DNA of 61,095 bases, taken from NCBI GenBank assembly GCA_013002535.1, contig JABDJK010000103.1:1-61095 (forward strand), read 5' to 3'. Shown here piece by piece: positions 1 through 61,095 of this stretch (position 1 is its first letter; each line of letters begins with the position of its first letter). A model generated the notes under the pieces. It was given only the letters and a program-made list of their open reading frames with translations. It had not been told where the DNA came from and did no database searches. A program made the position numbers and the translations under genes. The DNA comes from Hyphococcus sp. GTDB taxonomy: Bacteria; Pseudomonadota; Alphaproteobacteria; Caulobacterales; Parvularculaceae.

Positions 1-251
1 AACATCGACGCTTCGAGCGCCGCTGTTATTTCGTGGCCAAGGTCGTCAGCAGTCGCCAGTTCATCACGGTCGCGGAAGATTGGCGCCAGGCGACGCGGGA
101 TCGGGCCATGTACGGTTTCGCGGCCAACGATTTTTGAAGGGACGCGATAGTTTTCCAATATCCGGTGCAGCCACTCGCCCCACTGCTTGTCGCGGTGGCT
201 GTAGCTGATAAAGGCGCGATAAGTGAAAGTCTTTGCTGGCAGTTCTACCAT
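1..251 (-). CDS. TIR-domain protein, N-terminal part (runs off window)
   Basis: A reading frame starts at 251 and is still open at base 1, so only the first 83 residues are visible. They begin a bacterial TIR domain: the beta-A motif FISYSHRD lies near residue 14, followed by a WLHRILENYRVP helix, and the BB-loop-like region PIFRDRDELATADDLG near residues 60-75. TIR domains in bacteria act as NAD-cleaving enzymes or protein-interaction modules. Members with this N-terminus are often large TIR proteins with C-terminal TPR or other repeats, but that part, including the catalytic Glu region, is outside the window. An in-frame ATG also exists at 257. The ATG at 251 has a G-rich stretch at better spacing. 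It is divergent from the M48 peptidase gene. Confidence 0.8.
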   Translation of the reverse strand, partial: MVELPAKTFTYRAFISYSHRDKQWGEWLHRILENYRVPSKIVGRETVHGPIPRRLAPIFRDRDELATADDLGHEITAALEASM

Positions 252-458
252 CCCCATCCCAGAGCCGACATTCTATGCCAGCACCCACCCTTTAGCCAGT
301 GTTCGCAATGGGCGGCCAACCAACTTTCATGCTGCACTGCGATAAAATCCGTTGGAACGATTTTGATCTGCCGCGCGTTTGTGTATTACTCTCTGTGATG
401 GGAGAGGCTTAGCGCTCGGGGGGATGCCCGGCGCTTGCTTGGTATGAAGGGGACTTCG

Positions 459-1904
459 ATGGGAATTTTGAAATTCATTGGACGCGCTGCGAAAGAGCTG
501 AGCGTCGTTTTTGCTGCTTTGGCGATAACCGCCTGTGCGTCGACGGGTGGGCCCCTTGGGCTTTCTGAAGCACAGGAAAAAGCAATTGGCGAGCAACAGC
601 ATCCGCAAATTGTTGCAGCGTTCGGCGGGGAAATGGATGACCCGCATTTAACGGCTTACGTCAACGGAATTTTTGATCGCCTGATGTCGGCGTCGGAGCA
701 ACCGAACGCTGACATCGATATCTATTTGCTCGACAGCCCAATCGTAAACGCCATGGCATTGCCGGGGCATGTATACGTGACGCGTGGATTGATGAGCCTT
801 GCCAGTTCTGAAGCCGAGCTCGCCGGCGTCATTGGTCATGAGATCGGACACATATTCAAACGCCATACGGCGAAGCGCGTGAGCCGAGGTAACCTGGCGC
901 AGATTGGCGCTGTTGCTGCGGCAATCTTAACTGGCGACGCTGACACTGCGCAAATGGTCGGGCAAGGCGCACAGCTGTATCTCTTGCGGTTCTCGCGCAG
1001 TCAGGAATATGAAAGTGATCTGATCGGCACGCGGCTTCTCGGCGCTTCCGGGTACAATCCGTTAGGGGCCGCGCAATTCCTGAATACGCTTGGCGCCTGG
1101 TCAAACCTAGAAATGCAGATCGCCGGTGTGCAAGAACCGCCGGAATACCTGAAGACTCACCCGAATTCTGCCAACCGCGTTCAACGCGCGGCGCAGGAAG
1201 CCAACGCAATTGGCGCCGGGGGCGGCGACGTAATTCGCAACGGTTATCTCAAACGCATTGACGGGATGATCTATGGCGATGATCCAATGAAGCAGGGCTT
1301 TATTCGCGGTCGCGATTTTATTCATCCGACGATTGGAATCGCATTCACAGTGCCGCAAGGCTTCCAGATGCGGAATACTTCGCAAGCTGTCGTGGCGCAG
1401 TCTCAGTCAGGCGCACAGATGCAGTTTACCGGCGCCAATGTCGAACAATCGCCAACGCAAATCATCGACGGACCACTGTCTGAATCGCTCGGTGTTCAGC
1501 TGTCGCCATCGCGCGCGATCAACATCAACGGTCGCAATGCGGCGGTCGGGCAGGCGCGGGCGGATACGCAAGGCGGTCAGGTCGATGTCACGGCTTACGT
1601 CATTCAGTGGCAAGGGACGATGAATTACATCTTCCTGTGGGTGACGCCGGCGAATCAAACCCGCGGGTTGCAGCAGCCGATTGCGCAAAGCGTGCAGTCG
1701 TTGCGCACAATTGACGCCCGTTCGGCGAATACGCCGCCGGCGCGTCGGATCGACATCGTGACGGTCCAAAGTTCTGATCGGGCGTCCAGCCTCGCCAATT
1801 ATATGGCCTTCCCGTCATATAAAGAGGAACGGTTCCGGATCATGAACGGGCTGCCGTCGAATCAGGAAGTGCAGCCAGGTTCACTTGTGAAACTGGTTCG
1901 ATAA
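459..1904 (+). CDS. M48-family zinc metalloprotease, lipoprotein
   Basis: A secreted, lipid-anchored metallopeptidase of the BepA/YfgC-like M48 group, which act on or chaperone outer-membrane proteins in the periplasm. The N-terminus has a hydrophobic stretch ending in a lipobox (ITAC, Cys about residue 26). The zinc site HEIGH lies at about residues 127-131, with the third-ligand region SQEYESD near residue 183. The last 60 residues (VTVQSSDRASSLANYM...) look like a LysM-type or substrate-recognition tail seen in alphaproteobacterial members. The ATG at 459 is chosen because AAGGGGA sits six bases upstream; an ATG at 444 is also in frame. Family is certain, the exact substrate is not. Confidence 0.9.
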   Translation: MGILKFIGRAAKELSVVFAALAITACASTGGPLGLSEAQEKAIGEQQHPQIVAAFGGEMDDPHLTAYVNGIFDRLMSASEQPNADIDIYLLDSPIVNAMALPGHVYVTRGLMSLASSEAELAGVIGHEIGHIFKRHTAKRVSRGNLAQIGAVAAAILTGDADTAQMVGQGAQLYLLRFSRSQEYESDLIGTRLLGASGYNPLGAAQFLNTLGAWSNLEMQIAGVQEPPEYLKTHPNSANRVQRAAQEANAIGAGGGDVIRNGYLKRIDGMIYGDDPMKQGFIRGRDFIHPTIGIAFTVPQGFQMRNTSQAVVAQSQSGAQMQFTGANVEQSPTQIIDGPLSESLGVQLSPSRAININGRNAAVGQARADTQGGQVDVTAYVIQWQGTMNYIFLWVTPANQTRGLQQPIAQSVQSLRTIDARSANTPPARRIDIVTVQSSDRASSLANYMAFPSYKEERFRIMNGLPSNQEVQPGSLVKLVR

Positions 1905-1911
1905 GACCTAT

Positions 1912-1950
1912 GCGCAAAGGGCGGGCTATTGGTGTAGTTCGCCCTTGCGC
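1912..1950 (+). terminator. GC-rich hairpin after M48 gene
   Basis: GCGCAA(A)GGGCG pairs with CGCCCTTGCGC, an 11-bp stem with a single bulged A and a 16-base loop, starting seven bases after the stop of the peptidase gene. There is no T-run after it, so it is a weak intrinsic terminator or an mRNA-stabilising hairpin. Confidence 0.4.
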
Positions 1951-2017
1951 TCATGCCGTCAATCGCTAAGGTTCCGCCGGAAATTCAATGTCCTTTCGGA
2001 CCAAACTGGAGGCCCTA

Positions 2018-2314
2018 ATGGCTATAGACGGCAAATGGAACATCGTGATCAAAACACCTATGGGCGACCAGACAGGCGTTTTGACGCTGAAACAGGAAGG
2101 CGACGCCCTGACCGGTCAGATGGAAAGCCCGCAAGGCACAGCGACTGTTGAAAATGGAAAAGTAGAAGGCGACCGTTTAAGCTGGTCAACTAACGTCACG
2201 ACGCCGATGCCTTTGACGCTGGAGTTTGAGGGCCTCGAAGAAGGCGGCAATATTACCGGCAACGTCAAACTTGGCGCATTCGGCAATTCGACCTTCACTG
2301 CAACTGCTGCGTAA
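2018..2314 (+). CDS. small conserved beta-rich protein
   Basis: 98 residues with no signal peptide. The alternating pattern (GKWNIVIKTPMG, GVLTLKQEGDALTGQM, NGKVEGDRLSW, NITGNVKLG) suggests a small beta-barrel of repeated strand-turn-strand units. Similar short domains occur next to or fused with secreted amidohydrolases in alphaproteobacteria, but I cannot assign a function. The ATG at 2018 is preferred over 1988 because CTGGAGG lies five bases upstream. It is followed after 15 bp by the DUF885 lipoprotein gene and may share its transcript. Confidence 0.75.
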   Translation: MAIDGKWNIVIKTPMGDQTGVLTLKQEGDALTGQMESPQGTATVENGKVEGDRLSWSTNVTTPMPLTLEFEGLEEGGNITGNVKLGAFGNSTFTATAA

Positions 2315-2329
2315 TAAAAACTTCAAAAA

Positions 2330-3715
2330 ATGACAAAACTGAACGCCGCATTCGCCGCTTTTCTTTTATTGCTGGCCTGCGGCGGTTCTGATTCTGAGGC
2401 GCCGGATTCGTCATTGAAAGAAGACGCCGAAAACTCCGTTGTTGTCGCTGCGACACCGGAAGTGGAATCTGCAGACGCAAACGGCGACGACACGCCGGGC
2501 GAAGACTCCATTGCACGGGCGGCGGAAGACTTCGTCAAATTGGCGCTGGCCGTAGGCGTCCATGACGGCGCATTTGTCGACGCCTATCACGGACCTGAGG
2601 AGTGGCGCGAGGAAGCGGAAGAAGCCGCTGTGGAACTGGATGCACTGGAAACAGAAGCCAACGCGCTGCTTATTCGGGTATCAAGGCTGAACGCAGACGA
2701 GACCACCATTCGCGGCGTAATGTTGGAAAAGCTTGCTCGCGCTGCGCTCGCGCGTTTAAATATTGTTCGCGGCGAAACCTATCCATTCAATCAGGAAACC
2801 AAGCTTCTCTATGATGCAATCGCGCCTGATTACGATGTAGGTGAATTTTATGCTGCGTTGTCCACGCTGGATACGCTCGTACCGGGTGATGCGCCGTTGC
2901 ATGAGCGTATCGAAGAATTCCGCAACAGCTTGGCAATTCCCGAAGACAAACTTCTGGAAGTTTTTAACGCGGCGATTGCAGAATGCCGCCGCCGAACGCT
3001 CGAGCACTACGAATTGCCGGACAACGAAAGCTTTTCGCTTGAGTTTGTGACCGACAAGCCGTGGAGCGGATATAATTGGTATCAGGGCGGATTCGAAAGT
3101 CTCATTCAGGTCAATACGGATTTTCCGATTATCATTGATCGCGCTATCGACCTCGGCTGCCACGAAGGTTATCCCGGCCATCATACCTGGAACATTATGC
3201 TGGAACGCGACCTCCTCAACGAGGCCGGATGGATTGAATATTCTGTCTATCCTCTGTTTTCGCCGCTCTCAATAACGGCAGAAGGATCGGCGAACTACGG
3301 CATCGAGCTTGCGTTTCCGGGCGACGAAAAAATCGCGTTTGAACGCGATATCCTATTCCCGATTGCGGGGCTTGATCCAGCGAAAGCGGAGACCCTCGAC
3401 AAGCTGAATACAGCCAAACGCAAACTTTCTCATGCGCGCAATCACGTAGCGCGGTTATATCTCGATGAACAGATTGATCGTGACGAAGCAATTCGAATGA
3501 TGATGGAATTTGGCGTTCAGTCGGAAGAGCGTGCAGAGCAAAGCGTTCGGTTCACCGAGACTTATCGCGGTTATGTTATCAACTACAATCTTGGCCGTGA
3601 TCTTGTTGAAAACTACATTGAGCGCCTCGCCGCCGATTCTGGGGACCGCTGGGGAGCATTTGAAACCCTTTTGACAACGCCTTTGGCGGCGTCTGACCTC
3701 GCTGCGATAAAGTGA
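2330..3715 (+). CDS. DUF885-family lipoprotein (putative zinc peptidase)
   Basis: 461 residues. The N-terminus is a lipoprotein signal (LLLLACGG, Cys17) followed by a low-complexity acidic linker, so the protein is anchored outside the cytoplasm. The motif HEGYPGHH near residue 278 is the hallmark of DUF885 proteins, whose HExxPGHH element resembles a metallopeptidase active site; biochemical activity is not established for most members. No clear Shine-Dalgarno precedes the ATG, and the upstream gene ends 15 bp before, so translational coupling is likely. The stop overlaps the GTG start of the PepSY gene (GTGA). Confidence 0.85.
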   Translation: MTKLNAAFAAFLLLLACGGSDSEAPDSSLKEDAENSVVVAATPEVESADANGDDTPGEDSIARAAEDFVKLALAVGVHDGAFVDAYHGPEEWREEAEEAAVELDALETEANALLIRVSRLNADETTIRGVMLEKLARAALARLNIVRGETYPFNQETKLLYDAIAPDYDVGEFYAALSTLDTLVPGDAPLHERIEEFRNSLAIPEDKLLEVFNAAIAECRRRTLEHYELPDNESFSLEFVTDKPWSGYNWYQGGFESLIQVNTDFPIIIDRAIDLGCHEGYPGHHTWNIMLERDLLNEAGWIEYSVYPLFSPLSITAEGSANYGIELAFPGDEKIAFERDILFPIAGLDPAKAETLDKLNTAKRKLSHARNHVARLYLDEQIDRDEAIRMMMEFGVQSEERAEQSVRFTETYRGYVINYNLGRDLVENYIERLAADSGDRWGAFETLLTTPLAASDLAAIK

Positions 3716-4479
3716 ACATCGCCAACCTTATTCATAGAATTCATGTTTGGGCGGGATTGATCCTCGTCATACAGATTGTATTGTGGATGGCCAGCGGCGT
3801 AATTATGAGCTGGTTTCACATCGAAACTGTTCGAGGCGAACATACGACGGCGCATCAAATCGCGCCGGAACTCGATCCATACAACTACGTTGCGCCGGGC
3901 GGCGTAATTGCCCGAGAGGATGGAGCGCTGGAACTGACCTTGCGGCATTTTCAGGGAATTCCCGTATACGAGGTCATAACTGCATCGGGCGCTACGCTTT
4001 ATGATGCAGAATCTGGCGACAAGATTTCGCCGATTGATGAGGATACCGCCCGCGAAATTGCCGAGCGAGACTTTGATGGCGACGGCGAAATTGTCCGTAT
4101 CGCGCTTTTGGAAGAAACACCGCAAGAATATCGCAGGTCGCTTCCAGTTTGGCGGGCCGACTTCAATGATAAGCGCAATACTAGGCTATATATTTCGCCT
4201 GAAACGGGAAAAGTCATTTCGCGGCGAAATGATATCTGGCGGCTTTATGATTTCTTCTGGATGTTGCACATCATGGACTATGATGAGCGCGAGGATTTCA
4301 ATAATCCGCTCGTGAAAATCGCATCTGCCGCGGGATTGATATTTGTGCTTACAGGATTGTATTTGTTGTTTGTGCGAGGCGGGCGCAAAATCCTCGTACG
4401 AGATACGCAACGTATATTCGGCCATTCCAATTCAAAGCCGCCAGAATCAAAAACGCCGCCCGAGGCGGACGGCGCATAA
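3712..4479 (+). CDS. PepSY domain membrane protein
   Basis: 255 residues starting at a GTG that overlaps the previous stop by four bases. An N-terminal helix (HVWAGLILVIQIVLWMASG) and a C-terminal helix (AAGLIFVLTGLYLLFVRGG) flank a periplasmic part with PepSY-like segments (ETGKVISRRND; REIAERDFDGDGEIV). PepSY-TM proteins are associated with peptidase inhibition, iron uptake or cell-envelope control. Coupling to the DUF885 putative peptidase suggests a functional pair, which is inference. Conserved His residues near both helices (LIHRIHVW, WMLHIMDY) could bind haem, as in PepSY-type reductases. Confidence 0.8.
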   Translation: MNIANLIHRIHVWAGLILVIQIVLWMASGVIMSWFHIETVRGEHTTAHQIAPELDPYNYVAPGGVIAREDGALELTLRHFQGIPVYEVITASGATLYDAESGDKISPIDEDTAREIAERDFDGDGEIVRIALLEETPQEYRRSLPVWRADFNDKRNTRLYISPETGKVISRRNDIWRLYDFFWMLHIMDYDEREDFNNPLVKIASAAGLIFVLTGLYLLFVRGGRKILVRDTQRIFGHSNSKPPESKTPPEADGA

Positions 4480-4500
4480 CCTTAGAATTGTTTGCAGTTC

Positions 4501-4818
4501 TTAGAAGCCGAAGAATACAGGCTCTGGTCCGGAAAGCTCGGCGCTTTTCTTTTCTTTAACAGGCTCGGTGACAGGCTCTGTTTCTTTTTGCTCTTCGCAT
4601 TGTTGAGCATCGTTACGATATTCGTACTTGCTCGGCGCGCCTGATTTTTGATCCGCAAACATGAATGAAATCGCAGATGCGGTTTGGTTCAAAATTCCTG
4701 CTAAAAAGCCGGAGTCATTTGCGGCTTGCGATGGTTCGGACGATGGCAAGGGGCCAGCAATCGCGGACTGCGCGGCAAACACGGTCGCTACAGCGAGAAT
4801 TGAAGCTCGTTTCAGCAT
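4501..4818 (-). CDS. secreted hypothetical protein
   Basis: 105 residues. A clear Sec signal peptide (MLKRASILAVATVFAAQSAIAG, cleavage after AIA) precedes a short soluble region rich in Glu/Lys/Pro (EEQKETEPVTEPVKEKK). I recognise no family. A GGAGAG sequence lies upstream of the ATG. It is convergent with the PepSY gene (21-bp gap) and stands alone. Confidence 0.6.
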   Translation of the reverse strand: MLKRASILAVATVFAAQSAIAGPLPSSEPSQAANDSGFLAGILNQTASAISFMFADQKSGAPSKYEYRNDAQQCEEQKETEPVTEPVKEKKSAELSGPEPVFFGF

Positions 4819-4982
4819 GGGAAGTCTCTCCTATCCCCTTTATGCCTGCGGTTTACCCGTCGAGGCAAGCGCAGTCACCAATTTGCGATCGGAATTTGGT
4901 TACCATGGCTTAACAATACAAGGCGTGAGTTCTTGATTTTCCAAGAATTCTATTCTTAGCTTCCTTGAAAATATAAGCAAAA

Positions 4983-6095
4983 TCAACCGAGTGCGTCCCC
5001 AGCAGGCGTGAAATCGACATTCAAGGCCTCAGCCACGGCCCGATAGGTCACTTTCCCGCGATGGATGTTCAGCCCGTCGCGCAAATATTTGTTTTCCCGC
5101 ATAGCGTCGAGGCCCGAATTTGCGAGCATCAAGCCGTATTGCAGGGTCGCGTTATTCAAGGCGTGAGACGAGGTGAGGGGTACAGCGCCCGGCATATTCG
5201 CGACGCAATAATGGATTACCTTTTCGACCACATATGTCGGGTCTTCGTGTGTTGTAGCTCTTGACGTTTCGAAACACCCGCCCTGATCGATGGCTACGTC
5301 GACGAGGACGGCGCCTTCTTTCATGCCTTTCAGCATTTCGCGCGTGACAAGTTTTGGGGCGCTGGCGCCCGGGATGAGGACTGCGCCGACGACTACGTCC
5401 GCAACATCAGTTTCTTCGTCGAGCGCTTCATAAGTTGAATAACGCGTTTTGGCGCGCCCCTGAAACAGATCATCGAGTTCTGCGAGGCGGCGATTTGAAC
5501 GGTCCAGAATTGTTACATCCGCGCCAAGGCCGATTGCCATGCGCGCGGCATGAGTGCCGACGACACCGCCGCCAATCACGAGAACCTTTGCCGGCAACAC
5601 TCCGGGAACGCCGCCCATCAACAATCCGCGGCCACCCTGGTGTGCAGTTAGCGCGTAAGCCGCAGCCTGAATCGAGAGCCGCCCGGCGACTTCGCTCATT
5701 GGGGCCAACAATGGTAGCCCGCCATAGGGATCGGTTACCGTTTCATAGGCGACCGCCGTGACGCCGGATTCCATTAGGCCACGCGCCTGATCTGGATCTG
5801 GCGCCAGGTGGAGGTAGGTGTATAAAATTTGATCGTCGCGCAGCTGCACCCATTCACTTGGCTGCGGCTCTTTCACTTTGACGATCATTTCTGACGCTTC
5901 AAAAATCGACTTCGCATCAGGTGCGATTTTTGCGCCCACCGCTTCATAATCACTGTCCGAAACTTTGATGCCAGCGCCGGCATTCGTTTCAATCAGAACT
6001 TCGTGCCCGTTGGCGACATATTCGCGAACGCTTCCCGGAACCAACCCAACCCGGAACTCCGAATTTTTTATTTCTTTTGGTACGCCAACACGCAT
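4983..6095 (-). CDS. ald: alanine dehydrogenase
   Basis: Catalyses the reversible NAD-dependent oxidative deamination of L-alanine to pyruvate and ammonia. The protein is 371 residues, the usual family length, from the ATG at 6095, which has GGGAGG five bases upstream; the frame stays open to 6176 but that extension has no homology. Family signatures include MRVGVPKEIKNSEFRVGL at the N-terminus, the Rossmann motif VIGGGVVGTHAARMAIGLGA near residue 170, and DVAIDQGGCFETS. The gene stands alone. An Lrp-type activator gene, often adjacent in other bacteria, is not visible here. Confidence 0.97.
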   Translation of the reverse strand: MRVGVPKEIKNSEFRVGLVPGSVREYVANGHEVLIETNAGAGIKVSDSDYEAVGAKIAPDAKSIFEASEMIVKVKEPQPSEWVQLRDDQILYTYLHLAPDPDQARGLMESGVTAVAYETVTDPYGGLPLLAPMSEVAGRLSIQAAAYALTAHQGGRGLLMGGVPGVLPAKVLVIGGGVVGTHAARMAIGLGADVTILDRSNRRLAELDDLFQGRAKTRYSTYEALDEETDVADVVVGAVLIPGASAPKLVTREMLKGMKEGAVLVDVAIDQGGCFETSRATTHEDPTYVVEKVIHYCVANMPGAVPLTSSHALNNATLQYGLMLANSGLDAMRENKYLRDGLNIHRGKVTYRAVAEALNVDFTPAGDALG

Positions 6096-6459
6096 AGAAG
6101 CCTCCCGAAAATCAGCCGCATAAACGCGATCGCCGCATTTATTATCTTGTTGGATGCGGGCCCCAGCAGACAGCATTCAAGCTCGCTGGCGTGCGTTTAG
6201 CACAATATGGTGAACTTGCCAGATCAAAACCGGGAGAATTGACGCAAAAACGCGAAGTTTTTTGCACTGCAACGGCGCCATCGCACGAATAATTTCAGAC
6301 CAATGAATGCAAAGCAAATCATCCGGATTTTGGCTGCCAGCGGACGCCGCAAAAGGAATGATAAAAAGCGGATCAATTTGTCATTCGCCGCTTAAAAATT
6401 CTGAATAGTTTCATGTTCATAAATAAGTCAATTGAATTTTTTGATGGGAGAATACCGAA
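6096..6459. other. intergenic region between divergent ald and hypothetical gene
   Basis: 364 bases without a supported gene. It holds the ald leader on the minus strand and the promoter region of the 6460 gene on the plus strand. A TTGTCA at about 6379-6384 with an AT-rich stretch 17-19 bases on is a weak sigma-70-like candidate. GATGGGAGA just before 6460 is the ribosome-binding site. I see no strong hairpin or riboswitch. Confidence 0.5.
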
Positions 6460-7182
6460 ATGCTTTCGACTGCACGCGTTTCTATCCCGGCCCCTGTTGA
6501 AATCCGTTTGAAAAATGCGGCGGAATTCTGTGACAATGTCAACGAATATGCGCGCGAAGATCTGATTGGATTTAAACGGCCGATTGCCGCCGCCTTTGCT
6601 TTGACTGCACCGCTGGCTCTTGCTCTGGTTTACAAAAGCGCCGGTTTCGTACCAATGGTTTTCACAGCCGCAACCATTTGCGCGATTGTTGGCGTCGGTA
6701 TCTATTTCATCGGAAAACAGGAATGGCCATCAATCGTAAGCGAATTTAAAACGCAGTCGACGGCCAAACGTAAAGCGATAGCAGATTTACGCTGCGGTTT
6801 CGGCGAATCGTCTTTCCTTTCCAACGGACGCAGCCCGCGATTTTTCGAATATGATCACGGTGTCATTGTCCTCGCCGATGCGGGCGATTTGAAAACTTTG
6901 TTCTTTGATATTTCCAATGACGGCAGCGATCAACGATGGGAAATGTATCAGAACGGCGATTTGTACCGTCGGGTTTGGCGTTGGATCCGCTTGCCAGTAT
7001 CACGAGAAGTCGTGAAATTTTCCAGCGAAGGATCGAAACTCGCCTATAGCGGGAAGCCTGCCCATATCGATTCCATCGATGCATGGGAGGCCGTCAACGT
7101 ATCCCTCGGTGAACCGCTTGACGGCGCCATCATTCACCGTCCATTCGATGAGTTGACGGAATCCGTTGAGCGGTTGATTTAG
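6460..7182 (+). CDS. hypothetical membrane protein
   Basis: 240 residues with a GGGAGA ribosome-binding site. Residues about 45-65 and 68-88 form two closely spaced transmembrane helices (a hairpin), leaving a cytoplasmic C-terminal domain of about 150 residues with aromatic-rich strands (RFFEYDHGVIVLADAGDL, KTLFFDISNDG). I do not recognise the family. It ends 61 bp before lipA but has its own upstream region, so it may be a separate unit. Confidence 0.7.
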   Translation: MLSTARVSIPAPVEIRLKNAAEFCDNVNEYAREDLIGFKRPIAAAFALTAPLALALVYKSAGFVPMVFTAATICAIVGVGIYFIGKQEWPSIVSEFKTQSTAKRKAIADLRCGFGESSFLSNGRSPRFFEYDHGVIVLADAGDLKTLFFDISNDGSDQRWEMYQNGDLYRRVWRWIRLPVSREVVKFSSEGSKLAYSGKPAHIDSIDAWEAVNVSLGEPLDGAIIHRPFDELTESVERLI

Positions 7183-7243
7183 CGCCAAAAATCAACTCTA
7201 TTGCCACTTACAATTCGCCCGCCGCGCTGCTACATGACGGGCG

Positions 7244-8218
7244 ATGACCACCCTGATTGATAACGCTGCGCCGGCTGATCAAAAGCAACGTCCGCGGCAC
7301 CCAGAAAAACAGGCGCGCGAGGACAGTCCTGTCCTGCGCAAGCCTGAATGGATCCGCGTCAAGGCCCCCGTCTCGAAAGGCTTCCGCGAGACTCGCGATA
7401 TCGTGCGTTCGCGCAACTTACACACCGTTTGCGAAGAAGCGGCATGCCCCAACATTGGCGAATGCTGGGACAAAAAGCACGCGACCATGATGATCATGGG
7501 CGACACCTGCACGAGAGCGTGCGCCTTCTGCAACGTCAAAACCGGATTGCCGGCGCCGCTGGATGCAGACGAGCCGCGTCATGTGGGCGAAGCGGTGGCC
7601 GAAATGGGCTTGTCGCACGTGGTGATTACGTCGGTTGACCGAGATGATTTAAGCGATGGCGGCGCGCAGCATTTCGCTGATGTTGTGAACGCGATCAAAG
7701 AAGCGTCGCCATTGACAACTATTGAAATTTTAACCCCGGACTTTCTGCGCAAGGCTGGCGCGGCAGAAATCGTTATCGACTCCAATCCGGACGTTTTTAA
7801 TCACAATCTTGAAACCGTGCCGCGGCTCTATTTATCGATTCGCCCCGGCGCCCGGTATTTCCATTCATTGCGTCTTCTAGAAAAAGTTAAAGAACGCGAT
7901 CGGCAAATGTTCACGAAATCTGGCATTATGGTTGGTCTTGGCGAGACCCGCGAAGAAGTCATGCAGGTCATGGATGATATGCGTTCCGCTGGCATCGATT
8001 TCATCACGATTGGGCAGTATCTTCAGCCAACGCGCAAACATGCGCCGATCGATCGTTTCGTTCATCCCGATGAGTTCAAAGCGTATGAAACGCTTGCGCG
8101 CGCCAAAGGATTTCTAATGGTGTCGTCATCGCCGCTCACGCGCTCGTCGCATCATGCGGGTGAGGATTTTGCGCGCTTGCGAGCAGCCCGCGCCCGAAAG
8201 AGTTATAAAGACCAATGA
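7244..8218 (+). CDS. lipA: lipoyl synthase
   Basis: Radical-SAM enzyme that inserts two sulfurs into protein-bound octanoyl groups to form lipoyl cofactors of pyruvate and 2-oxoglutarate dehydrogenases and the glycine cleavage system. 324 residues, standard length. The auxiliary cluster motif [12 protein letters not shown] is at about residues 64-75, the radical-SAM motif CTRACAFC follows near 90-97, and the C-terminal [10 protein letters not shown] provides the Ser ligand region. The stop overlaps the ATG of the next gene (ATGA). lipA followed by a COQ10-type gene is a known alphaproteobacterial arrangement. Confidence 0.98.
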
Positions 8219-8901
8219 CTCTCATTCTATATGATCTGGCTTTGTCCGATATTGATGTTCGCCCGAGCCCATTTTGCTGGCTCGCGAAATTCGCATTGCT
8301 CCATAAAAGCCTCGAATTTGAAACGGCGCCGTTGCGTTTTGCAGAAAAACAAAATTATCCGGCCCATGACCACAAGACGTTGCCAGTCTTGCGCGACGGC
8401 GAAAAGATTATCTGCGATAGCGCCATCATCATCGCGCATTTAGATGGCGAGCATGCAGGACCAGCACTATTATCGACTGACGGTGAGCGAGCGGCGGCGG
8501 ATTTCTATGGCGCCTGGCTCGGTTTGTCGATCTTTCCGGCGCTGGCGCCGAAGCTCATTCCGCTGATCCACGCTCATGCGCACGAAGACGACAAAGATTA
8601 TTTCCGCTCGGCTCGCGAAGAACGATTTGGAAAAACGCTGGAAGAATTGGCGGCGACGCCGCGGCTCGACGAAAAGATGGAAATGGCGCTGAAAACGCTC
8701 GCCGCGCCGCTAGCGCGTCACAAATTTCTTGGCGGCGAAGATCCCAATCTTTGCGATTACAAAGTCTTCGCGCCTTTTATGTGGCAGCGATCTGTGTTGG
8801 CGGAAGATTTCTACGAAGCGCCACAATCCGTAGACGCTTGGCGTGAGCGAATGCTTGACTTATTTGACGGATATGCGCGAAACGCAAAATCGGCCGGCTG
8901 A
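8215..8901 (+). CDS. glutathione S-transferase family protein
   Basis: 228 residues. The N-terminal thioredoxin-like half has the pattern [16 protein letters not shown] and the cis-Pro segment [24 protein letters not shown] (with the Glu/Asp-Ser glutathione contact as DS). The C-terminal half is helical with the late motif [15 protein letters not shown], the GST N-capping-box region. It is translationally coupled to lipA (ATGA) and to the COQ10 gene (TGATG), so the three are one operon. The substrate is unknown. Confidence 0.88.
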
Positions 8902-9368
8902 TGGAGCGGCGGACAGTTGCGGCGGTCCCGTATTCGGCGGATCAAATGTTCTCACTGATCGCCGATGTAAAAAAGTATCCAGAATTTTTGCCATGGTGCA
9001 TCGCGCTTCGCGTAGTTGCCGAAAGTGATGACGAAATTCTCGCCGATATGGTTGTTGCTTACAAAGTCTTCCGTGAAAAATTTCGCAGCCGCACGGTTCT
9101 TCACCGCGATGAGAGCGTGATCGATTCCTATTTTGTTGATGGACCGTTTCGGAAGTTACACAGCCGCTGGCGTTTTGAGCCGCGGCCAGATGGCGACTGT
9201 GTAATTAACTTTTCGATCAGCTTTGAGTTTAAAAGCTTAATTTTGCAATCGGCCGCCGTCGCGGTTTTTGAAAAGGCTTTTGCCCGCATGACGGAAGCTT
9301 TCGTCAAACGCGCTGATGATATGTACGGCGTCGAAACGATGACACGCGACACGGTTAACCGGGATTAA
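8901..9368 (+). CDS. COQ10/RatA-family START-like protein
   Basis: 155 residues of the SRPBCC/START-like fold. The opening AAVPYSADQMFSLIADVKKYPEFLPWC is characteristic of the group that includes yeast COQ10 (ubiquinone-binding) and E. coli RatA. In alphaproteobacteria the gene beside lipA is taken to be a ubiquinone-binding/chaperone protein for respiration. The start overlaps the GST stop by one base. A RatB-type partner is not adjacent, which argues against a toxin role. Confidence 0.88.
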   Translation: MERRTVAAVPYSADQMFSLIADVKKYPEFLPWCIALRVVAESDDEILADMVVAYKVFREKFRSRTVLHRDESVIDSYFVDGPFRKLHSRWRFEPRPDGDCVINFSISFEFKSLILQSAAVAVFEKAFARMTEAFVKRADDMYGVETMTRDTVNRD

Positions 9369-9422
9369 ACTCCTTCCATCATAATTGCTGTTTGGCGAGA
9401 GCGGCAATTCATAGGACGTAAG

Positions 9423-11720
9423 ATGGCAACGCAAAGCGAACAGATGGCGCAAGCAACCGGTGGAAACTTAAATTTCGTACTGATGGCGGCGTTCACGGCG
9501 TCTATTTTCATCAGCGCCAGCTTGCTTTTTGCAGTCCAGCCGATGTTCACTAAAATGGCGCTCCCTTTTCTAGGCGGGGCGCCGAATGTCTGGAACACTG
9601 CAATGGTGTTCTTCCAGGCGATGCTGCTCGGCGGTTACATCTATGCTCACATACTCTCGAAATATCTATCGTTGCCGCTACAGCTAGCAGTCCACATCGG
9701 CGTTCTCGCTTTTGGCCTGATCTTTTTGCCAATTGCGATATCGCCGGACGCAACGCCGGCAATGGAGTCACCTGCGTTGTGGCTAATCGGATTGTTTGCG
9801 GCATCGCTGGGCGCGCCGTTTTTCGCGTTGTCGGCGCAAGCGCCGTTGTTGCAGCGCTGGTTCTCTTATACCTCGCATCCTCATGCGCACGACCCGTACT
9901 TTATGTATGCGGCGAGCAATCTTGGCAGTTTGCTGGTGCTCTGCGCGTATCCGTTGGTGATTGAGCCAAGCATCGGTCTAACGGCGCAAAGCGCGTCATG
10001 GATGTATGGCTACATTATATTAATTGCATTTATTGCCGGCGCTGGATTGGTCGCGATTTTCAATTCCGACGGTCAAGCGAAAGCAAAGGAGATAGAAGAT
10101 CCCGAACAAGCCGAAGAAATTTCATGGAAACGCCGGCTGCAATGGGTGAGTATCGCATTCGTACCATCATCATTGATGCTGGGCGTTACTTCGCACCTTT
10201 CCGCCAATGTCGCTGCAGCGCCATTTATCTGGGTCGGGCCGCTCGCGCTTTACCTGCTGACATTCGTCTTTGCGTTCGCGAAAAAACCTGCGATCCGACC
10301 ACAGTTTATCGAGTGGATATTCCCGATCGCCGTGATTCTCGGCCTCATTTATATTTCACTACATGTGAAGCAATTTGCACTCGCGGTTGGCGCCACGTTG
10401 CTAATCTTTTTCGTGATTACACAGCATTGCCACAATAAGCTTGCGGCGCTGCGTCCATCAGTTTCGCGACTCACCGAATTTTATCTCGCCATGTCATTAG
10501 GTGGCGTACTCGGCGGCGCCTTTACTGCGCTGGCGGCGCCGGTCCTTTTCAATGACGTTTACGAATACCCGATGATGATTATTGCAAGTGTATTGACTGG
10601 CGCCGGCGCATTAACGTTCCGGTCACAATTGCCGCGCATCGCAATCGCAGTTTTTATTGGCATTGGTCCAATTCTACTGGCCGCATGGATTTTCAACCTC
10701 ATTGATCTCGGCGACAAAATTGCGTTGCCGATGTTGAATGTCGTTATCCTGGGCATTGGTTTTCTGCTATACCGGATGCGCAACGAGAAACTGGTTTTTG
10801 CTTCGGGCTTGTCCGGATTTGCAGTCGCTTTGTCGCTTGCATTTGCTGTTTTCAATGCCAGCGGGACAAAGGAAGTTCTATTCAAAGAACGCAGTTTCTT
10901 CGGCGTCATTCGCGTCGTCGAGCTTACCAAAGACTACGGCACTTTCAATACCTTCATTCACGGCGACACCACCCACAATATGCAATTGCGCGAAGAGGAT
11001 GTGCGGCGCGAGCCGCTCGCCTATTACAGTCGCGGCGGCCCCTTCGGGCAGACGATTGATGCATTGCGAGAAAATCGCGAAAGGAAACTAAATGTTGCGC
11101 TCATCGGTTTAGGCGCCGGCGCCATGGCTTGTTATGCCGAAGACGGTGAGGAGTGGACGTTTTACGAGATAGATCCGACCGTCGTTGATATGGCGCGTAA
11201 TGATCGCTTGTTCCGATACGTCAATGATTGTCAGCCAAACTCACCAATTAAAATTGGCGATGCGCGTCTGCAAATAGCGACCGAAAAAGATGCGTCATTT
11301 GATGCAATTTTTGTTGATGCATTTTCGTCGGATTCTATTCCGGCGCATTTGATTACGCGCGAGGCGCTAGCATTGTACCGTCAGAAACTAATTAGCGGCG
11401 GCGTTATTTTCTTCCACACTTCTAATCGCGTCGTGGACGTCACATCTGTCGCAGCAGCGATTGCCCATGATGCCGGCCTTAGCGCCCGCGGCATCTTTTA
11501 CTCGCCTACGGAAGACGATGAATTCTCGCCATTGCGATCGCCTACAAATGCTGTTCTCGTTGGCGAGGAAACAGTTTTAGCAGCGTTGCTGGAAGGCCGC
11601 GAAGGATGGGGCAGGGTCGAACCGCATCGATATATTGATGCATGGACCGATGACTATTCGCACATCATTGGCGCCATTGCCGCGGAATCCGATGGCGGTC
11701 CTAAAATTTTGAACGACTAG
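9423..11720 (+). CDS. fused MFS-like / spermidine synthase-like protein
   Basis: 765 residues. Roughly residues 1-490 are a polytopic membrane region with at least 10 hydrophobic helices; the first ends in the motif LLFAVQPMFTKMALPFLGG. Residues about 500-750 are a Rossmann methyltransferase-fold domain like spermidine synthase: NVALIGLGAGAMACYA (cofactor glycine loop), FYEIDPTVVDMA, and FDAIFVDAFSSDSIPAHL. Such fusions are common in proteobacteria. Most lack proven aminopropyltransferase activity and the substrate is unknown. It is convergent with pncC, overlapping by four bases. Confidence 0.9.
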   Translation: MATQSEQMAQATGGNLNFVLMAAFTASIFISASLLFAVQPMFTKMALPFLGGAPNVWNTAMVFFQAMLLGGYIYAHILSKYLSLPLQLAVHIGVLAFGLIFLPIAISPDATPAMESPALWLIGLFAASLGAPFFALSAQAPLLQRWFSYTSHPHAHDPYFMYAASNLGSLLVLCAYPLVIEPSIGLTAQSASWMYGYIILIAFIAGAGLVAIFNSDGQAKAKEIEDPEQAEEISWKRRLQWVSIAFVPSSLMLGVTSHLSANVAAAPFIWVGPLALYLLTFVFAFAKKPAIRPQFIEWIFPIAVILGLIYISLHVKQFALAVGATLLIFFVITQHCHNKLAALRPSVSRLTEFYLAMSLGGVLGGAFTALAAPVLFNDVYEYPMMIIASVLTGAGALTFRSQLPRIAIAVFIGIGPILLAAWIFNLIDLGDKIALPMLNVVILGIGFLLYRMRNEKLVFASGLSGFAVALSLAFAVFNASGTKEVLFKERSFFGVIRVVELTKDYGTFNTFIHGDTTHNMQLREEDVRREPLAYYSRGGPFGQTIDALRENRERKLNVALIGLGAGAMACYAEDGEEWTFYEIDPTVVDMARNDRLFRYVNDCQPNSPIKIGDARLQIATEKDASFDAIFVDAFSSDSIPAHLITREALALYRQKLISGGVIFFHTSNRVVDVTSVAAAIAHDAGLSARGIFYSPTEDDEFSPLRSPTNAVLVGEETVLAALLEGREGWGRVEPHRYIDAWTDDYSHIIGAIAAESDGGPKILND

Positions 11721-12205
11721 ATCAACTGCGACAAAAGCATTAACGCCGTTTCGGTTGCGCGAGATCTAACGAACTCGCGCGATCCTTCAGGAAAGTGGCG
11801 GATTTCCGTTTTTGTCTTGGCTGTTTTTGAAGCACTTCCAAAACACACCATGCCAACGGGTTTGCCTGGCATGCCGCCTCCAGGTCCGGCTATACCAGTT
11901 ACGGATACCGCTATATCAGCATTGGAGTGGGTGAGCGCCCCGTCTGCCATTGCTCGAGCAATTTCCGGACTGACGGCGCCATATTCCTCAAGGTCCTTGG
12001 CCGAAACGCCAAGCATTTTTGATTTTGCTTCGTAAGAATATGTTACGAAGCCACAATCGAATGCTTCAGACGATCCCGGAACGCTTGTAAGGGCGCCGCC
12101 AATCAATCCGCCGGTGCATGACTCGGCGACAGTGATCATTTTCCCGGCTTTAGCAGCGCTAGAAATTACGTCGTCGGCGAGGGCGTAAATGCGATATGAT
12201 AACAA
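11717..12205 (-). CDS. pncC: CinA C-terminal family, nicotinamide-nucleotide amidase
   Basis: Hydrolyses NMN to nicotinate mononucleotide and ammonia in pyridine-nucleotide salvage. Motifs are VAESCTGGLIGGALTSVPGS near residue 30 and VSVTGIAGPGGG near residue 105, both CinA-C hallmarks. I place the start at the TTG at 12205 (162 aa), directly after the ispDF stop, because GAGAGGA sits seven bases upstream; the frame is open further upstream but that would overlap ispDF. It is the downstream gene of the ispDF unit. Confidence 0.88.
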   Translation of the reverse strand: MLSYRIYALADDVISSAAKAGKMITVAESCTGGLIGGALTSVPGSSEAFDCGFVTYSYEAKSKMLGVSAKDLEEYGAVSPEIARAMADGALTHSNADIAVSVTGIAGPGGGMPGKPVGMVCFGSASKTAKTKTEIRHFPEGSREFVRSRATETALMLLSQLI

Positions 12206-12206
12206 T

Positions 12207-13400
12207 TCAGCGTCCTCTCGGAAGTGCAATCGTTGCGTTTGCGAGCGCAGCAATACCTTCGCGGCGGCCAGTGAAACCTAATTGTTCCGATGTTGTTGCT
12301 TTAACGGAAACGCTGTTCTCTTCAATTCTGAGTATTTTTGAGAGCGCTTCGCGCATGGCGCCGCGATGTGGTCCAATCTTTGGCGCCTCACAAATTAGCG
12401 TCACGTCGCAATGGGTGATCTCGCCGTTTTGGTCAGAAACGACGTCGCGGGCTTTCTCCAGAAATATGCGGCTGGGTGCGCCTTTCCATTGCGGATCAGA
12501 CGGCGGAAAATGATCGCCAATATCGCCGGCGCTGACGGCCCCGAATATGGCGTCGGTTAATGCGTGCATTCCGACATCAGCGTCAGAGTGGCCTTTCAGT
12601 TTAGCGCTATGGGGGATTTTGACACCGCAAATCACGACAGCGTTGCCATCTTCGAACGCGTGCACGTCAAATCCGATGCCGGTTCGATATTCCATTTGCG
12701 CGCTGGTGCGACTGAGAATTTTTTCCGCCATGCCAAAATCTTCCGCCTGGGTGATCTTCATATTATCGGGAGAACTTCGAACAAGTCGAATTGATAAACC
12801 AGCCGCTTCCGCTACCGCCGCGTCGTCGGTCAGCGCCTTACCTTCGGCGCGTCGGTGCGCAGCTAGAATTTTGTTGTACTTAAATCCCTGCGGTGTCTGT
12901 GCTCGCCAGATTGCGTCCCGCGGTATCGTTGCTTTTATAGTATCGCCAGCGCCAGCTTTCTTGATAGTATCATGAACCGGCAGGGCTGCTATGGCGCCGT
13001 CGTTTTCCGCTAGGGCGGCGACAATTTTTGCGATTGAATTGTAGTCAATGAACGGCCGCGCAGCGTCGTGAATCAAAACGGAGGAAGGGTTTTCGCTCGA
13101 CAAACTCTCCAGGCCGAGGCGAACGGAATCCTGCCGCTCGGCGCCGCCGTGAACTGGCGCCAGCAACTTGGGATGGTCGCGAATACCGGACATTGCGCTC
13201 TCATATTCATTGCCGTCATCGCGATGGATGATAATTCGGACAGCGTCGATATCTGGATGGTCGAGAAATGCCCTGGCGGTGCGCGCCAGGATTGGCTCGC
13301 CAGCCAGCAAGCGATATTGTTTCGGCCCGCCGGGCCCAGCGCGCGAACCGCGACCGGCGGCGACGATCACCGCAACTGTTTTTCCATTAACCATTGGCAT
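12207..13400 (-). CDS. ispDF: bifunctional IspD/IspF isoprenoid enzyme
   Basis: Fusion of 2-C-methyl-D-erythritol 4-phosphate cytidylyltransferase (IspD, residues about 1-230) and MECDP synthase (IspF, about 235-397), steps 3 and 5 of the MEP pathway. IspD signatures: VIVAAGRGSRAGPGGPKQY and VLIHDAARPF. IspF signatures: RTGIGFDVHAFEDG, GHSDADVGMHALTDAIFGA and GDIGDHFPPSD, with the metal-binding Asp/His residues. The fusion is typical of alphaproteobacteria. ATG codons at 13400 and 13394 are both possible and neither has a strong Shine-Dalgarno. It is divergent from dusB with 68 bp between. Confidence 0.97.
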   Translation of the reverse strand: MPMVNGKTVAVIVAAGRGSRAGPGGPKQYRLLAGEPILARTARAFLDHPDIDAVRIIIHRDDGNEYESAMSGIRDHPKLLAPVHGGAERQDSVRLGLESLSSENPSSVLIHDAARPFIDYNSIAKIVAALAENDGAIAALPVHDTIKKAGAGDTIKATIPRDAIWRAQTPQGFKYNKILAAHRRAEGKALTDDAAVAEAAGLSIRLVRSSPDNMKITQAEDFGMAEKILSRTSAQMEYRTGIGFDVHAFEDGNAVVICGVKIPHSAKLKGHSDADVGMHALTDAIFGAVSAGDIGDHFPPSDPQWKGAPSRIFLEKARDVVSDQNGEITHCDVTLICEAPKIGPHRGAMREALSKILRIEENSVSVKATTSEQLGFTGRREGIAALANATIALPRGR

Positions 13401-13468
13401 CCAGTTTTAATTGTAAGCCGTTGACTTACCGGGTAAACACGCGCGGCGCAAAGATTTAAAGGCGAAAA

Positions 13469-14479
13469 ATGTTTTCGATTGGCGATCATACGATTAGGAA
13501 CCGCGTGGTTCTCGCGCCCATGTCGGGTGTCAGCGATTTGCCATTTCGCCGCGCCGCTTACAATTGCGGCGCCGGACTCGTGGTTTCAGAAATGGTTGCG
13601 AGCGAGGAATTGGCGCGGGCGCGGCCTGACGTTGTCCGTCGCGCGACTGGCGATTTAGATTTGCGGCCTTTCGTGGTGCAGCTCGCCGGGCGCGAAGCAC
13701 GCTGGATGAACGAGGGTGCGCGTCTCGCAGACGAAGCTGGCGCCGATATTATTGATATCAATATGGGATGCCCGTCGCGACAGGTTACTGGCGCCCAATC
13801 CGGCTCTGCGCTGATGCGCGATCTCGATCATGCTGCATCTTTGATCGCGGCGACCATCAGCGGAACGAGCAAACCAGTCACGTTGAAAATGCGGTTGGGT
13901 TGGGATCATCACGCGCTGAATGCGCCGGAACTCGCGATGCGTGGAGAGGAACTGGGCGTAAAAGCGATCACTGTTCACGGCCGTACCCGAAACCAGTTTT
14001 TTAAGGGTTCGGCGGACTGGGCCGCAGTGCGTGCAACGAAGAATGTGATCAGCATACCGGTTATCGTTAACGGCGATATCATTGATGCGCCAAGCGCCCG
14101 CAAAGCGCTAAATCAATCCGGCGCTGACGGTGTCATGATTGGGCGGGCTGCCGTCGGGCGCCCTTGGCTTGCCGGCGCAATTGCCGATGCCTTGGAACAA
14201 GGCGGCGATGTGGCTGCGCCTACAATTGAACGGCAATGCGAAATCGCTGTCCAGCACTATCGCGAAATGATTGATCACTATGGCGAACCGCTTGGCGTCC
14301 GCATGGCTCGGAAACACCTGGCGGCTTACATAGATGCTGCGCCGGTAGAAATTGATCCGTGCGCTCGGCGCGCCTTTCGCGCCGCTATCTGTCAGTTAGC
14401 ATCGCCTATAAAGGTCGTTGATGCATTGAAGGCCATGTATGGCAGGGATTTTAATGCCGCCATGAAAGCCGCCGCATAG
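13469..14479 (+). CDS. dusB: tRNA-dihydrouridine synthase
   Basis: FMN enzyme reducing uridine to dihydrouridine in tRNA (NifR3 family). 336 residues. The opening [16 protein letters not shown] is the FMN-binding start, [19 protein letters not shown] contains the catalytic Cys near residue 105, and [13 protein letters not shown] and [15 protein letters not shown] are the phosphate-binding strands. In many alphaproteobacteria it heads nifR3-ntrB-ntrC-ntrY-ntrX. Here ntrY follows directly after 193 bp. Confidence 0.95.
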
Positions 14480-14672
14480 GCCGAAGACTGTCTCAAATCG
14501 GCCCTGTCTCATTTTGGCAACATTTGTGTTGATTTTTTGCAACAATCGACGCAGCATCGGCGTGGTTTGGGGCTTGCAGGGGCGAGCCGGGACCGCTGGT
14601 GCTTATGGCTGCGCATTTGCGCTGACGCCGGGGGATTTGGAGTGGTTGAGAGGTCCCGTGGGACGGCAGTAG

Positions 14673-16961
14673 TTGGCGAATATAAATCAACATCAACAGT
14701 TTTCGGACGTGAAGCGGACTCGGTTTTTACCGAGCTGGGCGCGTTCAAACAAAACCGCTGCGATCGCGTTAGCGAGCGCAGCCGCCGTCGCATTTTTTAC
14801 AACCTGGTTTTTGATGTCGCCTTTGGTCGAGCGGGTCGATCGCACAATTCTTATGTGGATGGTGATTGGCAACGTGGTCATCGCTGCGGCGTTTGCGGGT
14901 TTGATCGGTATTCGCCTTTGGGACGTGCTGTCGGAGCGCAGGCACCAACTCGCCGGATCGCGAACGCATTTGCAGTTGGTAGTTCTATTCTCGGCGCTGG
15001 CTGTTGTGCCAGCCGTTATTGCATTTTTGTTTGCGTTTACGATTTTGCGCGCCAGTCTGAACGACGTTTTCAGCGAACGTGTTGAGAATTACCAAAACAC
15101 AGTTCGCGACCTGGCCAACGGACTGATCAATATCAATTCGGAATCTGCGGACCGCATGATTCGGGAAATCGCCTTTGATATTCGGCGTCAGGAAGAAGCT
15201 GAGATCGGGCTTGAACAGACGCCAATAAGTTTTCGCCGTTACATATATGCCCAAGCGCAGGTCCGCGGATTGTCTGCGCTTTATCTGCTAGATGGTGAAA
15301 TGAATATTCTCGTCGCTGCTGAGCTTGAACCCGCAGACTACAACTTTCCGTCTGCGGAACGCATGAACGCAATGCGAAACGCGGATGTCCCCGGCGGTCA
15401 GGCGAATTTTGGTGTTAACGACGATACAACTTTTGATGTTTTCCGAGCGGCATTGCCAATAGAGGAATATGGCGGCGGTTTCGTGATCGCCTATTATGCA
15501 ATTGATCCGCAGACGACGGCGCGAATATTTTCCGCGCGCGAAGTAGTTGAGGATTGGGAGGAGGCGGTCCTCGGCCGATCGCGCCTCGAAAGGACATTCC
15601 TTGCCGGTTATGTGGTTCTCGCGATCATAATCCTATTTGGCGCTATTTGGTTGGCGATCTGGGCAGCGACACGGATCGTCCAACCGATCAGTCGGCTTGT
15701 AAATATGTCGGAGCGCGTGTCCGGCGGCGATCTTGGCGCTCGCGTGGAAGTTTTCAGAGAAGACGGTGAACTGGGCGCCCTTGCGCGTTCAATGAACCAC
15801 ATGACTGCGCAGCTTCAATCACAGCGCGATGATCTGATAGATACCAATCGTCAATTTGATAATCGCCGGCGCTTTACGGAGGCAGTTCTGTCCGGCGTTT
15901 CGGCGGGCGTGATTGGTTTTGACGCAGAAGGTCGAATAACGATCGCCAACAAATCCGCAGCAGAGCTTATCGGCGAAGACACCGCGAAATTTGTTGGCAA
16001 TCGCATCGAAACGGTAATGCCGGAGTTATCCTCATTGATCGCCCGCGCCGCGTCATCGCCTTTTCCGGAAGTGGGCGACCAAATCGAGATGACCCGTCAT
16101 GGCCGGGCGCAAGTATTGAACGTTCGTATTGTGAAAGATGATCATGATGGTGAACAAAATTTTGTCGCGACTTTTGATGATATTACGCAATTGATTTCAG
16201 CACAGCGAAACGCTGCGTGGGGCGATGTCGCACGGCGCATTGCCCATGAAATTAAAAACCCATTGACGCCCATTCAATTGTCCGCCGAACGGTTGCGCAG
16301 AAAATATTTAAACGAAGTCACATCAACGCCGGAGATTTTCGACAAGTGTACAGACACGATAATTCGGCATGTCAGTGACATAGGGCGCATGGTTGACGAA
16401 TTCTCATCATTCGCGCGCATGCCCGCGCCAGTCATCGGCGTTGAGGATATTCGCGAGATCGTGAAAACAGCAATTTTTCCGCAGAAAGTTGCTTTCGCCG
16501 ATATTGTATTCGTAGTTGAAACGCCGGAGTACCCTGTACCGGTTGAATGTGATGGCAGGCTTATTGTTCAGGCGCTGTCAAATATATTGAAAAATGCAGG
16601 TGAGTCGATTTCCGCGCGGGTCGCTGACAATGACAACGGCGTTGGGGGCCAAGTCAAAGTCGTGGTCGGAGCTGATGCTTCAATGGCCAAAATTCAAGTT
16701 ATTGATAATGGCGTCGGATTGCCTGCCGCTGAGCGCCACCGTCTTGCAGAACCGTATATGACGACACGGACGAAAGGCACCGGCTTAGGGTTGGCGATTG
16801 TTAAAAAAGTCGTTGAAGAACATGGCGGTGCGCTTGAGTTCGCCGACAGTTACTTGCTCGGTGAAACAGGTGCTTGCGTCACCATAACTTTGCCGCGCGC
16901 AAGCGCCGCCGAAAACCCGGTTGAAGGTCCCGTTGCCGACCCCGCGACGGCTGCTGAATAA
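14673..16961 (+). CDS. ntrY: NtrY sensor histidine kinase
   Basis: Membrane sensor kinase of the NtrY/NtrX pair that links nitrogen, redox and envelope signals. 762 residues. Helices at about 28-48, 58-80 and 99-122 are followed by a periplasmic sensor region, a fourth helix near 313-335, HAMP, PAS (GVSAGVIGFDAEGRITIANK), HisKA with phospho-acceptor in RIAHEIKNPLTPIQLSAERL (His about 525), and HATPase with N-box LSNILKNAGESI and G-boxes VIDNGVGLP and GTGLGLAIVKKVVEEHGG. The frame opens just after a stop at 14670, so the first usable codon is the TTG at 14673. A GTG at 14709 is an alternative. The 193-bp gap upstream probably holds its promoter. Confidence 0.94.
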   Translation: MANINQHQQFSDVKRTRFLPSWARSNKTAAIALASAAAVAFFTTWFLMSPLVERVDRTILMWMVIGNVVIAAAFAGLIGIRLWDVLSERRHQLAGSRTHLQLVVLFSALAVVPAVIAFLFAFTILRASLNDVFSERVENYQNTVRDLANGLININSESADRMIREIAFDIRRQEEAEIGLEQTPISFRRYIYAQAQVRGLSALYLLDGEMNILVAAELEPADYNFPSAERMNAMRNADVPGGQANFGVNDDTTFDVFRAALPIEEYGGGFVIAYYAIDPQTTARIFSAREVVEDWEEAVLGRSRLERTFLAGYVVLAIIILFGAIWLAIWAATRIVQPISRLVNMSERVSGGDLGARVEVFREDGELGALARSMNHMTAQLQSQRDDLIDTNRQFDNRRRFTEAVLSGVSAGVIGFDAEGRITIANKSAAELIGEDTAKFVGNRIETVMPELSSLIARAASSPFPEVGDQIEMTRHGRAQVLNVRIVKDDHDGEQNFVATFDDITQLISAQRNAAWGDVARRIAHEIKNPLTPIQLSAERLRRKYLNEVTSTPEIFDKCTDTIIRHVSDIGRMVDEFSSFARMPAPVIGVEDIREIVKTAIFPQKVAFADIVFVVETPEYPVPVECDGRLIVQALSNILKNAGESISARVADNDNGVGGQVKVVVGADASMAKIQVIDNGVGLPAAERHRLAEPYMTTRTKGTGLGLAIVKKVVEEHGGALEFADSYLLGETGACVTITLPRASAAENPVEGPVADPATAAE

Positions 16962-16983
16962 GGAAACGAAGAAAGTAAACCAT

Positions 16984-18372
16984 ATGAGTATCGATATCCT
17001 TGTTGTTGATGATGAAGAAGATATCCGCGAGCTTGTTTCCGGCATATTAGAGGACGAAGGCTATGCGCCACGTACAGCCGCGCATTCTGATGCAGCGTTG
17101 GCGGCAATCCGAACCCGGTTGCCGGCGCTGGTTGTACTCGATGTGTGGTTGCAAAACTCAGCTTTAGACGGCATCGAAATTCTGGAGGAATTGAAAAAAC
17201 TTCACCCGGAATTGCCAGTCGTCATTATATCCGGACACGGAACGATTGAAACTGCGGTCGCAGCAATCAAAAAAGGCGCTTACGACTTCATTGAAAAGCC
17301 CTTCAACGCGGATAAATTGCTGCTTGTCGTGAACAGGGCGCTCGAGACTATGCGTTTGCGCCGTGAAAACACCGACCTTCGCGCGCGAAACACAGACAGC
17401 GGGCTCGTCGGTAGGTCAAATACAATTTCTGCCTTGCGCGGCGTCGTCGACCGTGTCGCCGTTGCCCGTTCTCGCGTATTGATCAGCGGCCCGCCTGGCA
17501 GCGGAAAAGAAGTCATCGCGCGCCTCATTCATAAAAAATCGCCGCGCGCCGAGGCGCCGTTTGTCGTCGCAAGCGCGGCGTCTATAGCGCCAGAACGTAT
17601 GGAAGAGGAGCTGTTCGGTACGGAAGGGCGGGGCGGATCACCGGAAATGATCGGCGTGATGGAGCGCGCTCATGGCGGCACGTTGATGTTCGACGAAATT
17701 GGCGACATGCCAATCGAAACGCAGGGGAAAATCCTGCGCGTTCTGGTCGACCAGCGGTTCAAACGCGTTGGCGGCGTTCAGCCAGTTGAAGTGGATGTGC
17801 GCATCGTCTCGACAACCTCGCGCGATTTGCTAGCGGATGCACAGCAAAATCAATTCCGAGAGGATTTGTTCCACCGACTAAATGTTGTCTCGATCATTGC
17901 GCCTGGCCTCGATGAACGGCGTGACGATATCCCGGAACTTTGCGAGAGCTTCATGGAGCAAATATCGCTGAATACGGGATTGCCGAAGCGCAAGTTTTCC
18001 GGGGAGGCGATGGCGGCTTTGCAGACTTACAATTGGCCGGGCAATATCCGTCAATTGCGCAACGTTATTGAACGCACTCAGATTCTGATGGGGCGCGACC
18101 CAGCGGATACAATCACATGTGAACATTTACCGTCAGAAGTTATGGACGCCGGATTGTCGATTCCGGCAGGTGACGGTTTGGAACAAATCATTGCGCTGCC
18201 GCTTCGCGAAGCGCGCGACAGATTTGAGCGTGAATACCTGATAACGCAAATAAATCGTTTTGGTGGAAATATATCGCGAACTGCGACATTTATCGGTATG
18301 GAGCGGTCTGCGCTTCACCGTAAGTTAAAGGCGCTGGGCGTAACTAGTCAGTCTAAAGCGGCGAGTGCCTAG
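16984..18372 (+). CDS. ntrX: NtrX response regulator
   Basis: Cognate regulator of NtrY: receiver domain (ILVVDDEEDIRE; phospho-Asp in VVLDVWL; KPF lysine), AAA+ ATPase (Walker A GPPGSGKE; LMFDEIGDMPIETQGK; RLNVVSI; GNIRQLRN) and a C-terminal Fis-type HTH (ISRTATFIGMERSALHRKLKAL). The segment where sigma-54 activators carry GAFTGA reads ELFGTEGRGGSPEMIG, so that contact loop is absent, as known for alphaproteobacterial NtrX; it should not work as a classical sigma-54 activator. The ATG at 16984 is chosen from the NtrX alignment, with AAGGAAACGAAG upstream. It lies 22 bp after ntrY. Confidence 0.95.
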   Translation: MSIDILVVDDEEDIRELVSGILEDEGYAPRTAAHSDAALAAIRTRLPALVVLDVWLQNSALDGIEILEELKKLHPELPVVIISGHGTIETAVAAIKKGAYDFIEKPFNADKLLLVVNRALETMRLRRENTDLRARNTDSGLVGRSNTISALRGVVDRVAVARSRVLISGPPGSGKEVIARLIHKKSPRAEAPFVVASAASIAPERMEEELFGTEGRGGSPEMIGVMERAHGGTLMFDEIGDMPIETQGKILRVLVDQRFKRVGGVQPVEVDVRIVSTTSRDLLADAQQNQFREDLFHRLNVVSIIAPGLDERRDDIPELCESFMEQISLNTGLPKRKFSGEAMAALQTYNWPGNIRQLRNVIERTQILMGRDPADTITCEHLPSEVMDAGLSIPAGDGLEQIIALPLREARDRFEREYLITQINRFGGNISRTATFIGMERSALHRKLKALGVTSQSKAASA

Positions 18373-18403
18373 GGCGTTCGCGAAATAATGAGATGACGTT
18401 GAT

Positions 18404-19777
18404 ATGCAGGTAATCGTTTGCGGCGCGGGTCGGGTCGGCGTCGGTATTGCGCGGCGCCTTGCTCGGGAAGAGAACGACGTCACCGTCATTGATCAATCAA
18501 AAGAATTGATCCGAACTGTCGCGGAACGACTGGATGTGCGCGGCGTCGTCGGCAATGGCGCTTATCCGGAAACGCTTGAGGAAGCCGGAGCGCGCGACGC
18601 GGACATGATCATAGCGGTCACCTATTCTGACGAGGTTAACATGATCTCCTGTCAGATTGCGCATACGTTGTTTGATGTACCAATCAAAATCGCGCGTGTG
18701 CGCGCGCAAGGTTACCTCGATCCGAAATACTCCGACCTTTATTCGCGCGAGCATTTGCCGATTGATGTGATTATTTCGCCGGAGCGGGAAGTCTCTGAAG
18801 CGATTATGCAGCGTATGACTACGCCCGGCGCATTTGAAGTGAAAGCGTTTGTCGATGGCCGCGTTTGGGCGGTCGGGGTCAAGCTTCGTGAAGACTGTCC
18901 GATCGTCAACACACCGCTTCGCCAGGTCGCGGAGCTTTTTCCAGACTTAAAAATTACGATCGTCGCTATCAAACGCGGAAATAAGATGTGGCGCGCCCAT
19001 GCTGAAGATCAGCTTGAAGGAAAAGATCAAATTTATTTCATCGCTGACCGCAATGACGTACACCGCGCGCTTGAGATTATGGGCGAGGCCGCACGACAGG
19101 CGCGGCGCGTCATAATTGTCGGTGGCGGCAATATTGGATTATTTGTCGCGAAAGGTCTCGAAAAGCTCGGATCCATGAAAATCCGGATGATCGAGCGCAA
19201 CCGCAAGCGAGCCGAGCTTGTTGCGGAAGAGCTGGAGCGCACAATCGTTCTGCAAGGCGACGGCCTCGACCGAACCGTTTTGCGCGAAGCTGGGGTCACC
19301 GAGGCGGAAACCGTAGTTGCCGTGACCGACAACGATCAAGTAAATATTCTGGCGTCGGTTGTCGCCAAGCGCGAGGGCGCCCGCCGTTCAATGGCGCTGA
19401 TCAACGATCAGGATTACGGACCGATTTCAGAATCCGTTGGCATTGACCGGTTTGTCGATCCGCGTGCAACGACGATTTCAACAATACTGCAACATGTTCG
19501 CCGTGGCCGCATCAAGGGCGTATATTCTCTATCTGATGGCGCAGCGGAATTAATTGATGCCGTCGCATTAGAAACTTCGCCTCTAATCAACAAGCCATTG
19601 CGTGAAGCGAAGTTGCCGGAAGGAGTTATGATCGGCGCTGTATATCGAGATGCTGAGGTGCTGATGCCAACTGGTGACACTATCATCAACGCTGGCGACC
19701 GCATTATTCTCATGTCGATGCGCGAGAACGTAAAAGACGTTGAGCAGATGTTCCGTGTCAGCATCGAATATTTCTAG
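18404..19777 (+). CDS. trkA: TrkA, potassium uptake NAD-binding subunit
   Basis: Cytoplasmic gating subunit of the Trk potassium system. 457 residues made of two tandem RCK units: Rossmann motifs VIVCGAGRVGVGIARRLA (residue 3) and VIIVGGGNIGLFVAKGL (near 235), each followed by a TrkA-C domain. Both glycine-rich loops are intact. It lies 31 bp after ntrX and 28 bp before the TrkH gene, matching the conserved alphaproteobacterial order ntrX-trkA. Confidence 0.96.
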   Translation: MQVIVCGAGRVGVGIARRLAREENDVTVIDQSKELIRTVAERLDVRGVVGNGAYPETLEEAGARDADMIIAVTYSDEVNMISCQIAHTLFDVPIKIARVRAQGYLDPKYSDLYSREHLPIDVIISPEREVSEAIMQRMTTPGAFEVKAFVDGRVWAVGVKLREDCPIVNTPLRQVAELFPDLKITIVAIKRGNKMWRAHAEDQLEGKDQIYFIADRNDVHRALEIMGEAARQARRVIIVGGGNIGLFVAKGLEKLGSMKIRMIERNRKRAELVAEELERTIVLQGDGLDRTVLREAGVTEAETVVAVTDNDQVNILASVVAKREGARRSMALINDQDYGPISESVGIDRFVDPRATTISTILQHVRRGRIKGVYSLSDGAAELIDAVALETSPLINKPLREAKLPEGVMIGAVYRDAEVLMPTGDTIINAGDRIILMSMRENVKDVEQMFRVSIEYF

Positions 19778-19805
19778 CGAATGATAAATATGAGAGCGGC
19801 TTAAA

Positions 19806-21197
19806 ATGGGCCTGACGAGCATATTTCGCGCATTTGGTGCGAGCTTGTTGATCGTCGCTGTCGCCATGATTGCTCCCTACTTTGTCGCGCTGGCGTCTGG
19901 CGATGAAACCAGCGGCGGCTTTCTGTTTGCAATTCTGGTTACGACTGTAACCGGCGCCGGTGCATTTGCTGCAAGTACGGGCCGATCACAGCCCGCTGAT
20001 ATGCGCGGCGCGCTGATCGTGATTTTATTGTGGTGGTGTATTGTTCCGATCTTTGCCGCGCTGCCGATTGCAATCAATGGCCTTACTTTCGCTGACGCTT
20101 ATTTCGAAGCAGTCTCTGCGATGACGACGACAGGCGCATGGCTGTCTGGCGCTGCAGCTATCGAAGGTGCTGCGGGAGCGCTTTGGCGTGCGCAACTCCA
20201 ATGGCTCGGCGGGCTTGCGTCGCTTTCAATAGCAGCGGCAATATTTATTAGGCCCGCGTTCATTGGCATCGACACACTGCTGCCGCCATTTTCACGCGGA
20301 GAAAAGGACTCCTATCTTCGCTCAATCCGTAATGCCGTCTCGGCGTTTGTCGTGGTCTATGCGATCATCACATGTTTCGCTTTCATCGTGCTTTCAATTA
20401 TGACGGATACGGTGCTCGACGCAGCGATAATTGCTTTGTCTACAGTTGCGTCGGGCGGTTTCATCCCGAGAGAAGGCGGCATCGCGGCATATTCGTCCGA
20501 TATGGCGCGCGTACTTTTTCCGATAATTGTACTGAGCGGCGCCAATTTCGTCTTGGTTGCACGCCTAATGCGTGGGTCGCGAGAGCGCGTACGCGATATG
20601 GAATCGCGCGCGTACTTTTTGATGATCATTATCGTTGCAATGTTGTTTTGGATTTTACTAGGCGCCGGCGACCTTGCTTTGATATTTCCGCAAATATTCA
20701 ACGCTGCGTCTTTATTATCGACAAATGGTTTTGTGATCGGCGAGGCGCCGCCATTGGCGGTCGCTATGGTGACGGCGATAATTGGCGGCGCCGCGGTTTC
20801 GACAGCTGGTGGTTTCAAAATATTGCGATGGCTTGTGATTATGCGCCGCGCGCGCGAAGAAATTCGACGATTGATTATTCCCAATGCGATTTTTGGTCGC
20901 CGCCGCGTGTCAAACGAGCTTGGCGTCTGGACGCATTTTCTTGTTTTCACTATGACACTTGGCATTCTCGTGATTGCGCTTTCCATGGGGGGGTATTCGT
21001 TCGATATCGTCGCAGCGACAGCAACGGCGGCGCTCAGCAATACGGGTCCGCTGATTTATGTTGCTGACAGCGGTATTGAAGGATACGCCTTTTTCAGTGA
21101 ACCAATCCGTTGGTTGTTGCTGGCGGCCATGATTATTGGGCGGCTTGAGGCTGCGGTTGCGCTGGCGCTGTTCAATATTGCATTTTGGAGGACGTGA
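19806..21197 (+). CDS. trkH: TrkH-family potassium channel subunit
   Basis: Membrane pore subunit partnering with TrkA. 463 residues, slightly short for TrkH, almost entirely hydrophobic. Four selectivity-filter-like loops are visible: SAMTTTGAWL, LSTVASGGFI, LLSTNGFVI and ALSNTGPLI, each with the conserved Gly. The adjacent trkA and these filters make a K+ role secure. Only six bases separate it from the transaminase gene downstream. Confidence 0.93.
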   Translation: MGLTSIFRAFGASLLIVAVAMIAPYFVALASGDETSGGFLFAILVTTVTGAGAFAASTGRSQPADMRGALIVILLWWCIVPIFAALPIAINGLTFADAYFEAVSAMTTTGAWLSGAAAIEGAAGALWRAQLQWLGGLASLSIAAAIFIRPAFIGIDTLLPPFSRGEKDSYLRSIRNAVSAFVVVYAIITCFAFIVLSIMTDTVLDAAIIALSTVASGGFIPREGGIAAYSSDMARVLFPIIVLSGANFVLVARLMRGSRERVRDMESRAYFLMIIIVAMLFWILLGAGDLALIFPQIFNAASLLSTNGFVIGEAPPLAVAMVTAIIGGAAVSTAGGFKILRWLVIMRRAREEIRRLIIPNAIFGRRRVSNELGVWTHFLVFTMTLGILVIALSMGGYSFDIVAATATAALSNTGPLIYVADSGIEGYAFFSEPIRWLLLAAMIIGRLEAAVALALFNIAFWRT

Positions 21198-21203
21198 CCC
21201 GCC

Positions 21204-22058
21204 ATGGCGAGAATTGCATATGTAAATGGCGAATTTATTCGGCTCTCGAATGCGGCAGTTCGCATAGAAGATCGCGGCTACCAATTCGCCGACGGTATTT
21301 ACGAGGTCTGCCTCGTTATCAATGGTGAATTCTGGGACCGCGATGGACACATGGCGCGCATGCGGCGGTCATTATCAGAGTTGAAGATCAATTTTCCTGT
21401 CAGCGACAATGCGATAGGCGTTGTTATTGCCGAATTGTTGCGCCGCAACCGACTGACGACAGCATTGGTTTACATTCAGATTTCCCGAGGCGTTTCACCG
21501 CGAAACCACCCATTTCCGAACCCGGCCGTCGAGCCCGCGCTGGTTATGACTGCTAGGCGTTTTAACATCAATCAAAGCGACGCTGCGGCAAAGGTTGGCG
21601 CCAGTGTCATCACTCATCCTGATATTCGTTGGGGCCGAGTGGACATTAAAACCGTCGGTCTCCTGCCCAATGTTTTGGCGAAGCAAGCCGCAAGGGAGGC
21701 CGGGGCGATTGAGGCCTGGCTCGTGCGGGATAGCAAAATTACCGAGGGGTCGTCATCCAACGCCTGGATCGTAGCAAAGGACGGAACCCTCATCACTCAT
21801 CCAAAAAACCATGAGATTCTTGGCGGTATAACGCGTGATACGGCAATGGCCTGTGCGCAAGAACTTCAGATTAAGGTCGAGGAACGCCCATTTACGGTCG
21901 AGGAAGCCTGTGGCGCCGCTGAGGCTTTTATTTCGTCGGCGACAAATTTAATTATGCCGATTGTGAAAATTGATTCCCACCAAATTGGCGACGGCGCGCC
22001 CGGACCGATATCCTTGCGTTTGCGCGGGGCCTATAAAAAATGCGCACCCGGTAGGTAA
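21204..22058 (+). CDS. D-amino-acid transaminase family, PLP fold type IV
   Basis: 284 residues. The N-terminus YVNGEFIRLSNAAVRIEDRGYQ, the PLP lysine in DIKTVGLLPNVLAKQAA (about residue 151) and ITEGSSSNAW (phosphate-binding Glu-Gly) identify the D-alanine aminotransferase / branched-chain aminotransferase / ADC lyase fold. In alphaproteobacteria the member between trkH and hfq is annotated as D-amino-acid aminotransferase (dat), which interconverts D-alanine and D-glutamate for peptidoglycan. Overlap in specificity within the family means the substrate is not certain. Confidence 0.88.
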   Translation: MARIAYVNGEFIRLSNAAVRIEDRGYQFADGIYEVCLVINGEFWDRDGHMARMRRSLSELKINFPVSDNAIGVVIAELLRRNRLTTALVYIQISRGVSPRNHPFPNPAVEPALVMTARRFNINQSDAAAKVGASVITHPDIRWGRVDIKTVGLLPNVLAKQAAREAGAIEAWLVRDSKITEGSSSNAWIVAKDGTLITHPKNHEILGGITRDTAMACAQELQIKVEERPFTVEEACGAAEAFISSATNLIMPIVKIDSHQIGDGAPGPISLRLRGAYKKCAPGR

Positions 22059-22133
22059 GCGCCAAAAATTCCCAAAAGATGTTGCGTTACCGTCAATCTG
22101 TGGCCACAATGATGTTGCACTGCAAAAAAATGA

Positions 22134-22139
22134 TATAAA
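22134..22139 (+). promoter_or_regulatory. possible -10 box before hfq
   Basis: TATAAA lies 19 bases before the hfq start, after an A-rich stretch. No convincing -35 sits 16-18 bases upstream, so it may be an incidental AT-rich site. The 99-bp gap after the transaminase gene would otherwise be the only room for an hfq promoter. Confidence 0.3.
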
Positions 22140-22157
22140 GGTGGGAGCGGTGGCAAT

Positions 22158-22400
22158 ATGACTGAAAAGAAACAAAATTTGCAGGACACGTTTTTAAATA
22201 ATGTTCGCAAATCAAAAGTTCCGGTCACAATATTTCTGGTCAACGGCGTGAAACTACAAGGGATTGTCAGCTGGTTTGACAATTTCTGTGTTTTGTTGAA
22301 ACGCGACGGTCATGTACAGCTTGTTTACAAGCACGCAATCTCGACAGTGATGCCGCAGCAACCGGTATCGCTTTGGGATGGCGACAACGACGAAGAATAA
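22158..22400 (+). CDS. hfq: RNA chaperone Hfq
   Basis: 80 residues forming the Sm fold. [20 protein letters not shown] carries the proximal-face Gln, [18 protein letters not shown] is the Sm1 region, and VYKHAISTV is the Sm2 YKH signature. The C-tail is short and acidic, as in alphaproteobacteria. Hfq anneals small RNAs to mRNAs. A GGGAGCGG lies upstream. It is followed at once by hflX, the same order as in E. coli and many proteobacteria. Confidence 0.97.
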
Positions 22401-22408
22401 TAATCCCA

Positions 22409-23761
22409 TTGTCTGAAAAACAAACGGCCATCGTTGTTCATCCGGCTTTGAAGGGCAGTATTGAAAATCGCTCGCCTGAGGCGCGGTTAGAGGAAGCTGT
22501 CGGTCTCGCTTCTGCGATTGATCTAGATATCGTTCATGCGGTTGTCGCGCCCACGCATATGCCGAAACCGGCGACGCTGTTGAGCGGCGGCAAGGTCGAG
22601 GAAGTAAACGCGACGCTCGAGGCGTTTGCGCCGCGCCCGGAATTGGTAATCGTCGATGGCTCCCTCAGTCCGGTGCAGCACCGCAATCTTGAAAAGGCGT
22701 GGAACGCCAAAGTCCTTGATCGCACAGCGTTGATCCTTGAAATTTTTGGATCACGGGCGCAAACCGCCGAAGGGCGCCTACAGGTCGAGCTCGCGCATCT
22801 CGACTACCAGCGCTCGCGATTAGTTCGATCCTGGACCCACCTGGAACGTCAGCGCGGCGGCGCCGGATTTCTTGGCGGTCCCGGTGAAAGGCAAATTGAG
22901 TCCGACCGGCGTCAACTATCGGACAAGATTGTTCGCCTGAAGAAAAAGCTCGAAGACGTACGGCGCACGCGGACGCTGCAGCGTGCAAAGCGCAAGCGGG
23001 CGCCGCACCCTATTATTGCACTTGTCGGCTACACCAATGCAGGTAAATCAACGCTTTTTAATCGTCTAACGCAATCATCTGTGATGGCCGAAGATTTGTT
23101 GTTTGCGACGCTGGACCCGACCATGCGCGCCTATGATTTACCTTCGGGTCTGCGTGTTATTTTCTCCGATACTGTTGGATTTATATCCGAACTGCCGACT
23201 CAGCTGGTCGCATCATTTCGGGCGACACTGGAAGAGGTTTTGGAAGCCGACGTCATACTTCACGTGCGCGATATTTCGCACGAGGATAGCGATGCACAAC
23301 GCAGCGATGTATTGGGTGTTCTCGATGAGCTCGGTATCCAAAGCGGCGACAACCGGCCAGTCATTGAGGCGTTCAACAAAATCGACATGCTTAGCGAAGA
23401 AGATCGGTTGACGGTCGAAGCCGTCGCTCGCGCAAGCAAAGACAATTTTCCCGGCGATTTAGAAAATCCAGTGCGCACGCCTGTCTCAGCAGTTTCCGGC
23501 GATGGCGTTGAAGAACTTTTGACGCTCATTGAAAGGGCGCTAACGGCGGCGCACGATACGCGGGTATTCGCGCTGGACGCCGCTGACGGGGCGCCGAGAG
23601 CATGGCTGCACCAGCGTACTGAAGTTCTCGACGAAAATTTTGATGACACCCTCTTGTTGTTGACCGTGCGGATTGCCGCAAAAACCCGAGGTCAATTTCT
23701 TAAGGCTTTTGAGACGGCGCAAGATGTAACGCCAAATGCTACGGCTCGCATGATCGCATGA
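22409..23761 (+). CDS. hflX: ribosome-associated GTPase HflX
   Basis: GTPase that splits stalled 70S ribosomes. From the TTG at 22409 it is 450 residues; an earlier TTG at 22373 would overlap hfq. The HflX N-terminal domain contains GSRAQTAEGRLQVELAHLDY and GGPGERQIESDRR. The G domain has VGYTNAGKSTLFNRLT (G1), DTVGFISELPTQLVASF (G3) and NKIDM (G4). The stop overlaps the next gene by four bases. The start codon is the uncertain part, because neither TTG has a strong Shine-Dalgarno. Confidence 0.92.
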   Translation: MSEKQTAIVVHPALKGSIENRSPEARLEEAVGLASAIDLDIVHAVVAPTHMPKPATLLSGGKVEEVNATLEAFAPRPELVIVDGSLSPVQHRNLEKAWNAKVLDRTALILEIFGSRAQTAEGRLQVELAHLDYQRSRLVRSWTHLERQRGGAGFLGGPGERQIESDRRQLSDKIVRLKKKLEDVRRTRTLQRAKRKRAPHPIIALVGYTNAGKSTLFNRLTQSSVMAEDLLFATLDPTMRAYDLPSGLRVIFSDTVGFISELPTQLVASFRATLEEVLEADVILHVRDISHEDSDAQRSDVLGVLDELGIQSGDNRPVIEAFNKIDMLSEEDRLTVEAVARASKDNFPGDLENPVRTPVSAVSGDGVEELLTLIERALTAAHDTRVFALDAADGAPRAWLHQRTEVLDENFDDTLLLLTVRIAAKTRGQFLKAFETAQDVTPNATARMIA

Positions 23762-24576
23762 TTGTTGATCCGGAGCGCGTCGCAGCAGTAGTTCGTGAAA
23801 TCGCCGATGAAGAAGTCGGCAAACGTTTTGGAAAATTGCAGGCCGGCGAAATCGACACGAAGTCGGGTCCGAATGATTATGTGACGTTAGCCGACCGCGC
23901 CGCAGAAACGAAACTGGAGCGGGCCTTAAGCGATATTTATCCCGCGGCCGGTTTTATCGGCGAAGAAAGCGCCGCCGCCGACCCCGCTATCGTCGACGCG
24001 CTACATGGCGACGGGAGTTTTTGGATTGTTGATCCGTTGGACGGCACGCGGAATTTCGTTCAAGGACGCAAAGAATTCGGTTCCATTATCGCACTAGTTG
24101 AGGATGGCGAGCTACGGCAAGGCTGGATATATGCGATCCCTGACGGGAAGTTTGCAATTGGCTCCGTCGGCGATGGTGTCATTTGGGATGGCGACAAATT
24201 GGGTCCTTTGCCGTCCGCGGCAGGCAGGTTAAAGGGCAGCCGGGCAATAGGAAATATCGACGACAAATGGAAACCAACGATAGTTGCGAACTTGCGGTCG
24301 CGGCTTGAAACAGAATCTATTCCGTGCGCCGCCTATTCTTATCTGGGACTTTTGCAAGGCAAACGCGACTTCGCGCTTTATTCGCGTTGCAGCCCTTGGG
24401 ACCATGTCGCCGGCATATTGATGCTGCGCGAAATCGGCGGCGAAGCCCGGTATATCGATAAGAACGAGCCTTATTCGCCGCCTGTCAGTCAGGGCAGGCC
24501 GATGCTCGTCGCCGGATCGCAGGATCGGTATCGTCGTGTTTGCGATCAGTTGCTCGGTGGCATTGCCGAGCCCTGA
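23758..24576 (+). CDS. inositol-monophosphatase family phosphatase
   Basis: 272 residues of the Mg-dependent FIG superfamily. Metal-binding motifs are GEESAA (Glu) and WIVDPLDGTRNFVQG near residue 90, and the C-terminal motif CSPWDHVAGILMLREIGG holds the last metal Asp. Candidates are SuhB-like inositol phosphatase, CysQ or the alternative histidinol-phosphatase HisN; sequence alone does not decide, and position after hflX is compatible with HisN-type genes in alphaproteobacteria. It overlaps hflX by four bases and is convergent with the helicase gene. Confidence 0.88.
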   Translation: MIVDPERVAAVVREIADEEVGKRFGKLQAGEIDTKSGPNDYVTLADRAAETKLERALSDIYPAAGFIGEESAAADPAIVDALHGDGSFWIVDPLDGTRNFVQGRKEFGSIIALVEDGELRQGWIYAIPDGKFAIGSVGDGVIWDGDKLGPLPSAAGRLKGSRAIGNIDDKWKPTIVANLRSRLETESIPCAAYSYLGLLQGKRDFALYSRCSPWDHVAGILMLREIGGEARYIDKNEPYSPPVSQGRPMLVAGSQDRYRRVCDQLLGGIAEP

Positions 24577-24598
24577 CGCATATTCAATTTGGCTTGGC

Positions 24599-25954
24599 TT
24601 ATGCCGCGCGCCTTGGCGCATTACTGCGTCGACCGCTGCGATTGCCGGGGCGTTTTTTACCTGAACGCTTGCCTTCAGCTTTTACGCCACCCGAATTCTT
24701 GCCGCTGGCGCCCTTACGTGACTCCGGGCTTGCGCCGCCGTCACGCTTTGATCCCAAAAACCGGCGCGATTTGAACTTTCCGCCGGATTTCTTCTTCGTC
24801 CGTGATTTCGCCGGCGGCTCTGCATGGAATTCATGGTCGGCGTCCACGTTGATTGATTCCTTCAATAATCGCTCAACGCCGCGCAACAACCCAATATCAG
24901 CCGGTGTGCACAAAGATACAGCTCGTCCCGCGGCGCCGTTTCGTCCTGTGCGGCCGACGCGGTGAATGTAAGCCTCGGGTTCCATCGGTAGGTCAAAATT
25001 GATGACGCGCTCAATGCCGGGGACATCTATGCCGCGAGCCGCAACATCCGTTGCGATCAGAATGTCAACAACGCCTTCGCGAAACTGCGTCAGGGTCCGT
25101 TGGCGCTGGCGTTGATTGCGATCGCCGTGAATGGCGTCAGTTTTCAACCCGTTTTTGGAGAGCACGCGGCTTAATTTATCAGCGCCGTACTTGGTCTTTG
25201 TAAAGACAATGACCTGCCCATCGCCGCCGTCGGTCAGAAGGTTTTTCAGCAGTGCTTTTTTGTTGTCGGCGGAAACATGCATGACCTGATGGTCAACCGA
25301 GGTTGAAACGGCAGTTTTGCGCTCGATATTGATCTTCGCTGGATTTTGTAAAAGTTCGGCGGCAAGCTTGCTTACAGCTTTATTCATTGTGGCTGAAAAC
25401 AATACCGTCTGATGGTCGTCAGGCAGTTGTCCGGCGATCGCTTTAACATCATGAATAAAACCCATATCGAGCATGCGGTCAGCTTCATCGAGGATAAAAA
25501 TTTCGGTTTGGTTGAACACAACGCTGCCGCGCCGTTCGTGGTCCATCAGTCGGCCTGGTGTCGCCACCAGAATATCAAGGCCGCGCTTCAGTTTACTGAA
25601 TTGCTTGCCGAAGGGCGCGCCGCCGTAAATTACGGTGGATTTGAGCTGCGTATATTTCGCAAGCGTATCGATTGCGGCGCCGATCTGGATCGCGAGCTCG
25701 CGAGTCGGCGCCAGTATCAATGCGCGAGGCGCGCCGGGCGGCGTCGCGGCGGGTTCTTCCAACAGGCGGTTCATCAACGGTAGCAAAAATGCGGCCGTCT
25801 TGCCGCTGCCGGTTTCAGCAAGGCCGACGAGATCGCGCCCCTGCATCAATGGCGGTATGGCGCTTGCTTGAATTTCAGTTGGTGTCGAGAAGTCTTGCGC
25901 ATCAAGTGCGCGCAACAACAAAGCGCTCAAATTGAGCGCAGCAAAATTGGTCAT
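24599..25954 (-). CDS. DEAD-box RNA helicase
   Basis: 451 residues. Q-motif FSTPTEIQASAIP, Walker A LAETGSGKTAAF, PTRELA, FILDEADRMLDMGF (motif II DEAD), FSATMNK (motif III SAT), GIDVPGIERVINFDLP and YIHRVGRTGRNGAAGRA (motif VI) are all intact. The C-terminal 80 residues are very basic (KSRTKKKSGGKFKSRR, GKRSGKKRPGNRSGRR), typical of RhlE-like helicases of ribosome assembly and RNA decay. The ATG at 25954 is preferred over an upstream TTG. Confidence 0.93.
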   Translation of the reverse strand: MTNFAALNLSALLLRALDAQDFSTPTEIQASAIPPLMQGRDLVGLAETGSGKTAAFLLPLMNRLLEEPAATPPGAPRALILAPTRELAIQIGAAIDTLAKYTQLKSTVIYGGAPFGKQFSKLKRGLDILVATPGRLMDHERRGSVVFNQTEIFILDEADRMLDMGFIHDVKAIAGQLPDDHQTVLFSATMNKAVSKLAAELLQNPAKINIERKTAVSTSVDHQVMHVSADNKKALLKNLLTDGGDGQVIVFTKTKYGADKLSRVLSKNGLKTDAIHGDRNQRQRQRTLTQFREGVVDILIATDVAARGIDVPGIERVINFDLPMEPEAYIHRVGRTGRNGAAGRAVSLCTPADIGLLRGVERLLKESINVDADHEFHAEPPAKSRTKKKSGGKFKSRRFLGSKRDGGASPESRKGASGKNSGGVKAEGKRSGKKRPGNRSGRRSNAPRRAA

Positions 25955-26054
25955 GTGGTCAAAGTCCTTCAACCGGTAGCCCCGCTAGACAATCTGGCGG
26001 GCATGCTTATTCCGGTGGGGGACGCAAAAGGTTAAAACCGAGGTCAGACCGGGC

Positions 26055-26070
26055 GCGGCGAAAACGCCGC
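26055..26070 (-). terminator. GC hairpin between cysNC and helicase genes
   Basis: GCGGCG-AAAA-CGCCGC is a perfect 6-bp stem with a four-base loop, flanked on the plus strand by T then seven A. On the minus strand, where cysNC ends 47 bases earlier, the T-run comes before the stem instead of after it, so it is not a textbook terminator for cysNC. It may still act as a 3'-end structure. Confidence 0.35.
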
Positions 26071-26116
26071 TAAAAAAACATCAAGGCGCGGCATATGGGG
26101 CAGGCAGCGCGCGGCG

Positions 26117-28021
26117 TCAACCCTCAAGGTATCCTTTAGACTCCAAATGCTCAACAATTGTCTCCGCAGCGCTTTCGGCGGAGACTTCTGACGTATCAAC
26201 ATCAATCTCTGCGTTGACCGGCGCCTCATAGGCGCTGTCGATGCCAGTAAAGTTTTTGATCTCGCCGCGACGCGCTTTTGCATAGAGGCCTTTCACATCG
26301 CGTTTCTCACAAACCTCGAGCGGTGTTGAGATATATACTTCAATGAATTCGTCTTCATCGAGAAGTTCGCGCGCCATGCGACGTTCGCTCTGAAAGGGTG
26401 AGATGAATGACACAAGCACGATCAGTCCTGCGTCGGCCATTAATCGCGCGGTTTCGCCAATACGGCGAATGTTCTCAACGCGATCGGCGTCGGTGAAACC
26501 GAGGTCCTTGTTCAAGCCGTGGCGCACATTGTCGCCATCCAGGATATAAGTATGCCGGCCCATATCGTGGAGTTTTTTCTCCACGAGGTTGGCGACAGTA
26601 GATTTGCCGGAACCGGAAAGCCCCGTGAACCACAAGACGCATGGGCGTTGATGTTTTGCTTTGGCGCGTGAAGGTTTGCCGACATCAAGGTTCTGCCAGT
26701 GAACGTTTTGTGCACGCCGCAGAGAGAATTCGATCATGCCAGCGCCGACAGTCGCATTCGTGCGCTTGTCGATCAGGATAAAAGACCCAGTTCTGCGATT
26801 ATCATCATATGCGTCAAACGCAACGCTTTGGGCCAGGTTGAGATTGCAATACCCGATGTCATTCAGCTCAAGTGTCTTGGCTGACTGGTGATCAAACGTA
26901 TTGATATTAATTTTGTGTTTGAGCTCGGTGATTGTCGCGGGCACAATCCGGTTTGCCGTTTTCAAAAGATATTGACGGCCCGGAAAAAGCTTTTCGTCCG
27001 ACATCCATAATAGATGCGCTGCAAATTGATCAGTCAGTTCCGCGGGCGATTGCCCAGCGCAGATGATATCGCCTCGCGAAATGTCGATTTCGTCTGTGAG
27101 TGTAATAGTGACAGCTTCATCAAACCCAGCCATTTCAAATTCGCCGTCTTGCGTTACGATCCGTTCAATCTTTGATCTTTTCGCAGATGGCATTACGACA
27201 ACTTCATCGCCGGGAGATGCCGTGCCGCTGGCGATCGTTCCGGAAAACCCGCGGAAATCGAGATTAGGACGATTTACCCATTGAACGGGCATGCGAAACG
27301 GTTTTTCAGCCAGATCACCGCGCACAGAAATCGTTTCAAGATAAGGGAGCAACGCGGCGCCGTCATACCACGGCGTTCGGCTGCTCTTTGAGATGATGTT
27401 GTCGCCCTCAAATGCAGACATCGGGATCGCTGCAATAGACTGAAACCCTAGGGCCTCGGCAAACTTTCGGTAATCCGTATCGATATCACGATAAATCTGT
27501 TCGGAATAATCAACGAGATCCATCTTGTTGATGGCGACAATGATGTGTCGAATGCCAAGCAATGAAGCGATATAACTATGCCGGCGGGTTTGATTGAGGA
27601 TGCCTTTGCGCGCATCGATCAAAATAACGGCGAGATCAGCGGTCGAAGCGCCGGTCGCCATGTTGCGCGTATATTGTTCGTGGCCCGGCGTGTCGGCGAC
27701 GATGAATTTGCGTTTTTCGGTCGAGAAAAAACGATAGGCGACGTCGATAGTGATGCCCTGTTCTCGCTCGGCGGCAAGCCCGTCAACAAGGAGTGCAAAA
27801 TCGATTTTTTCGCCTTGGGTGCCGTGCCGTTTGGTATCGTTTTCAAGCGTCGCCAACTGATCATCATAAAGAAGCTTGGAATCGTAGAGCAGGCGTCCGA
27901 TCAGCGTTGACTTTCCGTCGTCTACGCTACCGCAGGTGATGAAGCGGAGCAGCCCCTTTTTCTCGTGCGCAGCGAGATATTCAATAACATCTTCGTCGGG
28001 CAAGAGGGCAGCTGTTGACAT
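26117..28021 (-). CDS. cysNC: sulfate adenylyltransferase large subunit / APS kinase fusion
   Basis: 634 residues. Residues 1-430 are CysN, the GTPase that drives ATP sulfurylase: [16 protein letters not shown] (G1), [18 protein letters not shown] (G3), INKMDL (G4) and two beta-barrel domains. Residues about 445-634 are APS kinase: [18 protein letters not shown] (P-loop), [16 protein letters not shown], and [16 protein letters not shown]. The fused form, known from rhizobial NodQ and other alphaproteobacteria, makes APS then PAPS. Its ATG touches the cysD stop, so the two are co-translated. Confidence 0.97.
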
Positions 28022-29172
28022 TAAAAATATCCCTCTTGTTTTTTCTTCTCCATCGAAGCCGACTGGTCATGGTCGATTACGCGCCCCTGCCGCTCTGATG
28101 ATCGCGATATCAACATTTCCTGGATGATTTCCGGCAGCGTTGTTGCGTTTGATCGAACGGCGCCTGTCAACGGGTAACAGCCTAGCGTTCTGAATCGCAC
28201 CATCTCATTTCGCGGCGTCACGCCTTCGAGCGGCATCCGGTCGTCATCGACCATGATAAGTGTTCCGTCGCGTTCGACGACAGGGCGCTCTGCGGCAAAA
28301 TACAATGGAACGATAGGGATATCTTCGCGATAGATGTATTGCCAGATATCGAGTTCCGTCCAATTCGATAGCGGGAACACGCGAATGCTCTCGCCTTTAG
28401 CAATTTTTGTATTGTAAATATTCCAAAGTTCCGGGCGCTGATTTTTTGGGTCCCAGCGGTGGCCGGCTGATCGGAATGAAAAGATGCGTTCTTTCGCACG
28501 GGACTTTTCTTCATCGCGCCGTGCGCCGCCAAAGGCAGCGTCAAACCCATGTTTATCAAGCGCCTGTTTCAGCGCCAGCGTTTTCATGATGTCGGTGTGC
28601 ATTTGCGAACCATGGGTAAACGGCCCAACGCCCTGACGCACGCCGTCTTCATTGAAGTGTACAATTAGATCAAGTCCGAGGCGTTTTGCCGTTTCATCGC
28701 GAAACTTGATCATCTCCCGAAATTTCCACGTTGTATCCACGTGCATTAAAGGGAAGGGCGGCTTCGAAGGAAAGAACGCTTTCATCGCAAGGTGCAGCAT
28801 TACGGCAGAATCTTTGCCGACGGAATAGAGCATCACGGGGTTTTCGGTTTCCGCGGCGACCTCTCGCATGATGTGGATTGCCTCGGCCTCGAGCCGATCG
28901 AGATGTGTCATCGAACGAAGCGCTAAACCGTCGGTCGGTGTCGTTAACGTCGACTTGGCGCCAAATTGGGTTGTGGGTGAGTATTCGGCGTCAAGCGCCG
29001 CCAGGCGAGCATTCGCGGTCTCAAGCGTTTTTAAGGTGCATTGTCCGCCGTCTTTAAGTCTGGAAATCGTCTTGCCGTCATTGAACAATTTTCGCGAAAC
29101 GGTTGATAGCGATAGCCCTGCCTTATCTGCGAGTGTCTCGGCTTTTGCGACGAGGTCTTGGATTTCATTCAT
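28021..29172 (-). CDS. cysD: sulfate adenylyltransferase small subunit with N-terminal HTH-like extension
   Basis: 383 residues from the ATG at 29172, about 80 longer than usual CysD. Residues from [19 protein letters not shown] (about 86) onward are a complete Cys[17 protein letters not shown] (PP-loop), [32 protein letters not shown] and EGYF at the end. Residues 1-70 ([40 protein letters not shown]) match small helix-turn-helix proteins of alphaproteobacteria that resemble phage repressors. No Shine-Dalgarno precedes an internal ATG at CysD position 1, so the long form is the likely product. A GTG at 29181 is an alternative start. Confidence 0.93.
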
Positions 29173-29283
29173 AGCGGGCACTTTCGTGGGACAAACCCCA
29201 TGTATTTAGTGAAGACTTGAGCAAATCAACCAAAAGTTGCCAAAGCTGCTGTTTAATCTCTCAATTCGTACAAAATTTCGTGG

Positions 29284-29289
29284 TACAAT
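29284..29289 (+). promoter_or_regulatory. possible -10 box for regulator gene
   Basis: TACAAT in the 181-bp divergent region, 65-70 bases before the regulator start. It is preceded by a near direct repeat (TTCGTACAA / TTCGTGGTACAA) that could overlap the -35. A weak call. Confidence 0.3.
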
Positions 29290-29344
29290 ACCCATGTTTT
29301 GATGCGTCAACTTGCCAAGTGACCTTCTCGAAGAGGTTTCTTAT

Positions 29345-29364
29345 ATTTCTGTCATGACAGAAAT
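29345..29364. promoter_or_regulatory. perfect 20-bp palindrome on a start codon (candidate operator)
   Basis: ATTTCTGTCATGACAGAAAT is its own reverse complement over all 20 bases. Its dyad centre falls inside the ATG at 29354. A site of this length suits a dimeric winged-helix repressor, most simply the GbsR/MarR-like protein encoded from the same place. As RNA it would fold back and hide the start codon. Confidence 0.55.
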
Positions 29365-29947
29365 TATAGAAAAACGACCAGTGAATACGATCGCAATGGA
29401 ATTGTCGCCGATCGACCGGTTCATCCTGCATTGGGGTGATCTTGGCGCGAGTTGGGGCGTCAATCGATCCGTGGCCCAGATCCAGGCATTGCTGCTCGTC
29501 AGCGAACGGCCCTTGAACGCTGAGGAGATCGCAACGCGCCTCAAAATGGCGCGCTCCAACGTTTCAAATTCCGTGAAAGAGTTGACGACATGGAAACTCA
29601 TCCGGCGCGCGCCTATCCGCGGTGACCGGCGCGATCACTTCGAGGCCGTCGGCGACGCCTGGGAAATGGCGAGGCGCATTCTGGAAATGAGGAAGGCGCG
29701 GGAGATCGATCCGGCGAAAACCGCGCTCGCTGCGTGTCTCGAAGATGTGCGCAAAGACTCGAGCGTGAATGGCGCCGCCGTCGAGCGACTTGAATCCATC
29801 AGTGAAATGATGACGATGCTGGATGATTGGTATGCGCAGATTCGGACCATGCCAAAAGAACAGCTTGTGCCGATGATTAAGCTCGGCGCAAAAGCTGTTG
29901 AATTTTTAAAACCAATTATTGGGAAGGAGGGTGAGCGAAAAGCCTAA
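29354..29947 (+). CDS. GbsR/MarR-family transcriptional regulator
   Basis: 197 residues from the ATG at 29354; an in-frame ATG at 29396 (MELSPIDRFILHWG) matches where many family members begin and may be the true start. The winged-helix domain has WGVNRSVAQIQALLLVSERP, then LNAEEIATRLKMARSNVSNSVKEL (recognition helix) and KLIRRAPIRGDRRDHFEAVGD (wing). The C-terminal half is a helical dimerisation region. GbsR-type proteins repress osmoprotectant or efflux genes; the target here is unknown. It is divergent from cysD-cysNC. No Shine-Dalgarno is seen at proper distance. Confidence 0.85.
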   Translation: MTEIIEKRPVNTIAMELSPIDRFILHWGDLGASWGVNRSVAQIQALLLVSERPLNAEEIATRLKMARSNVSNSVKELTTWKLIRRAPIRGDRRDHFEAVGDAWEMARRILEMRKAREIDPAKTALAACLEDVRKDSSVNGAAVERLESISEMMTMLDDWYAQIRTMPKEQLVPMIKLGAKAVEFLKPIIGKEGERKA

Positions 29948-29950
29948 CGA

Positions 29951-30076
29951 TCCTCATCCTGAGGTGCTCGGCGACATAGCCGAGCCTCGAAGGATAGTAA
30001 AGCGATGCATTCGTTAGCAGAAATGCCTGTAGCCATCTTCGAGGCCTTTGTTGCACAAAAGCGCGTCAGGATGAGG
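29951..30076. repeat. REP/BIME-like inverted repeat element
   Basis: Outer arms CCTCATCCTGA (29952-29962) and TCAGGATGAGG (30066-30076) are exact inverted copies. Inner arms CCTCGAAGGAT (29985-29995) and ATCTTCGAGG (30035-30044) nearly match. Between the left arms, GCTCGGC-GACATA-GCCGAGC forms a 7-bp hairpin. This is the form of extragenic repeats found in many alphaproteobacterial genomes with the CTCATCCTGAGG core. It fills the gap between the regulator and the DUF3429 gene. Confidence 0.7.
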
Positions 30077-30098
30077 GGCAGGATAGAAAGGAAAAACC

Positions 30099-30596
30099 AT
30101 GGCGTGTGAGGCAGTACTAAAAAACGACCGCGTATCTGTTGTTGCGTCAGAGTCTCCTGAAAAACTTGAAACCGGCGCTGCGCAGTTTCTCGCTTATTTC
30201 GCTGCAGCGCCGTTGCTTGCTTCGGCGCTTTATATCGTGGGAGCAGGGGCCGCGCCCGCTGCGATGAACTTCATGGCGCTATATGGAGCTGCGCTGATCA
30301 TCTTCTTTGGCGGTGTTAGATGGGGCGTCGCAGTAATGAGGCCTGAAGGCCCTAGCATGCGGGCGCTCTTGGGCGCGGTCTTGCCTCTTGCCATCGCACT
30401 GCCGCTCTTCCTCCCGCTTTCGCTCACTTATAAATTCGCTGCGATCATGGTGGTCGTCGGCTTGTTGCTGCTCGATGATCTGCAAGCAACGCGACGCGGT
30501 TCCGGCGCGCCGGGCTGGTATCTCGCCGTGCGCCTGCCGCTGACGGTGCTTATTGAACTCGCATTTCTGATTGCGTTTGTCGGGGAGGGGAAGTGA
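30099..30596 (+). CDS. DUF3429 membrane protein
   Basis: 165 residues with about five hydrophobic helices. The segment LYGAALIIFFGGVRWGVAVM near residues 65-85 is the DUF3429 signature (Y-x-A-x-I-x-F-x-GG-x-x-WG). Function is unknown; such genes often sit near photolyase or oxidoreductase genes. AAAGGAAAAA precedes the ATG. Its stop overlaps the GTG of a DCC-family remnant. Confidence 0.75.
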   Translation: MACEAVLKNDRVSVVASESPEKLETGAAQFLAYFAAAPLLASALYIVGAGAAPAAMNFMALYGAALIIFFGGVRWGVAVMRPEGPSMRALLGAVLPLAIALPLFLPLSLTYKFAAIMVVVGLLLLDDLQATRRGSGAPGWYLAVRLPLTVLIELAFLIAFVGEGK

Positions 30597-30842
30597 TTAA
30601 GCCCTTTGAAAACTTCATGTTGAAGCACGATCTAAACGGTGACACGAAGTTCGCGGTCATTCAGGTCGCGTTGCCGCAAGCGCTATACCGACACTACGAG
30701 CGTGATGCCGATACATTCGACACATTTCTGGTCCTCAGCAACGGCGCGCGCGATCTGTGTTTTCGCCGGACGAGAATGCTGTCGAGCGGTTCGTATAGGT
30801 GATGCGGTAAAATTCGTGGCGCTTTCGAGCGCGATGGCCTAA
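30593..30842 (+). pseudogene. remnant of a DCC-family (DUF393) thiol-disulfide protein
   Basis: A 69-residue frame (GTG 30593 to a stop at 30802) matches the middle of DUF393 proteins: ENFMLKHDLNGDTKFAVIQV, then FDTFLVLSNG. The N-terminal DGxCxxC redox motif is missing. After SNG the expected sequence is lost in this frame, while another frame reads GDAVKFVALSS, resembling the usual SDAVL continuation. It looks like a truncated, frameshifted gene. It could instead be a short expressed protein. The family match is by eye. Confidence 0.5.
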
Positions 30843-30851
30843 GCGAGCCCA

Positions 30852-31604
30852 ATGGAATTCGAAATCTGGAAATTCGCGCTTTTGTTTGCCGCCGGCATTG
30901 CATCCGGTTGGATCAATGTGCTTGCCGGCGGCGGATCAATCTTGACCGTGCCGGTGATGGTCTTCATAGGGATGCCCGGTCCAGTCGCCAATGGCACCAA
31001 CCGGATTGGCATTATCGCCCAGAACATCATGGCGGTTTACGGCTTTTTCCGGAAGGGCTTTTCTGACTTTCGCCTCAGCGCGACGCTCGCAGCCTGCGCT
31101 GCAATCGGCGCATTCTTTGGCGCCAATGTAGGGGTGCGTCTCGACGGGGTTTGGTTTGATCGCACGCTTGGATTGATCATGATTGGCGTTCTCATCATTA
31201 TGCTGACAAATATTGGACAGAAGCCCACCGAGAACACCGGCGAGCCGCGTAATTTTGCACTTGGTCATGCATTGATGGTTGGCGCGGGTTTCTGGGGCGG
31301 TTTCATTCAGATCGGCGTCGGTTTTATCCTTATGCCGATATTAAATCGCGTCATGGGCCTCGATCTTGTCCGCACGAATATGCACAAGGTTTTCATCGCG
31401 CTTATGTTCTCTTTTGTTGCGCTCGCAGTCTTCGCAGCGCAGGTCGAAATTGCGTGGACGCTCGGGTTTGCCCTCGCGGCGGGGTACGCTATTGGCGGCT
31501 GGCTCGGCGCCAATGCGTCGATCAAGGGCGGAGAGGCGTTGATAAAGCGCATCTTCTATGCTGCGCTTGTGGCGATGGCCGTGAAGCTTTTGTTCTTCCC
31601 ATAA
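30852..31604 (+). CDS. TSUP (TauE/SafE)-family permease
   Basis: 250 residues and about eight membrane helices in two repeats. The first repeat opens with ASGWINVLAGGGSILTVPVM, and the second contains GAGFWGGFIQIGVGFILMP, the paired TSUP motifs. Members export sulfite, sulfoacetate or other organic anions. Location near cysD-cysNC makes a sulfur substrate plausible but not shown. It ends at a bidirectional-looking hairpin shared with the convergent CsgG-type gene. Confidence 0.88.
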   Translation: MEFEIWKFALLFAAGIASGWINVLAGGGSILTVPVMVFIGMPGPVANGTNRIGIIAQNIMAVYGFFRKGFSDFRLSATLAACAAIGAFFGANVGVRLDGVWFDRTLGLIMIGVLIIMLTNIGQKPTENTGEPRNFALGHALMVGAGFWGGFIQIGVGFILMPILNRVMGLDLVRTNMHKVFIALMFSFVALAVFAAQVEIAWTLGFALAAGYAIGGWLGANASIKGGEALIKRIFYAALVAMAVKLLFFP

Positions 31605-31632
31605 AAAAAGGCGCGCCCGTCCTGAGCGCGCC
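31603..31632. terminator. intrinsic terminator between convergent genes
   Basis: GGCGCGC (31610-31616), a nine-base loop and GCGCGCC (31626-31632) form a perfect 7-bp GC stem. On the minus strand the stem is followed by seven T, the classic intrinsic terminator for the CsgG-type gene ending at 31657. On the plus strand it lies right after the TSUP stop with only a weak T-rich tail. Confidence 0.8.
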
Positions 31633-31656
31633 GCTCTTCTTTGATTCTACGTCGAA

Positions 31657-32610
31657 TTACTTCGCCGGTTTGAGTTTAGTGTTATTGACCCAGCCGACAT
31701 TGCCGTTTTCATCTTCGACTTCCCACAACATGCCTTCCTTATTGCCTGTTGGATAGACAAGCATGCCCTTGTCGAAGTCACGCAGTTCACCGGATTCTTC
31801 CGACGGGCCGTTATACATAATCGTGCCGTCCTTGCGCACTTTGAAGGTTTCGACTGGCGCTGATGCGGCGGCTTCCGCGAGTTCGCCGCCAAGCTGGCCG
31901 ACAATCTGGCGATAGCCGTCCATAAAAGCATAGGTCACGACCTTGCCGACATCAGTGTCTTCATAGCCGCCGCCGACTGCGCCGCCGAAGCCATAAAAGC
32001 CGCCGCCGCCGAATGAGATATCTTTCTTGGAGGCTGAGCCTTCCGCAAAAGCAACGCCTTCGGTCGTGCGCGTGTTCATGACTTCAAGAACGGTCGTCGC
32101 TTCTACGCGCTTCGACTTGATCCCGCCGACTATGCCGCCAAGACGTCCGCCAATTGCTCTTCCGGCAAGGCCGGTTGCTACGCCGCTGCCGCCGGCGTTT
32201 TGGTCGGCCGTTACAATGTCAGCAATCATCACATAATCAGCGGCCTTAATCTGACCGCCGCCGACGTTTGATCCACGTTGCAAATCGCCGCCCTGGCTCA
32301 ACGCTTGCTCGCGTCTTGTCGCATCAAGACCGCGTCCTCTATTGACCATCGTGAAACAACCAGAGCGCTGCACAAATACTTTTAACAACATTTCCGGTTC
32401 GCCGAGGCGGTAATAATGCCAGCCGCGATACCGCGTACCGTTCTCAATCGAAATCGATCCGAGCGGCGATGCGCATCGCGGGATCTCGAGATTCTTTGTG
32501 GACCCGCGTTCGTTATCGACACGCTTTTGCGCCGTGGCGTCCGTTGGCAGAATAGACGCGGCCGTAAATGCGGCTCCTAACGCAACAGCTGATAAAAATG
32601 GGAGTTTCAT
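31657..32610 (-). CDS. CsgG-family secreted protein with SH3-like C-terminus
   Basis: 317 residues. The ATG at 32610 has AGGAGGGGG upstream; the open frame extends to 32655 without support. A Sec signal (LSAVALGAAFTAASILPTDATA) is followed by a CsgG-like domain: KAADYVMIADIVTADQNAGGSG, a Gly-rich loop, and VEATTVLEVMNTRTTEGVAFAEGSA. CsgG/LpoB-like domains occur in outer-membrane secretion and peptidoglycan-synthase activators. The last 60 residues (DKGMLVYPTGNKEGMLWEV, NVGWVNNTKLKP) form a small SH3-like module. There is no lipobox, so it is probably soluble periplasmic. Confidence 0.78.
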   Translation of the reverse strand: MKLPFLSAVALGAAFTAASILPTDATAQKRVDNERGSTKNLEIPRCASPLGSISIENGTRYRGWHYYRLGEPEMLLKVFVQRSGCFTMVNRGRGLDATRREQALSQGGDLQRGSNVGGGQIKAADYVMIADIVTADQNAGGSGVATGLAGRAIGGRLGGIVGGIKSKRVEATTVLEVMNTRTTEGVAFAEGSASKKDISFGGGGFYGFGGAVGGGYEDTDVGKVVTYAFMDGYRQIVGQLGGELAEAAASAPVETFKVRKDGTIMYNGPSEESGELRDFDKGMLVYPTGNKEGMLWEVEDENGNVGWVNNTKLKPAK

Positions 32611-32856
32611 CAAATCCCCCTCCTGCTTGACGAAGAATGGATAACACCGTGCCAATCATCGCGCGAATTTTCAAGGTGGCAACAAGCCATTGTTATTCAA
32701 ACAGAAGTTTTCCAGAGGCGTTTTGCCGCCGTTTTCCACAGGGCCTATCCTTTGACAGCTTGTCGCAGGTCGGGCAGGAATGCGGCGTTCTATGTTGCAG
32801 CGCGGCAGGCCTGCGCCCCATCGTACCCGTAACCACATGATCGATAAGGAATTCCC

Positions 32857-34389
32857 ATGGAAATTCATGACGTCCGCGCGCACCCTTCAAAAGACAAATT
32901 AAAACGCGAGGATCAACTCGCGTGGAAGATTGCGGAAGTCGCAAGCGATCCTGTAGACGTCGACGACGAAGCGACAGACATGATCATCAACCGGATCATC
33001 GATAATGCGTCTGTCGGCATTGCGTCGCTCAATCGCGGGCCGATTAAATCCGCGCGCGCAATGGCGAACGCACACATGCGCGACGGCGGTGCGACACTGT
33101 TCGGGCTGCCGTTGTCCCACACAGTCTGCGCTGAATGGGCGGCGTGGGCGAACGGCACCGCCGTGCGCGAGCTTGATTTTCACGACACGTTTCTGGCGGC
33201 GGATTATTCCCACCCCGGCGATAATATCCCGCCGGTGCTGGCGGTGGCGCAGCAAATGGGCTCAGACGGCAAAGCATTGTTGCGCGGCATTGCGACAGGC
33301 TACGAAATTCAGGTCAACCTTGTGAAAGCGATATGCCTGCACGAACACAAAATTGATCACATCGCGCATATCGGTCCGTCGGCGTCTGCGGCGGTCGGAA
33401 CGCTCCTTGGACTGCCTACGGAGATTATTTATCAGTCCGTGCAGCAGGGTCTGCACACAACGGTGACGACGCGTCAGTCGCGCAAAGGCGAAATTTCAAC
33501 CTGGAAAGCTTTCGCGCCAGCTTACGCAGGCAAGCTCGCGATTGAAGCTGTCGACCGATGCATGCGCGGCGAGGGCGCGCCATCGCCGATCTATGAAGGC
33601 GAAGATTCCGTCATCTCATTTATTCTGAATGGCCGCACGGCGCGCGATCAGGGCAAGAGCCCCTATGAGCCGACTTATCACGTGCCGCTGCCGGGCAAGG
33701 GCGAGCCGAAGCGCGCGATCCTTGAAACTTACACCAAGGAACATTCGGCAGAGTATCAGTCACAGGCGCTGATCGATTTAGCGTTTCGCATGGGTAAAAA
33801 GATCGATGATTTCGACAAGGTCAAATCCATCGTTCTGCATACCTCGCACCACACCCATTACGTGATCGGCACAGGTTCCGGCGATCCACAAAAGATGGAC
33901 CCGAACGCGTCCCGCGAAACCCTCGATCACTCGATCATGTATATTTTCGCTGTCGCGCTGCAGGACGGCAAATGGCATCACGTTCGCTCTTACGCACCCG
34001 AACGCGCCCAGCGCGCCGATACGGTTCGGCTGTGGCAAAAGATTTCAACGATCGAAGACCCGGAATGGACGCGGCGCTATCATTCAACTGACCCGAACGA
34101 AAAAGCGTTTGGCGCGAAAGTCGTCATTACCATGGAAGACGGATCAGAAATCGTCGATGAACTCGGCATTGCTAATGCGCACCCGTTCGGTGCGCGGCCA
34201 TTCGGGCGCGAGGAATATATCGGCAAGTTCAAAACCCTTACCGATGACATCCTCGACAAAACTGAAAGCGATCGCTTCCTCGATCTCGTGCAGCGCCTAC
34301 CAAATTTGTCCGCTGCGGAAATTCTAGAACTAAACCCGGTCGCGCCGAGCGGCTATCTGGTAGAGAATGAGCAACAAGGAATATTTTAG
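32857..34389 (+). CDS. prpD: 2-methylcitrate dehydratase
   Basis: 510 residues of the MmgE/PrpD family: residue ~80 onward [43 protein letters not shown] (active-site region) and [19 protein letters not shown]. It dehydrates 2-methylcitrate to 2-methyl-cis-aconitate in propionyl-CoA breakdown. The prpB and prpC genes downstream on the same strand confirm the role. The 246 bp between the divergent CsgG-type start and this ATG hold the likely promoter; I see no PrpR-type regulator gene. Confidence 0.95.
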
Positions 34390-34392
34390 ATT

Positions 34393-34451
34393 GTAGGGTG
34401 GGCTTTAGCCCGCGGTCGATAACTCACATGGCGGGTTAAAACCCGCCCTAC
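34393..34451. repeat. palindromic intergenic repeat, GTAGGGYGGG...CCCGCCCTAC type
   Basis: The left arm 34393-34413 (GTAGGGTGGGCTTTAGCCCGC) and right arm 34431-34451 (GCGGGTTAAAACCCGCCCTAC) are inverted copies matching at 18 of 21 positions. Each arm is itself partly palindromic around TTTA/TTAAAA. Elements with this sequence are widespread in bacterial genomes. Here it begins four bases after the prpD stop and ends 11 bases before the VOC start, so it sits inside a probable operon. Confidence 0.75.
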
Positions 34452-34462
34452 GGAGAACACGA

Positions 34463-34843
34463 ATGCTCGCATATTCAATGGTTGGATCGAATGACATCGA
34501 CAAGGCGCGTAAGTTTTATGGCGCGCTGCTCGGTGAGTTGGGCGCCAAAGAACTGATGGTGCGGCCCGACGGCGGCGCGATCTTCTGGGGGGCCGAACCC
34601 GGCCGCCCGATGTTCGGCATTTGCAATCCGTATGACGGAAACGCCGCCGACAGGGGTAACGGCAATATGGTGGCGTTCGCGGTGAAAGATCCTGCGCAAG
34701 TCAAGGCGATGTATGACAAGGCGATATCCCTGGGCGCGACCGACGAAGGTGAGCCGGGCCCGCGCCTCGACGGTATGGTCTCGTGCGGCTATGTCCGCGA
34801 TCCTGACGGCAACAAGCTCAATTTCTTCTGTATGGGGAGTTAA
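34463..34843 (+). CDS. VOC (glyoxalase-like) family protein
   Basis: 126 residues with the two beta-alpha-beta-beta-beta modules of the VOC fold: SNDIDKARKFYGALLGELGA at the start and CGYVRDPDGNKLNFFCMG at the end, the latter carrying the usual metal-site position. GGAGAA precedes the ATG. The stop overlaps the thioesterase start (TAATG). It lies inside the prp region. Methylmalonyl-CoA epimerase is also VOC, but this sequence looks like the short generic type, so no specific role is assigned. Confidence 0.85.
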   Translation: MLAYSMVGSNDIDKARKFYGALLGELGAKELMVRPDGGAIFWGAEPGRPMFGICNPYDGNAADRGNGNMVAFAVKDPAQVKAMYDKAISLGATDEGEPGPRLDGMVSCGYVRDPDGNKLNFFCMGS

Positions 34844-35295
34844 TGGCTGCTTTCGACTTGCAATCTGCAAATCAACGCGTGCGCGACAGTTTCGCGCATC
34901 AGGGCTTTATGAAAAAGCTTGGTGTTGAGCTACGATCCGTAGGCGAGGGTACGTGTGAGTTGGCGTTGCGCATAGATGAAACTATGACGCAACAGCACGG
35001 GTTTGCCCATGCCGGCGTGACGACGACGATTGCGGACAATGCGGCGGGTTACGCAGCCTATTCGATTATGCCAGAGAATTCGACGGTGTTGACGACCGAA
35101 TTCAAGGTCAATTTGCTGGCGCCGGCGACAGGGCCGGAGCTCGTCGCGCGGGCGCAGGTGATCAAGCCGGGCCGCACGCTTGTTGTTGTTCGCTCCGACG
35201 TCTATTCCATCGACGGCGATGACGAGGCGCATGTCCTGACCATGCTCGCGACAGAAATGTGTATGATGGATAAGCCGGACGACAAATCGCACTAA
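34843..35295 (+). CDS. PaaI-type hotdog thioesterase
   Basis: 150 residues. The hotdog helix motif QQHGFAHAGVTTTIADNAAGYA (with G-FAH-G-V-TT-AD) and the second half LTTEFKVNLLAPATGPELVARA are typical PaaI/YigI-like thioesterases, which hydrolyse acyl-CoA. Position between prpD and prpB suggests relief of acyl-CoA build-up, which is inference. It overlaps the VOC gene by one base. Confidence 0.88.
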   Translation: MAAFDLQSANQRVRDSFAHQGFMKKLGVELRSVGEGTCELALRIDETMTQQHGFAHAGVTTTIADNAAGYAAYSIMPENSTVLTTEFKVNLLAPATGPELVARAQVIKPGRTLVVVRSDVYSIDGDDEAHVLTMLATEMCMMDKPDDKSH

Positions 35296-35313
35296 CGCAA
35301 ATAGAGAACAAAA

Positions 35314-36225
35314 ATGCTTTTCACAAAAAAATCTGTCGACGAAAAACGCGCGGACTTTCGCAAGAAGCTGGATAGCGGAAAACTGCTTCAGTTTCCGGGC
35401 GCGTTTAACCCGCTCTGCGCGCAGATGATTGAGCAGAAGGGATTTGACGGGGTCTATATCTCCGGCGCCGTTATGTCGGCTGATCTTTGCCTGCCAGATA
35501 TCGGCATCGCGACCATGACGGAATTCGCAGAACGGGGGCAACAAATCGCGCGCGTTACGGACCTGCCGGCGTTTATCGACATCGATACCGGCTTCGGTGA
35601 ACCTATGTCGGCGGCGCGCACGGTCCGAACCATGGAAGAAATGGGGCTTTCGGGCTGCCATATTGAAGACCAGGTGATGCCGAAACGCTGCGGACATTTA
35701 GACGGCAAGGAAATCGTCGACACCGAAATAATGGTTCACCGCGTGAAGGCCGCAGCGGACGCGAAGCGCGACAAAAACTTTGTCCTGATAGCGCGCTCGG
35801 ACGCACGCGCTGTCGAAGGGCTCGATAAAGCGATTGATCGGATGCAAGCCTATGTTGACGCCGGCGCTGATATGATTTTCCCGGAGGCCATGAAATCAGA
35901 AAAAGAATTTGAAGCCGTGCGCGCCGCGCTGGACGTGCCAATCCTCGCCAACATGACCGAATTCGGCAAATCCCGCCTCTTGAACAAAAAAGAACTTGAA
36001 GACCTTGGTTTTAATGTCGTGATCTATCCGGTGACGACGCTGCGTCTAGCCATGGGCGCTTGTGACCGCGGGCTTGATCGAATTCTTAAAGACGGTGACC
36101 AGAACGGCATCCTTGACGAGATGCAACACCGCCGCGATCTCTATGATCTGTTGCGCTATCACGAATACAATGTCTTCGATGACAGTATTTATAATTTTCA
36201 GGTGGGCGATACACCGACGGAGTAG
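35314..36225 (+). CDS. prpB: 2-methylisocitrate lyase
   Basis: Cleaves 2-methylisocitrate to pyruvate and succinate. 303 residues of the ICL/PEPM family: FPGAFNPLCAQMIEQKGFDG, DIDTGFGE (metal binding), HIEDQVMPKRCGHLDGKEI (catalytic KRCGH loop near residue 128) and VLIARSDARAVEGLDKAIDR. Five bases separate it from the ABM gene, and prpC follows. Confidence 0.95.
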   Translation: MLFTKKSVDEKRADFRKKLDSGKLLQFPGAFNPLCAQMIEQKGFDGVYISGAVMSADLCLPDIGIATMTEFAERGQQIARVTDLPAFIDIDTGFGEPMSAARTVRTMEEMGLSGCHIEDQVMPKRCGHLDGKEIVDTEIMVHRVKAAADAKRDKNFVLIARSDARAVEGLDKAIDRMQAYVDAGADMIFPEAMKSEKEFEAVRAALDVPILANMTEFGKSRLLNKKELEDLGFNVVIYPVTTLRLAMGACDRGLDRILKDGDQNGILDEMQHRRDLYDLLRYHEYNVFDDSIYNFQVGDTPTE

Positions 36226-36230
36226 AATTA

Positions 36231-36593
36231 ATGACGTCGCAATTCGCCCCTATGGCCGAGCCGCCTTATTATGTTGTGATATTCACGAATAAACATAATG
36301 CGCCAGACGATGCGGATTACGAGACAGCGGGCCAAGCCATGGAAGAGCTGGCGAAAACAATGCCCGGCTATTTGGGTTTCGAAGCGGCGCGCGGCGAGGA
36401 TGGATTTGGGTTTGCGATTTCTTATTGGGAGTCAGAAGAGGCGATCGCGAACTGGAAACGGCAAGCCGTGCATTTGGAAATGCAAAAGCGCGGTCGCAGC
36501 GATTGGTATGAATTTTATAATGTGCGAATCGCGAAAGTGGAGCGCGCATATTCGATGAAAACAAACAAGATGGGTAAGGAGAATTCTAAATGA
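36231..36593 (+). CDS. antibiotic biosynthesis monooxygenase (ABM) domain protein
   Basis: 120 residues of dimeric alpha-beta ferredoxin-like fold: PYYVVIFTNKHNAPDDADYE, MPGYLGFEAARGEDGFGFAISYWES and AIANWKRQAVHLEMQKRG. The W-K-H pattern resembles haem-degrading or quinol monooxygenase-like ABM proteins, most of which are unassigned. Its TGA overlaps the prpC ATG (ATGA), so its expression is tied to prpC. The same gene type is found beside prpC in related genomes as far as I recall, so a link is possible but unproven. Confidence 0.82.
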   Translation: MTSQFAPMAEPPYYVVIFTNKHNAPDDADYETAGQAMEELAKTMPGYLGFEAARGEDGFGFAISYWESEEAIANWKRQAVHLEMQKRGRSDWYEFYNVRIAKVERAYSMKTNKMGKENSK

Positions 36594-37726
36594 GCGAGAC
36601 AGACATAAAATACGGCCTGGCGGGCGTCGTAACGGACGACACGGCGGTCTCGAAAGTAATGCCGGAGACTAACTCGCTCACCTATCGCGGCTATGCGGTG
36701 CAGGACCTTGCGACGCAGTGCCGGTTTGAAGAGACTGCATACCTTATCTGGCACGGTGAGTTACCAACAAAGGCGGAACTTGAAGAATTCAACGCAAAAG
36801 AACGCTCGCTGCGCGGGCTTTCCGAAGATCTCATCGATGTTATGGGCAAGTTTCCGAAAGGCGCGCACCCGATGGCGACGTTGCGCACCGCTGTCAGTTT
36901 TCTTGGGTTAGAAGACAATGAAATTGAAGATCACGCAACAGACAAGCTCCTTGATCGCGCCATATCGCTTTACGCCAAGATCCCGCAAATCGTGGCGACG
37001 GATTTCCGTTTACGAAACGGCAAGGAACCGATTGCGCCTACGAGCGATCTTGGATTTTCAGAAAACTTTTTCCATATGTGCTTCGGCGAAGTGCCAGCGG
37101 AAGAAACCGTCAAGTGTTTTGATATTTCGATGACGCTTTATGCAGAACACTCCTTCAACGCATCAACCTTCACGGCGCGCGTAATCGCTTCATCGCTTTC
37201 GGGCATATATTCCGCCGTGACGGGCGCGATTGGATCGCTGAAAGGCCCGCTTCATGGCGGCGCCAATGAGGCAGTCATGCACATGCTTCAGGAGGTCGGC
37301 TCCGACGACAAAGCAAAAGAGTGGATGCTAGACGCCCTCGCCACTAAGAAAAAAATCATGGGCTTTGGCCACCGTGTCTATCGCTCTGGCGACAGCCGTG
37401 TGCCGACGATGACCGACGCCTACAAGAAAATGGTCGATATCATCGGAACGGACGAAGCCAAAATGTACTGGAATATGAGTCAAGAACTCGACAAGACCAT
37501 GGTTGATGAAAAAGGCATCTACCCCAATCTCGATTTCCCGGCGGGTCCCGCCTATTATTTGATGGGCTTCGAAATCCCGATGTTCACGCCAATTTTCGTG
37601 ATGAGCCGGATCACCGGTTGGACCGCTCACATTATGGAGCAATTGGGCGATAATAAGTTGATCCGCCCGCTTTCAAACTATACAGGTCCCTCCCAGCGTG
37701 AAGTGACGCCCATGGAGAACAGGTAG
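36590..37726 (+). CDS. prpC: 2-methylcitrate synthase
   Basis: Condenses propionyl-CoA with oxaloacetate. 378 residues, the length of PrpC rather than of the longer Glt[17 protein letters not shown] and the opening [14 protein letters not shown] fit; active-site regions are [19 protein letters not shown] (His), [15 protein letters not shown] (His) and [14 protein letters not shown] (with Asp of the catalytic triad further on, in [14 protein letters not shown]). prpB and prpD upstream support 2-methylcitrate over citrate synthase. Confidence 0.93.
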
Positions 37727-37730
37727 ACAA

Positions 37731-38324
37731 ATGTCGGGTCAGCCGCGAGACCGATCAGACGAGGAGCGCGCGCGCGCCAAAGAGGCCGTGCGCGAACTTA
37801 TCAAATGGATTGGCGACGACCCGGATCGCGAAGGCCTCTCTGATACGCCGCGCCGGGTTGTTGATGCGTTTCTGGAATATTTCCGAGGGTATGAACAATG
37901 TCCGGAAACATATCTGACGCGAACATTCGAGCAGGTTGGCGGTTATGATGAAATTGTGCTTCTGCGTGAGATACCGTTCCACTCTCATTGCGAACACCAC
38001 ATGGCGCCAATCATTGGCAAGGCGCATGTCGCGTATCTTCCGAGGAACAAAGTTGTTGGAATATCGAAACTCGCACGCGTTGTTCATGCCTATGCAAAAC
38101 GCCTGCAGGTTCAGGAACGCCTGACCGCAGAGATTGCCGATTGCATCCAGAAAGTCCTGGAACCTGTTGGCGTCGCCGTCATCATTGAAGCGACACATGC
38201 TTGTATGACCTGCCGCGGCGTCGAAACGCCCGGCGTTGTAATGACAACGAGCCGAATGATGGGAGTCTTCCGCGACGATGAAAAATCGCGCCAAGAAGTT
38301 ATGCGTCTCATTGGGCTTAGCTAA
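37731..38324 (+). CDS. folE: GTP cyclohydrolase I
   Basis: Forms dihydroneopterin triphosphate from GTP, the first step of folate synthesis. 197 residues: [41 protein letters not shown] (Zn Cys and active-site His), [19 protein letters not shown] and [12 protein letters not shown] (second Zn Cys). It starts only five bases after the prpC stop with GGAGAACAGG upstream, so it may be read from the prp transcript, which is an odd pairing. Confidence 0.96.
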
Positions 38325-38361
38325 TTCAATTTGCGGAAATCCGACTAAGGGAAATTCGACT

Positions 38362-39138
38362 ATGGCTTACGAATGCATTCTTACTGAAACTGACGGCGCC
38401 GTCGGCATCATTACCCTGAACCGTCCTGATGCGTTAAACGCATTCAACACCCAATTGATGGATGAGTTAACTGACGCGTTGATCAAAATGGAAGACGACG
38501 AAGTTATTGGTTGCATCATTATCACAGGATCGCAAAAAGCTTTCGCCGCAGGCGCCGACATCAAGGAAATGGCGTCTAAAGATTATATGGAAGTCTTCAA
38601 GGAAGACTTTATTACTGCGAATTGGGAAGAAGCAACGCGTGCGCGCAAGCCGGTTATCGCAGCCGTTGCGGGATATGCCCTTGGCGGCGGGTGCGAGTTG
38701 GCGCTAATGTGTGACTTTATCATTGCCGGCGACAACGCAAAATTCGGTCAACCGGAAATTACCATTGGCGCCATGCCAGGCGCAGGCGGCACGCAGCGGC
38801 TTGCGCGTTTTATCGGCAAATCCAAAGCGATGGAAATGTGCTTGACTGGGCGCATGATGGAGGCTGACGAGGCGGAGCGTTGCGGGCTTGTTAGTCGAAT
38901 TGTACCGAAAGAAGAATTGCGCGATGAAGCCATCCGGGTTGCAAAATTAATTGCAAGTTTGTCGCGGCCAATCGTAATGCTGACAAAAGAATCCGTTGAA
39001 CGTTCCTATGAGACGACTCTGTCCGAGGGCGTGCGATTTGAACGGCGCGTCTTTCACTCGGTCTTCGCGCTCGAGGACCAGAAGGAAGGCATGGCGGCAT
39101 TTAACGAAAAGCGAAAGCCAACGTTCAAGCACCGGTGA
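38362..39138 (+). CDS. enoyl-CoA hydratase
   Basis: 258 residues of the crotonase family. The oxyanion-hole motif [10 protein letters not shown] is near residue 65 and [19 protein letters not shown] is near 105. The two catalytic Glu lie in the usual places (GGGCELAL and [19 protein letters not shown]). It hydrates enoyl-CoA in beta-oxidation. The ATG at 38362 has AAGGGAAA upstream; the frame is open back to 38278, inside folE, without support. Confidence 0.94.
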
Positions 39139-39202
39139 CAGACTTTCCGCCTGTTTTGCGCAATGACGGCTTCAAAATTTAAGCAAGGACGTTTTACCGA
39201 CT

Positions 39203-41116
39203 ATGGATAATCTCGTTCTTGCAGTCGCAATCATTGGCGTACTGGGCATCGGCGCCCAATGGCTCGCGTGGCGTTTTAATTTTCCCGCCATTGTTTTGAT
39301 GTCAATTGCCGGCGTTCTTGCCGGACCCGTGCTCGGCGTTTTTACACCGCCAGGCGCCGCGCCCGGCGAACCGCCGATGGAAGCGCTGTTTGGCGAATTC
39401 TATCGGCCGATCATCTCGGTTGCCGTGGCGGTAATTCTTTTCGAAGGCGGTTTGCAGTTGAATTTTGCCGAGTTGCGCGGTCTACAAACCGGCGTTCGTC
39501 GGCTCGTGTTTCCGGGCGTCGCAATCGCCTGGGCGTTAAGCGCAATTGCGGCCTTTTATATCGCGGGATTGACTTGGCAGGTCGCGTTACTCTTCGGCGG
39601 CATTATGGTTGTCACCGGTCCAACTGTGATCATTCCGTTATTGCGGCAATCAAAACTCAGTCAGCGCCCGGCGACACTGTTGAAATGGGAGGGCATCGTC
39701 AACGATCCAATTGGCGCCTTGCTAGCTGTATTGGTATTTGAATTTCTGGTTTTCGGCGATCAACACGCGACCCCGATTGAAATCGTTAGTTCAATTGTAC
39801 TTGCATCGATTTTGACAGCGGGATGGGGCTATATCATTGGCCGATTTGCCGCTGGCGCCTTCAGACGCGGCTGGGTGCCCGAATTTCTGAAACCGCCAGT
39901 ACTTTTAACGCTCGTCCTGGTTTGCTTCGAGACGGCAAACCAGATGCAACACGAAGCCGGCTTGCTGGCTGTGACGGCCATGGGGATCACCATGGCAAAT
40001 TCCAAAATCGCCAGCATCAATGAATTGCGTTTGTTTAAAGAAAACATTGCGGTCATGCTGGTCTCGGGCGTGTTCATAATTTTGACCGCCAATCTTACGT
40101 TTGAATCTGTACGCGAACTTGATTGGTCCGCGTTTTGGTTCATTTTGGCGATGTTGTTTGTTGTTCGGCCACTCACGGTTTTTATCTCTACGATTGGGGC
40201 AGGGTTGCCAGTCAAGGAGCGACTGCTTGTCGGCTGGATAGCGCCGCGGGGGATCGTAGCTGTGGCTGTGGCTAGTTTCTTTGGCGCGGCCTTGGCGGAA
40301 GCTGGATATGTCGATGGTCAAAAACTCATTCCACTGGCGTTCGGTATGGTGTTCGCGACGGTTATTGCGCATGGATTTTCAATCGGGCCGTTGGCTAAGG
40401 CGCTGGATTTGGCCTCAAAGAAACGGCCGGGCGTATTGATTGCCGGCGCTTCGCCTTGGTCGACGGCGCTCGGTGCGAAACTCCAGGAACTCGATATTCC
40501 GGTGTTGATCGCGGACGCCAGTTGGCGACGGCTTAAACCGGCGCGGCTTGCAAATATACCGACTTACTACGGTGAAATTCTGTCGGAAGTTACAGAGCAT
40601 CACATCGATCTAAATCGTTTTGGATATGTCCTCGCAGTTTCTGGAAATGAAGCGCATAACGCGTTGGTGTCCACCGATCTGGCGCCGGAAATGGGCCGTG
40701 CCGCAATCTTTCAAGTCAATGCGCGCGGCAAGGATGACGAAGACCGGCAGGCAATGTCTTACACATTGCAGGGACGGACGTTTTTGCATTCAGCCGCGCC
40801 TTTGGATGAACTTTTGCGCCGCCACTATAGTGGCTGGATTTATCAGAAGACGAAGATATCCGAGGAGTATTCTCCGGACGACTACAAACGAGACGCTGGC
40901 GCCGATCATGAAATTGTCGCGATAATTCGTAAGGGTGTGTTAATGTTTGCATCGCACGAAGCGCCGATATCACCCGAAACCGGCGACACTGTGTTGGCTT
41001 ATATTCCGAAACCGCGCGCAGAATTGCGCAAGGAAAAATCTAGCGATAAAGGCGATGAAAATCGCGAAAAAAGCGCAGAAAAATCAAACGAGAAAAAAAC
41101 GCGGCCCCAAAGCTGA
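39203..41116 (+). CDS. CPA1-type Na+(K+)/H+ antiporter with RCK-like domain
   Basis: 637 residues. Residues 1-400 hold about 12 helices of the monovalent cation:proton antiporter fold: AVILFEGGLQLNF, TGPTVIIPLLRQ, WEGIVNDPIGALLAVLVFEF (the ND ion site) and GWIAPRGIVAVAVASFFGA. Residues about 405-500 are a TrkA-N/RCK-like nucleotide fold (GVLIAGASPWSTALGAKL, DIPVLIADASWRRL). The last 30 residues are a Lys/Glu tail. It probably controls pH or salt and is nucleotide- or pH-gated. Confidence 0.88.
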   Translation: MDNLVLAVAIIGVLGIGAQWLAWRFNFPAIVLMSIAGVLAGPVLGVFTPPGAAPGEPPMEALFGEFYRPIISVAVAVILFEGGLQLNFAELRGLQTGVRRLVFPGVAIAWALSAIAAFYIAGLTWQVALLFGGIMVVTGPTVIIPLLRQSKLSQRPATLLKWEGIVNDPIGALLAVLVFEFLVFGDQHATPIEIVSSIVLASILTAGWGYIIGRFAAGAFRRGWVPEFLKPPVLLTLVLVCFETANQMQHEAGLLAVTAMGITMANSKIASINELRLFKENIAVMLVSGVFIILTANLTFESVRELDWSAFWFILAMLFVVRPLTVFISTIGAGLPVKERLLVGWIAPRGIVAVAVASFFGAALAEAGYVDGQKLIPLAFGMVFATVIAHGFSIGPLAKALDLASKKRPGVLIAGASPWSTALGAKLQELDIPVLIADASWRRLKPARLANIPTYYGEILSEVTEHHIDLNRFGYVLAVSGNEAHNALVSTDLAPEMGRAAIFQVNARGKDDEDRQAMSYTLQGRTFLHSAAPLDELLRRHYSGWIYQKTKISEEYSPDDYKRDAGADHEIVAIIRKGVLMFASHEAPISPETGDTVLAYIPKPRAELRKEKSSDKGDENREKSAEKSNEKKTRPQS

Positions 41117-41174
41117 GAAATTCTTTACAGGTCATTAATGCATGCTGAAAAGCCGGTTTCGTTTAACGGCGCAT

Positions 41175-41213
41175 TAGCGCTTACGCGCTAGGTTTCGCGG
41201 GAGGCGCGAAACC
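41175..41213 (+). promoter_or_regulatory. tandem hairpins, second displays GGAGG in its loop
   Basis: Hairpin one: TAGCGC (41175-41180), loop TTAC, GCGCTA (41185-41190). Hairpin two starts at the next base: GGTTTCGCG (41191-41199), loop GGAGG (41200-41204), CGCGAAACC (41205-41213), a perfect 9-bp stem. The loop is the Shine-Dalgarno sequence for the kinase ATG at 41215. Spacing from GGAGG to ATG is ten bases if unfolded. The layout suggests post-transcriptional control or partial termination after the antiporter. Confidence 0.65.
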
Positions 41214-41214
41214 A

Positions 41215-42138
41215 ATGCAAGCATTGAAATTGCTCAACGAAACAGACGGTTCACTCCTTTCCGACTATGCGTCGCGAATGGGTGAAGCTTTGTTGCGTCG
41301 GCAAGCTGATATTGAAATTCGCGCCGCGCGCGTTGAAGCGGAGCTCGCAATCAAGGCGCGCTCTGAATTCCTTGCGAATATGAATCACGAATTGCGAACG
41401 CCGTTGAATGCGATCATCGGCTTTGCAACGATGCTTCGTGACAACGCTCAATATGAAATGGATGACGAGCAACGGTCCGGATATGCTGAATATATCTTGC
41501 AATCTGCAGACCTTCTGCTCGGCCACATCAACACCGTACTGGAAGTCGCGGCGCTGGAAAGCGGCGGTGTGGAACTGAATGACGACGAATTTGATCTGGG
41601 CGAGACCCTCGACGCCGCATTGGAGCGTACGACAATTCGCGCCCAAGCTGCGAAGATCTCCATATCCCGGCGTGACGATAAGAACTCCATTGCTGCATGG
41701 GGCGATGCCGAACGCTTCGGTCAGGCAATCGACCATCTTTTACAAGCCGCCATCAAAGCTTGTGACGAAGGTGGGCGCATTTTGGTGCGTGCGTGCCTCG
41801 ACGAAAGCGGTTGGCCGGAGATTGCCGTTCGTGATGACGGCGCCGGGTTGACGCCCGAAGAAACTAACGAAGCGCTGGAAGCCTTCAAACAGGTTCACCG
41901 CGGCCTTGACCGGACATTCTCCGGCCCGGGAGTCGGGTACGCCGTTGCAAAAACATTTGTCGAAATGCAACGCGGCAAATTCACCATTAAAAGTCGCAAG
42001 GGCAAGGGAACGCTGGTTCGAATTTCGCTGCCGCCGCCAAATGCAAAACCCTCAGCTATTAATATTGAAGCGCCGGCGCCGGAAGACCCGCGCCCGCCAA
42101 CCGAAATAGACCTGGAGAGAAAAGATGACGCCGCCTAA
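41215..42138 (+). CDS. cytoplasmic histidine kinase with degenerate N-box
   Basis: 307 residues, no membrane helix and no recognised sensor domain; residues 1-45 are a coiled-coil-like helix. HisKA: FLANMNHELRTPLNAIIGF with His58 intact. HATPase: in the N-box the Asn expected in L-L-S-N-A-V-K is Ala178 (DHLLQAAIKA). The G1 box VRDDGAGLT and G2 box GPGVGYAVAKTFVEM are present. The family resembles PdhS/DivJ-type alphaproteobacterial kinases. Loss of the Mg-ATP Asn suggests weak or no kinase activity. Its end overlaps the HerA-type gene by 14 bases. Confidence 0.88.
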   Translation: MQALKLLNETDGSLLSDYASRMGEALLRRQADIEIRAARVEAELAIKARSEFLANMNHELRTPLNAIIGFATMLRDNAQYEMDDEQRSGYAEYILQSADLLLGHINTVLEVAALESGGVELNDDEFDLGETLDAALERTTIRAQAAKISISRRDDKNSIAAWGDAERFGQAIDHLLQAAIKACDEGGRILVRACLDESGWPEIAVRDDGAGLTPEETNEALEAFKQVHRGLDRTFSGPGVGYAVAKTFVEMQRGKFTIKSRKGKGTLVRISLPPPNAKPSAINIEAPAPEDPRPPTEIDLERKDDAA

Positions 42139-43846
42139 CGCTGCCGTGCAAAAAAAGGCGCCAATCGTTGACAAAGGCGCCGCCGCTCCGACCGCAGAAG
42201 CGTTTGATATGGCGTTTCAGAATAAGCCGCGCATTGGATCGGTTGTTACAGTTACTGGCTCTCACGCATTGGTGATGTTGGCGGAAGATTCTGCCGACAA
42301 CGAGCGCGAAGCCCGACCGCAAATAGGCGCGATCATGAGTATCGATGCCGGCCCAACAATCGTCCTTGGCCTTGTTTCCGCAATGAGCGTTCCGGCGCCG
42401 AGCCTTGATATGACCGACTCGGCGACGCGGATCGTAGAAGTCGAACTCATCGGTGAATTTACAAAGCCGACGATCAACGCGCCGGCCCGGTTCCGCCGCG
42501 GTGTATCTTCCTATCCGACGCTTGGCGACGGCGTTCATGTTGCAACGCGCGACGAGCTTGCAGCGTTATTTGTTGTGAATGGAAGTTCCAGCGTACGCGT
42601 TGGCGTTGTCAAACAGGATGCTCAAATTCCGGCGACGGTCAGCGTTGATGAAATTTTCTCGCGCCATTGCGCAGTACTGGGCACGACCGGTGCAGGCAAA
42701 TCCTGTGCAATCGCATTGCTGCTACGGTCTGTCCTTGAGCGCTATCCGTTTGGGCATATCGTCGTCCTTGACCCGCACAACGAATATTCGCGCAGCTTCG
42801 ACGATGGCGCTGTCGTCTTCGATCCGACAAGTTTCACTTTGCCATACTGGATACTGACTTTCGATGAACTGGTTGAGGTGCTTTATCCTGGCCGCGTCGG
42901 TTACGAAGAAGAGATTGAAATTCTGGCGGATATCGTTCCGGCGGCAAAAAAAATGAATTTCTCCGGCGCGTCGCGCGCCGGCCGGTTGCGCGGCGCCGAC
43001 GCGACAACTTTCACCGTCGATACGCCGACGCCTTATCGAATATCGGAATTGTTGACGCTAATCGACAAATCGCTTGGCGGCCTTGACGGCAATCGAAATA
43101 TCGCACCCTTCAAGCGATTGCGAAACCGGCTCTATACGATCAGCCAGGATGCTCGGTACGCCTTTATGTTTGGCGGCCTGACAATCCAGGACAACTTGAT
43201 AGAGCTGCTGGGCGATCTCTTCCGCATTCCTGTTAACGATAAACCGGTAAGCGTGATTGAGCTCGGCGGACTGCCAACAGAAGTTGTTCAGGTTGTCGTG
43301 TCTGTGATTTCCAGACTTGCATTTGAATTCGGCCTTTGGAGCCACGGGGCGGCGCCAATCACGCTCGTTTGTGAAGATGCGCACCGCTACGCCCCGGCTG
43401 ATCAGAATGAAGGGTTCGGTCCGACCCGGCGTTCATTGGTCCGACTTGCAAAAGAGGGCCGGAAAGTCGGCGTGTCGCTCTGGGTTGCGACCCAGCGTCC
43501 GACGGAACTGGATCCGACTATCCTCTCGCAGTGTAATACGATATTTGCCATGCGGCTCGCAAACCAGGCGGACCAGGAAGCTTTGCGTTCCGCTGTGCCG
43601 GACGCGTCGACGAGCCTTCTCGCGTGTTTGCCGTCTCTCGGCATGGGGGAAGCGATTGCGGTTGGTGAGGGCGTACCCATGCCGACCCGAATACGCTTCG
43701 ACGCGTTGCCACGCGATGCAGTGCCGCGAAGTTTGACCGCGAGCTTCTCTGACGGCTGGTCTGTGGAAATTGAAGACGACAGCTTCATCGATCGTATTGT
43801 CGAGCAATGGCGCGCTCAGCGGATGCTGCTGCCCGAAATCGAATAA
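42125..43846 (+). CDS. HerA-type (DUF87) ATPase
   Basis: 573 residues. N-terminal HAS-barrel (RIGSVVTVTGSHALVMLAED, VGLVSAMSVP-like), then a RecA/FtsK-like ATPase: Walker A GTTGAGKS at about 186-193, IVVLDPHNEYSRSFDDGAVV, Walker-B-like ITLVCEDAHRYAP, and the sensor/arginine region WVATQRPTELDPTILSQCN. HerA is a hexameric DNA translocase, in archaea with the NurA nuclease; bacterial homologues work in DNA processing or defence. No NurA-like gene is adjacent. It overlaps the kinase gene, so the two are made together. Confidence 0.87.
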   Translation: MTPPNAAVQKKAPIVDKGAAAPTAEAFDMAFQNKPRIGSVVTVTGSHALVMLAEDSADNEREARPQIGAIMSIDAGPTIVLGLVSAMSVPAPSLDMTDSATRIVEVELIGEFTKPTINAPARFRRGVSSYPTLGDGVHVATRDELAALFVVNGSSSVRVGVVKQDAQIPATVSVDEIFSRHCAVLGTTGAGKSCAIALLLRSVLERYPFGHIVVLDPHNEYSRSFDDGAVVFDPTSFTLPYWILTFDELVEVLYPGRVGYEEEIEILADIVPAAKKMNFSGASRAGRLRGADATTFTVDTPTPYRISELLTLIDKSLGGLDGNRNIAPFKRLRNRLYTISQDARYAFMFGGLTIQDNLIELLGDLFRIPVNDKPVSVIELGGLPTEVVQVVVSVISRLAFEFGLWSHGAAPITLVCEDAHRYAPADQNEGFGPTRRSLVRLAKEGRKVGVSLWVATQRPTELDPTILSQCNTIFAMRLANQADQEALRSAVPDASTSLLACLPSLGMGEAIAVGEGVPMPTRIRFDALPRDAVPRSLTASFSDGWSVEIEDDSFIDRIVEQWRAQRMLLPEIE

Positions 43847-43863
43847 CAATCGAATTCACGAAC

Positions 43864-43886
43864 GCGCCTTAGCGCTTGCGAGGCGC
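43864..43886 (+). terminator. hairpin between HerA-type and peptidase genes
   Basis: GCGCCT (43864-43869) pairs with AGGCGC (43881-43886) around TAGCGCTTGCG. It lies 18 bases after the ATPase stop and has no T-run. The loop shares the TTAGCGCTT core with the hairpin at 41175. It is a weak terminator or processing site. Confidence 0.35.
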
Positions 43887-43925
43887 CGCCAATGCCGCCA
43901 TCATGGCGATATCGGAGGCGTATTC

Positions 43926-44951
43926 ATGAAATACTTTTTTACTGCTTTTTGTGTCGCTGCGGGAATGCTTGTTTCGGCGCAGGCTGAAACGCATACGGAG
44001 CCACCCTTATCCATTGTCATACATGGCGGCGCCGGCGCGCTGGCGCCGGGGCGATACACGCCAGAACAGGAAGCAGCGTTTCACGCATCCCTCAATGAGG
44101 CGCTGGACGCCGGCTATGGAGTGCTTGAATCAGGCGGGTCATCCGTTGATGCGGTAATCGCGGCCATCGTCGTCATGGAAGACGCGCCGATGTTCAATGC
44201 TGGTAAAGGATCGGTCTTCACCCGTGACGGGAAGAATGAGTTGGACGCCTCCATCATGAATGGAAAAACGATGAATGCGGGCGCTGTCGCGGGCGTCACG
44301 AAGGTCAAAAACCCGATCAAGCTTGCGCGCGAAGTCATGGACAATTCGGTGCATGTCATGTTCGCCAGAGAGGGCGCAGAAGAATTTGCTAAGGAACGCG
44401 GCCTTGAAATTGTAAAGCCGAAATATTTCAAAACAGAGCATCGATGGGAAAGTTACAAACGCGCACTGAAGAAAGAGAAAGCGAATAAAGATGCTGCGCT
44501 TCCGCATGATTTCAAATATGGAACCGTCGGAGCCGTCGCGCTCGATGCGGACGGGAATATTGCCGCCGGGACATCAACTGGCGGAATGACACTGAAACGT
44601 TACGGCCGCGTTGGCGACGCGCCGATCATCGGCGCCGGTACATTCGCCGACAATAATTCCTGCGGCGTCTCCTCAACTGGCTGGGGCGAGTACTTCATTC
44701 GTCTGACCATTGCCCGCGATATTTGTGCGCAGGTTGAATATGGCGGCAAGACAGTCGAGGATGCCGCTAACGATGTCATTCATAATCGCTTGAAAAACCT
44801 CGGCGGCGATGGAGGCGTTATCGTCCTTGGCAATGATGGATCATACGCCTTCACGTTCAATTCAAAAGGCATGTTCCGTGGTGTGAAAAACGCAACCGGC
44901 AAAAAAATGACTGCAATATATGGCGACAACGCAGGGAACGAACAGGAATAA
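43926..44951 (+). CDS. isoaspartyl peptidase / L-asparaginase, periplasmic
   Basis: 341 residues from the ATG with GGAGG upstream; the open frame reaches back to 43770 without support. The N-terminus is a Sec signal (FFTAFCVAAGMLVSAQA), so the enzyme is exported. Ntn-hydrolase of the plant-type asparaginase family: SIVIHGGAGAL, ESGGSSVDAVIAAIVVMED, FNAGKGSVF, and the autoprocessing site HDFKYG-TVGAVALD where Thr200 becomes the nucleophile; AGTSTGGMTLKRYGRVGDAPIIGAGTFA follows. It hydrolyses isoaspartyl peptides and asparagine. Confidence 0.93.
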   Translation: MKYFFTAFCVAAGMLVSAQAETHTEPPLSIVIHGGAGALAPGRYTPEQEAAFHASLNEALDAGYGVLESGGSSVDAVIAAIVVMEDAPMFNAGKGSVFTRDGKNELDASIMNGKTMNAGAVAGVTKVKNPIKLAREVMDNSVHVMFAREGAEEFAKERGLEIVKPKYFKTEHRWESYKRALKKEKANKDAALPHDFKYGTVGAVALDADGNIAAGTSTGGMTLKRYGRVGDAPIIGAGTFADNNSCGVSSTGWGEYFIRLTIARDICAQVEYGGKTVEDAANDVIHNRLKNLGGDGGVIVLGNDGSYAFTFNSKGMFRGVKNATGKKMTAIYGDNAGNEQE

Positions 44952-44954
44952 TCA

Positions 44955-45599
44955 ATGCCGGATTTTGTTAAAGGCGTCGTTCAGTTTCAGAATGATGTTT
45001 TCCCGCAAAAAAAAGCGCTGTTTGATAAACTGAGCGAAGGACAATCGCCGGAGGCGTTGTTTATCACCTGTTCGGATTCGCGAATCGAAACGGGGATGAT
45101 CACGCAGTCCGAACCGGGATCGTTATTCGTTTGCCGCAATGCTGGCAATATTGTTCCGCCCCACATTATCGAGCATTCCGGCGGCATGACGGCGTCGATT
45201 GAATTTGCAATGGCGGTTCTCAAAATCCCGCATATTGTGATCTGCGGACATACCGGTTGCGGCGCGATGCAGGGCGCGATGGCGCCGGAAACGGTGGCGC
45301 ATTTGCCCCACGTCAGAGAGTGGCTTGGCTATTCGAAAGAAGCTGTTGATTTTGTTAAGAAAAACTGCGGCTCCTCAAGTGAAGATGAGCAGGTTCTGGC
45401 GCTGACAGAACGAAATGTGGTTCTGCAGATCGATCATCTAAAATCGCATCCCGCCGTCGCAAAACGTCTCGATGCCGATGAGGTGACGCTGCATGGCTGG
45501 ATATACGACATCAAAACTGGCGAAGTCCGCGCGTACGACGAAGCAAGCGACGAGTATCGCCCTGTGAGCGAGCACTATTCAAGTATTCTTGGCGGATGA
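44955..45599 (+). CDS. beta-class carbonic anhydrase
   Basis: Zinc enzyme interconverting CO2 and bicarbonate. 214 residues. The zinc site is Cys in LFITCSDSRIE (near residue 40, with the DSR dyad) and His/Cys in VICGHTGCGAM near residue 98. Three bases after the peptidase gene, in one transcript. The 3' end overlaps the convergent PfkB gene by 21 bases. Confidence 0.96.
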   Translation: MPDFVKGVVQFQNDVFPQKKALFDKLSEGQSPEALFITCSDSRIETGMITQSEPGSLFVCRNAGNIVPPHIIEHSGGMTASIEFAMAVLKIPHIVICGHTGCGAMQGAMAPETVAHLPHVREWLGYSKEAVDFVKKNCGSSSEDEQVLALTERNVVLQIDHLKSHPAVAKRLDADEVTLHGWIYDIKTGEVRAYDEASDEYRPVSEHYSSILGG

Positions 45600-46520
45600 A
45601 AAATTATTCCTGAACAATCGCTCGACGTCATCTTTGCGAAATAACGAAGTGCCTGGCGTCATGCGCGTTGCCGCTGCGCCGCACATGCCGAATTGAATGG
45701 CGCTTTCATCAGACCAGTCTTTACTCATCGCGATAGTCATCGCGGCGACGAAAGAATCGCCAGCGCCCACCGCGCTCTCGGCCTTTACCGGTACCGAAAA
45801 AGTTTTTGCGATCCCGTTTTTGGAAGCGAGGATTGACCCGTCGCCGCCATGAGTGATCGCGACCTTCTCTGCTTTGCCCGCGTCGACAAGGCGCGCGGCA
45901 AACGCCGAAATCGCACCCGGCCACTGAAGCTCACCGCCTGCAATCAATGGATATTCGTATCTGTTTTGACGAAGGAGGAAGATGCCTTCGTCGAGCGCTT
46001 CGGCAACGCCGTTAATGGAATCCAGGACAAATTTCGCGCCTTTGGTTTTTGCTGTGCGCGCCGCTCGCGCCCAGAAATTCACTGGTTCGCCGCTTGGCAG
46101 ACTGCCGGACCCGACGAGAAAATCGCCTTGGCCGACCTCGTCCTCTATCGCGGCCAAAATCGCATCGACTTCACTTTCGCTGATGGCGCCGCCAGGTAAA
46201 TTGAAACGGTATTCGTGATCTTCTTTTAGATCGTGAACGTGGAAGGCGATACGCGTATCAGCCTCGATCGGGACGACGCGCGTCGGCACGCCTTCTTCTT
46301 CCAGCAATTCGATGACAGCATCGCCATATGGACCGCCAGCGGCGACGATCGCCAAAACATCCCCGCCGAGACGATGGGCCGCGCGCGCAACATTAACGCC
46401 GCCGCCGCCGGGATGGGATTGCGGATTTTTGCAACGCAGCTTTCGGTTGGCCTCGACGAAATCTGCATCGACCGCAAAATCAAAAGTCGGGTTCGGCGTT
46501 AGCGTTACGATGCGCGGCAC
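45579..46520 (-). CDS. PfkB-family sugar kinase (1-phosphofructokinase-like)
   Basis: 313 residues of the ribokinase fold. RIVTLTPNPTFDFAVD at the start, GGGGVNVARAAHRLGG near residue 37 and the catalytic anion-hole motif VGAGDSFVAAMTIAMS near residue 255. The TPNPTxD start is shared by FruK, LacC and bacterial PfkB (6-phosphofructokinase 2), so the substrate is a phosphosugar not resolved here. No PTS gene is near, which favours PfkB over FruK. Confidence 0.9.
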   Translation of the reverse strand: MPRIVTLTPNPTFDFAVDADFVEANRKLRCKNPQSHPGGGGVNVARAAHRLGGDVLAIVAAGGPYGDAVIELLEEEGVPTRVVPIEADTRIAFHVHDLKEDHEYRFNLPGGAISESEVDAILAAIEDEVGQGDFLVGSGSLPSGEPVNFWARAARTAKTKGAKFVLDSINGVAEALDEGIFLLRQNRYEYPLIAGGELQWPGAISAFAARLVDAGKAEKVAITHGGDGSILASKNGIAKTFSVPVKAESAVGAGDSFVAAMTIAMSKDWSDESAIQFGMCGAAATRMTPGTSLFRKDDVERLFRNNFSSAKNT

Positions 46521-46543
46521 TAGAATGTCTCCCTAAAGCAAAC

Positions 46544-47223
46544 TTAACGATTTGAGTTTGCATGTTTCCGGTGGCCGACGACGATGTGGTCATGGACGCT
46601 AATCCCAAGCGCCTTGGCGGCCTTGATGAGCCGGTTTGTCATTTCGACATCGGCGCCGGATCGCCTGACGGATAATTATGAACCAGGTTCATGGCGGAAG
46701 CGCCGAGTTCCAGCGCGCGTTTTCCAACCTTGCGAGGGTAAACAGGTGTATGTTCGACTGTGCTGCGCTGTTGCACTTCGTCGGCGATTAAAATGTTTTT
46801 CTTGTCGAGAAAGAGGATGCGGAAGAGTTCGGTTTTTTCATCCGCCATGGCGGCGCGGCAATTGGCGAGGAGGTCGGTCCACGATGACAAGATCGGGCGT
46901 TTCAGAACGCGTTCCTGCGAAAGCTTGATAGCGGAGGCCTGAACAATCTTTAGTTCTGCGGCGACGGCGGTAGAAACATCCTTGATTTCTTTTAGGCGTT
47001 CAACAGGCGCGGCAATCACTTCAGCAAAACCGCCAAAGGTATTGATGAGTTCTTTTGCGAGGGGTTTGACATCACGTCGCAGGATGGCGCGAAACAATAT
47101 CATCTCCAAAAATTCGTAGCCCTGAAACGCATCAACGCCGGCTTCCATATACCGCTCGCGCAAGCGTTCCCATTGACCGGCCGCGTGGTTCTGAGGCTTC
47201 GCTTTGGCGGCTGCTTCGCGCAT
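46544..47223 (-). pseudogene. radC: frameshifted radC
   Basis: RadC-family (JAB/MPN) gene. The first 194 residues read as RadC (GYEFLEMILFRAILRRDVKP; GKRALELGASAMNLVHNYPSGDP) then hit a stop at 46639. In another frame the missing end continues as DVEMTNRLIKAAKALGISV, HDHIVVGH and stops at 46544. The junction lacks about 10 bases where the family has TPSKAD. The JAMM motif HNHPSGD is HNYPSGD here, so a zinc-ligand His is Tyr (codon 46672-46674). Two independent lesions mark it as non-functional. It is 12 bp downstream of map, the usual order. Confidence 0.85.
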
Positions 47224-47235
47224 TGGTCTCCGGAT

Positions 47236-48084
47236 TTAGTTGTAAGGCGGCTGGTGCATGTCTTTGGGCGACAGCGTAAAAATTTCGTATCCGTCATCGG
47301 TGACAGCGATGGAATGTTCAAACTGAGCCGACAAAGATTTATCTCGTGACACGGCCGTCCAGCCGTCCTTTAGCAATTTCACGTCCGGTTTGCCGTCATT
47401 GATCATCGGCTCGATAGTGAAAAACATCCCGGGCTTTAGCTCGGTATCCGCAGCGCGGTGAACGCCGCCCCAACGGTCTTTATATTCCGCGTAGTGAACG
47501 ACGTTTGGCGCTTCGTGAAAAACGCGGCCCAGCCCGTGTCCGCAGAAATCGCGCACCACAGAAAACCCTTCGCCTTCCGCCAGTGTCTGGATGGCGCGGC
47601 CGATATCGCGCAAGGTCGATCCTGGCTTCACGGTCTCAATGCCTGCCATCAACGCCTGGTAGGTCGTACCGACAAGTCGGCGCGCTTTTACCTTTGGTTC
47701 GCCGGCGAAATACATTCGGCTCGTATCGCCATGCCAGCCGTCGATGATGACGGTGACATCGATATTCATAATGTCGCCGTTCTTTAGCGGCTTTGGTCCC
47801 GGTATGCCGTGGCAGATAACGTGGTTCAGCGAGATGCAGGTCGCGTGGCGATAACCGCGATAGCCGATAGTCGCGGAGAGCGCGCCATTATCAAGCACCA
47901 TCTCGCGAACGAGATTATCAAGATGTTCGGTGGTGACCCCGGGCTCCACATGTTCCGTCAACATATCCAGGCATTCCGCGGCAAGGCGACCGGCCTTGCG
48001 CATGCCCTCGAAATCTTCTGCTTTGTGGATCCGAATAGCCCCGACGCGCGGCTCATCTTCACTCAGCGTCTCGCTCATATTCAT
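47236..48084 (-). CDS. map: type I methionine aminopeptidase
   Basis: Removes the initiator Met. 282 residues from the ATG at 48084, whose ATGA overlaps the sfsA stop; the frame extends to 48141 but only inside sfsA. Metal ligands are seen in MNIDVTVIIDGWHGDTSRMYF (two Asp), DFCGHGLGRVFHEAP (His), MFFTIEPMIND (Glu) and QFEHSIAVTDDGYEIFT (Glu). A 30-residue N-terminal extension before IRIHKAEDFEGMRKAG is common in alphaproteobacterial Map. Confidence 0.96.
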   Translation of the reverse strand: MNMSETLSEDEPRVGAIRIHKAEDFEGMRKAGRLAAECLDMLTEHVEPGVTTEHLDNLVREMVLDNGALSATIGYRGYRHATCISLNHVICHGIPGPKPLKNGDIMNIDVTVIIDGWHGDTSRMYFAGEPKVKARRLVGTTYQALMAGIETVKPGSTLRDIGRAIQTLAEGEGFSVVRDFCGHGLGRVFHEAPNVVHYAEYKDRWGGVHRAADTELKPGMFFTIEPMINDGKPDVKLLKDGWTAVSRDKSLSAQFEHSIAVTDDGYEIFTLSPKDMHQPPYN

Positions 48085-48788
48085 GGGTGTTCGATCTCCA
48101 CGGCCCGGCGCAATACAACTTCCTGTATCGTTACTTCGCAATCATAGCACAAGGTTTCAACACCGCCAGCGACCGCGGCGGAAAAAGCCTCTGCATATTT
48201 CGGGTCGAGATCGTTCGCGAGCCGGAATTTATTGCAATCACTTCGTTGAATTACAAAGAGCATCACGGCGCGCGCGCCCTCCGCCGCGACGGTTGCGAGA
48301 TCAGCGAGGTGCTTGGCGCCGCGGGCCGTGACGCTGTCGGGGAATTCAGCGAGGCCGAGCTCTCGCGACAAGTGAACATTCTTCACCTCGACATAACAGG
48401 TTTTCCCCCGCCGCCCTCCGGAGAGCAGAAAATCAACGCGGCTTTTCTCACCGTATTTCACTTCGGGCTTGATTTCTTGGTAGCCGCTCAGCTCCGGAAT
48501 GGCGCCGCGGTCGAGCGCCTCGGCGACGATCTTGTTCGGGTTTGTCGTGTTGATGGGAACAAGTGCGCCGTCGAGATCGATCAGTTCCCAGGAATAGGGA
48601 AGCTTACGTCCTTTGCCGTGATGCTCGCTAAACCAGACTTTTTCACCTTCAATTGCGACGCCCAGCATAGAACCTGGATTGGCGCAATGGGCTGTAATTG
48701 TCTCGCCGGTATCAAGTTCAATGTCCGCAAGAAAGCGCTTGTACCGCTTGATAAGCGTTCCGGTGTGAAGCGGTTGAGTGAAGCGCAT
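48081..48788 (-). CDS. sfsA: SfsA family protein
   Basis: 235 residues. The family signature is complete: LIKRYKRFLADIELDTGE, AHCANPGSMLGV, SWELIDLDGALVPINTTNPN and RVDFLLSG, CYVEVKNVHLS. SfsA was named for sugar-fermentation stimulation; it has an OB-fold and a nuclease-like fold with DNA binding suggested, but its role is unsettled. It heads an sfsA-map-radC unit. Confidence 0.95.
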   Translation of the reverse strand: MRFTQPLHTGTLIKRYKRFLADIELDTGETITAHCANPGSMLGVAIEGEKVWFSEHHGKGRKLPYSWELIDLDGALVPINTTNPNKIVAEALDRGAIPELSGYQEIKPEVKYGEKSRVDFLLSGGRRGKTCYVEVKNVHLSRELGLAEFPDSVTARGAKHLADLATVAAEGARAVMLFVIQRSDCNKFRLANDLDPKYAEAFSAAVAGGVETLCYDCEVTIQEVVLRRAVEIEHP

Positions 48789-48957
48789 AAGAAATTGGAT
48801 TAACGTTTGAGCAATGAATACTGGCGCTCGTTAGGGAAATTTGGCGTTTCCAGCAAGCTGCGCCCTGCTGCGTTAACGCGTTTATAATATAGATTATTAC
48901 GGCGCTATCCTAAAAAATTCAATTGCAGTTGTTGGTTCAGCGCAAACACAGGCGCAG

Positions 48958-49243
48958 ATGATTAGATTCGCAATAGATAGCCGGGGCAAATATTGCCTTG
49001 CTTGCGGCGTTGTGGCGGCCCGTCATTCTTGGTTTTGCTGGGGCTGGTTTGAATTATATGCGCTACACCGGCGCTGTGAGCGAATTTCAAGAAATAGCCG
49101 ACACAGCCGCTCTGGCTGGTGCGCGCGAATATTCTGTTGTCGCCGAAGGGGTGGCGGCGGCGACTGCGCAAAACGTCGCTGATAAAATGTTGGCTGCGGG
49201 AAAATTCAAATTGACCGTTAACCGAGAAGCTATTGTTACTTGA
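48958..49243 (+). pseudogene. frameshifted, truncated copy of the TadG-like gene
   Basis: The start reads MIRFAIDSRG, matching MKKFSTDQSG of the gene at 49400. One extra A in 48988-48990 then shifts the frame; the next frame continues NIALLAALWRPVILGFAGAGL and IADTAALAGAREYSVVAEG, parallel to the intact copy. It stops after about 80 residues (TVNREAIVT), so most of the protein is missing. The two are a tandem duplication in which the first copy has decayed. Confidence 0.85.
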
Positions 49244-49399
49244 GTATCAATTTTCTCGATTGAGAACTGGATTCAACCAATCATTTACTGATTCATACTG
49301 GAAGTAATTCATTAACCAAGCGGAAACATAAAATTTTAGGAAATGCGACCTAAACGTTTCTGCGGGGGAGAGGTTGGTAACAGCCGCTCCGAAGGACGA

Positions 49400-50632
49400 A
49401 TGAAAAAATTTTCGACCGATCAAAGTGGTAATATTGCAGTCCTTGGCGCCCTTATGATGCCGATACTCATTGGGTTGGCGGGCGCGGGGCTCGATTATTC
49501 ACGGTACTACAATGCAAAATCAGATTTACAGGCGATAGCCGATATGGCGGCGATCGCCGGCGCGCGCGAATATGTTGTGGTCGCCGACGGCATACCGGTA
49601 GCAACGGCGCAAAACATCGCAGATAAATCGCTTGCAAAAACACCATCCGGCGATGGCGCATCAGCGACTGTGTCAGGTGACGAAATTAACACAACAGTTA
49701 CAGTAAAAATTTCGAGGACATATACGCCGACATTGTTAGTCGGACTTTATAAGAACCCTTTAAATCTTGAAGTCGATGCAACAGCCCAAGCGCTCGGTGG
49801 TGCAAACATTTGTGTCATCGTGCTTGAAGAAAAAGCCAACTACGTTCTTGAAATGACTCAAAACGCGACATTGACCGGACAGGATTGCGCCGTCTACTCA
49901 AACTCAACGGGCAGTTTTGGGATTGGCGCCTATGGAAACTCAACCCTGAAGACCAGCCTGAATTGCACTGCTGGCGGTTATGATGGCGCGGCTGCAAGAT
50001 TTGACCCCAAGCCGCTGACCGACTGTCCGCCGCGCGAAGATCCGCTATTTGATCGACCGACGCCGTCCTCCGGCAGCTGCTCGCTGTTGCCGAATTTGAT
50101 TAAAGACCTCACGATTGTTTTGACGCCGGCGGTCTATTGCAGCGGATTGACGATTGACGGCAACGCCGATGTGACGTTGTTGCCAGGTAAATACGTTATT
50201 CGCGATGGCGATCTCGAGATTCTCGCGAATGCCCGCGTCGTTGGCAACGGCGTCGGGTTTTACTTTGAAGGGACAAATTCCACCTTAACAGTTGGTCCCG
50301 ATGCAACGCTTTCAATGACGGCGATGACCGACGGTGATATGGCCGGCTTATTGATGTTTCAAGACCGCAACGCCAAGCCAAATACAGCGTTTACGATTAG
50401 CAGCAACAACGCTGAAACGTTAGTCGGCACGATTTACCTGCCACAGGCGCGTCTATTTATCGATGCGCAATCGCCTGTCGCTTCGCAGTCCGCTTATACA
50501 GCAATCATAGCAAGGCGGCTCGAGTTAACATCGTCGGTAAATCTTGTTCTGAATTCCGATTACAAAGCTACCGATGTTCCTGTTCCGGCTGGTTTGGCGG
50601 GCGCGGGCGGAAATGTGATTTTGCGAGACTAA
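49400..50632 (+). CDS. TadG-like pilus-assembly-type protein
   Basis: 410 residues. The N-terminus (TDQSGNIAVLGALMMPILIG, then DYSRYYNAKSDLQAIADMAAIAGA) is the TadE/TadG-type single helix that tethers the protein to the inner membrane with the rest outside. Residues about 150-410 are Gly/Asn/Thr-rich with DGNADVTLLPGKYVIRDGDLE, a repeat-like beta-helix. No other tad gene is near. The ATG at 49400 has GAAGGA just upstream. Preceded by a decayed copy of itself. Confidence 0.85.
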   Translation: MKKFSTDQSGNIAVLGALMMPILIGLAGAGLDYSRYYNAKSDLQAIADMAAIAGAREYVVVADGIPVATAQNIADKSLAKTPSGDGASATVSGDEINTTVTVKISRTYTPTLLVGLYKNPLNLEVDATAQALGGANICVIVLEEKANYVLEMTQNATLTGQDCAVYSNSTGSFGIGAYGNSTLKTSLNCTAGGYDGAAARFDPKPLTDCPPREDPLFDRPTPSSGSCSLLPNLIKDLTIVLTPAVYCSGLTIDGNADVTLLPGKYVIRDGDLEILANARVVGNGVGFYFEGTNSTLTVGPDATLSMTAMTDGDMAGLLMFQDRNAKPNTAFTISSNNAETLVGTIYLPQARLFIDAQSPVASQSAYTAIIARRLELTSSVNLVLNSDYKATDVPVPAGLAGAGGNVILRD

Positions 50633-50939
50633 ACAACGCATCCAGTTGTGACAGATGTTTTGCGGTTGACGTCGCATCATCATTCAGTCGGCGTCGCAGC
50701 TTTCGCGCTGTACGGTGATACTCTGCCGCATCACCGGTTTCCTCCATTAAATACAAAAGGTGTGAAACATCGCGGCGCAGACGGTGTTCAACAATGGTTT
50801 GATAACGCTGGTATTCCTCCGCCGAAATCATGACTGGAGCAATACAATTATAACGAATGATGGCGACTGGCGCTGTCTTTGCCTTACGTATGGCGGCGCC
50901 GAAGCGCTGCTTCACATCATGGGCGTTAATTCTTTGCAT
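50568..50939 (-). CDS. Phd/YefM-type antitoxin-like protein
   Basis: 123 residues from the ATG at 50939 (AAGG eight bases upstream). Residues 1-45 fit the Phd/YefM fold: MQRINAHDVKQRFGAAIRKA and VMISAEEYQRYQTI. The rest is helical and basic and does not match a known toxin-neutralising tail. No toxin-size partner is adjacent on the same strand: the 3' end runs 65 bases into the convergent TadG-like gene. It appears to be an orphan antitoxin, or it has a longer, altered C-terminus. Confidence 0.72.
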   Translation of the reverse strand: MQRINAHDVKQRFGAAIRKAKTAPVAIIRYNCIAPVMISAEEYQRYQTIVEHRLRRDVSHLLYLMEETGDAAEYHRTARKLRRRLNDDATSTAKHLSQLDALFSLAKSHFRPRPPNQPEQEHR

Positions 50940-51109
50940 TGGACGAACCTTGTTTTGCTCGCGCACTATGGCGCTCTTCAAAGCTCGTCGCGAATTTTCG
51001 AATGGGTATTTTTAGTGCTGACTACAAGACACAGCGCTGAAGAAATATATGGCTATCCCATCCGGTTAACTATAAATCCTTATCAACCGTGCCTGAATTT
51101 GAGAATTAT

Positions 51110-51880
51110 ATGTCGACAAGAAAAACAGCCGCTGTGCTCGCCATTGGCGATGAGATTCTGTCCGGGCGCACCCGCGATTCAAATATCCATTTTCTTGCGA
51201 AGTGGTTGACCGAACGCGGCGTCGTTCTGAACGAAGCGCGGATCGTCGGCGATGAAATCGACGACATAGCATCGGCATTGAATGGTCTGCGCGCGCGATA
51301 CGATTACGTATTCACATCGGGCGGTATTGGACCGACCCACGACGATATAACTGTTGATGCAATAGCAACTGCATTTGGCGTAAAAGTTGTCGCTCATCCC
51401 CGTGCAGTTAAGCTCATCACAAACTGGTATCAATCGCGTGGCGAAGAGGTAACCGATGCGCGACTGCGCATGGCGCGAACGCCGGCCGGCGCGATCTTGA
51501 TTGAAAATAAAATTTCCGGCGCCCCCGGCGTGCGGATTGAGAACGTTTTCGTCATGGCGGGCGTGCCGCGAATATTCAAGGCGATGCTGAACGCCGTAGA
51601 AGACGAAATCCACAAGGGCGCACTATTGCATTCGCGCGCAGCAACGGCGCGAAACCTGCCCGAATCGACCCTTGCTGAACAATTGCGCGAGATTCAAGCA
51701 GCCTTGAAGGACGTCTCAATCGGGAGCTATCCGATCGATGGCGACGAAAAAGGCGTCACAATCGTCGCGCGCTCAGAATCGGCCGAAACAGCAGAGGCAG
51801 CCATACACGCCGTTAGCGCAGCAATGCGCGCGCTCGGTTTTGAGCCAGAATTGTGTGACCGGAAGGTCAACGATCAATAG
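51110..51880 (+). CDS. CinA N-terminal / molybdopterin-binding (MoaB-like) protein
   Basis: 256 residues. AVLAIGDEILSGRTRDSN, VFTSGGIGPTHDDITVDAIA and PGVRIENVFVMAGVPRIFKAM are the COG1058 signatures of the CinA N-terminal half, which in full-length CinA is an ADP-ribose pyrophosphatase-type domain. The C-terminal PncC half is encoded separately at 11717-12205, so CinA is split in this genome. Start at the ATG at 51110; GTG at 51089 is possible. Confidence 0.9.
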   Translation: MSTRKTAAVLAIGDEILSGRTRDSNIHFLAKWLTERGVVLNEARIVGDEIDDIASALNGLRARYDYVFTSGGIGPTHDDITVDAIATAFGVKVVAHPRAVKLITNWYQSRGEEVTDARLRMARTPAGAILIENKISGAPGVRIENVFVMAGVPRIFKAMLNAVEDEIHKGALLHSRAATARNLPESTLAEQLREIQAALKDVSIGSYPIDGDEKGVTIVARSESAETAEAAIHAVSAAMRALGFEPELCDRKVNDQ

Positions 51881-51954
51881 TTTGTGATGGCGAGAGGACG
51901 TGCCGTCGGGCGCAGTTTCGTGCATAGTGATGGCGCAATCGTAGGGAAGTTCCA

Positions 51955-52908
51955 ATGTCCAAAACCGGCAAATGCATCGGTATCGCGGCGTTCATTTTTT
52001 TCGGGACAGCGCCGGCTGTGTTAGCTGCGCCGGGCGGCGGAAGCTCTGGAGCGCCTGTTACCCAGCCAAAACAAAATATCGACCCAGCCAAATCATATCA
52101 GGAGGGCGTCGAGGCGCTCGAAGCGGGCGACTACAAAAAGGCCGAACGCAAATTCGGGGAAGTTTTGCGCGTTATGCGAGATATGCCCGAAGCCAATTAC
52201 TATATGGGCCTCGCAAAAGTCGGTCGCGAAAAACACAAAGCATCTGTTAAATATTTTAAGCGCGCCGTGAAGGAGCGGCCAAATTTTGTAGAGGCGCGCG
52301 AGCAATTGGCTCTTTCCTACATCGTATTGGAAAAAACTGAAGAAGCGGCCGAGCAACAAGCCGCGCTGGAAGAATTGAAGGTCTCTTGCGCAACCGCCGA
52401 ATGCGATACAAATTTCATCAAACGCCTTGATGACGCGCTCAGTCGAATTGCGTTGGCTATGGGTGAGGGCATTGAAACTGACGATGTCAGCGCGGCGCCA
52501 ATTGACAAAGACATATTCGCCGCGCGCACTGACGGCGAAAGCCGATATGGCGCAGCCGTACGTCTGATCAATCAATCGCGCTATGATGAAGCGATCGAAG
52601 CACTTTATCTGGCGCAAGCTGCAATTGGACCGCATCCGGATGTGCTGAACTATCTGGGATTTTGCCACCGCAAATTGGGCGACTTCGACAAGGCGCGCGG
52701 GTTTTACGCGCTCGCGCTGGAAATTGATTCTCAGCACCTCGGCGCTAACGAATATCTCGGGGAGCTTTACGTGGAGACTGGCGAACTTGACCGCGCAAAA
52801 CGCCAGCTCGTGAAGCTCGATGCATTGTGCGCTTTTGGATGCGCCGAGCGCGAAGACCTCGCCCGGCTCATTGAGATCAAGGAATCCGTCCGGCGCGCGG
52901 AGCGTTAA
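51955..52908 (+). CDS. secreted TPR protein
   Basis: 317 residues. A signal peptide (IGIAAFIFFGTAPAVLAAPGG) precedes an N-terminal TPR group (SYQEGVEALEAGDYKKAERK, ANYYMGLAKVGREKHKASVK, EARLQLALSYIVLEKTE-like) and a second TPR group (YDEAIEALYLAQAAIGPH, VLNYLGFCHRKLGDFDKARG, LGANEYLGELYVETGELDRA). Two Cys pairs (SCATAEC, ALCAFGC) may form disulfides. It is a periplasmic protein-interaction scaffold. It overlaps the next gene (TAATG), so they probably act together. Confidence 0.85.
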   Translation: MSKTGKCIGIAAFIFFGTAPAVLAAPGGGSSGAPVTQPKQNIDPAKSYQEGVEALEAGDYKKAERKFGEVLRVMRDMPEANYYMGLAKVGREKHKASVKYFKRAVKERPNFVEAREQLALSYIVLEKTEEAAEQQAALEELKVSCATAECDTNFIKRLDDALSRIALAMGEGIETDDVSAAPIDKDIFAARTDGESRYGAAVRLINQSRYDEAIEALYLAQAAIGPHPDVLNYLGFCHRKLGDFDKARGFYALALEIDSQHLGANEYLGELYVETGELDRAKRQLVKLDALCAFGCAEREDLARLIEIKESVRRAER

Positions 52909-53990
52909 TGCGCACCGTTCAAATCGTTTTTGCAGTGGCCGGTTTCGCTTCCGTCGCGTCTTGTTCGTTTTGGCACGGTCTCACACTAAGCGAAGCGCCC
53001 AGTGCGAGCGCAGAAAAACCGCTGCGCAGCGACATTGAGTTAACGGAAGCGAAATGGACGGCCGCCGAAGCTGATATTTTGTATATCCTCACTAAAGAAC
53101 CGGCGGAGTGTCTGGCGCCGGCAAGCGACAAGGAAACGCAATATCTGATTGATGTCGGGCGGACGGCGTTTAACAGCCCGTTCCTGTTAGGCGGACAGGC
53201 GGCGCGCGCGCGCCTGACCTGCAATTCCTGTCACCGCCGCGGCGGTGATAATCCGGACTTCTTCATCGCCGGTTTATCGTCCAAACCGGGCACCGCGGAT
53301 GTTACGTCGTCGATCTTCAGCAAAATTCGTGAAGATGGTGAATTCAATCCAGTTGCAATTCCGAACCTGATAGACAGCGCTGCGAAGTCTTCCTTCGGAT
53401 CGCACGGCGTTTCTGCAGAATTGAATGCGGCGCCAGAATCCATGTTATCGCTAAGGGCGCCCGGCAAAGGCTCACTCGAACTCCAGGCCTTTATCGCATC
53501 GGCTATCACAGATGAATTTCAGGGCGTCCCGCCGCCGCAGTCAGTGCTCGACGGCCTCGTCGCGTATGTCGCTCACTTGAAAAGCGATGAATGCGCGAGC
53601 GACAATGTTGACCGCACGCTCAGTGCTGATGTCGCTCGGATCGCCGGCATGATTGATGCGGCTATCGAAAGCGTTGAGCGCGGCGAGCGTGACACCGCGA
53701 GCCTGCTCGTCCTGACCGCACAGAACAAATTTGTCGATATTTATGAGCGCTACAATATCGATGGTTTGTTGGATCAACGCAATGTTATCCTGGATCGGGC
53801 GCAGCAATTGGCAAAGCTGCGCCCGAAGGTTGCAGCGCGTAAAGAAAAGATCGAAATTGAACTGGCGGCGTTTCTAGCTTCGCTGGATCAATTCGCTAGA
53901 TATCTTGAGTCCAGCAGCGAACATTCACTTTACAATAAGGGCGTCCTGATCGAATTACTGGGTTTGGAAGAAACCGAAGAGTCGATTTGA
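52908..53990 (+). CDS. cytochrome c-like lipoprotein
   Basis: 360 residues. A lipoprotein signal (FASVASCS, Cys about 19) is followed by one haem c motif, CNSCH, near residue 105, preceded by RTAFNSPFLLGGQAARARLT. The second haem site of di-haem peroxidases is not visible; the C-terminal 120 residues are helical and lack CxxCH. It belongs to the broad cytochrome c / MauG-like group. It is fused by overlap to the TPR gene and touches sdaA with no gap. Confidence 0.75.
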   Translation: MRTVQIVFAVAGFASVASCSFWHGLTLSEAPSASAEKPLRSDIELTEAKWTAAEADILYILTKEPAECLAPASDKETQYLIDVGRTAFNSPFLLGGQAARARLTCNSCHRRGGDNPDFFIAGLSSKPGTADVTSSIFSKIREDGEFNPVAIPNLIDSAAKSSFGSHGVSAELNAAPESMLSLRAPGKGSLELQAFIASAITDEFQGVPPPQSVLDGLVAYVAHLKSDECASDNVDRTLSADVARIAGMIDAAIESVERGERDTASLLVLTAQNKFVDIYERYNIDGLLDQRNVILDRAQQLAKLRPKVAARKEKIEIELAAFLASLDQFARYLESSSEHSLYNKGVLIELLGLEETEESI

Positions 53991-55364
53991 ATGCTAAGCG
54001 TATTTGACGTTTTTAAGGTCGGGATCGGACCGTCATCGTCACACACGATCGGGCCCATGCGTATTGGCGCGCGGTTTTTAAGCGAAGCGGCAGATGCCGG
54101 TGTGTTGGGAGGCGTCTCGCGTGTGAAGGTCGATCTTCATGGGTCACTGGCGCTGACCGGCATAGGCCATGGCAGCGACAAGGCGGCCATTCTCGGGTTA
54201 ATGGGGTTCGAGCCGGATTCAGTGGATCCAGACGAAGCCGACGCCGCTGTCGCGCGAGTGCGCAACGAAAAACGGCTTCAATTAACTGGCGGTCCGGAGC
54301 TAGATTTCGATCCAGCGCGCGATATTGATCTGCGCGGCGACATAATCCCGGAAATTCACCCGAACGAAATGCGACTGTTTCTATTCGCTGGCGACGATTG
54401 CGTGTTCGACCAAACGTATTATTCCGTTGGTGGGGGCTTCATCGCGAGCGCCGTTCAACTCGCCAAGCCGGCGGAAAACGATATGATCAACCTCCCACAA
54501 CGCGGCAAGTATCAATTCGGATCGGCGGCCGAACTTATCTCGATCTGCCGCGAGAACGACTTACAAATCTATGACGTCATACTTGCCAATGAAGATGAAT
54601 TCCGTTCGCGTGAACAAACGCGGGAAAAACTGTACAATGTCTGGGCGGCTATGCGTGACTGTATCGACCGTGGCCTGCGCACCGAAGGGGTGCTGCCGGG
54701 CGGGCTTCAGGTCGCGCGGCGCGCGCCGGCGCTTTTCAAAAAATTGCTGAATGCGCCGATGGCGAATGAACGAGAGCAGCTGTTCGATTGGCTGAATGTG
54801 TATGCCATGGCCGTCAACGAAGAGAACGCTGCGGGCGGGCGCGTTGTTACCGCTCCGACAAACGGCGCAGCGGGCATCATTCCCGCGGTCCTGAAACATT
54901 ATTGCGCGCTCGAAGAAGAAAACTTGCCGCAGATCCGGAAGTTTCTAGTGACAGCTGCGGGTATAGGCATGCTCTACAAACAACGCGCCTCAATTTCCGG
55001 GGCCGAAATGGGATGTCAGGGCGAGGTCGGCGTTGCGTGTTCCATGGCGGCGGCGGGCCTTGCTGCAGTCTGGGGTGGGACAAACGACCAGATCGAGCAC
55101 GCCGCCGAAATCGGTATGGAGCACAATCTCGGGCTGACGTGCGACCCGGTCGGCGGCCTTGTCCAGATTCCGTGCATTGAACGCAACGCCATTGGCGCGG
55201 TCAAAGCCGTCAATGCTGCGCGCCTCGCGGTCAATGCCAGCCATCCGCACAAAGTATCGCTGGACCAAGTGATCGAAACCATGCGCCAGACCGGCCTTGA
55301 TATGTCGCGCAAATATAAAGAGACGTCCGAGGGCGGTCTCGCGGTCAATGTCATCGAGTGTTGA
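53991..55364 (+). CDS. sdaA: L-serine ammonia-lyase (iron-sulfur)
   Basis: Converts L-serine to pyruvate and ammonia. 457 residues of the single-chain type with alpha and beta domains fused. [21 protein letters not shown] opens the beta domain. Cys for the 4Fe-4S cluster are in [20 protein letters not shown] and [19 protein letters not shown]. The ATG directly follows the cytochrome stop, so it is read from the same transcript. Nine bases later is the convergent LytTR gene end. Confidence 0.95.
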
Positions 55365-55373
55365 CGCGCCGTA

Positions 55374-56870
55374 TTATTGAAGCGCGCTTCTGACTTTTGG
55401 CATGATCCGGCGGCTAACCGGAATTTCGGTTTCTGTGGTAAGCTGCAAAATACCAACGCCGTTATTTTCCCGCCGCAGTGTCTTCACGAAATTTGTATTG
55501 ACGAGATAAGAGCGGTGTACGCGCAGAAAAACTGCGGGCAATTGCTCTTCGAGCTGAGCGAGGCTTCCATTGTGCAGAATTTCACGACCGTCGCGCATGC
55601 TAATTTCGACATAATCACCCGCGCCTTTACAATGAGCAATTTCATCAACTTGAACAAAATCTAGCTTGCCCGCGCTTGATACAGAAATCTGTTTGTTGGC
55701 GTTTTTATGGCTGGCGCGCTCGAGCGACAGCTCTAATTGGTGCGAGCGCGCGCGTTCGTTTTCGAGAAGTTTGCGTTCCTTGGCGGCCGAAATCGCTTCA
55801 GCAACAAAAAGCGCGAGCAACAACGCAGTGACTTCGTAAAAGAAAATCACGTTCAGAAACTGTCCCTGAAAAATCATGATAGATGCGCCTAGGATCACAA
55901 AAATAAATAGGTGCAAATATGCCTGAGGCTTATTCTTAGTGACAGCGAACGCCGAAACAATTGCGCCAATTATTGCGGCAAATAAAATTGAAAAACCGGC
56001 CTTACCGTCAAAACTGGGAAAGACCAAAAGCGGCGCCAGTGTAATAAGCGCCGCCGCTGCAAAAGCAGTTCGATGGCGGAGGTATTTCGAGAAAATATAG
56101 GCGAGCAGGCAGAGCGCGAACGCGCAAGAAAATAAAACAATCAAAATCATGCGCCATTCATGCGCCGGATAAAGATAAGGCGTCAGGCCGCGGTAAACTT
56201 CGACAAAAACTTGTGCCGCTGCAAACAGGGAAATAAGAATGAGAAGCGCCGTGTTGAGGCGCGCTTGGCCCGTTAGAGCCGTCGTACTAAAGTATATTGC
56301 GCCAAGGATTAGCGCACCGAGCGGGATAAGTGACGGCCAGTATGCATTAAGCAGAAAAGCCGTTGGGCTCCCATATTCGCCAATCGCGAGCCAATGTACT
56401 GGATAGCGGAAATTTATAAACCCCCGCTGCGCAGACATCCGCAAAATGATCTCATTTTCACCAGGTAGAACAGATTCTCTCGGGATATAAAGCACGGCGT
56501 CCATTCGGCCGGGAGTTTCATCCGTTGCGTCGACCGCCGGTTGGCCGTTCGCGCCGATGCGGACGCCATTGAGATATGCTTCGCTTGAGGCTTTGGCCGA
56601 AATGAATAGTCCTAACGGCCGTTCTGACGAAATCAGGCCGTCATCAATATCGATAAGCGCCCGAACCCAGATTTCGCGGCCCTGGGGATCAATTTCCCAG
56701 ATTGGCGATACTGAACAGTTTGTATTTGCGAAGTCGATTGATTCCATAGTCCCGCCATCGGCCGGGCAAACCGTTGCTTCGCGAACGTAAGCCGTATTGG
56801 CGGCGCCGGCGCCGGACGTGAAAACCGACGTGATAAGAATCAAAGAGAATAACCAAATCACTCTATTCAT
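55374..56870 (-). CDS. membrane-bound LytTR transcriptional regulator
   Basis: 498 residues. Signal peptide (MNRVIWLFSLILITSVFTSG), a periplasmic beta-sandwich with two Cys (ATVCPADGG, FANTNCSVSPIW), seven hydrophobic helices from residue ~175 to 370, a short coiled coil (LENERARSHQLELSLERAS), and a C-terminal LytTR DNA-binding domain (VDEIAHCKGAGDYVEISMRDG, FLRVHRSYLVNTNFVKTL). No receiver domain, so it is a one-component sensor that binds DNA from the membrane. Divergent from the hydrolase lipoprotein with 145 bp between, its likely target. Confidence 0.85.
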   Translation of the reverse strand: MNRVIWLFSLILITSVFTSGAGAANTAYVREATVCPADGGTMESIDFANTNCSVSPIWEIDPQGREIWVRALIDIDDGLISSERPLGLFISAKASSEAYLNGVRIGANGQPAVDATDETPGRMDAVLYIPRESVLPGENEIILRMSAQRGFINFRYPVHWLAIGEYGSPTAFLLNAYWPSLIPLGALILGAIYFSTTALTGQARLNTALLILISLFAAAQVFVEVYRGLTPYLYPAHEWRMILIVLFSCAFALCLLAYIFSKYLRHRTAFAAAALITLAPLLVFPSFDGKAGFSILFAAIIGAIVSAFAVTKNKPQAYLHLFIFVILGASIMIFQGQFLNVIFFYEVTALLLALFVAEAISAAKERKLLENERARSHQLELSLERASHKNANKQISVSSAGKLDFVQVDEIAHCKGAGDYVEISMRDGREILHNGSLAQLEEQLPAVFLRVHRSYLVNTNFVKTLRRENNGVGILQLTTETEIPVSRRIMPKVRSALQ

Positions 56871-57015
56871 GTGGCAACCGTATACCGATTTGACGCTACC
56901 GCTCACCGCCGCTGACCGAAAATTGCTCGCCGCTTGCCGATTATACGGTTTTATCAGCAGGCAGCGCGCGCCAGCTTGGTGACTTGAAAGCTGTCAAATG
57001 CGAAAAGGGAAGCCA

Positions 57016-58488
57016 ATGTTGAAAATACGTCGCGCGCGAATCGCCGTCGCTATGCTGCTGTCCGCAGGTCTGTTAACCGGATGCGTCAACAGTGAAGAAT
57101 GGAGGCCGGCGGTGGAAGAGGCGTTCACCTTTGAGGCAAATAGCGGCGACAAGGCAGACGCCCTGCGCGGTGAGCTTTACGTGCCTGAAAATCGGGCAAA
57201 TCCCGATAGCCGCCAAATCAAATTGAATTATGTGAAATTTCCGGCGACCGGTGAAAATCCGGGTGCGCCGATTGTTTATCTTGCTGGCGGGCCAGGGGGC
57301 TCCGGCGAATGGACAGCCAAAGGCCGCCGATTTCCGTTGTTCATGGCGATGCGGGAATTTGGCGACGTCATTGCGTATGATCAGCGCGGCACGGGCGGTT
57401 CTGACGACACGCCGCAATGTGTTTCGGAAACGGTTATTCCCGACGACGCAGACATTCCGCGCGACGAAATGATCGCGATGTTGAAAGAGTCAGTGGACTA
57501 TTGTGAAACGTTCTGGCGCGAGCAAGGGATCGATCCGGCCGGCTATACGACGCTGGAGAGCGCCCGCGATCTGGACGAATTGCGCGCCCATCTTGGCGCT
57601 GAGAAAATTACACTCTGGGGGATTTCCTACGGTACCCATTTGGCGCTTGCAGCGGCAAAGGAAATGGGACCGCGCATTGAAAAAATGGTTATGACGGGTG
57701 GCGAAGGGCTGGATCAAACCGTCAAGCTGCCAGCGCGCACTGACGCCTATTTTGATCGCCTTACCGCCGCTGTGTCATCCGCGAACCCGCAAGCCGCACC
57801 CATGATCGGTGACTTCCCCGGACTGATGCGCATGGTGCAGGCGCAGTTGGCTGAACAACCGGTGATGCTCGGCTTGCCGCAGGAAGATGGAACGCGTGCT
57901 GATTTTCTTCTCACCAAAGACGTCATGCAGCGACTTTCGTCAGCGATGATAGCCGATCCGCAAAGCGGCGTTCAGTTAATGCAATTCTACGGTGCAATCG
58001 CGGCCCAGCAATATGCGCCCATCGAACAGGCAATAGCGCGTTTCGTGACGCCGGGCGAGCCGCAAAAATGGCGCGTTATGTCGTTGGCGATGGATATCGC
58101 GTCTGGCATCAGTGAGGAACGATTAGCGCTGGTCAACGAGCAGGCGAAGACCGGCTTAATCGGTGATTATCTCAACTTCCCAATGCCGCATTTACGCGGC
58201 GCCATGGGCCTCGACCTAGGCGAGGATTTCCGGGCGCCGCCGCAAAGCGATATCCCGACGCTGCTTCTCTCTGGAACGCTCGACGGTCGAACCTATCCTG
58301 AAAGCCAGCAAGAGGCATTCTCCGGATTTTCAAATCTGTCTACTGTTATTGTCGAAAATGCAGGGCACAACCTCTTCATGGTCTCACCGGACGTCTCAGA
58401 CGTAATATTGCGTTTCATGCGCGGCGAGAACGTAAATGGCGAGACTATCACTATTGACGCGCCGACCTTCACCTTGCCTGGGCAATAA
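57016..58488 (+). CDS. alpha/beta hydrolase lipoprotein (TAP-like)
   Basis: 490 residues. A lipobox (LLTGC, Cys about 23) anchors it. Hydrolase fold: IVYLAGGPGGSGEW (oxyanion loop HGGPG-like), VIAYDQRGTGGSD, nucleophile elbow TLWGISYGTHLALA (Ser about 200), TLLLSGTLDGRTYP (Asp) and VENAGHNLFM (His). The family covers tripeptidyl/proline aminopeptidases. The ATG at 57016 has AAGGGAAG upstream; the ATG at 56998 lacks one. The divergent LytTR gene suggests control. Confidence 0.9.
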   Translation: MLKIRRARIAVAMLLSAGLLTGCVNSEEWRPAVEEAFTFEANSGDKADALRGELYVPENRANPDSRQIKLNYVKFPATGENPGAPIVYLAGGPGGSGEWTAKGRRFPLFMAMREFGDVIAYDQRGTGGSDDTPQCVSETVIPDDADIPRDEMIAMLKESVDYCETFWREQGIDPAGYTTLESARDLDELRAHLGAEKITLWGISYGTHLALAAAKEMGPRIEKMVMTGGEGLDQTVKLPARTDAYFDRLTAAVSSANPQAAPMIGDFPGLMRMVQAQLAEQPVMLGLPQEDGTRADFLLTKDVMQRLSSAMIADPQSGVQLMQFYGAIAAQQYAPIEQAIARFVTPGEPQKWRVMSLAMDIASGISEERLALVNEQAKTGLIGDYLNFPMPHLRGAMGLDLGEDFRAPPQSDIPTLLLSGTLDGRTYPESQQEAFSGFSNLSTVIVENAGHNLFMVSPDVSDVILRFMRGENVNGETITIDAPTFTLPGQ

Positions 58489-58593
58489 ACCCGTCGCCCA
58501 GGGAGCACGGACGACGCCCACCGCAAGAACGCTTGAAGTCGCAGCCGGGCAGGGTTATGCAACCGGCTGATTTCACCGATCAAAGTGTCTCGT

Positions 58594-58680
58594 GCGGGCG
58601 TGGTGGAATTGGTAGACACAACAGACTTAAAATCTGTCGGAGGTAACTCCGTGCCGGTTCAAGTCCGGCCGTCCGCACCA
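58594..58680 (+). tRNA. tRNA-Leu (UAA anticodon)
   Basis: 87 bases with the CCA end encoded. The acceptor GCGGGCG pairs with CGTCCGC, the D arm and the long variable arm (CGGAGGTAACTCCG) mark a class II tRNA, and the T arm is GCCGGTTCAAGTCCGGC. The anticodon loop CTTAAAA between ACAGA and TCTGT puts TAA at 58628-58630, reading UUA/UUG leucine codons. Confidence 0.97.
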
Positions 58681-58720
58681 TTTTTCGGAACCGTTCGCGA
58701 AGCGAACGCAGTCCGAAAAA
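58681..58720 (+). terminator. terminator after tRNA-Leu
   Basis: TTTTTCGGA (58681-58689) pairs with TCCGAAAAA (58712-58720), with an inner GTTCGC-GAA-GCGAAC hairpin at 58693-58707. The 40-base structure starts at the base after the CCA end and reads as a terminator in both directions because of the flanking T and A runs. Confidence 0.75.
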
Positions 58721-59002
58721 ATTTGATCACGAACATTAATTTTCACTTGTGAGCCGGCATAATTTCAAAATTTTGGTTTTGTCGCGGGGAACGGTACAAG
58801 CTTCAATACTGGGTCGGGTTATTGCGGTCTCAACTTTATTCCATCCATGAGTTTAGTTTCAACCAAAGTCAAAATTGACGCCAAATCCGCGAGACGGAAA
58901 TCACGGAGCGCCGTCATAATCCGGGCGCAAATTAAAAAACTAATGGAATCCGGGACTTGCAGGCGCTCGGGTCAGTGCTTTAGTCTATTGTGCAGGTAAG
59001 TG
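58721..59002. other. intergenic region upstream of tolC-like gene
   Basis: 282 bases with no supported gene (about 320 with the terminator). It is AT-richer in places (TTTCAAAATTTTGGTTTT) and is the only room for a promoter of the TolC gene. I see no clear -35/-10 pair, riboswitch or repeat. Confidence 0.5.
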
Positions 59003-60418
59003 ATGGTGGGGAAGATGAGAAGACTTGCTTGCGCCGTTCTGGCGCTTTCTTCAATTGCGAATACAGGCAACGCGCAAGAACTGCACGAAGTATTGACACT
59101 GGTTTATGAAACAAACCCAACAATTCGTGCGGAACGCAATCGACAACGTGCAACTGAAGAGCTGAAAGATCAGGCGTTATCGCAGTCGCTTCCCCAGATT
59201 GTTGGCAATGCTGGGCTTGGACGGTCAACAAATACCCAAACAACGACAGCCGGATTGTTTACAGGGGGCGATCCGACGACACGGCAATTCAAACTCGAAA
59301 ATACGAATCTCGGCGTGTCGGCAGAACAAACGGTGTTTTCCGGGTTTCGCAACTATCATTCATACAAACAGGCAAAGTCGAGAATCAAAGCGGGTAACGC
59401 GCAGCTCGCCGGCGTTGAGCAACAAACATTACTAAATGCCGTCGCAGCGTATTTCGATGTTACGCGGGACCTCGAAGTCTTTAACGCAAATAATTCAAAC
59501 GTTGCGGTGCTTGCCAAACAACTGGACGACGCCAACGTTCGGTTTGAACTGGGCGATGTTACCAAGACCGATGTATTGCAAGCAGAAGCGCGCTTGTCTG
59601 GCGCTAAAGCACAACTCTCGGCTGCGAAAACTCAATTGGCGGATTCGCGGATGCGTTTTCGCGAAGTTGTTGGGGCGCCGCCGGAAACCTTGAACGCCGC
59701 GCGGCCGTTACCGGGTTTGCCGGAGACTCTAGACGAAGCCCAGGCAGTGGCTCGCGAGATGGCGCCGCAATATCTCGTGGTGCAATCCGAGGCTGACGCG
59801 TCGCGGCGTCAAATTAAAGTAGAACAGGGCGCGCGCCTTCCCACCGTTTCACTCACAGCGTCCTATGCAAGAGCTGATGAGCCGTCTTCATTCATCATTG
59901 ATGACGAACAATGGTCATATGGAATTCGCGCGACTATTCCTATATTTCGCGGTGGCCTTGAATTTTCCCGATTGCGTGAAGCAAAGGCGCTGCATGCGAG
60001 AGATCGCGCGCGGATAGTTGCTACTGAACGCAATATCGAGGTGCAAATCAGCTTTTTATGGGAACAATTACAGGAAGCGCGCGCGCGAATTGAATCATCC
60101 AGCGCGCAGGCAATGGCGAATGAGCAAGCGCTGAAGGGTGTGCGGCGCGAAGCGCAATTGGGTGCAAGAACTACACTCGACGTATTAAACGCTGAACAGG
60201 AGTTTTTGAATGCGCAGGTTGCGCAAGCCGCCGCGGTTCGAAACCAACAGGTCGCCGCTTACGGATTGCTTGCCGCTATGGGTGTTTTATCGCCGGATGC
60301 CGCCAGTCTTGCAAACTTGCAAAATGCGGTATTTGACGCCGATAGCTATATGTCTTCGCAGGATCCGATCATTGATGAAATCTACCCGGCGTTAACGATT
60401 GAGGCGCCGGCGGATTAA
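59003..60418 (+). CDS. TolC-family outer-membrane efflux protein
   Basis: 471 residues from the ATG at 59003 (AGG six bases upstream); an ATG at 59015 is also in frame. Signal peptide (LACAVLALSSIANTGNA), then two OEP repeats: LHEVLTLVYETNPTIRAERNR and AQAVAREMAPQYLVVQSEAD, with long helices (KQLDDANVRFELGDVTKTDVL; GVRREAQLGARTTLDVLNAEQ). It forms the trimeric outer-membrane duct for type I secretion or efflux; its partner transporter is not in the window. Confidence 0.93.
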   Translation: MVGKMRRLACAVLALSSIANTGNAQELHEVLTLVYETNPTIRAERNRQRATEELKDQALSQSLPQIVGNAGLGRSTNTQTTTAGLFTGGDPTTRQFKLENTNLGVSAEQTVFSGFRNYHSYKQAKSRIKAGNAQLAGVEQQTLLNAVAAYFDVTRDLEVFNANNSNVAVLAKQLDDANVRFELGDVTKTDVLQAEARLSGAKAQLSAAKTQLADSRMRFREVVGAPPETLNAARPLPGLPETLDEAQAVAREMAPQYLVVQSEADASRRQIKVEQGARLPTVSLTASYARADEPSSFIIDDEQWSYGIRATIPIFRGGLEFSRLREAKALHARDRARIVATERNIEVQISFLWEQLQEARARIESSSAQAMANEQALKGVRREAQLGARTTLDVLNAEQEFLNAQVAQAAAVRNQQVAAYGLLAAMGVLSPDAASLANLQNAVFDADSYMSSQDPIIDEIYPALTIEAPAD

Positions 60419-60448
60419 AGCGTAAGTCGCGTAGGGACGTCGACCGCC

Positions 60449-61095
60449 ATGCGGATATTGTTTTTGCACGATAACTTCCCCGCGCAATTCGGAGCGTTTG
60501 CGCAATACCTGTCATCGCAAGGCTGGGAAACCATCTTTGGAACTCAGCGGGAAAATGTTGGCTTGAATGGCGTCAAGACATTCACCTACAAGCCTCACCG
60601 CGAACCATCCGACAATACCCATCGCTACTTGCGCAGCTTTGAGCGCGCCACTTTATGTGGGCAAGCCGTAGCTCGAAGTTTGCTTGCGCTTGAGAAACGA
60701 AATTTGAAACCGGAAATCGTGATGGCGCATTCTGGGTGGGGTCCGGGCCTTTTTGTGAAAGACATATGGCCGGACGTTTCGTTTGCCGCCTATTTCGAGT
60801 GGTTTTATCGAATGGACGGCGCCGATATCTCATATCTGAACAAACACGGAGATGATCGCGAATTGGACGATGTTCTGAGCGGTCAACTTCGCAATGCTGC
60901 TATTCTCTCCGATCTTGCAAACTGTGATGGGGCAATCATTCCGACGCAGTTTCAGAAAACCCAATTTCCGAAAAAATTTCATGACTATTTGACAGTGCTT
61001 CATGACGGAATTGATACGGACTACTTTTCGCCAAAAGATAAAAGGGATTCGGTGCGGCAGAAATTTCAATTTCCTTCTTCTGCACAGGTCATCAC
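60449..61095 (+). CDS. glycosyltransferase, N-terminal part (runs off window)
   Basis: 215 residues visible and open at the right edge. MRILFLHDNFPAQFGAFAQYL starts a Rossmann-type GT-B domain; VMAHSGWGPGLFVKDIWPDV and GAIIPTQFQKTQFPKKF, then VLHDGIDTDYFSP, are the family-4 glycosyltransferase motifs at the inter-domain junction. The C-terminal donor-binding half is missing. It lies 30 bp after the TolC gene, which may mean polysaccharide or capsule export context. Confidence 0.88.
   Translation, partial: MRILFLHDNFPAQFGAFAQYLSSQGWETIFGTQRENVGLNGVKTFTYKPHREPSDNTHRYLRSFERATLCGQAVARSLLALEKRNLKPEIVMAHSGWGPGLFVKDIWPDVSFAAYFEWFYRMDGADISYLNKHGDDRELDDVLSGQLRNAAILSDLANCDGAIIPTQFQKTQFPKKFHDYLTVLHDGIDTDYFSPKDKRDSVRQKFQFPSSAQVI

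Follow-up and report, generated by a model that had tools for sequence, protein, structure and literature searches.

Trigger enzymes are known as a kind, and those of E. coli include, in the part of the account drawn on here, BirA, NadR, PepA, PutA and PyrH (PMC8249747). We describe an alphaproteobacterial protein, HTH-CysD, in which a helix-turn-helix (HTH) domain precedes CysD in one chain. Like PutA, BirA and NadR as described in that part of the account, HTH-CysD is a single chain that is apparently both catalytic and a DNA-binding regulator, DNA binding being predicted for HTH-CysD; and as with PutA at putA-putP, its candidate sites lie in its own promoter region (PMC8249747). Unlike in PutA, BirA and NadR, the enzyme is CysD and the pathway is sulfate activation. 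The domain types of these three proteins also differ from the phage-type HTH of HTH-CysD.

A similar domain order is found in BzdR, in which an HTH-XRE domain is fused to a shikimate kinase-like domain whose enzymatic activity was lost during evolution into a regulator, according to the portion of the report cited (PMC3602430). BzdR, as described there, and HTH-CysD share an N-terminal HTH, a linker and an enzyme-derived domain; however, HTH-CysD retains a full CysD, usually as the only copy (PMC3602430). Among sulfur-assimilation enzymes, PAPS reductase A of Tuber melanosporum is described, in the part of the source used, as moonlighting in transcription, as an activator acting through its C-terminal tail (PMC4848566). 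HTH-CysD is likewise a sulfur-assimilation enzyme with a role in transcription, here a proposed one, but the Tuber protein, as that part presents it, is fungal, a different enzyme and an activator (PMC4848566). The nearest counterpart of the enzyme itself is in Mycobacterium tuberculosis, where CysD has a CysN-CysC fusion partner and isolated CysC is dimeric, again in the part of the paper drawn on (PMC4373884). The partner of HTH-CysD is also a CysNC, whereas the M. tuberculosis CysD is described in that part without mention of an HTH (PMC4373884).

Neither HTH-CysD nor its candidate operator was reported in the literature searched, which lay mostly outside subscription journals; the preliminary description of this DNA, which had called the arrangement not one it knew, was in agreement. 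Trigger enzymes are familiar as a kind, and an HTH on CysD together with a candidate TGGG-N6-CCCA operator appears new.

The HTH-CysD frame, its domains and its conservation

Positions 28024-29172 on the minus strand of the window (the whole stretch of Hyphococcus sp. DNA analysed, 61,095 nucleotides long) encode a single protein of 383 residues, with its start ATG at 29172 and its stop codon at 28021-28023 on the same strand. The protein comprises a lambda-repressor-like HTH (residues 1-64; 28981-29172, minus strand), a flexible, variable linker (residues 65-87; 28912-28980, minus strand) and a complete CysD, the small subunit of ATP sulfurylase (residues 88-383; 28024-28911, minus strand). 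Because CysD spans residues 88-383, the N-terminal extension is 87 residues long; the preliminary description had rightly noted its presence and had given its length as about 80 residues. Downstream lies cysNC, a fusion of the CysN GTPase subunit and the CysC APS kinase (26117-28021, minus strand; Pfam GTP_EFTU and APS_kinase), whose start shares one base with the cysD stop. A MarR-like gene is divergent from HTH-cysD in the window.

The HTH is delimited by alignment, structure models, family match and selection. It is predicted to form four helices (residues 3-18, 22-30, 35-40 and 47-64). In the AlphaFold model of the full protein, pLDDT was 89-96 at residues 1-60 and below 50 at residues 68-82, in the linker; the HTH modelled alone had a mean pLDDT of 88.5. 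A Foldseek comparison of the HTH with the PDB placed lambda-repressor-like HTHs on top, including C.Esp1396I, HipB, DdrO and SinR, though the matches were weak (best E 0.24, probability up to 0.96, TM about 0.5-0.6), with identities of 11-25% among the 50 matches listed. The profile of PHROG_7669, a phage family of unknown function, matched residues 3-59 with an E of 2.7e-8. Residues T24, S26-R27-K28, D32-G33-K34, R38 and G42-G43-Q44 were invariant in an alignment of 60 sequences, which took in 59 of the 80 loci analysed. By predicted fold and family match, a DNA-binding domain is in the same chain as CysD, as the preliminary description had proposed. The best Pfam match for the window's HTH was LacI, below threshold (E 0.0017, 18.5 bits against a cut-off of 27). 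Membership of the LacI family was rejected: the HTH profile gave 16.3-19.3 bits against this cut-off, and at the C-terminus stands CysD, with no periplasmic-binding-protein-like effector domain.

The CysD part matched TIGR02039 (E 4.1e-155, 515.7 bits; curated cut-off 396.6) and NF009214 (E 4.4e-164, 545.4 bits; curated cut-off 413), has the PP-loop SVGKDS at residues 117-122 of HTH-CysD, and matched 1zun_A in Foldseek with an E of 1.5e-23. Judged by sequence, the catalytic domain is intact; the comparison of CysD intactness took in 57 of the 80 loci. In the window's genome, HTH-CysD was the sole CysD match at E<=1e-30. Among 45 fusion genomes at least 90% complete, a subset of the fusion genomes, no second CysD was found in 43, the exceptions being G040 and G154. 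With a single CysD in these 43 genomes, the fused chain must be the enzyme there, which speaks indirectly for its activity.

The extension was present in 22 of the 23 other genomes of the genus, within open frames of 390-447 aa. Across the order, it was found in 50/249 genomes (E<=1e-6, the window's own counted); 48 of the 50 matches sit in frames of 368-519 aa, and the remaining two are an HTH-NadE and a stand-alone gene. A class-wide sample gave 8/385 genomes, again counting the window's own, with two of the eight matches in a different protein. From a scan of named genomes, 89 loci were confirmed and 80 kept for analysis, under record titles that include Parvularcula, Marinicaulis, Amphiplicatus, Hellea, Robiginitomaculum, Litorimonas, Sphingorhabdus and others. 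BLASTP found the HTH followed in frame by CysD in all 80 kept loci, L091 and L152 being cut by contig ends. Alignment with related genomes, which had been proposed as a check, therefore found the extension conserved. The C-terminus of L140 is longer, and L152 is irregular, its CysD match beginning only at residue 227.

In a sample of the window and 22 relatives (23 sequences), where pS was high at about 0.6-0.7, pN/pS was 0.34 for the HTH, 0.85 for the linker (residues 63-87) and 0.16 for CysD. By this measure, the HTH is under purifying selection. The linker, set apart by pLDDT and pN/pS, also varies in length in the alignment.

An operator-like dyad upstream of HTH-cysD

An unbiased count of inverted dyads, covering up to 300 bp upstream in the 80 loci and the window, placed TGGG-N6-CCCA at the top. 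A perfect copy was present in 72/81 HTH-cysD upstream regions, commonly in the fuller form TGGGA-N4-TCCCA; with up to one mismatch the dyad was found in 80/81, eight loci having one-mismatch sites only and one locus (L112) having none. Dinucleotide shuffles gave a perfect dyad in a mean of 0.67 loci and a maximum of 4 (100 rounds), and a one-mismatch dyad in a mean of 10.9 loci and a maximum of 20. By contrast, the perfect dyad occurred in 0/28 upstream regions of HTH-less cysD (500 bp each) and a one-mismatch site in 3/28, five of these 28 control loci being distant copies with 44-58% identity. The controls came from 30 HTH-less genomes searched with CysD, which yielded 32 matches and 28 usable loci; the fragments L176 and L179 and two matches without a locus were left out. 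The window's family contributed fourteen of the 28, spread over 13 genomes, of which one (G014) is in the window's genus.

In the window, the proximal dyad, TGGGGTTTGTCCCA, is a perfect, operator-like TGGG-N6-CCCA at 29187-29200 (minus strand), 14 bp before the start codon. The distal dyad, TGGGTATTGTACCA, is operator-like with one mismatch and lies at 29281-29294 (minus strand), 94 bp from the proximal one. This layout recurs: allowing one mismatch, a proximal site was found in 72/81 loci (median start -20.5 from the start codon) and a distal/proximal pair in 60/81. A typical pair has one copy beside the start codon and the other about 60-125 bp farther upstream, with roughly helical phasing, and the spacings cluster near 58, 72, 84, 94, 104, 116 and 126 bp. 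Among the 32 loci with perfect pairs (17 distinct spacings), R was 0.51 at 10.5 bp, with p 0.003 from random draws and 0.012 from the Rayleigh test, values to be read with the relatedness of the loci in mind; in a larger pair set, 11 bp was the best-fitting of the periods tried. Such phased spacing is compatible with looping or cooperative binding.

Between the two dyads, a weak sigma-70-like promoter with a short spacer, TTGATT-N15-TAAATA, was read from the sequence at 29203-29229 (minus strand). The pattern CTTGA-N17-20-TA was found in 21/81 upstream regions (shuffle mean 1.6, maximum 5) and the stricter TTGA-N18-20-TAnnnT in 9/81 (shuffle mean 3.3, maximum 8). Because the stricter pattern occurs in just nine regions, against a shuffle maximum of eight, the promoter is placed only tentatively.

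Perfect TGGGA-N4-TCCCA sites number 34 in 24 genomes of the genus. Of these, 18 precede HTH-cysD by no more than about 150 bp, and the other 16 lie away from it. The window's genome has two such perfect sites, in frames that we label porin-like and desaturase-like, the latter site about 40 bp before the 3' end of its frame. Twelve of the 14 further off-cysD sites are within open frames of at least 120 codons (putative genes), with L210 and L217 outside; one place recurs, inside a 562-codon frame that G006 and G010 share. No common promoter target, as a wider regulon would have, was found among the 16 off-cysD perfect sites in these 24 genomes. Since the off-cysD sites are mostly within frames, cysD alone was seen to recur as a promoter target of perfect sites. 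An extended palindrome, CGTGGGA-N4-TCCCACG, was tried as a pattern and was too strict.

The same HTH in other genes, on viral contigs and on the CysD tree

The HTH also occurs in genes that do not encode CysD. HTH-NadE (L184), whose NadE part matched NAD(+) synthase with 1040 bits, has the perfect palindrome ATCAAGGGATTTGTCCCTTGAT upstream, containing the core GGGA-N4-TCCC as TCAAGGGATTTGTCCCTTGA; this fusion was found in 1/99 genomes of its family and is not widespread. An HTH-methyltransferase-like gene (L230) has GTGGGAAATATCCCAC upstream; the label methyltransferase-like is our own, and the one member tested, L186, had no Pfam or NCBIfam match. Upstream of HTH-FumC (L259; TIGR00979, class II fumarase), with one genome of its family searched, is a one-mismatch dyad. 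Four short HTH genes are also preceded by the core. A perfect GGGA-N4-TCCC was thus present within 300 bp in 6/26 non-CysD members (NadE, methyltransferase-like and the four short genes), and no perfect dyad was found in the 300 bp upstream of the other 20; shuffles gave a mean of 0.12 and a maximum of 2 (1000 rounds). GGGA-N4-TCCC was also the top dyad of the non-CysD members, and the remaining 76 kb of their loci contains it once.

Small HTH genes on viral contigs encode proteins of 66-71 aa, relatives assigned by likeness of the HTH and not by a PHROG scan; unlike these, HTH-CysD has the module fused to an enzyme. TGGG-N6-CCCA was found upstream of 7/8 of these genes, with one to three copies in the 100 bp next to the start; multiple copies are spaced by 22-34 bp. 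Because the rest of the eight viral loci has 10 more copies in 30.7 kb, the dyad is not confined to the HTH gene on these contigs. In two of three phage records there was no dyad within one mismatch in 500 bp, and the third had two one-mismatch dyads. The reading of the HTH as the binder of the dyad is supported, the strongest evidence being that unrelated promoters of genes with the same HTH have the same core dyad.

Mapped onto a 110-row CysD tree, presence of the HTH requires a minimum of three changes and the perfect operator nine. The tree left out L091, L140, L152, L109, L177 and L181, and L176, L178, L179 and L180 were not entered. As drawn, the tree puts most members of the window's family that lack the HTH within fused groups, and many forks are weak. 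Three fused Sphingomonadaceae/Sphingorhabdus rows group with Robiginitomaculaceae rows, which hints at transfer. When operator and HTH were compared along well-supported branches, a single independent pair emerged, which is not enough for a sign test. On this tree, the association of HTH and operator rests on few independent changes.

Regulation by HTH-CysD and alternative explanations

The best explanation as a whole, to which we assign a probability of roughly 85%, is that HTH-CysD is a working subunit of ATP sulfurylase and a predicted DNA-binding regulator of its own operon. Since matching candidate binding sites precede its own gene, HTH-CysD very probably controls how much of itself is made, and it probably represses cysD-cysNC. 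The observations behind this explanation are the fusion, its conservation, the usual single copy, the operator-like footprint and the link of the footprint to the HTH elsewhere; from them we infer that DNA is bound, that the effect is repression and not activation, and that looping and a signal are involved. Sensing of substrate by HTH-CysD is a conjecture.

In the proposed mechanism, the small phage-type, PHROG_7669-like HTH would bind TGGG-N6-CCCA as a pair. The dyad has two halves, so that two HTHs would be required, and therefore pairing. The two sites, the first close to the ribosome-binding region and the second about 60-125 bp upstream, would flank the promoter and face roughly the same side of the helix. 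Both would be occupied by an assembly of HTH-CysD, whose pairing probably comes from the CysC dimer in its CysNC partner. CysC is the likely pairing point because isolated CysC of M. tuberculosis is a dimer, as stated in the part of the source drawn on (PMC4373884). Expression of cysD-cysNC would be blocked by the bound assembly, perhaps through a DNA loop. Release from the DNA, and with it expression of the operon, would follow when the enzyme is scarce or wholly occupied with catalysis; the signal would be the level of free enzyme, or occupancy by substrate or product.

Several other explanations of the locus were weighed. The extension might belong to an HTH gene of its own upstream, or the start might be mis-called, with the enzyme made from an internal ATG. 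The window does have such an ATG (28909-28911; MTHLDRLE), with no Shine-Dalgarno evident there, and 50 of 78 aligned sequences (the window and 77 loci, with L091, L140 and L152 left out) have ATG at this position of the alignment. Yet 20 of the 78 have no ATG, GTG or TTG across eight columns (the internal start column, six preceding and one after), which makes a short CysD from the internal site unlikely in them, and none of the 80 loci has a stop between HTH and CysD; this explanation is hardly credible. In the 58 sequences that keep a start codon near the CysD start, a second, short CysD is possible. By the in-frame loci, the purifying selection on the HTH and the 20 sequences lacking an internal start codon, the fusion is no artefact. 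The account of a CysD with an N-terminal repressor-like HTH therefore held, on conservation, selection, predicted fold and the missing start codons, as did that of a stop-free join of the two parts with no evident internal Shine-Dalgarno. A different regulator, for example the divergent MarR-like protein, might instead bind the dyad, leaving the HTH of CysD with another role; indeed a perfect palindrome, ATTTCTGTCATGACAGAAAT, spans the start of the MarR-like gene. The core of this palindrome, however, was found in 23/81 upstream regions against 72/81 for the dyad, 53 loci have the TGGG-N6-CCCA dyad and no palindrome, all 28 HTH-less cysD upstream regions lack the perfect dyad, and the core dyad precedes unrelated genes with the same HTH, all of which makes another binder very unlikely. 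The earlier suggestion that HTH-CysD regulates its own divergent region is accordingly kept for self-regulation, which the dyad counts (72/81 against 0/28) and the core before other HTH genes favour, and dropped for the divergent part, as the sites follow cysD and not the MarR-like palindrome. We consider it equally improbable that the inverted repeat is an RNA hairpin over the ribosome-binding site that controls translation. Such a hairpin would fit the closeness of the proximal repeat to the start codon, but a second copy of the same consensus lies far upstream, uncompensated one-base changes are common (AGGGA...TCCCA, TGGGA...TCCCG), and other HTH genes and viral contigs have the consensus at varied distances.

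The main alternative to sensing is a narrower form of the best explanation, in which the HTH binds the operators and merely caps the amount of enzyme, as negative autoregulation by concentration only. HTH-cysD accounts for about half of the perfect sites in the 24 genomes, no common promoter target is seen among the rest, and the short and viral members likewise have sites before their own genes. Furthermore, because the linker is variable and modelled with low confidence, tight allosteric coupling is not obvious. On the other hand, the HTH is fused to a catalytic subunit and the fusion is intact across many genera, which suggests a gain from coupling to the state of the enzyme. Regulation by concentration only is a serious possibility, to which we give somewhat less than even odds.

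To our knowledge, few enzymes directly regulate their own genes. The present case offers an early enzyme of sulfate assimilation, usually in single copy, with a candidate operator, and its close relatives without HTH and without the site are natural controls. We lean slightly towards a broader view, in which a phage repressor module and its operator (core GGGA-N4-TCCC) were grafted repeatedly onto unrelated alphaproteobacterial housekeeping enzymes, each forming a self-sensing feedback circuit. If this is true, the recipients of the module would be CysD, NAD synthetase, class II fumarase and the methyltransferase-like protein, each enzyme would read its own state and set its own transcription, and HTH-CysD with its paired, phased operators would be the most widespread case. 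PHROG_7669, a phage family of unknown function, gains a testable function from this case, and the small DNA-binding module, for which a site is predicted, has been joined to several enzymes in the course of evolution. For the organisms themselves, the finding suggests a way for a lineage to keep sulfate activation under control with no regulator besides the enzyme.

HTH fusions to other enzymes and a further apparent fusion

The lambda-repressor-like N-terminal domain (HTH) carried by CysD was also found on other enzymes. The same HTH is fused to NAD(+) synthase at L184:1987-4299 of genome G230 (NF002730, 1040 bits), where a perfect palindrome, ATCAAGGGATTTGTCCCTTGAT, lies upstream; this fusion is present in 1 of the 99 genomes of the family of G230. 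A related HTH is fused to class II fumarase at L259:1513-3153 (TIGR00979, 772.6 bits), a combination found in a single genome (G269), and the operator-like dyad precedes it with one mismatch. A third group, from several alphaproteobacterial genomes, joins the HTH to an enzyme part that we presume to be methyltransferase-like (L186:381-1781 on the minus strand, L222, L224, L229 and L230). Complete members are about 450–470 aa long, and the dyad lies upstream of one, L230. The L186 protein, the sole member tested, matched no Pfam or NCBIfam model.

Within the window itself, one frame at 12207-13400 seemingly joins an IspD-like and an IspF-like half.

Exceptional cysD loci

Two fused loci have unusual lengths: the L152 protein reaches its CysD match only at residue 227, and about 69 more residues come after the match in L140. 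The control locus L161 has a cysD with neither HTH nor dyad. Its genome, G014, is assigned to the genus of the window and is 86% complete and 3% contaminated; loss, replacement or mis-binning could each account for this gene.

Candidate operators at other genes

Small relatives of the HTH (66–71 aa) are encoded on IMG/VR viral contigs (L260–L267), with one to three TGGG-N6-CCCA sites upstream in 7 of 8. The remainder of these loci, 30.7 kb in total, holds 10 additional sites, which are perhaps further operators.

In the window, the divergent MarR/GbsR-like gene has its start codon (29354) inside a 20-bp perfect palindrome, ATTTCTGTCATGACAGAAAT, at 29345-29364. The palindrome's core, TCTGT-N4-ACAGA, was found again in 23 of the 81 upstream regions compared, and the palindrome is perhaps this regulator's own operator.
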